A stretch of 34,481 nucleotides of DNA, taken from a virus. Position numbers and translations under genes: made by a program. This document shows, piece by piece, positions 1 through 34,481 of this stretch. The notes beneath the pieces were generated by a model. It was given only the letters and a program-made list of their open reading frames with translations, did not search any database and had not been told where the DNA came from. Position 1 is the stretch's first letter. Every line of letters starts with the position of its first letter. The stretch is from the IMG/VR virus record IMGVR_UViG_3300044796_000144, positions 1-34,481 of that record; one strand, given 5' to 3'.

Positions 1-3000
1 TGGTTCTCTGAGGAGAATCCAACCTGCCCAGTCACCGCGTCCACCTGTTCGGGGAGCCCGGCATACGAGCCATAAACTGTCGTTCCGAGCACAGGAATCG
101 CAGTCGGGAAGGGTTCAACGCGGTCTATCTCTACATCAGCCCCAGCGCCCAAGTTCGTCGCCGAAACATTCAGCGTCAGCGCCGTGGGAACGGTCGGTAA
201 CTCGTTCACCAGCAGCGTTCCGGTATAGGTTTCATAGTTTGAGGTCATCTGCGAGAATGGCAGCGTAAACGATCCGTAAGTGATGCCGTTTGCAGTGAGA
301 GAGATGACCAGATTCCCGTTCGTGTTACCCGATGGAATCGCCGCGGAGACGCGCACCGAGTAGGCCGTGTTGGCGTTGAGGATTGGAATGTTGTAGGCGT
401 CTTGATAGGCCGTCTGCGAGATCAGCCCGGCTACCGCAAGCGTATCGGCGCTTGTGTTCTTGATATAGTAGGCATTGCCAAACTTGGCGCTGACGATCAG
501 TGTACCGTAGGCGTCCGTGGTGGTCCACCCGAGCGGGAGCAGTGCTCCGGCGGGAAGGTATCCGCCATCAAAGCTGAGATTGTTGAAGTTCTGGACCTTG
601 TTCTTACATAACCCGTAGAAGTTGCGCGTGGCATAACTGATTACCCAGCCAGCATCGCCAATCTCGATCTGGTTGAATAGGTTGTAGCCGTAAACGTCGC
701 AAGCCTTCCCATTCAAGAGCACCGAGTCAGTGAAAAACAGCGTTGCCGTTGTCGTCACATTGTCGTTGATGAACAGCGATGTTGTCGTGTAGGTTACGCC
801 TTCCACGATGTACTGCACAGGTGTCGGCAGCGTGAAGAAGTTGGCTCCAGGGACACCATTTTGCCCAGCCTCGGTGAGCAGGATGGCGCGCGCCACCACA
901 TTTGGTGGACCGATCGGGATCTGGTTCACGGCGATAGCATCCGTGTTCGATGGCAGGGTGAACGTCACAGGGGGCGCGGGGGCGGTGTAATAGCCGTTTC
1001 GCGTGATGAAAATGACGGTTCCTTGTCGCGTGCCTGCTCCAATAAACTGGCCGGCAGGGCCGCCAAAAGTCAGAGAGCCGCCCGTGGCGCTTCCGTAAAT
1101 CGGATTGGTTGCGGTCCCTACAACATTGGCGCCGGGGTCAAAAGTGAAGATTGTGCCCGCCGTAATAGCCTGGCCGCTTTCGGCTACGGTCACCGCGTTA
1201 GGCGCGGACACTGCCACCGTGAAACTGCCCGAGGTTCCTCCGGTAGCCGTTGCGATGGTGACGTTGGTCTGGTTCAGCGCGCCGTTTGCATTCGTAGTGC
1301 CGGTGATGGTCACGAGCTGGCCAGCGGCCGGCGCGGCGGTGCTTCCTCCGCTCAAAGCGTAGGTGTAGGTAGCGACTCCACCGGTAACAGAGGTCTCGGT
1401 AATGACCATCTGCGAGGAGTTGAGCGCCTGCGAGATCGGCCAAACGTTGTTGTATCCGGTTTCCGATGTGCCGGTAATCGTCACCTGATTGCCGACTACG
1501 AGGCCCGGCACCGGAACCGCCGTGGTCATCGTCGCCAGCGTCTGTTGGTAGTACCCGGTGGCATCATCCGGGCCGCCATACTGCTTGTAGAGTTGGCTTG
1601 TCGCCTGATAGGTGAAAAACCAGAGGAAGCCTTCGCCGCCGGGTGGAACTGCTCCGCCAACGCTCGTTACCAAATAGGTACCATTCACGAACGGCGCGGG
1701 CATGGCGCTCATGTAGACATAGACGGCGTTGCCGGAATTGAACGCGGCGACAAGGGCGGTGTCTTGATTGACCAGACTCCCGCCGCCGCCATGCTGTTCA
1801 CCATAGAAAACGGTGACCACATTTCCCGGCGCGGTGCTTTGCGGGCCAGCCGACCATTGCAGTGTCTGGAAGTAGCCTGGGTCTTCTGGGTCGGACTTTT
1901 GCGGGGGCTGTGTAATAGTCGAAATCGCGTAAGTATCCGTTGTGGCCTGCTGAGGCGTGAAAGTAGGAGCCGCGCCGGGACCGACCTGCGTAATGCGGTC
2001 GATCCATTTTTTGGTGTATTGCAGCGGCATATCCGATCCGCTCTTGCCGTCGCAGAAAGTCACGTACTCCACATCGGGGCCATTGATGGCGGTAATCAGC
2101 GCGTTCGTTGCCAGGCCCTCGGTCACCAAATTCAGCACACCGGGATTATTGGTCAAATCCTCATACCAGAAATTTCCGCTGGCATCGATGGCGATGTTCC
2201 GCACAGAACCATCCTGTGCGGTAAATGTTGTCACATACTGGAAATTGACAGGGGCCGGGAGCAGGTAAGGGCTAAGTGTCACGTAACCAACAAAGACGTT
2301 TGCCGCAGTAGATGAACTGGCCGTAATACGCAAGCCGAATTGAGTATTGTTCAGATCAGAATAGGACCAGACGCCTCCAAATAAATCAGAAACACCTCCA
2401 AAAGTAAGCATGGTTGGCGTTCCGACGTTTAAGGGAAGCGATTCGGCTGTTCCACGTGGAACACCGTCTGCGAGCAATTGCACGTTTAGGACTGCCGTTG
2501 CGCTCGCGTAGGCTGTGGTGAATATCTGAAACCCTCGCGGATTATTTGTAGCGGGAACATTGAAGAGAAAGTCGGTAATATCGAGAGCGTCGGTCAACGG
2601 ACCCACATCTTGCGTTATCACAGTTCCCGTTGCCGCGCCTTTGCTTGATGCTGTGAATGTGATCGTAATTGGACCAGTGTAGATTCCGGGCGCAGTGATT
2701 GTGACTCCGGTCACATATTTCCAGGTGAGACTTCCTGCGGTCTGCGTGGCCGTCTGCACGGTTGCCGTCGCACCTCCGGAACCCGGACCGGAGAATGTAG
2801 CTGTGATCGTTGTGGCCGGATCATAAACGCCGCCACTAGTAACATTTACGGACGCAACTCTAACTTCCCCAACTTCTCCGAGCAAGCTCGCTGTGGCATA
2901 GACGCCGGTATTGAGCAGCGCGTTGCCAGGGTTGCTCCAAGGCAGTCCGGCCAGCGGAGTATCGATGGCGACCGTGCCCGGATCGGGACCGAGAGGAATA

Positions 3001-3179
3001 CCCGGTGCAAAGGTATAGCGGTTTGTGAGACCGGCGCGCGTCTTCCACCCGCCAACCTCGTAATCGCCGTCATAGGTACGCGGCGAGGCGCCCTCGGGTA
3101 CGGAGTCCGGCTTGGCCAATGTGACCAAACCTCCGTACCCCGAGAGCACAACCGGTGGAAGTGGTGAAGTTCCGTGCAT
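1..3179 (-). CDS. Very long tail/receptor-binding-type virion protein, partial (C-terminus off left edge)
   Basis: The frame is open from the ATG at 3179 to the window edge: 1059 codons and no stop. A good ribosome binding site (AGGGGCGAAG) precedes the ATG, ten bases after the upstream gene. The protein is rich in Gly, Thr, Ser, Ala and Val and looks all-beta. Around residues 112-177 are two copies of the Gly-Tyr/Pro-Thr-rich repeat common in phage tail proteins (TATFSGPGSGGATATV type). Around residues 560-660 are two VTITGT modules. From about residue 890 onward it resembles a carbohydrate-binding jelly roll, with a YGSYAGLPEQVDAVTG motif. I infer a tail fibre, tailspike or baseplate protein from its length, position at the end of the structural genes and beta-rich make-up. 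No enzymatic motif is visible. If the genome is circular it would end 17 residues beyond the edge. Confidence 0.8.
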   Translation of the reverse strand, partial: MHGTSPLPPVVLSGYGGLVTLAKPDSVPEGASPRTYDGDYEVGGWKTRAGLTNRYTFAPGIPLGPDPGTVAIDTPLAGLPWSNPGNALLNTGVYATASLLGEVGEVRVASVNVTSGGVYDPATTITATFSGPGSGGATATVQTATQTAGSLTWKYVTGVTITAPGIYTGPITITFTASSKGAATGTVITQDVGPLTDALDITDFLFNVPATNNPRGFQIFTTAYASATAVLNVQLLADGVPRGTAESLPLNVGTPTMLTFGGVSDLFGGVWSYSDLNNTQFGLRITASSSTAANVFVGYVTLSPYLLPAPVNFQYVTTFTAQDGSVRNIAIDASGNFWYEDLTNNPGVLNLVTEGLATNALITAINGPDVEYVTFCDGKSGSDMPLQYTKKWIDRITQVGPGAAPTFTPQQATTDTYAISTITQPPQKSDPEDPGYFQTLQWSAGPQSTAPGNVVTVFYGEQHGGGGSLVNQDTALVAAFNSGNAVYVYMSAMPAPFVNGTYLVTSVGGAVPPGGEGFLWFFTYQATSQLYKQYGGPDDATGYYQQTLATMTTAVPVPGLVVGNQVTITGTSETGYNNVWPISQALNSSQMVITETSVTGGVATYTYALSGGSTAAPAAGQLVTITGTTNANGALNQTNVTIATATGGTSGSFTVAVSAPNAVTVAESGQAITAGTIFTFDPGANVVGTATNPIYGSATGGSLTFGGPAGQFIGAGTRQGTVIFITRNGYYTAPAPPVTFTLPSNTDAIAVNQIPIGPPNVVARAILLTEAGQNGVPGANFFTLPTPVQYIVEGVTYTTTSLFINDNVTTTATLFFTDSVLLNGKACDVYGYNLFNQIEIGDAGWVISYATRNFYGLCKNKVQNFNNLSFDGGYLPAGALLPLGWTTTDAYGTLIVSAKFGNAYYIKNTSADTLAVAGLISQTAYQDAYNIPILNANTAYSVRVSAAIPSGNTNGNLVISLTANGITYGSFTLPFSQMTSNYETYTGTLLVNELPTVPTALTLNVSATNLGAGADVEIDRVEPFPTAIPVLGTTVYGSYAGLPEQVDAVTGQVGFSSEN

Positions 3180-3188
3180 CTTCGCCCC

Positions 3189-3815
3189 TTAGAATGCGTT
3201 TTTGGTGAACTCGGCGCGAAATGCCACGGTGTCGGTCGGAATCGCAGCAGCGTCGGTTGCCTGCGTGATCCCGCTGAAAATCAGCAACTTGTACGGCGTG
3301 GCGCTCTGGTCAACCTTGTAATTCAGCGCCGAACCGGCGATGGTATGAAAATCAATCCACTTCGGAACAGAAAGCGGCCCGATTGTGCCAACCGGAGAAG
3401 CCTTCCCTGCGCTGTTCACAAATCCCAGGTTGATCGGAATTCCGCCGGTGGTGTAGGTGGGCTGCAATGTCGCTATGCCAGCCGCCGTGGTAGGCCCTGC
3501 ATCGGCATGGACCAGCGGAACAACGATAGTCGTCCCGGTGGCTGAAGAGACGGTGTAGGTTCCGTTGAGGTAGGCATTGCCGCCAGAGAAGCCGGAAACC
3601 ACAATAATCTGGCCGCCGCCAGTGGTGAGCGTGTTGACCGCGGTCAGCGTGAGAACATTCGTTGCCACCTGAAACGCGGTGATTGCGGAGACGGTTGCGC
3701 CGCTGGCGACGACCGCTTGGACGGTTCCCTCTACGACCGTGCTGCGCGTGGTGGTGTCCACGCCGGCCAGGGAGTACGGATTGACTACGAGATTTGCTTG
3801 TGCGTTGCCTGCCAT
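3189..3815 (-). CDS. Small beta-rich virion protein, function unknown
   Basis: This 208-residue protein starts at the ATG at 3815, which follows a strong GAGGAGGAAACC ribosome binding site. An upstream in-frame extension to 3965 would overlap the previous gene and is rejected. The N-terminal half is Thr/Val/Ala-rich, with a VVSGFSGGNAYLNGTYTV segment that echoes the VTITGT modules of the large tail protein next door. The C-terminal half (SVPKWIDFHTIAGSALNYKV onward) looks like a compact domain. It lies between the connector-type gene and the tail protein, so a minor tail or head-decoration role is likely, but the family is not recognised. Confidence 0.75.
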   Translation of the reverse strand: MAGNAQANLVVNPYSLAGVDTTTRSTVVEGTVQAVVASGATVSAITAFQVATNVLTLTAVNTLTTGGGQIIVVSGFSGGNAYLNGTYTVSSATGTTIVVPLVHADAGPTTAAGIATLQPTYTTGGIPINLGFVNSAGKASPVGTIGPLSVPKWIDFHTIAGSALNYKVDQSATPYKLLIFSGITQATDAAAIPTDTVAFRAEFTKNAF

Positions 3816-3867
3816 GGTTTCCTCCTCGGAAACAGTTGCGGTTATGGGCGCTCCTCGCGCCAGTGGA

Positions 3868-4698
3868 TTACAGCCATCCCCAGGCAATCGCAAAGTCTGC
3901 GGTGGCCTCTTCGCCGAACGCAGCCCGCGCATTCTCCTGCGCCTGCATCTGGCGTACAACTTCAAGCCTTAGTTTCGCCATCATGCGCGCTTCTTCCGCG
4001 ATGCACATCTGGTAGCGCTCCGGCGCAAACCGCATCGCGTACTGAATGAGCATCTTCGAGACGATAGCGTTTTTCGAGTCGAGCAGCGGCACATAGGCCG
4101 TCGAGAAGTCCAGATTGACGGGACTCAGCGGGACCGGGTAGGTAATCCGCGCCCGCAAGCGAAGGTCAGTCGCCTGCATCGCGCCGCGCATCCAGATCAT
4201 GCCCTCGCGCATCTCCCATTGGCCCATGCGAACATCCTGCAAGCCGCCAGGCAGGCCAAACGGGGCCGGTTGCATCGGCGTAAAATCCCAGCTCCCTCCC
4301 GATACGCGCTCCCACATGGCCAGCATCTTCGATACGCCGATGGGCAGTGTCCATTCAGGATGCCACTGAAAGCCGTCGAAGTAACCCTGGTAGCCGAGCG
4401 CCACCTGCACGGCGGGATCTTGCTGCGTAAGCGCCGGGATTCCGGTCAGGATGTAGTTGTCGAGGATCAGTTCAGGGTCGCCCACGTTGCGCAGGTCGGA
4501 GTATGTCTCAGTGATCGCTGAATCCAAGAAGTCCAGCAGATCGGGGTTCGAGTTGGGCATGATAAGGCCCGCTTCGTTGCCCGTGCCGGTGCCGGTGCCG
4601 GACGTGTTGTTCGCAGTGTCGTTGATGCGGCTGCGAAAACGGTCAGCGATGCCCTGTAGGTTGGGATAACGAACGTTGCCGCCGACGACTGCCTGCAT
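3868..4698 (-). CDS. Probable head-tail adaptor / tail-tube-like connector protein
   Basis: This 276-residue protein has a start preceded by AAAGGAATGCACC. The N-terminal part (about residues 50-105) is acidic and helical, with ITETYSDLRNVGDPELILDN. The middle holds WHPEWTLPIGVSKMLAMWERV and a Met/Trp-rich stretch. The end is a long helix (MMAKLRLEVVRQMQAQENARAAFGEEA). Length, composition and position downstream of capsid and portal genes fit a connector or tail-tube-A-like adaptor of a short-tailed phage. This is inferred from context rather than from a diagnostic motif. Confidence 0.7.
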   Translation of the reverse strand: MQAVVGGNVRYPNLQGIADRFRSRINDTANNTSGTGTGTGNEAGLIMPNSNPDLLDFLDSAITETYSDLRNVGDPELILDNYILTGIPALTQQDPAVQVALGYQGYFDGFQWHPEWTLPIGVSKMLAMWERVSGGSWDFTPMQPAPFGLPGGLQDVRMGQWEMREGMIWMRGAMQATDLRLRARITYPVPLSPVNLDFSTAYVPLLDSKNAIVSKMLIQYAMRFAPERYQMCIAEEARMMAKLRLEVVRQMQAQENARAAFGEEATADFAIAWGWL

Positions 4699-4785
4699 GG
4701 TGCATTCCTTTCATCAGGGGAGGCTGCGAAGTCAATCGCGGAGACATGGCGCAACCTGTTCGCAGCCTCGCTCCCCTGAAGCCTG

Positions 4786-5655
4786 TTAAGCCCTGCGCCC
4801 CGGCCCGCGGTGTACCGGCGTTTCCGGCTCCTGCTCGGGTTCGGGCTGTTCGCCCTCGTCCGTCAGTTGCGCATAGCGCTCCCGGTTGATCGCGCCAGCC
4901 TTGAGCGCGCGCGCCGGGTCGATGATGCACAAGATTCCCGCGCTGGACTGGTGGAACGCGATTCCCTGCTTGACCGGATCTCCGCAGTTCGGGCAGCTTG
5001 CCGTGACGATGCTCAGCGTGTGCCAGGGGGCCTGCATTCCGAGCGCGTCCATTGCGATGTGCGTGTCCGGATAGGATTGCAGGAATTCGTTCAGCTCCTT
5101 GGTCGAGATGGCCGCCAGGCGTGTTGCTTCGCGGGTCAGATAGCGGTAATGCTTGTCTCTGCGCTGCTCGGCCGCGCGAATCTCTTCCTCGGGCGGTACT
5201 TCATGCAGCGAAGGCCAGAAACCCTCCGCAATCAGATTCTGCCCATTGCGGTTGGCGAAGAAATCCGGGTTCGCATCGCCAGAGAACGGGTTATAGGTCA
5301 GGTTCGCCGGATTCAGCAGGTCGATTGCTGCCCGCCATCCGTCGTGCTCGTCAATGCGCGTTCCGCCGCGCTCCTGGTCGGGGCTGGCTTGGGGAATCGG
5401 GTCGCCAAAGGCTGCGCAACTCACGTACCGCTCTCCGGCCTCGCAGGCAACCAGTTTCAGCTTGGGAAACAGCGTGCGCGTCAGGAACGGCGTCGAGCGC
5501 TTGGCGACGGTGTGGATGTAGATCATGCGCCGGGGCTCGCGCATCATGTGCCCGGTGATGATGACGTTGAAGTTCTCGGGATTCGCGCCCTTCATTGCGC
5601 CCTGGGTGCGCTTATCCTCGAATCCGACCGTCGAAATTCCTGCTACGCTTGCCAT
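4786..5655 (-). CDS. Virion-associated protein with a C-terminal zinc-finger-like motif, function unknown
   Basis: This 289-residue protein lies in the structural cluster. An AGAGG-type ribosome binding site precedes the ATG. The N-terminal 150 residues have mixed composition with several aromatic residues (NPDFFANRNGQNLIAEGFWPSL). A helical stretch follows (PEEEIRAAEQRRDKHYRYLTREATRLA). Near residue 220 is CPNCGDPVKQGIAFH, a likely metal-binding CxxC motif with a following His. The tail is acidic and Pro-rich. I do not recognise the family. The upstream boundary is abruptly replaced by the HNH gene on the other strand, so this gene has probably lost direct linkage to its original neighbour. 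Confidence 0.75.
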   Translation of the reverse strand: MASVAGISTVGFEDKRTQGAMKGANPENFNVIITGHMMREPRRMIYIHTVAKRSTPFLTRTLFPKLKLVACEAGERYVSCAAFGDPIPQASPDQERGGTRIDEHDGWRAAIDLLNPANLTYNPFSGDANPDFFANRNGQNLIAEGFWPSLHEVPPEEEIRAAEQRRDKHYRYLTREATRLAAISTKELNEFLQSYPDTHIAMDALGMQAPWHTLSIVTASCPNCGDPVKQGIAFHQSSAGILCIIDPARALKAGAINRERYAQLTDEGEQPEPEQEPETPVHRGPGRRA

Positions 5656-5675
5656 GCCTCATGCCTCTTTTCTGA

Positions 5676-5691
5676 TACAATTGAACTTATG
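5676..5691 (+). promoter_or_regulatory. Candidate leaderless promoter of the HNH/AP2 gene
   Basis: A TACAAT box (5676-5681) stands seven bases before the ATG at 5689. No purine-rich ribosome binding site lies between them, and I see no clear -35 at normal spacing. The same TAnnnT-N6/7-ATG arrangement precedes four other genes here, which suggests transcription starting at or very near the ATG. Confidence 0.4.
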
Positions 5692-6138
5692 AGAATCTGT
5701 GAGCTTAAACTTTCCGATGGCTCTACTTGCCTTGTAAATGAAGATGTGTTTGAGTGGGCATCCAAATACAGTTGGCGCAATCACCGAAGAGTCAGAACCT
5801 CCTACGCGACTAGAGCGGCTGGGAAAATATCTCTTCATCGCTTGATTGTTGGAGCATTGCCGGGTCAATCGGTTGACCATATCGATGGCAATGGACTCAA
5901 TAATCTTCGCAGCAATCTTCGCATTTGTTCCGCATCTCAAAATCAATGGAATAAAGGATTTCAGCCAAACAATAAATCTGGATTCAAAGGTGTTTCCAAA
6001 AAACGCTCGATGTGGAGAGCGGTTATACATCGCAATCACAAACAGATCCATATCGGGTATTTCAAAACGCCAGAAGAAGCCTACGCGGCCTATTGTGAGG
6101 TTGCAAAATCGATGCATGGCGAATTCTTCCATCCCTAA
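5689..6138 (+). CDS. HNH homing endonuclease with AP2 DNA-binding domain
   Basis: This 149-residue free-standing endonuclease has the standard phage architecture. A beta-rich N-terminus leads to an HNH core with His50, the DHIDGNGLNNLRSNLR block (Asp63-His64, Asn72, Asn76) and Asn86. An AP2-type DNA-binding domain follows from about residue 98 (SGFKGVSKKRSMWRA, IGYFKTPEEAYAAYCEVAK). It is expected to cut a specific DNA site lacking the insertion and spread by homing. It is the only plus-strand gene inside the minus-strand late unit. It is tightly fitted, with 33 bases from the 289-residue gene and five from the 236-residue gene. Its bases are visibly more AT-rich than its neighbours, as expected for a recent arrival. 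The ATG at 5689 is chosen because the domain starts there. Confidence 0.92.
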   Translation: MRICELKLSDGSTCLVNEDVFEWASKYSWRNHRRVRTSYATRAAGKISLHRLIVGALPGQSVDHIDGNGLNNLRSNLRICSASQNQWNKGFQPNNKSGFKGVSKKRSMWRAVIHRNHKQIHIGYFKTPEEAYAAYCEVAKSMHGEFFHP

Positions 6139-6143
6139 TTGCA

Positions 6144-6854
6144 TCATTCCATCACCGCTAAACCTAAACCCCACTGTGCCGCCGCCGCCATTGCCTGCCG
6201 CATTCCGCGCTCGATTACCTCGGCCCGGCGCTGCACCAGTTGCGAACCGCGCATTGTGCGGCTCAGTTTTACGTCTTCGCGCAAGTTCTTGAGCGACTTC
6301 GCGTATTCGTCCTTGCGCATCTGCTCCTGCTGCCGGAGCGCTGCTATTTTTGCCGCGTTCGAGAGCCGCCGCCACGCCATCAGCATGGGCAGCATTACGT
6401 CCAGCATGAAACCGCATGGCTCCATCCGGTATGTGCGGAGCTTTTGTGTCTGGACGACTTCCCTGCGGATGCGCGGGCCGTCCATGAAGTGCCGCTCTTT
6501 GGCCTGCTGCACGATCTCGCGGTGAATGAACTTCTGCAGAACGCGGTAGGCGCCATACTTCGGGAAGCCGCCGCATACCAAAAGCCCTGTCTCCTCGTCG
6601 CGGAAATCGCGCTGCCAGGCCTCGTAGCTGCCACCGGCGACCTCGGCAGGCTCCCAAACCAGCAGCGCCCAGCAGGGTTCGCCGGGAATCAGCGGAGCGC
6701 GCTTGTAGCCGACATATCCGGTCTGCGCCCACTGGCCGCCGATAGTCGTCTGCTCATTCTCTGACCAGACAAGGCGGAAGACAGGTCCGCCGTACTGATT
6801 CACGCCGCCGACGCGCGTCAGTTCAGACTGGAACCATGGAGGACATTCGCGCAT
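6144..6854 (-). CDS. Structural-cluster protein, function unknown
   Basis: This 236-residue protein's ATG shares one base with the stop of the co-chaperonin gene (TAATG), implying translational coupling. The N-terminal half is Trp/Gly/Tyr-rich (GGPVFRLVWSENEQ, GEPCWALLVWEPAEV), probably a beta domain. The C-terminal half is strongly helical and basic (NAAKIAALRQQEQMRKDEYAKSL onward). Its position between the capsid/co-chaperonin genes and the connector genes suggests a head-completion or internal virion protein. I do not recognise the family. Confidence 0.75.
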   Translation of the reverse strand: MRECPPWFQSELTRVGGVNQYGGPVFRLVWSENEQTTIGGQWAQTGYVGYKRAPLIPGEPCWALLVWEPAEVAGGSYEAWQRDFRDEETGLLVCGGFPKYGAYRVLQKFIHREIVQQAKERHFMDGPRIRREVVQTQKLRTYRMEPCGFMLDVMLPMLMAWRRLSNAAKIAALRQQEQMRKDEYAKSLKNLREDVKLSRTMRGSQLVQRRAEVIERGMRQAMAAAAQWGLGLAVME

Positions 6855-7291
6855 TACTGCACCGAGCCCACAACGTGCATCCCGTTGGCCTGCGCCTCTG
6901 CGGCCGTTTTGGCACGCGCCGCTTCGAACTCCTCGACCATCCGCGCACGGTTTGCCACATCGATGCCCTTGAGGTCAGAAACGCGCATCTGGAAGTATTT
7001 CGGCAGGTCGTTGCGGTTCTTGTGCGCTGGGTTCAGGAAAACCGGATCGCTCAGCGCGAACTCGTCGAAGAACACCACGTCATCGACCACGACGGGCATC
7101 GGCAGTGTCACCGCGCCCATCGGGACGCAATCGCCGACGGCTACGACCACGCCGCGGTCACTGCGCTCTTTGATGTGCGCGTTGTCGAGGTCGATTTCGA
7201 TTCCCTCGGGCTGCTCATAGAACCCAGCGATGGGAATCTCCCGCACAATGATGCGGTCAAGAAGCGGCTTGCGTGGAAATTGGTCGGTCAT
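6854..7291 (-). CDS. GroES-like (Cpn10) co-chaperonin encoded by the phage
   Basis: This 145-residue protein has the Cpn10 order of landmarks. KPLLDRIIVRE (residues 8-18) is the opening strand. A flexible segment with GIEI (30-33) sits where the GroEL-binding mobile loop lies. SDRGVVVAVGD (44-54) and PMPVVVDDVVFFDEFA (64-79) are the core strands, and YFQMRVSDLKGI (99-110) is the closing strand. A helical extension of about 35 residues follows. Cpn10 is normally about 95-100 residues and T4 Gp31 is 111. Such proteins cap host GroEL and can be needed to fold a phage capsid protein. It lies directly after the capsid gene, 49 bases downstream, and is coupled to the next gene by TAATG. Its ribosome binding site is weak. 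Confidence 0.8.
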   Translation of the reverse strand: MTDQFPRKPLLDRIIVREIPIAGFYEQPEGIEIDLDNAHIKERSDRGVVVAVGDCVPMGAVTLPMPVVVDDVVFFDEFALSDPVFLNPAHKNRNDLPKYFQMRVSDLKGIDVANRARMVEEFEAARAKTAAEAQANGMHVVGSVQ

Positions 7292-7340
7292 GTCTCATGT
7301 CTCGGTTGGCCGGATTACGCGCCGGCCACGCGGTTAGAGG

Positions 7341-8717
7341 TTAGGCGTCTGCCGGAACTGGCAATCCTTGCAAGAAGAATTGCTGTTTCATTTCTGGACA
7401 GAGTAGATTAAACCCGCGTTCATACGCGAACATCTGCGAGTCGTAATACGTGGAGCCAGTACCGTCATTGACGGGCACGGCAGCAATCGGGTTGCCCGGC
7501 GTCCATTCGTGCAGACGGGTCGGGAACAACTCGCCGAAGGTGAACGCGGATGCCACAATCCGGTCCATGCGCGAAGGTTCGGCAGTCGAAGACCACACGA
7601 TCTCTTCGCCAGCCCAGGTATCCTGCATGAACTTCTTGGCGGTGTCGACCACCTTGTCGCCGCCCTCATCGATGCGGGTGATGCCGGGGTTGTAGTAGTT
7701 GCCGCTGAGCGCCACGCCCTGCTGAGGATTGGCGTACCAGAAGCACTTCTCGTTCTTGTCGTAGTCGTCGCCCATGGCGCGCATCCGAATGGACTGCACA
7801 CGCTGCGCGGTCGAGTTGACGATAGTGCCGGACCCGCCAAAGTTGATGGTGGGCGAGCTAAAACGGCCAGGATACTGCGAAATGTCCACGCCGCCCTTGG
7901 TGCCGACGTTGCCATTCTGAATCCAGTAGTCCTTGCCGTACACGCTGGAGCCAGCCGCGCCGGTTGCGCCCTGAATCACCAGAATGTCGCCCAGTGCAAC
8001 CGCCCCACTGGTAAGCGTGAGCGATGCCGCGGTGAAAATGGTCTGCGTGACGGGATCAACGAAGCTGATTGTGAAGGAGCCTTTGTTTGTTCCGCCGATG
8101 CCGCTCAGAACCTGCACAACCTGCTGGTCCACGAAGCTGGCAGCCGTGTTCAAACCGACGATACTGGAGTGCTGCGGGCCGGATGCGCCGGTTCCGTTGT
8201 TGATGGTCGCCGTGGTCGGAATCTGGTCGATGGTGCCGGATCCGTCGCGGTTGAGTACCGCCTCGACGCCGTTGTCGAATGCCAGGAGCGACTTGTCCAT
8301 CTCCTCGCGGGAGAACTTGACCAGGCCGCGCTCTTTGCCGTCCGTCGCCTGCTGAGCGAGGTTGGAAATCTCGCACACGTTGACGAAGCGCAAGGGGCTG
8401 GCGCACATGGAGACGAAGTTCGAGCCGGAGCCGCGAGTCCACGCGGGAACGTAGGGGCTGGACGAACTGTCACCGCCGATGGGAGCCGAGGTGCCAAGGC
8501 CAAATTGCTGGATAGGTGCGCCACCCTGGACGCGGCAACCGGCCCAGAACGGAGCGCGCTGGAGGCCGCCGCGGTTGGTGGAGAAACTGCACTGAATCTT
8601 TTTGCCGCCCTTTTCAAGGCGCGTTTGGAGTTTGTCGAAGTGCGCTTGGAGGTCAGGAATCTCCTCAACAAACGATTCGAGTTCGATTGCTTCTACTGCA
8701 AGTTCTGTGGCTGCCAT
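7341..8717 (-). CDS. Major capsid protein (probable HK97 fold)
   Basis: This 458-residue protein starts at the ATG at 8717 after a GAGGGA ribosome binding site. It begins with a helical N-arm (residues 1-40). A Gly/Ser/Thr-rich beta region at about 165-285 contains NKGSFTISFVDPVTQT and looks like an insertion or decoration domain. The C-terminal half has WYANPQQGVALSGNYYNP and TRIDEGGDKVVDTAKKFM, then FGELFPTRLHEWTPGNP. The assignment rests on length, composition and position: scaffold gene upstream, co-chaperonin downstream. Sequence alone is not diagnostic, but this is the only candidate of suitable size. Confidence 0.82.
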   Translation of the reverse strand: MAATELAVEAIELESFVEEIPDLQAHFDKLQTRLEKGGKKIQCSFSTNRGGLQRAPFWAGCRVQGGAPIQQFGLGTSAPIGGDSSSSPYVPAWTRGSGSNFVSMCASPLRFVNVCEISNLAQQATDGKERGLVKFSREEMDKSLLAFDNGVEAVLNRDGSGTIDQIPTTATINNGTGASGPQHSSIVGLNTAASFVDQQVVQVLSGIGGTNKGSFTISFVDPVTQTIFTAASLTLTSGAVALGDILVIQGATGAAGSSVYGKDYWIQNGNVGTKGGVDISQYPGRFSSPTINFGGSGTIVNSTAQRVQSIRMRAMGDDYDKNEKCFWYANPQQGVALSGNYYNPGITRIDEGGDKVVDTAKKFMQDTWAGEEIVWSSTAEPSRMDRIVASAFTFGELFPTRLHEWTPGNPIAAVPVNDGTGSTYYDSQMFAYERGFNLLCPEMKQQFFLQGLPVPADA

Positions 8718-8730
8718 GGAGAATCCCTCA

Positions 8731-8945
8731 AAATGAAGTCACGCGGCTTGCGCCCGTGCACGATGTCTCTTCATTTGCTTCGGGATTCGTGGGCTAACCC
8801 CTTATATTTCCGGGCCTGGGACTCCGGTTCACGAATCTTAGTGCCGTCTCTCCGGCTGTCACGGGCTTGTTCCCCCGTCTCCATCCCGTTTGTCGGCTTT
8901 CACCTTCGCGGGCTCTGAAACCGATTAAACCGCTGATTCCTCAGC
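8731..8945 (-). ncRNA. Candidate structured RNA leader between scaffold and capsid genes
   Basis: The 231 bases between the scaffold stop and capsid start carry no gene but many perfect stems on the transcribed (minus) strand. Plus coordinates are: 8932-8936 with 8941-8945 (GGAA loop); 8885-8888 with 8909-8912, enclosing a GGU/GCC stem with a GAAA loop; 8861-8865 with 8874-8878; 8843-8846 with 8853-8856; 8784-8791 with 8830-8837 (8 bp); and 8731-8738 with 8769-8776 (8 bp). The last encloses a 4+3 bp stem with a GCAA loop. Three loops fit the GNRA class. It may control capsid expression, be an RNA-processing or packaging element, or be a standalone mobile-element RNA. Which of these cannot be decided from sequence. 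Confidence 0.5.
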
Positions 8946-8948
8946 TTG

Positions 8949-10304
8949 TCAAGCGCGGACTTGCACGCGCTTGCCGTCCGTCGTCCAGTACGTCTTCGCG
9001 TGGATCATGTCCACGGTCGTGCGCTTGTAGTCGATGTTGGCAGGCTTCTGCGTCACGATCTGCACACCCTTGGCCGGCGGCGGCGCTCCCTTCCCTGCAC
9101 CACTTTGCACCACTCCGGTGCGTGGCTTGCCGGTCAGGAACGGCTTGTATCGCTCATTGACCAGCGATTCCATCACCGTGCGCGCGTGCTTGTCGAAATT
9201 AACCTTGGTGAAGTTGAGCACGGTCGCCGGGTCGGGATTGCGCATCCCGCGATAGCGCTTGATCTGGCCCGTATAGGCCGGATCTTTCGCCGCCGTCTGT
9301 GCCACGCGCTTTGAAAACTCCATCTTGAGCGCGTTGGCGGTCTGCGCGTCGAGGTTGAGCCGCTTGGCATAGGGCCGGAATAGCTCGGAAAACTTGGTGC
9401 TGGCATGCTGGTCGAGCTTGGGCGCGATGTTCGTGTTCCAGTGCGCCTCCTGCTCCCGCTGGTTGAACTGCGCTTCCCGATCAGAAAGCGAGTCCTTGCC
9501 GGCAGTGCGGCGCGTGCCCGTCTTGTCGCCCCCTTCGCCTGGCTTGGCGAGCTTGGCCGCATTCGCAGCCTGGGCATTCAGCCATTTACCCATATTGCCA
9601 GCCAGCGCAATCACTTTCTGCTGCTGGTCGGCCGCCCATGCGGTTTTCTGCTCGGCAGTGAGCCATTGCGGAGGCGCTTGGTTCAGGACATCCACAAGCC
9701 CATTGAAGTTCGATACCAGTTCGCTTGACGCCAGCGCCTGGACGAAATGCGGGAGCACGGCGGCCGCGTAGGCTTCCGGGTCGGAGTCACGCACGCGGTC
9801 AAGGATAGACGGCGCAAGCTTTGCCAGCCCCTCGTTGAAGTCCTCGCCCAGCGCTTCGAGCGCCTTGGGATCGCCAGCGGCCAGCAGCTCATCCACCTCG
9901 GCCATCTCGCGCACGCTATCCTGCAATGCCGCGATTGCCTCGGCGCCATGCAGTTCGCCGCGCTCTGGGTCCGAGTGGATGACGGAATCGAGGATCGCGT
10001 ACTTCTCGCGCACACCCTCAAGGCCCTGCTTTTCAAGCTGGCGCAGTGCGAACATCTGGCCGTGGTTGTCTTTGGCGAGACGCGCGAATTTGGCTGCCTG
10101 AGGGTCGCCGGAGTCGCGCAGGCCTTTGAGCCATTGCGAGTACTCGCGGCTGGCCTTGGACGAGTAAGGGTCGTCTTGGTCCGTTTGTCGTCCACCATCC
10201 GCTCCTGTGGAATCAACATCTTGGCCGCTCTGTGGACTACCTTCGTCGCTTGAGCCGGAATCTAGTCCAGTTTCAAGTTCTTCAACTGCGCCTTCAGTTT
10301 CCAT
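8949..10304 (-). CDS. Probable capsid scaffolding protein
   Basis: This 451-residue protein lies directly upstream of the capsid gene. The first 50 residues are acidic and rich in Ser/Gly/Asp, followed by a long mostly helical body with many Ala, Gln, Lys and Glu. The C-terminal part is basic (KRYRGMRNPDPATVLNF, KRTTVDMIHAKTYW). An acidic disordered N-terminus, helical middle and basic C-terminus between portal and capsid genes are typical of scaffolding proteins, which guide procapsid assembly and leave before packaging. It overlaps the preceding small gene by 11 bases. Confidence 0.75.
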   Translation of the reverse strand: METEGAVEELETGLDSGSSDEGSPQSGQDVDSTGADGGRQTDQDDPYSSKASREYSQWLKGLRDSGDPQAAKFARLAKDNHGQMFALRQLEKQGLEGVREKYAILDSVIHSDPERGELHGAEAIAALQDSVREMAEVDELLAAGDPKALEALGEDFNEGLAKLAPSILDRVRDSDPEAYAAAVLPHFVQALASSELVSNFNGLVDVLNQAPPQWLTAEQKTAWAADQQQKVIALAGNMGKWLNAQAANAAKLAKPGEGGDKTGTRRTAGKDSLSDREAQFNQREQEAHWNTNIAPKLDQHASTKFSELFRPYAKRLNLDAQTANALKMEFSKRVAQTAAKDPAYTGQIKRYRGMRNPDPATVLNFTKVNFDKHARTVMESLVNERYKPFLTGKPRTGVVQSGAGKGAPPPAKGVQIVTQKPANIDYKRTTVDMIHAKTYWTTDGKRVQVRA

Positions 10305-10512
10305 GTCTCTGTGCCTCCTGGAATGCCTGTAAGAACTGTTTTGCGTCTACACATACAAGTGGGTCCCCTACCGGTGCCCCGTGTTCATCGCAAGCGAAGA
10401 TTTGAGAGCAATCCTCATCGAAGGGCATCGCTACAAGCCCTTTAATTTCAGGATTATGCTCTCGGACAAAAGCGGCTGCCTCCACAAGACTCTTAACTCT
10501 CAGCAAGGCCAT
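10294..10512 (-). CDS. Small protein of unknown function upstream of scaffold
   Basis: This 72-residue protein has a clear CGAGGAGAC ribosome binding site just before its ATG. It contains VKSLVEAAAFVREHNPEIKGL and DEDCSQIFACDEHG and has a mixed alpha/beta look. Its last 11 bases overlap the scaffold start, so the two are probably translated together. No family recognised. Confidence 0.65.
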   Translation of the reverse strand: MALLRVKSLVEAAAFVREHNPEIKGLVAMPFDEDCSQIFACDEHGAPVGDPLVCVDAKQFLQAFQEAQRHGN

Positions 10513-10568
10513 GTCTCCTCGTTTCCGTCGCTCAGTTGAGCGGCTTTCCTGCCAGTGAAACCTTCAGA

Positions 10569-10742
10569 TTACTCTTCGCCACATATCTCAATACATGCAT
10601 CGCAAAGAAGAACGCCATCCTCTGTTTCGGTAAGGGTATCTGTCTTTCCGCCGCATCCCTCACACCCTAAGTTGCTACCCGTGAAACCGATAATAGTTGT
10701 GGTATCTCCATCGCGCTCTGCGATCAATCCTTCGATTGGCAT
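10569..10742 (-). CDS. Small zinc-ribbon protein
   Basis: This 57-residue protein starts at the ATG at 10742, with AAGGAGACGTGGAAAT as its ribosome binding site. That site overlaps the portal stop region. Four cysteines lie in two pairs, GCEGCGG (Cys27, Cys30) and LLCDACIEIC (Cys47, Cys50, plus Cys54), a zinc-ribbon layout. The role is unknown. Its place between portal and scaffold suggests it is co-expressed with head genes. Confidence 0.7.
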   Translation of the reverse strand: MPIEGLIAERDGDTTTIIGFTGSNLGCEGCGGKTDTLTETEDGVLLCDACIEICGEE

Positions 10743-10756
10743 ATTTCCACGTCTCC

Positions 10757-13399
10757 TTAGTTCAATGGTTTACCAACTACACTGACTTTCTGTTTTACCG
10801 GCGTTCCATCTGCGTCGACGCCCTCTTTTTCGGTCGTGATTTCGTGCGTTGCGTCCTGGGGTTGCAGCGCGAACGGTGGAATCTCCAGCCCCATCGACTC
10901 GAACATCTTCGTTTGCGCGTCTGGTGGGAACTTGCTGGGGTCGATGCTCACGTTGCCCTTAAATTCCATCTCCTTTGGCGGCTGCAATTGCTTGAGCATG
11001 TTCATGTGCTCTTCCCAATGAAGTTTCAGGTTCTGCCAGATCGACTGCTGGTCCTCGTTGCCATGCTTGAGCTTGCGCCCGGTCGGCGAAGTCAACATGC
11101 CCAGCGTGATTGCCGCGTGGATCATGTGATTCTCGCTGTTGTCCTGCGCTATCGGCACGGTTGAGACTTGCGGCGGCATGGCTTGCATCTGCTGTTGCAA
11201 CTGCTGTGCTGCTTGCTGGAGCGCCTGCATTGCCTGCTGGCCCTCTGGCGTCTGCGCCTCGGGATAGTTCTGGCCTTCCGTAATCTGCTGCGTAATGGCG
11301 GCGAGTTGCTGCTGGAGCGGCTCCAACTGCGGATTGGGAACTGGCCCGGAGCGCATCAGAATCTCAAACTCGCCCTGCTGCGCCTCCACATGGTCTTTAA
11401 TGCTACTTTTCAGCTTCGACATGAACGGCATTCTCATAAAGATTTCTACGTTTCGCGGATCGAGCATTAGCTGCTGGTAGAAAGAGACATTGGAACTTTG
11501 TTCAATAAGTTGCTCCACCTCCTCTTGCTCTTCAGCTAGCGTCTGCGGGATTTCGAGAGATGCCGGCTGTACAAGCACATTCCCCTGTAGCTTGCTCAAC
11601 TCAATCTTGAGCTTCTTCTGCCCCGGCAGCGATGCGCTGAAGTCGGCAATGCGATTCGCCGCGGCAGACTCAACCGCTTGCTGAGAAATGGCGCATACAG
11701 CCTCGCACAGCGCCCCCCAAGGCATCGACCATACCTGCATTGCCTGGTCGCGCTTGAGCCGCGTGGTCTTGAACACGCCCTGGTCTTCGGAACCGTCTGC
11801 CTCTCCGAACGCAGCCGGTGACCCGCCGTCCATCGCCTCGGGTCCGCCCTGGATGAGCCACTGAATGAAGGTCAGCAGCGAATCGTTGGGAACCGGCACG
11901 CTCTCAACGCCGGTAATATCGTTGATTTTCAGACCCTTATCCTCAAGTCCAGTGACCGCCGTCACCTTCGCGGGGTCATTCGACTGAGAATTCATTTGCT
12001 GCGTGTCGATATACGGCTCAAGTGCGTAGCGACGAGGAACCGCAGAACGGAAATAGCGATCAGCGAGTGAAATATTGGCGTTGAGAACCTTTTGCAGTGG
12101 AAGGTAGTTTGTGAGTAGCGCTTCGCGGTTCTGCCCGTCGCCCGGCCCTGGATGCGCGAACTTGACACGCTTGGACATGCGCGAATTGCGGCAGAATGCG
12201 AAGTTTCCGCCAGCGTGCCAGACTTCGAGCCCATCAGGGAAGGTTTCGAGGTACAGTTCGCGGACTTCCTCGTCTTCGATGCCCTCATACTCGCTGGGCT
12301 TGTAGAAGGTCACGCTCTCGGTGGAGTCGTTCTTGTAGGCCTCGCCGCTGGAACTAGAAGCCTGGACTGCCAGCCGCACATTGATGCGCGCCAGCCGGTC
12401 AATCTGGTCCATGCCGCCGACATTGCCACCAGCGGCAATCTTGTTGCGAATCCACGGATACTGCGACTTGAGTTTGTTGACGGAGACCTCGTGCTGATAC
12501 CTGCACCAGCCCATCTCCTCCTCTTCGTCGGCCATGAGCGGTACTTTCCACTCCAGCTTGCCGCCGACAAAGGTTACTTCGCGGCGGGCGGGTTTCTCGC
12601 TTGACTCATTTGAATGTTCGTCCCCGGAGGAATCGCCGCTCCCATCTTCGGAAGTGGAATCTGCGTCCATTTCAGTTTCAGGCGTAACACCTTCTGGTTC
12701 AGATTCTCCATACGTCTCCTGCTTTCTATTTGGTAGTTCCGTTCCCCAGCGCGTCTGGTCGGCCACCGTGAACGTCAGGAACCCAACGCGATCATCCGTG
12801 CAGAAATAGCCCGCCGCCTTCTTGACTACGCCTTTGAGGTTCGCCTGGTGCAGAAACACTTCGAGGAACTTCTCGGCCTCTTCGCTTGCGGCCTGGTCAA
12901 TCGGGTCTTCATCGTCCACTGCGGCAACGGTCGTACCCGGCACAACCCGGCTGAGCAGCGCGGTAATCTTTTTGTGGCGCGCACCGAAGACATTGCAGGA
13001 GAACAGCTTCATCGCGTTTCCGGCCGCCATGACACTCTGCGCACCGCTGGCGCCCGATGAGCCGCCGAACATGCCCCAGCCCTTCCAGCCTACGTTCAGG
13101 AACTGGTAATTGCGCCGGAATAGGCGCATCTCCCACGCTTGGAGCACTTCCCATATTCGCGCTGCGGCGTCCGTATGGTTGACGTTCTGCGTAAGCTGGT
13201 CAATCGCTGAGATGTACTCACCAAGTTCGTCCGGGCCATAGATTTCCTCTTTGCCGTTCTCCTGCGCACCACAGAACCATGGCGCAATCTTGCCCGGAAC
13301 GTAATCAGGTGGAGGCCAGGGCATGGGAGTCAGGCGCGGCGCACTGGGTTCTTGCTCATCTTGCTCGGTTTCGTCGGGGTTCAGCGTAGGGTCAGGCAT
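10757..13399 (-). CDS. Portal protein (large, P22-like type)
   Basis: This 880-residue protein starts at the ATG at 13399, which shares a base with the preceding stop (TAATG). A longer in-frame reading to 13516 covers the small upstream gene and is rejected. Features include an N-terminal Pro/acidic tail, then WEVLQAWEMRLFRRNYQFLNVGWKGWG (about 83-109), a typical portal entry region. An acidic Ser-rich insert lies at 231-270. The core (GLKINDITGVESVPVPNDSL onward) leads to a Gln-rich helical stretch at about 693-740 that resembles the C-terminal barrel of long podovirus portals. The dodecameric portal is the DNA gate, docks terminase and joins the tail. The terminase genes lie upstream in the same unit. 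Confidence 0.88.
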   Translation of the reverse strand: MPDPTLNPDETEQDEQEPSAPRLTPMPWPPPDYVPGKIAPWFCGAQENGKEEIYGPDELGEYISAIDQLTQNVNHTDAAARIWEVLQAWEMRLFRRNYQFLNVGWKGWGMFGGSSGASGAQSVMAAGNAMKLFSCNVFGARHKKITALLSRVVPGTTVAAVDDEDPIDQAASEEAEKFLEVFLHQANLKGVVKKAAGYFCTDDRVGFLTFTVADQTRWGTELPNRKQETYGESEPEGVTPETEMDADSTSEDGSGDSSGDEHSNESSEKPARREVTFVGGKLEWKVPLMADEEEEMGWCRYQHEVSVNKLKSQYPWIRNKIAAGGNVGGMDQIDRLARINVRLAVQASSSSGEAYKNDSTESVTFYKPSEYEGIEDEEVRELYLETFPDGLEVWHAGGNFAFCRNSRMSKRVKFAHPGPGDGQNREALLTNYLPLQKVLNANISLADRYFRSAVPRRYALEPYIDTQQMNSQSNDPAKVTAVTGLEDKGLKINDITGVESVPVPNDSLLTFIQWLIQGGPEAMDGGSPAAFGEADGSEDQGVFKTTRLKRDQAMQVWSMPWGALCEAVCAISQQAVESAAANRIADFSASLPGQKKLKIELSKLQGNVLVQPASLEIPQTLAEEQEEVEQLIEQSSNVSFYQQLMLDPRNVEIFMRMPFMSKLKSSIKDHVEAQQGEFEILMRSGPVPNPQLEPLQQQLAAITQQITEGQNYPEAQTPEGQQAMQALQQAAQQLQQQMQAMPPQVSTVPIAQDNSENHMIHAAITLGMLTSPTGRKLKHGNEDQQSIWQNLKLHWEEHMNMLKQLQPPKEMEFKGNVSIDPSKFPPDAQTKMFESMGLEIPPFALQPQDATHEITTEKEGVDADGTPVKQKVSVVGKPLN

Positions 13400-13563
13400 T
13401 AGAGATCGTCTTTCTGCGGGCCTTCGCTCAGGATTGGGCAACCATTTTCGTAGGTTCCCGCGCTGTCTACGCTCTTCTCTTTCCGTGCTTCCTGCTGCGA
13501 GTAGATGCGCTTCCAACCCTTGCGGAACTCGTCTGTGACTGGCTTTTGCTTCTCGAAGTCCAT
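13399..13563 (-). CDS. Small protein coupled to portal, function unknown
   Basis: This 54-residue protein (MDFEKQKPVTDEFRKGW start) has a strong GAGGGGTAGC ribosome binding site before the ATG at 13563. It is charged and mostly helical, with a basic middle (SQQEARKEKS). Its stop overlaps the portal ATG, so translation is probably coupled. No family recognised. Confidence 0.65.
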   Translation of the reverse strand: MDFEKQKPVTDEFRKGWKRIYSQQEARKEKSVDSAGTYENGCPILSEGPQKDDL

Positions 13564-13571
13564 GCTACCCC

Positions 13572-13892
13572 TCAGTGTTTCATCGCGGAGAAACCCTTGG
13601 CCGACGCCTTGCGCCGGCGTAACAGCGGTGAGTCGCCGGGCTTCGGCGTTTCCTGTGCGGCTGTCAGCTTCTGGTCGGGAGGAACATGAAGCATGGCGTG
13701 TAGCGCGCCCGGCTTCTCTTGAAAACTGCCCTTGCTGCCTAAATCTACGGTCTTGGTCTTCATGGTCGCCTCTGGCAATGACTTGAAGTTTGTCGCGGAA
13801 TCCCACTCGGACACTTTGGCAGGTCCGCCCAGCGCCTTCTCTCCGGTTTGAGAGTGCGCCCAGCGGGCCTGCTTGAGTGAGCGAAAGGGCAT
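13572..13892 (-). CDS. Small basic phage protein of the MPFRSLKQARWAHS type
   Basis: This 106-residue protein begins MPFRSLKQARWAHSQTGEKA and continues GGPAKVSEWDSATNFKSLP. This is a short pattern I recognise from many phage proteins of unknown function, in which a basic N-terminus is followed by an EWD...KSLP block. The C-terminal half is Pro/Lys-rich and probably disordered. It starts two bases after the previous stop, and eight bases separate its stop from the next gene. A competing frame across this stretch gives a much less protein-like product. Confidence 0.72.
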   Translation of the reverse strand: MPFRSLKQARWAHSQTGEKALGGPAKVSEWDSATNFKSLPEATMKTKTVDLGSKGSFQEKPGALHAMLHVPPDQKLTAAQETPKPGDSPLLRRRKASAKGFSAMKH

Positions 13893-13894
13893 GT

Positions 13895-14086
13895 CTAGCT
13901 CTTTGGTTCCAGTGCGGCCCGCAGGAGGGTAACTTCATCCTCAAGCAGTTTGACGCGCGAGGTGAGCGCCTCGTCGACTGGCGCTGGTTGGCTCTCGAAC
14001 GATTCCAGCGATTTGAGCCGCGCGTCGAGGTCTCGCGCGGCGTCCTGGAGGTTGATTGCTGTGCCTTCTGCGTAGCTGACTACCAC
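13895..14086 (-). CDS. Small coiled-coil protein (GTG start)
   Basis: This 63-residue protein begins at a GTG at 14086, inside the last codons of the preceding gene (7-base overlap), after GAGGGCGGTGGAAA. The sequence is almost entirely heptad-like (LQDAARDLDARLKSLESF, TSRVKLLEDEVTLLRAAL), predicting a short coiled coil. Function unknown. Confidence 0.65.
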   Translation of the reverse strand: MVVSYAEGTAINLQDAARDLDARLKSLESFESQPAPVDEALTSRVKLLEDEVTLLRAALEPKS

Positions 14087-14388
14087 TTTCCACCGCCCTC
14101 TTCGCCGCCTTCGCTGGGCTCGTGCTCTTCCTCGGTGAAGTACTTGTCGAGGTGATCCTTCAGCGATTCCAGGTTCTCGCTGTCATGCGCCGCGCCGGAC
14201 TCGTGTGTGGTCGTGTGGTGGCCCTCCGGGTGGTGCTCGGTATGGACCGGCTTGTCGTTCACGTCCGGTTCATCGTCTTCGCCAGCGTGCATCTCGTCCT
14301 GATCGGCGGGATTCGCCATCGGCTTCGCCATCTTCTTCGCGGGAGGCTTTCCGCCACCGCCCATCGGCCAATTGAAGCTCTGTGCCAT
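14080..14388 (-). CDS. Small acidic His-rich protein, function unknown
   Basis: This 102-residue protein starts at the ATG at 14388 after an excellent AAGGAGTCGTA site. The start forms TAATG with the preceding stop. A Gly/Lys/Pro-rich N-terminus (PMGGGGKPPAKKMAKPM) is followed by an acidic, His-rich low-complexity centre and a helical segment (NLESLKDHLDKYF), ending in Glu/Gly-rich residues. Probably largely disordered. A longer reading to 14499 lies over the neighbouring gene and is rejected. Confidence 0.68.
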   Translation of the reverse strand: MAQSFNWPMGGGGKPPAKKMAKPMANPADQDEMHAGEDDEPDVNDKPVHTEHHPEGHHTTTHESGAAHDSENLESLKDHLDKYFTEEEHEPSEGGEEGGGKW

Positions 14389-14564
14389 TACGACTCCTTC
14401 ATGGCCGATAAAATTCGTTCGGCCTCCGGTTTGGTTAATCCAGAAATCTCGGTAAGCATTGAATCTGCAGCAATTGCGTAGATTCTGCCTGCATCCCAAT
14501 GAGCCTTATCGTTAATCCCGAATGGCTGATATATGTAAGGTGTCTCTTTGGGTGCATCGCTCAT
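14388..14564 (-). CDS. Small protein, function unknown
   Basis: This 58-residue protein begins MSDAPKETPYIYQPFGIND and ends in a helical segment (LTKPEAERILSAMKES). Its start is read from AAGGAGTCGTAATG, the same 14 bases that begin the next gene. Both ends are TAATG junctions. No family recognised, but the dense coupling and good ribosome binding site support a real gene. Confidence 0.68.
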   Translation of the reverse strand: MSDAPKETPYIYQPFGINDKAHWDAGRIYAIAADSMLTEISGLTKPEAERILSAMKES

Positions 14565-14851
14565 TACGACTCCTTTTCTGGATTGCGTTGAAGTTGTGTC
14601 AATGCAATAGCCTGCACCGTATCCCAGTCAAGTATGGGCTCAGTGAATTCGCGCGGCTGCACGCCGATGTGCTCGTTGATCATGCGCTGCTCGATGCGGT
14701 TGAGCGCGTCCAGGATCGCGTCGTGGCGCTCGGCCTGCTTCATCTCCATCGCCTTGAACATGGTCAATGACGGAATATCTGTGACAGCCATCACAATTTG
14801 CGTGATGCCCAGCCATGCGCGGATTCGGTCACGAAAGGTCATTGCGAACAT
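14564..14851 (-). CDS. Small helical protein following terminase
   Basis: This 95-residue protein has its first ATG at 14851, after GGGAG at the terminase stop; an internal ATG at 14842 is possible. The N-terminus (RIRAWLGITQIVMAVTDIPSL) is moderately hydrophobic. The middle is helical (KQAERHDAILDALNRIEQRM). The C-terminus ends KES at the TAATG junction. It may be weakly membrane-associated; function unknown. Confidence 0.65.
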   Translation of the reverse strand: MFAMTFRDRIRAWLGITQIVMAVTDIPSLTMFKAMEMKQAERHDAILDALNRIEQRMINEHIGVQPREFTEPILDWDTVQAIALTQLQRNPEKES

Positions 14852-14860
14852 AGTAGCACT

Positions 14861-16456
14861 CTACTCCCAGAATTGGAGTGGCTTCTTGGCTTTCTCGCGC
14901 CGATCCGTCTCGCGCAGCATCTTGAAATGGCGCTCCATCGGGTCCGGAGTGTTGGCGAGGTCCTCAACCAGCGCTTCGTCGCGCGTCTTGTTCATCGGCG
15001 TGACGCCGAACGTCATTGCAAGCATATCCCCAGTGTCAGGCGATGACAAGCCCCGCTTTTTCATATCCTCTTTGCGCTCAAGCTGAATCTGGTTCTTGGC
15101 GCTATGGTAGTACTCCGGGCCCGTCAGATCTGCCTCAAGCTCCGGATCGTCGGGAATCTGCGCAGTTACCAGCCAGTCGCGCATCTTTCCCCAGCATTCG
15201 GCGCGCTTGTTGAAGTACATGAACTGGTCGCCAGGAGTGGCGCCCCCGTGAAACTCCTCGATGCGGAACCACTCGGGCAGGATGATCTCTGGCGATTCGC
15301 CCGGCAACTTGCGCATCGTGTGAGGCAGACCGGCCGCCTTCCACGCCTCGGGCAGGTAGGTGCGCACGTAGTCCACCACGCCACCGCCGATGCCGTCACC
15401 GTCAACCACGACCGACCGCGGCTTCTCCTGGAGAATGCGCATGATGACCTGGCGGCCAACCTGAATCGTGTCCATGCCACGAATCTTGTCAGTCGTGACA
15501 GCGCGCAGGCCCTGCCGGTATCCGATCACCGTCTGATCGTCGCCAAACCGCGCCACGTCCACGCTGAGGATCTTGTATGCCCTGCTCTGGTCGCCCACGT
15601 TGCGCTTGCGGGCATCTGCCACCACGTCACCGGCGATGAACTGAGAGCTTCCCGCCCTGGGGAACTCTCCGCGGACGCGCACTCGTACGAAGTCGGAGTC
15701 CTCGCCGTAATCATCAACCCATTCGCTTAATAGCTTCTTGTTTGTGCCTTCGACCTGCCTGCTATCGATCTGCTTGCGCACCCATCTATGCTTATTCTTT
15801 CCAAAGCATTCACGAAATGCGCCGGTATTCTGCGTGGGATTGCCGAATGCCAGAAAAATCAGGACGGTGTCTTCGTCAGTGAGCGCGCCCTCGCTTGTTT
15901 CCCAGACGATGTAGGGGATTTCGCTAGCCTCATCCATCACTAGAATCACAATTTTGCGCTTATTGTGCAGTCCGGCGAAGGCGGCCGGGTTGTTTTCGGA
16001 CCACGGCACCGCGTCAATGCGCCAAGTCTCCTCGTGCCCCTTATCTTTGACCCCTACGCTTTCGCCTTTAACCTTGAACCAGTCAGCGTTTATGAGTCTG
16101 CGGAACCATATCGCCAGCTCTGGCCAGGTCTTAGTATCGAGCTGCTTGCCAGTGTTGGCCGTGACGTTGATGCGCGCATCGACATAACAACTCATTCCCC
16201 AACCGCAAACCATTGATATTAGAGCGCTTTTACCGACACCATGGCCGCTGGCTACTGAGATGCGCAGGGGGTCGAATCTGTTTGCAGATCGTAGATGCCG
16301 ACCGATTGTGTCTAAAATATCAGCTTGCCACACGCGCGGGCCGGATACGTCTTCCAGCTCGCCCGGCTCTCCCCAGGGAAACGCGTAAAGTGCAAAGCCG
16401 AGTGGATCATCCGCATACTGCGCGATGTCTTCGACTACTTGTTCCGCATCTGTCAT
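14861..16456 (-). CDS. terL: Terminase large subunit (packaging ATPase/nuclease)
   Basis: This 531-residue protein has both engines of a DNA packaging motor. The ATPase has a Walker A at GHGVGKSA (residues 71-78) and a Walker B ending ILVMDEAS (171-178, with Asp175-Glu176). The nuclease has an RNase H-like core with Asp300 in KILSVDVARFGDD, VVVDGDGIGGG (349-359, Asp352/Asp354) and a late acidic site around SSPDTGDMLAM (471-481). It pumps phage DNA through the portal and cuts it into genome units. Its ATG overlaps the small-subunit stop by four bases (ATGA), the usual terminase arrangement. Confidence 0.96.
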   Translation of the reverse strand: MTDAEQVVEDIAQYADDPLGFALYAFPWGEPGELEDVSGPRVWQADILDTIGRHLRSANRFDPLRISVASGHGVGKSALISMVCGWGMSCYVDARINVTANTGKQLDTKTWPELAIWFRRLINADWFKVKGESVGVKDKGHEETWRIDAVPWSENNPAAFAGLHNKRKIVILVMDEASEIPYIVWETSEGALTDEDTVLIFLAFGNPTQNTGAFRECFGKNKHRWVRKQIDSRQVEGTNKKLLSEWVDDYGEDSDFVRVRVRGEFPRAGSSQFIAGDVVADARKRNVGDQSRAYKILSVDVARFGDDQTVIGYRQGLRAVTTDKIRGMDTIQVGRQVIMRILQEKPRSVVVDGDGIGGGVVDYVRTYLPEAWKAAGLPHTMRKLPGESPEIILPEWFRIEEFHGGATPGDQFMYFNKRAECWGKMRDWLVTAQIPDDPELEADLTGPEYYHSAKNQIQLERKEDMKKRGLSSPDTGDMLAMTFGVTPMNKTRDEALVEDLANTPDPMERHFKMLRETDRREKAKKPLQFWE

Positions 16457-16914
16457 TTGGATTTAGCGCGGTCGCGTGCCTTTTGGAGGCGATCAGCGAG
16501 GCTTAGATTAAGCTCTCCGCTGATCTCGGTTTGTATTTTGTCGCTATAGTCCAGCGGGGCGCTTGACTTGATGCCGCCGCGCAGCAAATGGGAAGCCTCC
16601 CACTTGGCCTGATCGCAGCGGAGCCTATTGCGCTGGATGCCAGCGGCATCGATGCGAGTGACCCCGGCCTCATCGGTGTATGTTGGCGTCTCTGCCGCGA
16701 TCTCGTTCGCATCCTCAATCCGCGATTCAACCCCGGCCCGGCGCGCCGCGGCATACCGCGCACCAAACCCTTCCGTGTCGCGCACAGCCCAGCGCGTTAC
16801 CGTCCTGCGGCATGGATACCCCTCGTCGGCGCAGATCGTGCGCAGACTCTCGCCGCCGCTCATGCGCACCAGGATTTCTTCAGCGATTTCGGGATTATAG
16901 ATTTCGGACGCCAT
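16453..16914 (-). CDS. terS: Terminase small subunit
   Basis: This 153-residue protein starts at the ATG at 16914 (MASEIYNPEIAEEIL), which overlaps the previous stop as TAATG and has a GGCGAGG ribosome binding site. An ATG at 16938 would extend into the upstream gene. An N-terminal helix-turn-helix lies around residues 22-46 (SLRTICADEGYPCRRTVTRW), followed by a helical oligomerisation region (YAAARRAGVESRIEDANEIA) and a basic tail (KARDRAKSK). It is expected to recognise phage DNA and present it to the large subunit encoded just downstream. Confidence 0.88.
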   Translation of the reverse strand: MASEIYNPEIAEEILVRMSGGESLRTICADEGYPCRRTVTRWAVRDTEGFGARYAAARRAGVESRIEDANEIAAETPTYTDEAGVTRIDAAGIQRNRLRCDQAKWEASHLLRGGIKSSAPLDYSDKIQTEISGELNLSLADRLQKARDRAKSK

Positions 16915-17234
16915 TACTTTGGCCTCGCCAAGAACCATTGCAGCATCGCTCCGGCCGTCAGGAGTGCCGCGCTGCCCACCCAGCGCAGAAAGGGGAGCAC
17001 AATACCAGACTGGCCGCTCTCTTTTGCGTGGACGCTCTCAATCGTAGTGACGCGAGTTTCGAGGCTGGAAACTTCCTTCTTGAGCATGGGTAAATGGCCG
17101 GCTGTGAACTGGTCTTCGGGGGCTCCGAATAGCTGGACACTCTGAACCGCGAGACGGTTGGAAATATCCTGGAATCGATCCAGAAGAAGGTCGAGTTTCG
17201 CTTGCACTGGATCGTGTTGTTCGTTGTCGCCCAT
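16914..17234 (-). CDS. Coiled-coil protein with C-terminal membrane segment (XhlA/holin-accessory-like)
   Basis: This 106-residue protein has CGAGGAACGA before its ATG. A helical N-terminus (AKLDLLLDRFQDISNRL) is followed by a coiled coil (LPMLKKEVSSLETRVTTIESV) and one membrane segment near the end (GSAALLTAGAMLQWFLA), with a basic C-terminus. This is the layout of XhlA/hemolysin-type phage membrane proteins. A lysis role is plausible because the lysis genes lie upstream, but it is not proven. It is coupled to the small terminase gene by TAATG. Confidence 0.68.
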   Translation of the reverse strand: MGDNEQHDPVQAKLDLLLDRFQDISNRLAVQSVQLFGAPEDQFTAGHLPMLKKEVSSLETRVTTIESVHAKESGQSGIVLPFLRWVGSAALLTAGAMLQWFLARPK

Positions 17235-17251
17235 TCGTTCCTCGAAGGTTC

Positions 17252-17272
17252 GCCCCGGCTCATCACCGGGGC
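17252..17272 (-). promoter_or_regulatory. 7-bp GC-rich hairpin in the only sizeable gap of the lysis-terminase stretch
   Basis: GCCCCGG (17252-17258) pairs perfectly with CCGGGGC (17266-17272) around a seven-base loop, about 18 bases before the ATG at 17234. No T-run follows on either strand, so it is not a standard terminator. It could slow transcription, protect an mRNA end or shape translation of the next gene. Confidence 0.4.
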
Positions 17273-17335
17273 TGCTCTGGACTGCTCCGCTCTCCTTTCG
17301 GGTTGCGGAATTTCTGCGGTGGTTGCCGCAGAGCT

Positions 17336-17512
17336 TTACAGCTTGCCGACGATCCGCGAGGCCTTATCCTTCGCGGCCTGCTCGGCTGCCCGGATCTGGT
17401 TCTCGACGTACGTCTTGAACGTGCCGTAGTCGCCGCGGACGACAGGCGCCAGCCACACGCCCACGAAGAATGCCACGAAAATCGCGATTGAAATCACCAG
17501 GAAATGCACCAT
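17336..17512 (-). CDS. Small single-pass membrane protein
   Basis: This 58-residue protein starts at the ATG at 17512 after TTGTGAGGTTTCGAG. Residues 3-22 (HFLVISIAIFVAFFVGVWLA) form a clear membrane helix. A charged helix (YVENQIRAAEQAAKDKAS) follows. It sits inside the lysis cassette between the two-pass membrane protein and the coiled-coil membrane protein. Holin partner or small accessory membrane protein is the likely class. Confidence 0.7.
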   Translation of the reverse strand: MVHFLVISIAIFVAFFVGVWLAPVVRGDYGTFKTYVENQIRAAEQAAKDKASRIVGKL

Positions 17513-17533
17513 CTCGAAACCTCACAATCTGCG

Positions 17534-17872
17534 TTAGAGTTTACCATCTGCGCCCACTGAGGGCGGCTGAACCTGGTCCTGTGCGTTCGGAGCGCGGTTG
17601 TTTGCCACGTCTGTTCCGCCTTTGATGATCCCGAGCGTGCCAATCAGCATGGTCGCGAACGTGCCCAGTGAGCCAATGAACGTCACCATGTCGGTCATGC
17701 TGATGACGCCGTGCGTCTTGTAGGTAATCAGGCAGTAGCAGAACAGGAGCGCGCTGATCCATCCCAACACGTGGCAGATGATCAGGCATTGCATCACGCG
17801 CGTGTTGCTCACGCTGCCGTCTTTGTCGCTCAGTTGCGACCGGAGGAATCCTGCTGCCCAGTTGCCGCTCAT
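17534..17872 (-). CDS. Two-pass membrane protein, probable holin
   Basis: This 112-residue protein has two hydrophobic segments at about residues 27-50 (MQCLIICHVLGWISALLFCY) and 60-83 (TDMVTFIGSLGTFATMLIGT), with a soluble N-terminus and a disordered C-terminal tail. Size, topology and position next to lysozyme and spanin-like genes fit a holin, which would open the inner membrane to release lysozyme. Its ATG overlaps the previous stop by four bases, after GGAGACTGAGCAA. Confidence 0.7.
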   Translation of the reverse strand: MSGNWAAGFLRSQLSDKDGSVSNTRVMQCLIICHVLGWISALLFCYCLITYKTHGVISMTDMVTFIGSLGTFATMLIGTLGIIKGGTDVANNRAPNAQDQVQPPSVGADGKL

Positions 17873-18498
17873 TTGCTCAGTCTCCCCGCAGCGTAGGCCA
17901 CTCCGGCCGCCACGCTGATCTGGATTGCATCATGCTTGAATCGCTGCCAGAACGTGCCGCCCTTAGCTGTGGCCTCCCAGGTGTCGCGCTCTTTGGTCAC
18001 CGCGGCGAGCTGGTTGGCCGTTCCCTGCTGGATCACTGCCGCGCTGGCCGCGTTGAGTGAGCAGGCCGTGAGCTTGGCGCTGGACTCGTCGCAATCCAGT
18101 TTGTAGGCCTGGAACGCGGGAATGTCCGCCTGCGGAATCACGATCTGCTGAGTGGCTGGCGCGGTAGGCGTGGCCGGAACCTGCTGGACCTGGACCTGCG
18201 CGGGGAGATTGGGCAGGGTATTGGCGACTGCGGCAGCCTGCGCCGGGGTGACCACGATGGTGCGCTGGCTGGCAATGGCGGCGAGTTGCGTCTTGAGGTC
18301 GCTGGCAGTCTGCGCCTGTTCGGCCTTGGCCTGGTCGATGCTCTTCTGCGCGGTTGCTATCACCTGCTGCTGCGCGGATTGTATCGACTCAGCCTTGAGC
18401 CGCGCGTCGTGCTCTTGCAGCCACTCGTACCCGCCCAGCACGATTGCCAGCGCCAGCACCACGCAGATACCGATTGCCCATGCACGCGAAATTGTCAT
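17869..18498 (-). CDS. Rz/inner-spanin-like membrane protein
   Basis: This 209-residue protein is read from the ATG at 18498, which overlaps the lysozyme stop (ATGA) and follows GGGAGG. One N-terminal membrane helix (about residues 8-24, AIGICVVLALAIVLGG) leads to a long periplasmic helical region rich in Ala/Gln (ESIQSAQQQVIATAQKSIDQ). A Pro/Thr linker and a second helical region with two cysteines follow. This resembles inner-membrane spanins, though it is longer than most. Gly/Ala at the C-terminus (ISVAAGVAYAAGRLSK) could form a second membrane contact. No separate outer-membrane lipoprotein spanin was found, so this is a reading by context. Confidence 0.6.
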   Translation of the reverse strand: MTISRAWAIGICVVLALAIVLGGYEWLQEHDARLKAESIQSAQQQVIATAQKSIDQAKAEQAQTASDLKTQLAAIASQRTIVVTPAQAAAVANTLPNLPAQVQVQQVPATPTAPATQQIVIPQADIPAFQAYKLDCDESSAKLTACSLNAASAAVIQQGTANQLAAVTKERDTWEATAKGGTFWQRFKHDAIQISVAAGVAYAAGRLSK

Positions 18499-18944
18499 GC
18501 GGCCTCCCATAACGCCAGCTCAGCCTGGCGGCGCAGTGTGAGGCCGGCCAGATGCTCGCCGCCGGCCATGTCCCAGCGCAGGAGCTGCTGGCCTGCGTCC
18601 GCGTAGTTGCCCATGTTGAGCAGTTTGAGCAGTGTTGAGTCCAGAAGCCGCCCTTGGCCGAGGTTGTACACAAAGTCTATGAGCGCGTCCAGTTGCCCCT
18701 GCGTCAGCGCCACACGCACCAGCCGCTGCACGTGGCTGGCCGCATAATCCACATCGTCGATCAGCAGCAGGAGCGCATCTGGCTCCGTGATCGTGCGCGT
18801 CTGTCCGCCGGCCTCCAGCTCCTCGCTGGTCAGCTTATGGCCGTAGCCCACAGTCCAGAACCCGGCCGCATCGAGGTACGGCGTCAGACGCAGGCCCTCG
18901 GATCGCTTGATCAGGTCGAGGCAGGATTGGCTCGGATTGCTCAT
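18495..18944 (-). CDS. Phage lysozyme (glycoside hydrolase family 24 endolysin)
   Basis: This 149-residue muramidase cuts the glycan chains of peptidoglycan. The family signature SEGLRLTPYLDAAGFWTVGYG is present, with the catalytic triad at Glu16, Asp25 and Thr31 in the usual E-x8-D-x5-T spacing. The rest is helical with ALIDFVYNLGQG and a C-terminal LRRQAELALW helix, as in T4/lambda-type lysozymes. No signal peptide is visible, so release should need a holin. It is the first gene of the late unit. A perfect TATAAT stands seven bases before its ATG and the ribosome binding site is poor, suggesting a leaderless message. Confidence 0.93.
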   Translation of the reverse strand: MSNPSQSCLDLIKRSEGLRLTPYLDAAGFWTVGYGHKLTSEELEAGGQTRTITEPDALLLLIDDVDYAASHVQRLVRVALTQGQLDALIDFVYNLGQGRLLDSTLLKLLNMGNYADAGQQLLRWDMAGGEHLAGLTLRRQAELALWEAA

Positions 18945-18951
18945 GCCCCGA

Positions 18952-18997
18952 ATTATAGCGCACGCCTATTTGCGTCGGCGCAGCTTTTTGCGCCGAC
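18952..18997 (-). promoter_or_regulatory. Candidate late promoter with palindromic operator over the -35 region
   Basis: On the minus strand TATAAT (plus 18957-18952) stands seven bases before the lysozyme ATG at 18944. No -35 hexamer is visible. Instead a perfect 9-bp inverted repeat, GTCGGCGCA-N6-TGCGCCGAC (18974-18997), covers that position. A promoter with a good -10, no -35 and a palindrome there usually needs an activator dimer. The same repeat can form an RNA hairpin, but neither strand gives a terminator-like T-run directly after it. Confidence 0.5.
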
Positions 18998-19036
18998 AAT
19001 GCTTTTGTACTTTATATCTGCCTCTGCCTCTGCCTA

Positions 19037-19114
19037 GGTGACATTTGAGGACATCGGTGGACATTCTTTGACTGTCTTTGACTGTCCAAGACAATTACAT
19101 ATATATGATACGAT
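19037..19114 (+). promoter_or_regulatory. Candidate early promoter with six GAC sites in exact 10-bp register
   Basis: GAC occurs at 19040, 19050, 19060, 19070, 19080 and 19090, one per 10 bp for six turns. The fourth and fifth units are identical (TTTGACTGTC, 19067-19086). The last overlaps TGTCCAAGACA, an inverted repeat with TGTC/GACA arms. Downstream TACGAT (19109-19114) stands seven bases before the ATG at 19122. TATGAT (19104-19109) with TTGACT (19078-19083) is an alternative core with a long spacer. The array would put bound protein on one face of the helix. Just before it is CTGCCT repeated three times (19018-19035). Confidence 0.55.
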
Positions 19115-19121
19115 CTGCGCA

Positions 19122-19298
19122 ATGAGCGATCACCCTGCAATCCCTATTGGCGCCCGCGTCGTGCTGCGAACCTGCCCGAACGCCGGCCAGCCTGGCACTG
19201 TGCTGCGGCTCGAGCGCGGCAAGCTGGCTGTGCTCTGGGCGGATATTGCGCCGGATTATGTGCGCCTGCACTCCGCGGAGTCGCTGCGCCTGGCGTGA
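19122..19298 (+). CDS. Small SH3/KOW-like protein, first gene of the early unit
   Basis: This 58-residue protein starts at the ATG at 19122. There is no ribosome binding site. TACGAT lies seven bases upstream, so it may be translated from a leaderless message. The sequence (IPIGARVVLRTCPNAGQPGT, KLAVLWADI) has the strand pattern of a small SH3/KOW barrel, where G-x-x-V and a turn with Asn/Gly recur. Such folds often bind nucleic acid or ribosomal components. Function is unknown; first-gene position suggests an immediate-early role. Confidence 0.65.
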   Translation: MSDHPAIPIGARVVLRTCPNAGQPGTVLRLERGKLAVLWADIAPDYVRLHSAESLRLA

Positions 19299-19700
19299 TA
19301 TGCTGAGCGCGTTGCAGAGAAGCGTCTGAATCGCTTTGTTCAACTTTTGCGGGCTGTCCCTGCGAGCAATCGCAGCCGAGATCAGAGACACCGGGCGCGG
19401 ATTTTGACCTCCACGCGGACCAGGCCGACGGCGCAAGGCACAGCGCACGCATAGGACGCAATCTGCGGCAAAATTGCACATCTCGCGCGAAAAGGGAATT
19501 GTGCGCTCACTTTTTACCCGCAGCGACGCCGATAAATGGCGATTTCTCGCGCGCGTGTTGTGGCGACATAGTTGAGAGATGAGAGCAATCCGCACCCCCG
19601 CACCCCATATGCGCATCATGATAGAAGTACAGCAAATACAGCACCTTGCAGATAAACTGTGACGGCGCGCACAAGAGTGCAAATAATCACAAAATAATGC
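19299..19700. other. Non-coding stretch before the second early promoter
   Basis: About 400 bases carry no convincing gene on either strand. A 241-codon minus-strand frame runs across it, but its Arg/Cys-rich product and lack of a ribosome binding site mark it as chance. The short word CTCGCGCG is repeated, at about 19484 and 19546. No strong terminator hairpin is seen. Confidence 0.5.
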
Positions 19701-19729
19701 TTGACACACTCCGGCATGTGCGCTAATCT
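19701..19729 (+). promoter_or_regulatory. Sigma70-like promoter
   Basis: A perfect -35 TTGACA (19701-19706) and TAATCT (19724-19729) are separated by 17 bases. The following leader carries TGAGGAGATACGGAC directly before the ATG at 19756. This is the clearest classical promoter in the window. Unlike the first early gene, its transcript would have a normal leader. Confidence 0.65.
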
Positions 19730-19755
19730 GGTTATGTTGTTGAGGAGATACGGAC

Positions 19756-19974
19756 ATGACCGCAGAGACAATCAACCCGACCGGATACACAAACGCAGAA
19801 CTCCGCAACTCAATCGACATGGACGCTTATGCGGTGCGTAACGAGGCGGAACGGCGCGGCAGCTTGATCACAAAGAAACTGGCTCGTTTGTACAAGCAGA
19901 TCGCGGAAGCTGAAAAAGAACAGATCGAGCTGAACGAGACCGTCGAAGCAGCATGGAAAGAGATTCACCGCTAA
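19756..19974 (+). CDS. Small helical early protein; coding-like sequence continues after the stop
   Basis: This 72-residue protein (MTAETINPTGYTNAELRNSI start) has a strong ribosome binding site. It is mostly helical, with a coiled-coil-like stretch (LARLYKQIAEAEKEQIEL). After the TAA stop the same frame continues for 23 codons reading TASQINAFKADLHRAGYTI and then KR before another TAA at 20044. That extension looks like real protein, so the gene was probably longer once, or the stop is sometimes read through. Function unknown. Confidence 0.7.
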   Translation: MTAETINPTGYTNAELRNSIDMDAYAVRNEAERRGSLITKKLARLYKQIAEAEKEQIELNETVEAAWKEIHR

Positions 19975-20079
19975 CCTACCGCCAGCCAGATCAATGCATT
20001 CAAAGCCGATCTGCACCGCGCTGGGTACACGATCCGCAAACGGTAACAGCGGTAATCAACCGCACAAGGAGCAGCAAAA

Positions 20080-20649
20080 ATGGAAATCAACAAAGAGCAG
20101 ATCGAACAGTCAATCGTGCGCACCGTAGCTGATGAATTTATGAGCGACGGCGCGCTTGAATCGCGCATCAAAAAGGCCCTTGAAGAAAAGATCGACGCGC
20201 AGTTTAAGGCAATTGCAGCGCCGCGCATTCAGGAGGCCGTCAACCAAGCCATCACAGATGGATTCGAGCGCGAGTATTGCCGGATTGATGGCTTTGGAAG
20301 GAAGCAGGGCGAACCTACCACTATCCGCAAGGAGCTTGAGCGCCTGATTGCAGGCTACTGGAACGAGCAAGTGGACTCCCAAGGAAAGCCGACCACTAAC
20401 AGCTATGGAACCAACCTAACCCGTGCCCAATGGACAATGACACAGCTCGTAGCTGCCGATTTTCACGGCGAGATGAAACAGCATATTGTCAATCTCGGCG
20501 GTGCTCTGAAGGATCAATTGCGCGGTCATCTTCGCACAACACTTGACCATCTGCTTTCTGAAGTTTTTTACGTGCAAAGCGACGGCGATAGAGAGCTGGG
20601 CAAGCCGGGGAATAGCTGCATCCAAACTCCGCAGACAGGAAAGATTTAA
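20080..20649 (+). CDS. Early protein of unknown function, helical N-terminus
   Basis: This 189-residue protein starts after CACAAGGAGCAGCAAAA. The first 65 residues are charged and helical (KEQIEQSIVRTVADEFMSD). Then come DGFEREYCRIDGFGRKQGEPTTIRKELERLI and a second helical region ending in HLLSEVF. Overall shape resembles phage early proteins with an N-terminal oligomerisation region, but I do not recognise the family. It lies alone between two small gaps. Confidence 0.7.
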   Translation: MEINKEQIEQSIVRTVADEFMSDGALESRIKKALEEKIDAQFKAIAAPRIQEAVNQAITDGFEREYCRIDGFGRKQGEPTTIRKELERLIAGYWNEQVDSQGKPTTNSYGTNLTRAQWTMTQLVAADFHGEMKQHIVNLGGALKDQLRGHLRTTLDHLLSEVFYVQSDGDRELGKPGNSCIQTPQTGKI

Positions 20650-20724
20650 CCTCCGCCGCGCGGTCCTTGCCGTAAGCGGTGACAAGCAGGCCGGGCGCGC
20701 AGACCAGGCAGAATCGAGACAAAC

Positions 20725-20808
20725 ATGGACATCTACGGAAAATGGGACTGGCGCATTCTGGCAGTGCTGATTATCGGTGGCCTGATTGCGGGATGGATGA
20801 TCGGATGA
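20725..20808 (+). CDS. 27-residue membrane peptide
   Basis: The reading frame MDIYGKWDWRILAVLIIGGL continues to WMIG and ends in TGA. Residues 9-27 form one membrane helix after an aromatic-rich start. Its stop overlaps the ATG of the next gene (ATGA at 20805), the same coupling used by certain genes nearby. The ribosome binding site (GAGAC) is weak. A small membrane peptide that targets a host membrane process is possible. Confidence 0.5.
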   Translation: MDIYGKWDWRILAVLIIGGLIAGWMIG

Positions 20809-21104
20809 CGCGCGATGAGATATGGACCGCCGCTGTAGCCCTTGCCGACGCATACATGCGCGATGCCGGACGCACGTCATGGGACGATAGCGACTGGGCC
20901 GCGATGGTCGCGGAGTTTGACCGCCTGTGCCCGCCGCTGGAGTTGATACCGACCGCGGTAATCCGCTGCGAGGTTAATCGGCGCACTGCGCGCGAGTCGC
21001 CCAAACACAAGACTCTGCGCCCATGCGCGGGATGCGGCGCAATGCTGGGAGCGCGAGAGAGGCGCAAGGCGTGCCCGAAGTGTGGTGCGAGGAACCCGCG
21101 ATGA
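20805..21104 (+). CDS. Zinc-ribbon protein, function unknown
   Basis: This 99-residue protein starts at the ATG at 20805, which overlaps the stop of the membrane peptide. The N-terminal 60 residues are helical with Trp/Asp (MTRDEIWTAAVALADAYM, SWDDSDWAAMVAEFDRL). The C-terminus holds a zinc ribbon: CAGC and CPKC with Gly turns (PCAGCGAMLGARERRKACPK). Its stop overlaps the ATG of the methyltransferase remnant (ATGA). Confidence 0.72.
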   Translation: MTRDEIWTAAVALADAYMRDAGRTSWDDSDWAAMVAEFDRLCPPLELIPTAVIRCEVNRRTARESPKHKTLRPCAGCGAMLGARERRKACPKCGARNPR

Positions 21105-21151
21105 CGCCATACTACCAGCACGCGGGTATTACCATCTACCACGGCGGATAA
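21101..21151 (+). pseudogene. Stranded N-terminal fragment of a DNA methyltransferase
   Basis: Sixteen codons read MTPYYQHAGITIYHGG and then TAA. The intact methyltransferase at 21521 begins MSLYYDHAGIQIHLGD. Nine of sixteen residues match, in the same order and spacing. The DNA differs at many positions, so this is the head of another, diverged methyltransferase allele rather than a fresh duplicate. Its ATG is coupled to the zinc-ribbon gene by ATGA, as an intact gene would be. The HNH/methyltransferase module directly behind it probably replaced the rest. Confidence 0.65.
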
Positions 21152-21162
21152 TTCGTGGTAGA
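21135..21162 (+). repeat. 9-bp perfect inverted repeat at the HNH module border
   Basis: TCTACCACG (21135-21143) is repeated inverted as CGTGGTAGA (21154-21162) with a ten-base spacer. It starts inside the methyltransferase remnant and ends in the TAGAAT box before the HNH gene. It may be a regulatory hairpin/operator for the HNH gene or a footprint of module insertion. No T-run follows. Confidence 0.5.
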
Positions 21163-21173
21163 ATGTGATTATG
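21159..21173 (+). promoter_or_regulatory. Candidate leaderless promoter of the second HNH gene
   Basis: TAGAAT (21159-21164) stands six bases before the ATG at 21171, with no ribosome binding site. The box overlaps the right arm of the 9-bp inverted repeat, so a protein bound there could block it. Confidence 0.4.
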
Positions 21174-21524
21174 GATGCAAATGAGAGAGCACGCCGCTAT
21201 CGTGCCCGTAAAAAGGGCGAAGACGTTCCAAAGTTGAAACCGGGTCCAAAAGAGGGATTCAAGCAAGATGCCGAGCATGTCGCTAAGAGAGTTAAGTTCG
21301 GCCCCGAGCATCCCCATTGGGATGGAGCCAAGCCTACTCTCAATGCGCTGCGAAAGAGGGCTTGCAGACTGGTTCCTGCTCTTGGCCCATGCGAACGATG
21401 CGGGGAGAACGGAACCGACCGTCACCACAGGGACTTCAATATGAGAAACAACGTTCCTGAAAACCTGGAAGTTCTCTGCGAGCGGTGCCATATTCTTACG
21501 CATGGAAAGAAGCCGCGTAAATGA
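21171..21524 (+). CDS. HNH endonuclease (zinc-binding type)
   Basis: This 117-residue protein has a basic N-terminus (ERARRYRARKKGEDVP). Its C-terminal HNH domain has CERC (Cys74, Cys77), the HHRDF core (His85-His86, Asp88), NNVPENLEVLC with Asn98, and CERCHILTH (Cys103, Cys106, His107, His111). The paired cysteines bind structural zinc. It probably nicks or cuts DNA and may be a homing enzyme carrying the methyltransferase behind it. A GTG at 21165 is possible, but the ATG is preferred. Its stop overlaps the methyltransferase ATG by four bases. Confidence 0.85.
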   Translation: MDANERARRYRARKKGEDVPKLKPGPKEGFKQDAEHVAKRVKFGPEHPHWDGAKPTLNALRKRACRLVPALGPCERCGENGTDRHHRDFNMRNNVPENLEVLCERCHILTHGKKPRK

Positions 21525-22252
21525 GCCTTTACTATGACCATGCAGGGATTCAGATCCATCTGGGCGATTGCCGCGAGATTCTTCCCGCGCTACCCAAGTG
21601 CGACCTGCTGCTGACTGACCCACCCTATGGGATCACACAGAGCGCATGGGATGTTACCGGAGCGGTTCTTGAAGTCTTTGACGCTATAGTTTGCCCAATT
21701 GTTTGCACGTCTCAGAATCCTTTTACGGCGGAATTGATCTGCAGATACCGGAAGCGGTTCAAGTGGTCGGACGTGTGGGAAAAGACGCAGGCCACCGGGT
21801 TTCTCAATTGTAAGGTGATGCCCATGCGCCAACACGAGGACATTCTTGTTTTCTGCGACGGGAGGATGCCTTACTTCCCGCAAATAACTGCACGCATAGC
21901 GGAGAACATCCGGCCCCACCTAGACACCGTAGAAACAGCAAGCTACGGGAAGTACAATGCGAAGAGGGAACGGACTATCGAGATCGATAAAACCTACCCT
22001 CGAAGCGTAGTAAAGTTTCCGAACTCGCAAGATGGTTTACACCCAACAGGCAAGCCGTTATCATTGTTCTCTTACTTAATGCGCAGCTATTCCGCTCCAG
22101 ATCAGACTGTCTTCGACCCCTTCATGGGCAGCGGCACAACGCTGGTAGCAGCGAAGAATCTAGGGAGACAGGCAATCGGCATCGAGATTGAGGAGAAATA
22201 CTGCGAGATCGCCGCCAAGCGCCTGAGCCAAGAGGTATTCGACTTTTCCTGA
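21521..22252 (+). CDS. DNA methyltransferase, beta-class N6-adenine/N4-cytosine type
   Basis: This 243-residue enzyme transfers a methyl group from S-adenosylmethionine to an amino group in DNA. The catalytic motif DPPYG lies at 33-37 near the N-terminus. The SAM-binding FDPFMGSGTT lies at 198-207 near the C-terminus. This order, with the target region between them, defines the beta class. HPTGKPLSLFSYLMR (174-188) and AIGIEIEEKYCEIAAKRL (218-235) are also typical. No restriction enzyme is seen nearby, so it likely protects phage DNA from host nucleases or modifies expression. It is coupled to the HNH gene. Confidence 0.93.
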   Translation: MSLYYDHAGIQIHLGDCREILPALPKCDLLLTDPPYGITQSAWDVTGAVLEVFDAIVCPIVCTSQNPFTAELICRYRKRFKWSDVWEKTQATGFLNCKVMPMRQHEDILVFCDGRMPYFPQITARIAENIRPHLDTVETASYGKYNAKRERTIEIDKTYPRSVVKFPNSQDGLHPTGKPLSLFSYLMRSYSAPDQTVFDPFMGSGTTLVAAKNLGRQAIGIEIEEKYCEIAAKRLSQEVFDFS

Positions 22253-22259
22253 AAATAAT

Positions 22260-22298
22260 TGCGCACACTGCGCACAACCGTGCTACAGTTGATTCATG
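22260..22298 (+). promoter_or_regulatory. Candidate promoter/operator of the RHH gene
   Basis: TGCGCACA occurs twice in tandem with a 9-bp period (22260-22268, 22269-22277). It is followed by TACAGT (22284-22289) six bases before the ATG at 22296, with no ribosome binding site. Ribbon-helix-helix proteins commonly bind tandem short repeats, so self-regulation is a reasonable guess. TTGCGC (22259-22264) is a weak -35 at 19-base spacing. Confidence 0.45.
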
Positions 22299-22427
22299 GA
22301 ACTACGCATCACCAAATTCGACGCCGCGCTGCATAAGTCCCTCAAGATGCAGGCGGCAAAGCAAGGTAAGTCCCTGCGGCAGGTTGTTATTGAACTGCTG
22401 CGCGAATCCATCAAGTTAACCAAGTAA
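22296..22427 (+). CDS. Small ribbon-helix-helix (Arc/CopG-type) DNA-binding protein
   Basis: This 43-residue protein begins with a short strand (MELRITKFDAAL). A helix with LKMQAAKQGKSLRQVVIELL follows, matching the strand-helix-helix pattern and the conserved G-x-S-L turn of RHH repressors. It is among the smallest such proteins. It probably dimerises and represses early genes or itself; a tandem TGCGCACA repeat lies just upstream. It is the only obvious repressor-like protein here, and there is no sign of an integrase. Confidence 0.7.
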   Translation: MELRITKFDAALHKSLKMQAAKQGKSLRQVVIELLRESIKLTK

Positions 22428-22440
22428 TACGAGGCGCACT

Positions 22441-23160
22441 ATGGCTCTCTCTCTTCTTTTCCGCAAGCCCGCACCATCCCCCACGAACGCAGCGATCATC
22501 GAACTGATCTACGCTGGCAACGACATGGCCGCGCACCTGGTCATGAAAGACGGCCGCGACTTCTCCTGCGTCTGCGGCATGATCGTCGGCCCAGTCGAAA
22601 ACCCTTCGCACCATCGCAACTTCTGCCCGGTCGCACGATTCTACGCTGCGGTTGAGGCCGTGCGTGCAGCGCAGCTCCCCTTATATTCCGCTGAGGTTGA
22701 CCGCGATTGCGAAGCCCTGCGGAACGGTACAGCACGTTACTCCACGTTGCGCGAAGATGTTATTGCGCTAGGCGTTCTGGCTGTTATTTGCGCCGCGCTC
22801 ATCAGCGCCGTGGTGCACTTCGCCCCGATCATCGATGCGTGGACCATCCCCGCGTGGTTCAAGGGTTTATCTATCGGCGTGATGGTCGCCTTGATTGTCG
22901 CCAGCAGGATCATTCGCCATAAGAAATGGAATGTGGGCGATAACACAGCGCAGGCCAACGCGCAACTCATCGCCGCCGCACCTACAATGTACGAAGCTCT
23001 TCAAGCCGCTGAAGTTATGATGAGGGCGCTCCTGGTTTCGACTCCATGCACGGTGAGCACCAACGACATGGGAAAGTTCCGCAACGTCAACAGCTTTGGT
23101 GTTTTGAAAGAAGTTCAGGAGGCTCTCGCCGAGGCCACCGGAAAGCAGACGCAATCATGA
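22441..23160 (+). CDS. Membrane protein with zinc knuckle and phage C-terminal domain
   Basis: This 239-residue protein follows GAGGCGCACT. The N-terminal region holds CVCG (Cys43, Cys45) with His57, His58 and Cys62, a likely zinc site. Two membrane helices lie at about 106-126 (REDVIALGVLAVICAALIS) and 140-157 (FKGLSIGVMVALIVASRI). The end (NAQLIAAAPTMYEALQAAEV onward) is a pattern I know from many small phage proteins of unknown role. The protein looks like a fusion of three parts. Perhaps it acts at the host inner membrane. Confidence 0.72.
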   Translation: MALSLLFRKPAPSPTNAAIIELIYAGNDMAAHLVMKDGRDFSCVCGMIVGPVENPSHHRNFCPVARFYAAVEAVRAAQLPLYSAEVDRDCEALRNGTARYSTLREDVIALGVLAVICAALISAVVHFAPIIDAWTIPAWFKGLSIGVMVALIVASRIIRHKKWNVGDNTAQANAQLIAAAPTMYEALQAAEVMMRALLVSTPCTVSTNDMGKFRNVNSFGVLKEVQEALAEATGKQTQS

Positions 23161-23486
23161 GATTCGACTTTCAGTGTTTCGCTCTCTGTGAGATCACGGT
23201 CGAGGATGACTCAGACCTGGACCTGCACGAGGTAGATGCCAAGCTGCTCAGCTTCCATGCCAGCGTGCTCGACGCGATGAAAGAGCAGACACACCGCACT
23301 GAGCTACTGCGCGCTGCGCACAAGCTGAGTTACAGCGGGCCGAAATGGCCCTGGCGTGCGCCGGAGTTCAAGGAGCCTTTATTTCAGATTGTGCCCATCC
23401 AAGACATGAGCTTCAGGTGGCTCTCGGACGCTGAGGAGATGATCCAAGCCGCCGCCGTACTTCAGCAGAAAGGATGTGGCGTATGA
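23157..23486 (+). CDS. Early protein of unknown function
   Basis: This 109-residue protein starts at the ATG that overlaps the previous stop (ATGA). It begins with strands (MRFDFQCFALCEITVEDDSD), then a helical region (ELLRAAHKLSY) and aromatic PKWPWRAPEFKEPLFQI. It is mixed alpha/beta; no family recognised. Its end again overlaps the next ATG. Confidence 0.7.
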   Translation: MRFDFQCFALCEITVEDDSDLDLHEVDAKLLSFHASVLDAMKEQTHRTELLRAAHKLSYSGPKWPWRAPEFKEPLFQIVPIQDMSFRWLSDAEEMIQAAAVLQQKGCGV

Positions 23487-23704
23487 GCACGGTTAAATTC
23501 CATTCAATCTGCGATGTATGCGGAAAAGAATCTGTTGAATACACCGCATATGCGTGGTGCAAGGGTTGCGGAAAAGATATTTGCCCTGACCATGTGGACC
23601 CAGAAAGTTACGATCCGGAAACCTGCGTAGCTTTCTGCAAGGAGTGTGCGCAAGATCCAGAGAACACGCATCCCTCGCCGTTCCCGACTGGAGTAGAGGC
23701 ATGA
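23483..23704 (+). CDS. Small multi-zinc protein
   Basis: This 73-residue protein is read from the ATG at 23483, which overlaps the previous stop; an ATG nine bases earlier is less likely. It has eight cysteines in CxxC-type groups: CDVCGK (10, 13), CKGCGKDIC (26, 29, 33) and CVAFCKEC (48, 52, 55), with a His at 36. This suggests two crossed zinc sites, as in small treble-clef/B-box-like proteins. The role is unknown; it could bind nucleic acid or a host protein. Confidence 0.72.
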   Translation: MSTVKFHSICDVCGKESVEYTAYAWCKGCGKDICPDHVDPESYDPETCVAFCKECAQDPENTHPSPFPTGVEA

Positions 23705-23952
23705 GCCAATACACTTCACCGCATGACGAGCCCTGGTTCAGCGACCCCGATCAGCCCTGGGGCGGTTCGCACAAGCGCATTGAGCGCGACCCGGACGAAG
23801 AGCGCGACCGGCGCATAGATGATGCGCTGACTGAGACGCCAAGCACACCCGAGCAGATCGCAGCACGGCGCGCATTCGTTGAGCGCCACTTTGCAAACTT
23901 TCCGGACTTACAGCAGCGCCTGGCTATGCTGGGCGGCGAGGCGAGACAATGA
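23701..23952 (+). CDS. Small charged early protein
   Basis: This 83-residue protein starts at the ATG overlapping the previous stop and ends overlapping the next. An N-terminal Trp/Pro-rich disordered region (PHDEPWFSDPDQPWGG) is followed by an acidic/basic helix (EERDRRIDDALTE) and a second helix (AARRAFVERHFANFPDLQQR). No family recognised. Confidence 0.65.
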   Translation: MSQYTSPHDEPWFSDPDQPWGGSHKRIERDPDEERDRRIDDALTETPSTPEQIAARRAFVERHFANFPDLQQRLAMLGGEARQ

Positions 23953-24545
23953 AAATCGAAGAAATCTATGCAATACCGGTGGATGGCGATGGATGGAGAT
24001 TGCTACCCAGCGGAAATAAACTGATGATTGGCTCCAACGTGCAAGCGCCGGACGGCATCAATTTATCCAGCATCGGCGCGAGGGCCAGCATCGGCGCGGG
24101 GGCCAGCATCGGCGCGAGGGCCAGCATCGGCACGGGGGCCAGCATCGGCGCGAGGGCCAGCATCGGCGCGGGGGCCCACATCGGCGCGTGGGCCCACATC
24201 GGCACGGGGGCCAACATCGGCGCGAGGGCCAGCATCGGCACGGGGGCCAACATCGGCGCGAGGGCCAGCATCGGCACGGGGGCCAGCATCGGCGCGAGGG
24301 CCAGCATCGGCACGGGGGCCATATTTGAAAAATCCCCATTGGCTGTGCAAGGGACGAGGCACATCGCTATCCAGCACTCACCTGGAAAGATCGCAGTCGG
24401 CTGCCAGGTGCATACCTACGCAGAATGGAAGCGCCACCATAAATTGATTGGCGAGGCTAACAACTACACGCCTGAAGAGATCGAGGAGTATGGGCGCATC
24501 CTTGATTTCCTGATTGCCAATAGCGCACCAGCGGAGGCGAAATGA
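23949..24545 (+). CDS. Hexapeptide-repeat (left-handed beta-helix-like) protein
   Basis: This 198-residue protein is built around fourteen six-residue repeats (residues 41-124) of the form S/H/N-I-G-A/T-x-A. A hydrophobic residue plus Gly every six positions is the rule for the left-handed parallel beta helix. Fourteen units would make close to five coils of a triangular prism. Positions alternate Ala-Arg with Ala/Thr-Gly, so one face may carry a regular ladder of Arg. A capping region follows (EKSPLAVQGTRHIAIQHSP), then a helix (TPEEIEEYGRILDFLI). Classic hexapeptide enzymes are acyltransferases, but no catalytic domain is visible here. It is embedded in the early operon by ATGA overlaps on both sides. 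Confidence 0.8.
   Translation: MKIEEIYAIPVDGDGWRLLPSGNKLMIGSNVQAPDGINLSSIGARASIGAGASIGARASIGTGASIGARASIGAGAHIGAWAHIGTGANIGARASIGTGANIGARASIGTGASIGARASIGTGAIFEKSPLAVQGTRHIAIQHSPGKIAVGCQVHTYAEWKRHHKLIGEANNYTPEEIEEYGRILDFLIANSAPAEAK
24069..24320 (+). repeat. 18-bp tandem repeat, 14 units, coding for the beta-helix
   Basis: Fourteen units of AGCATCGGCGCGAGGGCC and close variants (GCGCGGGGGCC, GCACGGGGGCC, and units beginning CACATC or AACATC). Each encodes six residues, so gain or loss of units keeps the frame. Spacing is constant with no unique spacers, so it is not a CRISPR array. Confidence 0.9.
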
Positions 24546-25306
24546 CCGATAGCGCAATCACCAAACAGCAGTCAGCGCCACTCGCGGGAGTCACCAGCCC
24601 GATGGGCCTCTTGCAGCTCGCAATTGAGCGCGAGGGTAGTATCGACGTAATCGAGCGCCTGGCAAAGCTCCAGATGGAGATGATGGACCGCGAGGCGCGG
24701 CTGGCCTATATCAACGCATTCGAGGATTTCAAGCGTAGCGCCCCAACCCTCATCAAGGACTCGGAGATCGTCATCAAGGGTCAGGTGATGGGCAAGTTCG
24801 CAAAGCTGGACCAGATTTGCGACAAGCTCATCCCGGCGCTGTTGGCCGTGGGCATCACACATCGATGGAAGACCACCGAGGGCGAGAATGGCCGGATCGT
24901 TTGCACCTGCTATCTGCGGCACCGGCTGGGCCACGAGGAGCAGGGTGCGACGTTCGGCGCAGCCCCTGAAACGTCCGGGTTCAAAAATAACGTGCAGGCG
25001 GTCGGCTCAACCGGCTCCTACCTTGAGCGCTACACGCTGGTAGCCTCCTGCGGACTGGCGATTAAAGGGATGGACAACGTGGATAATCCGCCCAGCGACG
25101 GCAAGCAGCCGGGCGTGCTCGATGAGCGCGACCACCTCACGCACCTGGACAACATCCGCAACGCCAATGACGCCGAGGAGCTGCGCAAGATGTACATGAC
25201 CGCGCAGAAGGCCGCGGACGCGACCGGCGATACCAAGAGCACGATCACCTTTGCGGACGCGAAGAACAAGCGCTACCGCGAACTGCAATCTGAAGGGAGA
25301 GTCTAG
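24542..25306 (+). CDS. erf: ERF-family single-strand annealing recombinase
   Basis: This 254-residue protein has the ERF signature. The early part has MEMMDREARLAYINAFEDF. GKFAKLDQICDKLIPALLAVGI (residues 84-105) corresponds to the family's K-Y-A-x-L-D block. AVGSTGSYLERYTLVASCGL (159-178) is the Gly/Tyr-rich family core. ERF proteins form rings that anneal complementary single strands during phage replication and recombination. It works with the YqaJ-type exonuclease encoded 1.5 kb downstream and with the RusA-like resolvase. The C-terminal part is charged and helical. Confidence 0.9.
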   Translation: MTDSAITKQQSAPLAGVTSPMGLLQLAIEREGSIDVIERLAKLQMEMMDREARLAYINAFEDFKRSAPTLIKDSEIVIKGQVMGKFAKLDQICDKLIPALLAVGITHRWKTTEGENGRIVCTCYLRHRLGHEEQGATFGAAPETSGFKNNVQAVGSTGSYLERYTLVASCGLAIKGMDNVDNPPSDGKQPGVLDERDHLTHLDNIRNANDAEELRKMYMTAQKAADATGDTKSTITFADAKNKRYRELQSEGRV

Positions 25307-26637
25307 TGAGACTGAATACCGAAGCACACGCAGCACAGCCCACAATCGAATTTACAGCGCCAGAGGAATCCACCATCACTTCGCTGGCAGTAATCGAAAC
25401 CACATCCGCAGCGCTGGTCTACGCTCCTGGCGCCCTCACCGCGCTAGTGGACAAGCTCAAGCAGGAAGTTCGCGGCCAGCTTGCAACGCTTGACGTATCC
25501 ATCCCGTCGCAGCGTGCCCGCATTATCTCGCTGTCTGCCCGTGTGGCCAGCGCCAAGGTTAAGCTCGATAAGCTAGGCGATTCTCTTATAGAGGAACATC
25601 GCGCTGTGGTCACCGCGGTAAACGCCGACCGCAAGGCCATGCGCGATGACCTGGACGCGTTCAAGGTCGAGGTGCGCAAGCCGGTGACGGACCTGGAAAA
25701 CGCGGAGACTGCACGCAAAGCTGCGCACGAAGCAGCGCTGGCAGCGATACCGGAAGCGGAAGGATACGGGGCGAGTGAGTCGGTCACGGAGCTGGAACAG
25801 CGATTTACATTTCTCATGAACTACCCGGCAAGGGACTGGCAGGAATTCAGCACGCGCGCCCGCAACGTGTTGATGGAGGAAATTCACCGCACAGACGTTC
25901 TTTTGGTTCGCGCAAAAAAGAGGGAAGCAGACGCGCTCGAACTGATTCTTCTCCGCGCCGAAGCCGCCGAACGCGCCATCAAGGAACGCGAGGAAGCCGC
26001 TGCCAAAGCAGCCCAGGAGGCCGCAGAGCGCCGCGCAGAGGAGCAGGCCCGCATCGCCCGCGAAGCCGCCGAGCGTGAGCGCCGGCGCATTGAGAATGAG
26101 CGCATCGAGGCTGAGGCGCGGGCGAAGCAGGCCGAAGCGGAGAGGATCGCCGCAGAGCAGAAAGCAGAACGTGACCTCAAGGAAGCTGCCCACCGCGCCG
26201 TATTGGCCGCGCAAGAGGCTGCGGACTCCGAGCGCAGAGCTATCGCCAAGGAGCGCCAGCGTCTCGCAGACCAGCAGGCAGAGGCCGCGCGAGCAGCAGC
26301 AGCAGCAGAGGTCCGGCGCATCCGTGACGCCGAACACGCGGAAGCTGCCCGCAAGGACGCGGAGAAGCTGGCCGAACAAGATCGCCTTCAGGCGGCAGCC
26401 AAAGCCAAACGCGACCAGGAGGCGGCGGTTGAGGCTGAGCGCCAGCGCGTGGCAGCGCAGAAGAAGGCAGATATGGACGAGGCCGAGAAGCGCGCAAAGA
26501 ATCGTGCACACCGGCTCAAGATCGACAATGAAGCCCTGGGCGCGATTGTTGCGCTCGACATCCCAATGGATCGCGCTCAAGACCTGCTCATTGCCATCGC
26601 AAAGGGCGCTGTGCCACACGTAACCATCGAATACTGA
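25306..26637 (+). CDS. Long helical protein, possible recombination accessory (GTG start)
   Basis: This 443-residue protein starts at a GTG that shares a base with the ERF stop (TAGTG), after GAAGGGAGA. Residues 40-200 look like the helical domain of proteins often found beside phage ERF/RecT genes (AVNADRKAMRDDLDAFKVEV, RFTFLMNYPARDW). Residues about 205-415 are an unbroken run of Glu/Ala/Arg/Lys/Gln, a single alpha-helix or coiled coil some 30 nm long. The last 30 residues form a small cap (DNEALGAIVALDIPMDRAQD). It is not homologous in motif to known enzymes; a scaffold or length-spacer role in a recombination complex is my inference. Confidence 0.78.
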   Translation: MRLNTEAHAAQPTIEFTAPEESTITSLAVIETTSAALVYAPGALTALVDKLKQEVRGQLATLDVSIPSQRARIISLSARVASAKVKLDKLGDSLIEEHRAVVTAVNADRKAMRDDLDAFKVEVRKPVTDLENAETARKAAHEAALAAIPEAEGYGASESVTELEQRFTFLMNYPARDWQEFSTRARNVLMEEIHRTDVLLVRAKKREADALELILLRAEAAERAIKEREEAAAKAAQEAAERRAEEQARIAREAAERERRRIENERIEAEARAKQAEAERIAAEQKAERDLKEAAHRAVLAAQEAADSERRAIAKERQRLADQQAEAARAAAAAEVRRIRDAEHAEAARKDAEKLAEQDRLQAAAKAKRDQEAAVEAERQRVAAQKKADMDEAEKRAKNRAHRLKIDNEALGAIVALDIPMDRAQDLLIAIAKGAVPHVTIEY

Positions 26638-26645
26638 GAGGCATA

Positions 26646-26861
26646 ATGGACGAACATGCTGTAGTTGAATGGCTCAAAGAGCGCCGCGCGAATTGCTTGC
26701 GGATTGCCGCTAGTAAGACTAGACAAGATCGAGCCGGATGGGAAGACGACGCGCGGTACTTCGAGGCTGCGATCATGATGATTTCTCGGGCGTTCCGTGT
26801 GCGTGACGTGGGAATCACTGCGCAAGATATTCACGAAACAGCGCCGGAAAGGTTGAACTAG
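26646..26861 (+). CDS. Small helical early protein
   Basis: This 71-residue protein has GAGAGGCATA before its ATG. It is a helical hairpin (HAVVEWLKERRANCLRIAAS, WEDDARYFEAAIMMISRAF) with a short tail. The next gene's ATG follows its stop immediately. Similar small helical proteins are common near phage exonuclease genes, but I do not recognise a family. Confidence 0.65.
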   Translation: MDEHAVVEWLKERRANCLRIAASKTRQDRAGWEDDARYFEAAIMMISRAFRVRDVGITAQDIHETAPERLN

Positions 26862-27680
26862 ATGCAGATTCTACGATTCGCGCAGCACGGCACGGACGGC
26901 AACGTGTCCGATGACTTCTTCCAAGCGCACCTGGGGCGCGCCACGGCCTCCAGCTCCTCATCTATTCTCGACTTCACGCTGAAAGGCGTGGAGGGCTCCA
27001 AGCGCAAGCTCTACCGGCTGGAGAAGGTCGCGGAGATCCTTAGCGGCATCGCGGCACAGGACCATTTTGTTTCAGCGCCCATGAAGGCTGGCACGTCCTC
27101 TGAGCCCGCGGCCCGCACGGCCTACGAACTCGAAGAGGGCGTGATGGTCGAAGAGGTCGGCATGGTGGTGGGCGACAATGAGCGCTGCGGCTGGAGCCCA
27201 GACGGCCTGGTGAACGATGCCACTGGCAATCTGGTCGGCGCAATCGAGTCGAAGTGCCCGCGCACGACCACGCACCTGCAAACCCTAGACAGCGGAGCGA
27301 TCCCGGAAGGCAACCTGCCGCAACTTTGGTTCGCGTTCATGTGCTGCCCTCCGCTGCAATGGATTGACTTCATTTCGCGCGACGGGGGCATGAGCAACGA
27401 TCCCGCGATGTTCGGCCCGATCCTGCCGCGGCGCTACGTGCAGTTCACCATCCGACTGCACCGCACGGAGTGCGAAGCGCAAATTCAGAAGATGCGCGAG
27501 GCGACAGATAGGTTCCTCGCAGACGTAGACGCGACCATTGAGCGCCTGAAACAGCGCGCGCCGGAGGTTGCCGAGCCGGAGCGCGTTGCGGAGGATTTCG
27601 GCGATATGGGAATATCGGACGCTGACATTGAGTGGGCGAAAGGTGGGTTTGAAGATGCAGCAGACAGCGCAGCAAGCTGA
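26862..27680 (+). CDS. YqaJ / lambda-exonuclease-family recombination nuclease
   Basis: This 272-residue enzyme has the PD-(D/E)xK core in order. Glu81 is in GTSSEPAARTAYE (78-89), Asp114 in CGWSPDGLV (109-117) and Glu129-x-Lys131 in AIESKCPR (127-134). Gln154 follows in the NLPQLWFAFM helix. It would chew one strand of duplex DNA to give single strands for the ERF annealing protein. The C-terminal tail is acidic. The next gene (cold-shock) starts 26 bases before this one ends. Confidence 0.9.
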   Translation: MQILRFAQHGTDGNVSDDFFQAHLGRATASSSSSILDFTLKGVEGSKRKLYRLEKVAEILSGIAAQDHFVSAPMKAGTSSEPAARTAYELEEGVMVEEVGMVVGDNERCGWSPDGLVNDATGNLVGAIESKCPRTTTHLQTLDSGAIPEGNLPQLWFAFMCCPPLQWIDFISRDGGMSNDPAMFGPILPRRYVQFTIRLHRTECEAQIQKMREATDRFLADVDATIERLKQRAPEVAEPERVAEDFGDMGISDADIEWAKGGFEDAADSAAS

Positions 27681-27894
27681 AACTTTCACGGGCGTCGTAG
27701 AGAATACGCTGCCGCAACGCGACATAGGCTGGGTGCGCACAGATGCGGGCGAGACGCTCTTCTTTCACCGCAACTATGTGCGCAATCACAAACTGCCCGA
27801 GATCGGCCAGCGGGTCAAGGGTAGCATCGGGCGCGTGGAGAACGAGGACAAGCAAGCAAGAGCTTTCAATGTGGAGGTGGTAAATGGGAACTAA
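27655..27894 (+). CDS. Cold-shock-domain (OB-fold) protein
   Basis: This 79-residue protein is read from the ATG at 27655 after AAAGGTGGGTTTGAAG. FTGVVENTLPQRDIGWVRTD followed by TLFFH matches the strand order and nucleic-acid-binding face of cold-shock domains: the G-F/W-V segment, then the F-F-H motif. RVKGSIGRVENEDKQARAFN gives the last strands. Cold-shock proteins melt RNA or bind single-stranded DNA. It sits between the exonuclease and DUF5131 genes and overlaps both. Confidence 0.82.
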   Translation: MQQTAQQAETFTGVVENTLPQRDIGWVRTDAGETLFFHRNYVRNHKLPEIGQRVKGSIGRVENEDKQARAFNVEVVNGN

Positions 27895-28846
27895 AACCGG
27901 AATCGAATGGACCGATCACACGTTCAATCCGTGGATCGGCTGCACCAAAGTAAGCGCGGGCTGTGCAAACTGCTACGCGAAAACGCGCGACGACCGGCAC
28001 ATGCTCGGACCTGTGAGCCATTGGGGACCAGGCGCGCCGCGGCACATCACCAGCGCAGCGAACTGGCGCGAACCAATCAGGTGGGCGAAGGCGGCGCGGG
28101 CGGCGGGAAGGCGCGATAAGGTATTCTGCGCAAGTCAGGCCGACATATTTGAACTCGAAGCGCCGGTGGCCGCGCGGCAAGCCCTGTGGAGGATCATTGG
28201 CGATACCTGCGATGCGCTCGACTGGCAGCTTTTGACCAAGCGGCCGCATAACATCCTTCCGGTCATGTGCGATGACAACCTGAACCTCGGCTTCTTTGAG
28301 CTGACGCGCTGCTGGCTGGGCGTGAGCGTGGAGAACCAAGAGGCCGCCGACAAGCGCATTCCTGAGTTGCTGGCCATCGACGCGGCGGTGCGGTTTATCT
28401 CGGCGGAGCCATTGCTGGGCGCGCTGGAAATCCATCTTCCGCGCCAGAGCGATTATCCGCTTAAGATGCGGCCAGTTAATCCAGGAATCGACTGGGTGAT
28501 CTGCGGGGGCGAGAGCGGGCCCGGCGCGCGGCCCATGCACTCCGATTGGGCGCGTAGTCTGCGCGATCAATGCGCGAGCGCTGGAGTGCCGTTTTTCTTT
28601 AAGCAGTGGGGCGAGTTTGTTCCATTCGGCCACGAACAAGGCGGCCCTGTCTCGGTATCCCATGATGGCGAGGGGCATTATAGCGCGGCTTGGCAACGCG
28701 ACTTCGAGTCGCGTCCCACTAAAGTAGTGAAATGTGGCCACGCTGACAATGCCAATGCGGGAATCGCCGTCCGCATAGGCAAGAAAGCCGCTGGCTGTAT
28801 GCTCGACGGCCGCGAGTGGAAACAGTTCCCGGCGGTGTGCGCATGA
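27884..28846 (+). CDS. Gp37/Gp68 (DUF5131) family protein
   Basis: This 320-residue protein opens with GIEWTDHTFNPWIGCTKVSA, then GCANCYA. These carry the family's three cysteines (20, 27, 30; CX6CX2C), which resemble an iron-sulphur or radical-SAM-like cluster site. Downstream motifs DWQLLTKRPHNILP (212-225 region of the DNA frame), WLGVSVENQEAADKRIP, RFISAEPLLG and VICGGESGPGARPM are family hallmarks. The family is widespread in phages and bacteria; its biochemical role is not settled to my knowledge. It lies beside two methyltransferases and recombination genes, which suggests a DNA-linked job. Confidence 0.88.
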   Translation: MGTKTGIEWTDHTFNPWIGCTKVSAGCANCYAKTRDDRHMLGPVSHWGPGAPRHITSAANWREPIRWAKAARAAGRRDKVFCASQADIFELEAPVAARQALWRIIGDTCDALDWQLLTKRPHNILPVMCDDNLNLGFFELTRCWLGVSVENQEAADKRIPELLAIDAAVRFISAEPLLGALEIHLPRQSDYPLKMRPVNPGIDWVICGGESGPGARPMHSDWARSLRDQCASAGVPFFFKQWGEFVPFGHEQGGPVSVSHDGEGHYSAAWQRDFESRPTKVVKCGHADNANAGIAVRIGKKAAGCMLDGREWKQFPAVCA

Positions 28847-29157
28847 CGCACGAGCAGATGGAGCAGGACTTTCACTTTCTGCGCGGCCAGGTGCAGCGCC
28901 TAAGCCGCCTCATTGACGCGCTGGAATCTTCACCGCTGCTGGTTCAAGCGATGACTGACCCGGAGCCAGAGCCAGATATTCCCTGCGAGCGCAACGCTCC
29001 CACTCGAGATATTCGCACTATCGCGGAGCTTGAGAAAGAGGCTATCTTAAACGCGCGCGATACGTTCGGCATACATTCGCGGGCGGCCAGCGCTGCGCTC
29101 GGCATCGCAAGAAACACCTATTACCGCAGACTGAAGGAATACGGGGTGCGCGAATGA
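28843..29157 (+). CDS. Fis-type helix-turn-helix protein
   Basis: This 104-residue protein's ATG overlaps the DUF5131 stop (ATGA). An N-terminal helix (EQDFHFLRGQVQRLSRLIDAL) probably dimerises. The C-terminal 60-102 (IAELEKEAILNARDTFGIHS, AASAALGIARNTYYRRLKEY) is a Fis/NtrC-C-terminal-type HTH with the A-A-x-x-L-G-I-x-x-x-T-x-x-R-x-L-K-x-Y pattern. It may be the transcription activator that switches on the late promoter, which has a palindrome and no -35, or a DNA-bending helper. No AAA+ domain is present. Confidence 0.82.
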   Translation: MTHEQMEQDFHFLRGQVQRLSRLIDALESSPLLVQAMTDPEPEPDIPCERNAPTRDIRTIAELEKEAILNARDTFGIHSRAASAALGIARNTYYRRLKEYGVRE

Positions 29158-29600
29158 GCGATCAAGAAAGATGGATGACGCCTCCTGAAATATTCGATCC
29201 GCTAATGCGAGAATTTGACTTCGATCTAGATGCGGCGGCGGATTCCCAAACGAAGCGCCTCCCCTGCCACCTTACAGACGCTCTCCGAATCGAGAATTGG
29301 CCAGGGGTTTGCATCTGGCTCAACCCGCCTTACGGACGCAAGTTAGAGCCGTTCGTGCGCAGAGCGGCGCAGGAGGCCGCGAAGGGGAAAACAGTGGTAG
29401 CCCTTATTCCCTTCCGGTGTCGGGCTGCATGGTGGCATGAGTGCGTGATAGGGAAGGCGTTGGAAGTTCGCTGTATCCGAAAGCGGGTAAGTTTTATCCG
29501 TCCCAACGGGACGCGCGGAAAGTTCACGGGATCTTGCGACTCGTGCTTGATTGTCTGGCGCGGGCTCTACGACGGGATAACAAGGATAGTGAGCGCATGA
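29154..29600 (+). CDS. Phage DNA N6-adenine methyltransferase (Dam type)
   Basis: This 148-residue protein matches the short phage Dam family. RWMTPPEIFDPLMREFDFDL leads into DLDAAADSQ, the usual start of the fold, and the catalytic NPPYG lies at 57-61. A long helix (EPFVRRAAQEAAKGKTVVAL) and RVSFIRPNGTRGKF close the domain. It methylates adenine in phage DNA, probably against host restriction. It is the second methyltransferase in the window and belongs to a different class from the first. Both ends are ATGA overlaps. Confidence 0.9.
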   Translation: MSDQERWMTPPEIFDPLMREFDFDLDAAADSQTKRLPCHLTDALRIENWPGVCIWLNPPYGRKLEPFVRRAAQEAAKGKTVVALIPFRCRAAWWHECVIGKALEVRCIRKRVSFIRPNGTRGKFTGSCDSCLIVWRGLYDGITRIVSA

Positions 29601-30013
29601 GCGATTACATCCAGTTCGAGGTTCTTGGCCGGCCAGCGCCACAAGGGAGCATGCGAGCGTTCATCGTGGGAGGCAAAGCGCGGCTCACCTGCGACAACGC
29701 GAAGACAATGCCTTATCGGCAGGCGGTCGGCTATGCCGCACTGGCTGCGCGAGAGGGCAGCGAGATATTCGCCGGGCCACATGTCGCGGTCTCTGTGCAG
29801 TGCGACTTCTACTTCAAGCGCCCCAAGGGGCACAAGAAGGCCTGAACGCACCCACCAACCAAGCCGGACATTGACAAGCTGTGCAGGGCCACCCTGGACG
29901 CGCTGACGGGCATCCTATTCGCGGACGATGGGCAGGTCGTGGGCCTGACGGCGGTAAAGCACTACGGGCTTCCAGAGCGTGCGCTGATTTCAGTCCTGAA
30001 GGTGCACGCATGA
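29597..30013 (+). pseudogene. rusA: RusA-like Holliday junction resolvase interrupted by an in-frame UGA
   Basis: The frame from 29597 reads 82 residues (QFEVLGRPAPQGSMRAFIVG to FKRPKGHKKA) and meets TGA at 29843-29845. The same frame then continues for 55 codons: PPTKPDIDKLCRATLDALTG, then DDGQVVGLTAVKHYG. It ends in a TGA that overlaps the next ATG. With the TGA counted as codon 83, Asp91, Asp93 and Asp110/111 match the catalytic acidic residues of RusA, so the active site lies entirely behind the stop. The conserved second half and preserved coupling mean the break is recent, is bypassed by readthrough, or is a sequencing error (TGG or CGA to TGA). Confidence 0.85.
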
Positions 30014-30240
30014 CGCGCTACGTCGCAATCTGGAGCCTCAAGCGCGGCATCATTGACCCGCCGGAGCCGTTGGACGCCGCAGGGCAGCGCGAGGCTAACC
30101 TGGAAGCACAGAACGACGCGCAGGCAGCTTACCGATCTGTGCGCTACGAACGCGATCCGCCGCTGACAGAGAAGCAACGCTGGATCGAGGAACTCGGACG
30201 CAGAACGTTTCCTAACCAAACTCGCGCAAAGTGCGCATAA
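30010..30240 (+). CDS. Small early protein, function unknown
   Basis: This 76-residue protein starts at the ATG that overlaps the RusA stop (ATGA). It has an N-terminal strand (MTRYVAIWSLKRGIIDPPEP) and a charged helical rest (QREANLEAQNDAQAAYRSVR). Its start would be translated from ribosomes leaving the RusA second half, so the RusA stop codon could lower its expression. No family recognised. Confidence 0.68.
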   Translation: MTRYVAIWSLKRGIIDPPEPLDAAGQREANLEAQNDAQAAYRSVRYERDPPLTEKQRWIEELGRRTFPNQTRAKCA

Positions 30241-30259
30241 CCGAAAGAAAGGAACGAAG

Positions 30260-30619
30260 ATGCAGCACACACCCGCACCTGAATACGACGCAGAAACCGT
30301 CGCCGCCGCCGCAGCGCGAGTTGCAGCGATGAACCTGAGCGCAGACAAACCCTCCATCGCAGCAGAGGCACCCACACGAGCGCCGCGCAGTGACAAAGGT
30401 ACCAAGCGCACACCTAAGGCGCAGACGTTGAGCATCGAGGCTGTGAGCGCAATGAACACCGAACAAGCGCAGGAACTTGTCCGGCTGGTCGCTGCGCGGA
30501 ACGAGACACTCAAAAACTGGGAAGGTGCGCAGCGGGAAGCGGAGAAGTGTGAGATCGATTTCAAGGTAGACGCCCAGGCGCTGCAAGATTTCATCGAAAC
30601 GCTCGCGGTGATGAAGTAA
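30260..30619 (+). CDS. Early protein with disordered N-terminus, function unknown
   Basis: This 119-residue protein has a strong GAAAGGAACGAAG site. The N-terminal 55 residues are Ala/Pro/Thr-rich and basic. The rest is helical (NTEQAQELVRLVAARNETLK, EKCEIDFKVDAQALQDFIET). The C-terminal part may be a coiled coil. I do not recognise the family. It starts 19 bases after the previous stop. Confidence 0.68.
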   Translation: MQHTPAPEYDAETVAAAAARVAAMNLSADKPSIAAEAPTRAPRSDKGTKRTPKAQTLSIEAVSAMNTEQAQELVRLVAARNETLKNWEGAQREAEKCEIDFKVDAQALQDFIETLAVMK

Positions 30620-30680
30620 GCGCAGATGGTCAAGGTGACCGCATAACCCACGCGATGGAATTCGCAGAAATGAGACAGAA

Positions 30681-31028
30681 ATGCAAGCTCCCAAAGTAGA
30701 CCTGTTCACGATTTGCCGGGGCGCGGCGCATCCGCTTTTCCAGAACGCTCTAGAGGCGGTCAACGCGAACATCAAAGACCCAAACACGCTGCTCAACAAG
30801 CACCGCAAGATTTCCCTGACTTTCGAGTTTGTCCCATACAAGGACCGCTCCGGGGCCGCTGTCGTGTGCTCGGTTGACACCAAGCTCTCGCCAGTCAACG
30901 GCGTAGACTCGACCATCTACCTCAAGAAGATTGATGGCGTTATTGAGGCCTTCACGCAGGATACCAGCCAAATCGACCTATTTGAAGGCGAAACCGAAGC
31001 AGAACAGCAGCAGAAAGAGACGGTGTAA
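30681..31028 (+). CDS. Phage protein of the 'replication terminator'-annotated type
   Basis: This 115-residue protein contains VDLFTICRGAAHPLFQNALE, NIKDPNTLLNKHRKISLTFE and strands ending in YLKKIDG. The pattern of an N-terminal helix, an N-I-x-D-P-N-T-x-x-x-K-x-R-K-I stretch and beta strands resembles a small phage protein often labelled replication terminator protein. To my knowledge that label has little experimental support. In other phages it is paired with a gene like the next one. A GGTCA-AGG-TGACC palindrome lies just upstream (30628-30640). Confidence 0.7.
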   Translation: MQAPKVDLFTICRGAAHPLFQNALEAVNANIKDPNTLLNKHRKISLTFEFVPYKDRSGAAVVCSVDTKLSPVNGVDSTIYLKKIDGVIEAFTQDTSQIDLFEGETEAEQQQKETV

Positions 31029-31029
31029 C

Positions 31030-31767
31030 TTGGACCAATCCGCAGAATTCATCCAGAAAATCGTTGACCTTGCGCCCGCAACCCAGATCGAAATTCACGG
31101 TCTGCCCTACGGGACGCGCGACCTCACACTCATTCCTACCCCATCAGCCCCGGCGCTGTCTGTCGGCACATTGGATGGATTTGTCAACCTGCTCGAATCC
31201 GGCGTGGACGGCTTCGAAGTAGCTGGAAGCTTGATCCACGTCACAACCTTTGGACGTGTGGATCTCGTTCAGCGCAAGGCGGACAGCTACGGTCGCCGCA
31301 TTGCGCATGTGACCGCGGTACTCACCGAGGGCGTAACCACCTTCCCCTACTTCAACCGATTCGGTCCGCAAGAAGACTTCATCATCGGTCTGCAATCCCA
31401 TTTCCAGAGCACACCAGACCTCGCCGGACTTCTCGACCTTGCAAGCCATATCACCGGCAAGGAAACTGTCAAGCAGGTGGACAGCGGAATCACCCAGGAG
31501 GTTACCGTCCAGCGCGGATCAGCCTTCAAGGAAAGCGTCGAAGTCAAGGCGCGTGTCACGCTGAAGCCTTTCCGCACGTTCCGCGAACTGGATCAGCCGG
31601 CCAGCGATTTCATTTTCCGCGTGAAGGATGGCGCACAGTTGGCGCTGTTTGAAGCGGACGGCGGAGCCTGGAAGATCACAGCTATCGGCCTCATTTCCGA
31701 ATGGCTGCGCAACCGCATCAAAACGTCCGAAGTGGCTGAATTGGCGAACCTGCCAATTATCAGCTAG
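31030..31767 (+). CDS. DUF2303-like phage protein (TTG start)
   Basis: This 245-residue protein is read from a TTG at 31030, one base after the previous stop. Earlier in-frame ATGs overlap the previous gene by about 100 bases and give unlikely sequence. The protein has SVGTLDGFVNLLESGVDGFE, a middle region with VTAVLTEGVTTFPYFN, and a C-terminal beta domain, VTLKPFRTFRELDQPASDFI followed by LALFEADGGAWKITA. That last block is what I recall from DUF2303-type phage proteins next to the small gene above. Function unknown, probably DNA metabolism. Confidence 0.75.
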   Translation: MDQSAEFIQKIVDLAPATQIEIHGLPYGTRDLTLIPTPSAPALSVGTLDGFVNLLESGVDGFEVAGSLIHVTTFGRVDLVQRKADSYGRRIAHVTAVLTEGVTTFPYFNRFGPQEDFIIGLQSHFQSTPDLAGLLDLASHITGKETVKQVDSGITQEVTVQRGSAFKESVEVKARVTLKPFRTFRELDQPASDFIFRVKDGAQLALFEADGGAWKITAIGLISEWLRNRIKTSEVAELANLPIIS

Positions 31768-31785
31768 GCAACCTACACGCAAACC

Positions 31786-31821
31786 GGGCGGGAATCAGCG
31801 CAGTATCCCGCCCAGCATTTT
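31786..31821 (+). terminator. Candidate terminator or pause hairpin after the DUF2303-like gene
   Basis: GGGCGGGA (31786-31793) pairs perfectly with TCCCGCCC (31806-31813), followed after four bases by TTTT. The loop is 12 bases and the T-run is short, so termination may be partial, separating the recombination genes from the replication genes. Confidence 0.5.
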
Positions 31822-31971
31822 GTCCAAGACAGTCCGCGACCAAAGGTGTAAACTGATCCTGTCCACCGCGCCTGCGAAGGACTACGGCGCTCTGCCTGAT
31901 CAGCGGAGCCGAAAGTGGCAGAGGAGAGTTTCTAAGGCTCTCCTCGCCAGCCCTACTTAGAAGGGAACGAA
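31822..31971 (+). promoter_or_regulatory. Leader of the replication genes with operator-like repeat and hairpin
   Basis: This gap carries no gene. It has TGTCCAAGACA (31821-31831), the same 11 bases found in the early promoter at 19083, with inverted TGTC/GACA arms. It also has a perfect 8-bp hairpin, GAGGAGAG with CTCTCCTC (31921-31928, 31938-31945). AGAAGGGAACGAA before the ATG at 31972 is the ribosome binding site. A promoter for the initiator is likely, but no consensus hexamers stand out. Confidence 0.45.
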
Positions 31972-32868
31972 ATGAACCAGTGGTTCAGGATGTACGCTGA
32001 ATTCTCCACAGACCCAAAAATTCGGACCATGAGCGATGTACTACAGATCCGGCTGGTTAGGCTGTTCTGCTTGCGTAGCTCTGGACTCACCGAGAAACTC
32101 TCCTGTGATGAGTTGAAATATGGAATTGGATGTAACGATGATGAAACGTTTCATGAAACAAAATTAGCGTTTCAAGCGAAGGGTTTTATCGATGAAAATT
32201 GGGCTGTTTTGAACTGGAACAAGCGTCAATTTGTATCTGATTCTAGTACGGATAGAGTCAACAAATTCCGCGCAAAACAAGCACTGAAACAGGATGAAAC
32301 GTTTCAGAAACGCGATGAAACGCAAAATGAAACGCACCAGAACAGAACAGAACAGAACAGAACAGAACAGAAACACTCTCGCGCAAAAGCAGCGCGAGGC
32401 AAAAAGACGGAGGCCGCGAAGAGTCGACACGCCGAATTCAAGGCTGCGATCCTGCGCTACTGGGAATCCAAGAATCCCGGCGTGGAGATGCCCTGGGGGC
32501 CGGCCGAGGGGCGCAACCTGGAGATGTGGCTCCGCGAGACGCCCAACACGACGCTGGAACAGTTCATGGGCTACCTGCGCAACCGCTTCAAGTCGGAAGT
32601 GAACCACACGGAACGCCCGAGCCGCTGGATTGGCAATATTACGAACTTCGCGGCGCGTCCAATCGACAAGTACGGCAAATCACTTCAGGAGAGCACAAAT
32701 GTCGGATCTGACAAAAATCAGCCCAGCCCAGCTAAACAGCGTGTTGACGGCGCCCGCCGCGTCCTTGCAGAAATCGCTATCGAAAGAGGACTCTACGACC
32801 CTGCTGGCGCTGATGGACGGCCTGACGCGCAGGTACCCCAGCCAGGACCAGCAGGAGAGCATCGGTGA
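31972..32868 (+). CDS. Phage replication initiator (replisome organiser type)
   Basis: This 298-residue protein's N-terminal domain (residues 1-95: MNQWFRMYAEFSTDPKIRTM, IRLVRLFCLRSSGLT, VLNWNKRQFVSDSSTDRVNK) fits the winged-helix DNA-binding domain of phage replisome organisers/initiators. A linker of Lys/Gln/Arg/Thr repeats follows (NRTEQ twice). A second domain (KAAILRYWESKNPGVEMPWG) is likely a helicase-loading or oligomerisation domain. It would bind the repeat array in its own gene and open the origin. The first 400 bases are visibly more AT-rich than neighbours. The last 170 bases overlap the next gene in another frame, so the true C-terminus is uncertain. Confidence 0.8.
   Translation: MNQWFRMYAEFSTDPKIRTMSDVLQIRLVRLFCLRSSGLTEKLSCDELKYGIGCNDDETFHETKLAFQAKGFIDENWAVLNWNKRQFVSDSSTDRVNKFRAKQALKQDETFQKRDETQNETHQNRTEQNRTEQKHSRAKAARGKKTEAAKSRHAEFKAAILRYWESKNPGVEMPWGPAEGRNLEMWLRETPNTTLEQFMGYLRNRFKSEVNHTERPSRWIGNITNFAARPIDKYGKSLQESTNVGSDKNQPSPAKQRVDGARRVLAEIAIERGLYDPAGADGRPDAQVPQPGPAGEHR
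32140..32370 (+). other. Candidate replication origin inside the initiator gene
   Basis: GATGAAACGTTTCA, which contains the perfect 12-bp palindrome TGAAACGTTTCA, occurs at 32140-32153 and 32293-32306. TGAAAC or GAAACG half-sites recur at about 32154, 32284, 32315 and 32328. Right after the last cluster is AACAG repeated six times (32341-32370), a strand-asymmetric run. Iterons followed by a purine-rich easily melted run, inside the initiator gene, is how lambda-like phage origins are built. Confidence 0.55.
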
Positions 32869-33049
32869 GTTCTTTGCCGACTATGAGCAGTTGGCCGTGC
32901 GCAAGGGGCTCCAGCGCGTTGTGGAGGCTGTTCAGGCCCTGCGCATCGACCCCGAGCAGCGGTTCTTCCCGCGGCCCGACGAAGTAGCTGCGGAGATCAA
33001 ACGGCAGGCGCTCAAGAAGGTGCCGAGCCATGTGTATGCGAGGGGATAA
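32699..33049 (+). CDS. Small replication partner, possibly helicase-loader-like
   Basis: This 116-residue protein starts at the ATG at 32699 after CAGGAGAGCACAA, 170 bases inside the initiator frame. It has a normal protein look: TKISPAQLNSVLTAPAASLQ, RYPSQDQQESIGEFFADYEQ, and a C-terminal FFPRPDEVAAEIKRQALKK. That F-P-x-P-x-E-I pattern occurs in phage replication P-type/loader proteins. It probably connects the initiator to the host helicase, inferred from place and motif only. Confidence 0.7.
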   Translation: MSDLTKISPAQLNSVLTAPAASLQKSLSKEDSTTLLALMDGLTRRYPSQDQQESIGEFFADYEQLAVRKGLQRVVEAVQALRIDPEQRFFPRPDEVAAEIKRQALKKVPSHVYARG

Positions 33050-33051
33050 AT

Positions 33052-33639
33052 ATGAAAATCGGAACGAAATCAGTCTTGTTCGGCGCGCATTGCTTTTTCC
33101 TGCATCCTTGGTTTGTGGCCTGGGGATGGTGGAAGCTGTACGGATTTCCCTTCGATCCGCGCCTATGGGTTGCGTTCATCGTGCACGATCTCGGATACAT
33201 CGGGAAGCCTAACATGGACGGTCCGGAGGGCGAGAAGCATCCGATTCTCGGAGCGACAATCATGCATCGGCTGTTCGACTGGCGCAAAGGTGAGGTCACT
33301 TGGATGCACTTCAGCCTGTACCACTCCCGCTACTACGCCAAGGCCAACCATGCCCATCCGTCTCGCCTCTGCTTCGCAGATAAGCTCTCTTTCGCGCTCA
33401 CACCGGCATGTCTGTACATTCCAATGGTCACGGCTACCGGAGAGATCAACGAATACCTGCGAAACGCGCAGAAGGCTGACAGCGGCCATTGGACGCCGAC
33501 CGGATTTGACAAGCGCAAGTGGCACGCTCAGCTTTGCGAGTACATGATCGATTGGGTAGAGGCTCACAAGAACGGCGCAGAGGACACTTGGACGGACTCC
33601 AACCGGCACGCGATAACCAAAAGCGGCGTTTGGAAGTAA
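33052..33639 (+). CDS. HD-domain metal-dependent hydrolase
   Basis: This 195-residue protein has GAGGGGATAAAT as its ribosome binding site. It has the HD-superfamily order: an early His (His13 or His18 in FGAHCFFLHPW), the His-Asp pair (His45-Asp46 in VAFIVHDLGYIG), further His63, His72, His86 and His91, and a late Asp110 in CFADKLSFALTPAC. Two metals would be held by these residues to cut phosphoester bonds, often in nucleotides. Many Trp/Phe residues near the N-terminus suggest a hydrophobic patch. The substrate is unknown. dATP-type nucleotidases of modified-base phages are one possibility, but no PurZ gene is seen here. Confidence 0.8.
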   Translation: MKIGTKSVLFGAHCFFLHPWFVAWGWWKLYGFPFDPRLWVAFIVHDLGYIGKPNMDGPEGEKHPILGATIMHRLFDWRKGEVTWMHFSLYHSRYYAKANHAHPSRLCFADKLSFALTPACLYIPMVTATGEINEYLRNAQKADSGHWTPTGFDKRKWHAQLCEYMIDWVEAHKNGAEDTWTDSNRHAITKSGVWK

Positions 33640-33663
33640 GCGCCATTGAGGGAGAAGGATGAC

Positions 33664-33885
33664 ATGGCAGAGCAATTCCTAGTGCGCTGGAAGTGCCCAG
33701 ACTGCGGCGCAACGAAATGCGGGTACATCGGCCTGGCAGACTTTGCGCCGCGGTACTGCACGGGCACTCCGAAGCGCAAACATACGACCGGTGAGCACTG
33801 CTGCTACGAGATGCAGATCGTGCACGAAGAGCGGCCTGCGTGGGGAAATAGGCCCGCGCCGCACTGGAGCGATGGGAAGGAATAA
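33664..33885 (+). CDS. Small zinc-binding protein
   Basis: This 73-residue protein starts at the ATG at 33664 after GGGAGAAGGATGAC. Cysteines occur in CPDC (11, 14), then Cys19, Cys32, and the Cys46-Cys47 pair with a His45, consistent with a zinc site. The sequence contains GATKCGYIGLADFAPRYCTG. It is the last rightward gene. Fifteen bases separate its stop from the stop of the facing minus-strand gene. Function unknown. Confidence 0.68.
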   Translation: MAEQFLVRWKCPDCGATKCGYIGLADFAPRYCTGTPKRKHTTGEHCCYEMQIVHEERPAWGNRPAPHWSDGKE

Positions 33886-33900
33886 GGGGTCTTGGCTTGG

Positions 33901-34074
33901 CTACAGGTCGCCCTTGCCTGGTCCGGTGATGGGCGTGATTCCGATGAGCTTCGCGTCCTGTTCCAGAATCTCGCCGTTGATGGTGTCGCGCTGCTCGTCT
34001 GTGACGCCTACCTTTTCCTGCTCAAGTTCGGCGATCTTCTCAAGCTGCTCAGGTGGTGCTGTTTTGTCCGGCAT
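33901..34074 (-). CDS. Small helical minus-strand protein
   Basis: This 57-residue protein has GATAGAAAGGGAAACCA before its ATG at 34074. It is a helix (PEQLEKIAELEQEKVGVTDE) with an end reading GITPITGPGKGDL. It points the same way as the late genes and lies at the end of that strand's genes, downstream of the small membrane protein. No family recognised. Confidence 0.68.
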   Translation of the reverse strand: MPDKTAPPEQLEKIAELEQEKVGVTDEQRDTINGEILEQDAKLIGITPITGPGKGDL

Positions 34075-34089
34075 TGGTTTCCCTTTCTA

Positions 34090-34341
34090 TCACTCCTCTG
34101 CGTGTTTTCTTGTTGCCAGATCGATCCCTTCTAACCTGGACAACTGGTTTCCGTGCTCAGAAATTTTGTCGTTGACGTAGGTGTTGGTTTTTGCTTGTTC
34201 AATGAACTTGTCGTCGTGGTCAGCAACCTTTTGAGTCAGACGGCCGCCGTTAAAGGCGACAACTATCAGAGTCGCCAATGACGCAATGATAGAACCTCCA
34301 CCGGCTACTGCAGCCCAATCTACCGATTGCATCATTTGCAT
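34090..34341 (-). CDS. Small membrane protein with coiled coil (holin-accessory-like)
   Basis: This 83-residue protein has GAGGTCACA before the ATG. A membrane helix lies at residues 10-30 (AAVAGGGSIIASLATLIVVA), followed by a basic stop and a helical tail (NDKISEHGNQLSRLEGIDLA). This is the reverse order of the coiled-coil/membrane protein at 16914-17234. Both may belong to the lysis system. Fifteen bases separate it from the next gene. Confidence 0.68.
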   Translation of the reverse strand: MQMMQSVDWAAVAGGGSIIASLATLIVVAFNGGRLTQKVADHDDKFIEQAKTNTYVNDKISEHGNQLSRLEGIDLATRKHAEE

Positions 34342-34386
34342 TGTGACCTCATCCTCGTTCTCCTGTTCTCCAACCCCGCCGCCCGA

Positions 34387-34481
34387 TTACTGAAATTCGC
34401 CGGGTGCTGCCACTCCTCGCTGCTCCCCACTACCGTACCTCGCTGGCAGTCCTGTCCAGCCGCCAGAATAAACACAATCCA
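34387..34481 (-). CDS. Possible 3' end of a minus-strand gene cut by the window edge
   Basis: One frame is open from the edge to a TAA at 34387-34389 and reads DCVYSGGWTGLPARYGSGEQ and onward, a plausible protein end. A second minus frame is open to beyond 34341. If the contig is circular, the large tail protein from the left edge would enter a third frame here and stop at 34430-34432. The three readings cannot be separated with the sequence given. Confidence 0.3.
   Translation of the reverse strand, partial: DCVYSGGWTGLPARYGSGEQRGVAAPGEFQ

Follow-up and report, generated by a model that had tools for sequence, protein, structure and literature searches.

In the window, i.e., the whole 34,481-nt stretch of an IMG/VR virus record, an HNH endonuclease gene is located on the plus strand between a short methyltransferase-like open reading frame and an intact DNA methyltransferase (MTase). 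The upstream neighbor is a zinc-ribbon gene (20805–21104, plus strand), which has relatives on 16 viral contigs, with 47–95% identity. Its stop codon overlaps by ATGA, in a translational coupling arrangement, a 16-codon frame (21101–21151, plus strand) encoding MTPYYQHAGITIYHGG followed by a stop, which is interpreted below as the displaced native head of an MTase. The native sequence of this head ends at 21146 (GGCG) and its TAA stop codon is supplied by the insert sequence. A 9-bp inverted repeat (21135–21162), whose arms TCTACCACG (21135–21143) and CGTGGTAGA (21154–21162) are separated by a loop of 10 nt, spans the end of this frame. It is overlapped by an extended −10-like promoter on the plus strand, TGGTAGAAT (21156–21164, the feature extending to 21170), which ends six bases 5′ of the HNH ATG and leads to a leaderless-type start. 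The HNH gene itself (21171–21524, plus strand) encodes 117 amino acids with Pfam and PHROG HNH matches. Its stop overlaps, again by ATGA, an intact N4/N6 DNA MTase (phrog_67; 21521–22252, plus strand) which starts with MSLYYDHAGIQIHLGD. All the elements described in the original prediction, namely the head fragment, the inverted repeat, the HNH gene and the intact MTase, are thus borne out. The beginning of the intact MTase, MSLYYDHAGIQIHLG (21521–21565, plus strand), is a diverged head located at the 3′ end of the insert. By analogy with the mycobacteriophages Jung and Atcoo, where only this segment is foreign, it may be read as carried by the insert.

The downstream edge of this slot is a small RHH-like gene (22296–22427, plus strand), which is located just downstream in the relative L087 and in many other relatives as well. 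The HNH gene and this gene (with its upstream region, 22281–22427) share a leaderless-type start with an extended −10, which here takes the form TGCTACAGT-TGATTC-ATG after repeats of TGCGCAC; the arrangement is conserved in relatives. Further downstream, a gene with a long GARASIGxx repeat (23949–24545) belongs to phrog_5353, whose function is unknown.

The HNH catalytic motif of freestanding phage HNH homing endonucleases is present in the encoded protein, with weak family scores: the PHROG HNH match has an E value of 2e-4 and the Pfam HNH match an E value of 0.0024, under the gathering score. The HH-N-H catalytic residues and two CxxC motifs are conserved in A4, and the predicted structure contains a beta-beta-alpha element at 83–111. 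PDB searches by sequence and by fold gave no significant match, the best ones being other HNH domains (E>0.2), and no relatives of this HNH were found in bacterial and archaeal genomes or in plasmids. A promoter arrangement similar to that of the window HNH is present in L114 (TGATATAAT-6-ATG), and L126 contains the promoter-like sequence TTGACA-17-TAATAT. The left arm of the inverted repeat corresponds to the native-head target codons ATC-TAC-CAC-G and its right arm lies within the HNH promoter. That this promoter might mimic the target and be autorepressed, as for I-TevI, is only an idea. The inverted repeat was also considered as a conserved regulatory hairpin, a possibility that was rejected as it is not seen at the other loci with two MTase heads described below and folds no better than shuffled sequence (z −0.65).

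An uninterrupted relative of the locus

If the 16-codon frame is the remnant of an MTase, relatives with an uninterrupted MTase coupled to the zinc-ribbon gene are expected, as anticipated by the original prediction. Such a relative has been found in L087, in which the zinc-ribbon gene is ATGA-coupled to an uninterrupted MTase starting with MTPYYQHAGITIYHGDCREIM and belonging, like the window MTase, to phrog_67. The window head fragment is identical to the core of the L087 MTase head at 33 of 36 nt and all three differences are synonymous, which confirms its identification as an MTase-head remnant. The short peptide was not encountered as a separate conserved gene lacking an MTase ancestor. 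Together with the HNH-linked occurrence of displaced heads among 75 MTases (see below), this match argues against a chance resemblance. The head of the intact window MTase differs from that of L087 at 14 of 36 nt.

Similarity between the window and L087 stops at GGCG (21146) and restarts at GGCGATTGC (~21563), where it extends over 71 bp at 80%. It is absent in the middle of the MTase and comes back from ~22175 through the gene tail and the next gene. This pattern indicates that a resident MTase of the L087 lineage was interrupted in its head in the window. Judging from its sequence, the middle of the present window MTase is of another type than that of L087, and a replacement of the body is therefore also possible in the window. 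This body may have come with the HNH or been changed separately, and mosaic recombination probably explains the differing middle.

The slot between the zinc-ribbon and RHH-like genes looks like a spot of MTase turnover. In L090, it contains a phrog_757 MTase, while in L084, L088 and L097 the zinc-ribbon gene is followed by short ORFs resembling internally deleted remnants of other genes (MIAALYVQ...RNATPPLFRDLL in L097 and MTPICYDL... in L088).

Recurrence of the arrangement and nature of the mobile unit

The same anatomy, i.e., a displaced native head, an HNH gene and an MTase with a diverged replacement head, is present in the window and in four other viruses. In Mycobacterium phage Jung, whose HNH shares 45% identity with that of the window, the native head MTKPYYQDDQVTLY runs straight into the HNH, and the coupled next gene encodes an MTase whose head is different, VTLYYEDDQVQLFHGD. 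Scans based on HNH alignments revealed three further loci: L112 (displaced head MEPYYQDDAVTIYH followed by a stop, MTase head ...FYCDDSVCIIHGD), L114 (displaced head MKPYYEKDGIVI..., replacement head KPYYHDETAGIAIFLGD) and L126 (displaced head MNPYYSDKYVTIYN..., replacement head WYYSDKYVAIAHGD). The five displaced heads all end within ~5 codons of each other. A scan for displaced heads across 75 distinct MTases of this family retrieved one for each of the four HNH-linked MTases, that of L112 being added by eye, which brings the double-head loci with HNH to five. Among the rest of the 75, just L029 has a displaced head. At this locus (3820–4040), the displaced head MKPYYEEPSITIYHGDSL, followed by a stop, is located 184 nt 5′ of an MTase with the head MKPYYSEPGIDIYLGD and without HNH, and it is possibly a decayed element.

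HNH relatives recur beside unrelated phage MTases. In L113, L129, L132 and L133, the HNH directly precedes MTases of other classes, with no recognizable displaced head. The MTases immediately 3′ of the HNH relatives in L113, L129 and L132 are of the SPPF class, and in L113 and L132 the HNH comes right after a gene ending with PAWL and a stop. The HNH family may have a second target in these SPPF-class sites. In L111 (2916–3387), an HNH of the same family occupies the 3′ end of a different gene, flanked by two copies of the codons for LPFLRRPV that differ in spelling, so that the MTase-head insertions are mirrored at the opposite gene end. More distant HNH relatives (L131, L134–L147) are not beside MTases and were excluded.

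The comparison of Jung with Atcoo delineates what has been inserted. The gene for Jung gp56 is found again in Atcoo, as gp62, uninterrupted and without HNH. Between the two MTases, 7 of 600 nt differ in the body and 12 of 36 in the head core (Fisher 6e-12), and divergence changes abruptly at the insertion site. A near-identical body with a foreign head implies that the Jung insert consists of the HNH and a replacement head, not the MTase. On the evidence of this comparison, the mobile unit in Jung is the HNH together with a spare recoded version of the first ~15 codons. This clean exchange of the head alone is seen between Jung and Atcoo, but not in the window, where the MTase middle also differs. 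Up to L110 2909–2917, the displaced head of Jung follows on from the sequence found in Xeno, Xula, Fishburne and Majeke, all of which have an uninterrupted MTase there. Presence/absence polymorphism at one site is thus found both for Jung versus Atcoo, Xeno, Xula and Fishburne and for the window versus L087.

These data bear on the original prediction that an HNH-plus-MTase cassette replaced a resident MTase and left its head behind. A resident MTase did exist, as attested by L087, and a selfish element bearing the HNH stranded its head upon insertion. The part which is not supported is the MTase as mobile partner, Jung and Atcoo sharing the same body with and without HNH and differing by the head alone. 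Likewise, the proposal that the MTase protects against the HNH was not substantiated: across the five loci, the HNHs are 46–64% identical whereas the middle (specificity) regions of the MTases are 21–39% identical, so that one nuclease family could hardly be matched to each methylation specificity. We therefore regard as improbable a restriction-modification-like cassette moving as one unit, in which the MTase would shield DNA from the HNH. The adjacency and translational coupling of HNH and MTase, the window MTase middle unlike that of L087 and the presence of HNH relatives upstream of MTases of several classes would agree with such a cassette. However, it leaves unexplained the constant interruption within the same few head codons, and replacement heads persist without HNH.

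Such HNH-less alleles are found in Hamulus, LittleShirley and Donkeykong, which have kept the replacement head and at most ~26 nt of the HNH tail. The native head is found in many other records of this MTase. Similarly, L067 has an L126-like head without HNH. At the four loci where the native head has the TxYHG motif, the replacement head is changed at both T and Y. In the fifth locus, L114, a native V is changed to A in the replacement head and the Y position is F. These changes fit the loss of a cutting site. A pattern scan also retrieved heads of the LYY..Q type without HNH in seven further contigs (L151–L155, L157 and L158), which led us to reject such heads as a marker of HNH-linked genes alone. 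The MTases of these contigs, one of which is of another class, have the head SLYYEDEYVQLHHGDC or close variants, and these heads may be the source or a relic of replacement heads. As they exist without HNH, the spare head may be a natural one that was borrowed, not one recoded for immunity.

Even less probable than the cassette is ordinary mosaic recombination, in which, through frequent MTase swapping, an unrelated HNH and a different MTase would have landed after a truncated resident MTase. The cargo of the zinc-ribbon/RHH slot does vary among relatives, including the phrog_757 MTase and the head-plus-tail remnants of other genes. The recurrence in unrelated phages of the same HNH family, orientation, interruption point and head duplication speaks against it, as does the MTase body of Jung, which has not been swapped.

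HNH genes are found in introns and inteins, and related mycobacteriophage MTases have inteins (Atcoo gp55 is annotated as methylase and intein). An intron- or intein-borne homing HNH with an MTase rebuilt by splicing is nonetheless very improbable: Rfam gives no match to an intron or any other RNA family at E≤1 in the window or the Jung region, leaving no group I or II intron RNA core, Pfam returns the HNH alone and no splicing domain at the window locus, a stop codon separates the head from the HNH in place of an in-frame self-splicing domain, and the downstream MTase has a separate start and is complete with its own head, so that splicing is not needed.

Proposed homing element and related systems

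The anatomy of the locus is real and recurrent. At the sequence level, it comprises insertion in the head, displacement, a replacement head with a sharp boundary, occurrence at several loci, and alleles that are uninterrupted or that have the new head without HNH; from these we infer cleavage, homing and immunity. We consider it likely that the insert is a selfish homing element of the HNH type, directed at the initial codons of phage N4/N6 MTase genes and equipped with a diverged spare for the piece that it cuts off. The HNH protein would cut an HNH-free MTase allele near the conserved codons T-I-Y-H-G-D, and repair from an HNH-bearing allele would copy the HNH and the spare head into the break by recombination. 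The native head would be severed and left as a dead 16-codon stub, while the MTase would restart, with no splicing involved, from the spare head, ATGA-coupled to the HNH stop. As the spare head keeps the protein motif and differs at the codons around the break, the element would not recut its own allele, and this divergence would also prevent its loss through recombination between identical repeats.

The systems closest in logic to this phage element are the mobile ORFs of fungal mitochondria, which form gene hybrids with Allomyces atp6 and with Glomus atp6, atp9, cox2 and nad3 (PMC3630166). In both cases, an endonuclease ORF is located near a gene end and brings a foreign version of the terminus that it cuts off, the native one being displaced. 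This combination is found at the five double-head loci and at the Jung/Atcoo boundary. In fungi also, the two terminus copies differ widely as DNA (63.5% identity for atp6) although they encode a conserved protein (PMC3630166). However, fungal mobile ORFs encode LAGLIDADG or GIY-YIG nucleases, affect the C-terminus and reside in mitochondria, none of which applies to the phage element, which combines an HNH with N-terminal replacement and ATGA coupling and is found in dsDNA phages. The phage element thus works like a fungal mobile ORF without being a member by descent; it is a 5′-end counterpart, in phages, of mobile-ORF gene hybrids.

Like the freestanding nucleases of T4-type phages, the HNH is an intron-less phage gene inserted in or next to a conserved gene (PMC2988022). 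These nucleases (mobE, mobA and seg genes) have their own promoter, with hairpins or overlaps around the start, and the genes invaded by mobE (in Aeh1) and by mobA (in T4) are each divided into two parts that still function (PMC2988022). They carry no spare end, in contrast to the element described here, in which the severed part is given up and a copy brought by the insert takes its place. The ShiLan domain, a hidden HNH of 195 aa in a mycobacteriophage methylase, is another intron-less and intein-less HNH insertion in a phage MTase (PMC11855218). It differs by its larger HNH, its insertion position and its in-frame internal location, the MTase being read through it. The 11 in-frame residues at its start are similar to the 11 that follow the insertion site, with ~66–68% DNA identity, and its authors suggest no replacement-exon mechanism (PMC11855218). 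This insertion may be a related solution, and the element proposed here offers a candidate explanation for its puzzling duplicated flank. Finally, the logic of cutting a gene and copying in a nuclease with a cut-resistant gene piece is that of synthetic home-and-rescue drives such as HomeR, an engineered Cas9 system in insects, whereas the phage element is a natural, single small HNH gene (PMC7968924). A literature search, from which subscription papers were mostly absent, found no description of a 5′-end replacement element in phages.

Because empty, occupied and possibly resistant alleles exist in cultivable mycobacteriophages (Atcoo, Jung, Hamulus and LittleShirley), drive, rescue and resistance could be tested in the laboratory. 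Residence in introns, inteins or intergenic sites is how homing nucleases usually spare coding genes. Carrying a recoded first exon as a spare would be a minimal further solution, appearing repeatedly in unrelated phages, and the element would also be a source of variation at the 5′ start of phage MTase genes. More tentatively, homing elements that dispense with splicing and carry a cut-resistant spare of the severed gene end could form a general class in phages, at the 5′ side in MTase heads, at the 3′ side in L111 and perhaps internally in ShiLan. If so, such elements would be natural home-and-rescue drives and their nuclease-free descendants drive-resistant alleles. The window phage itself encodes two recombination proteins, an Erf-like annealing protein and a YqaJ-like exonuclease.
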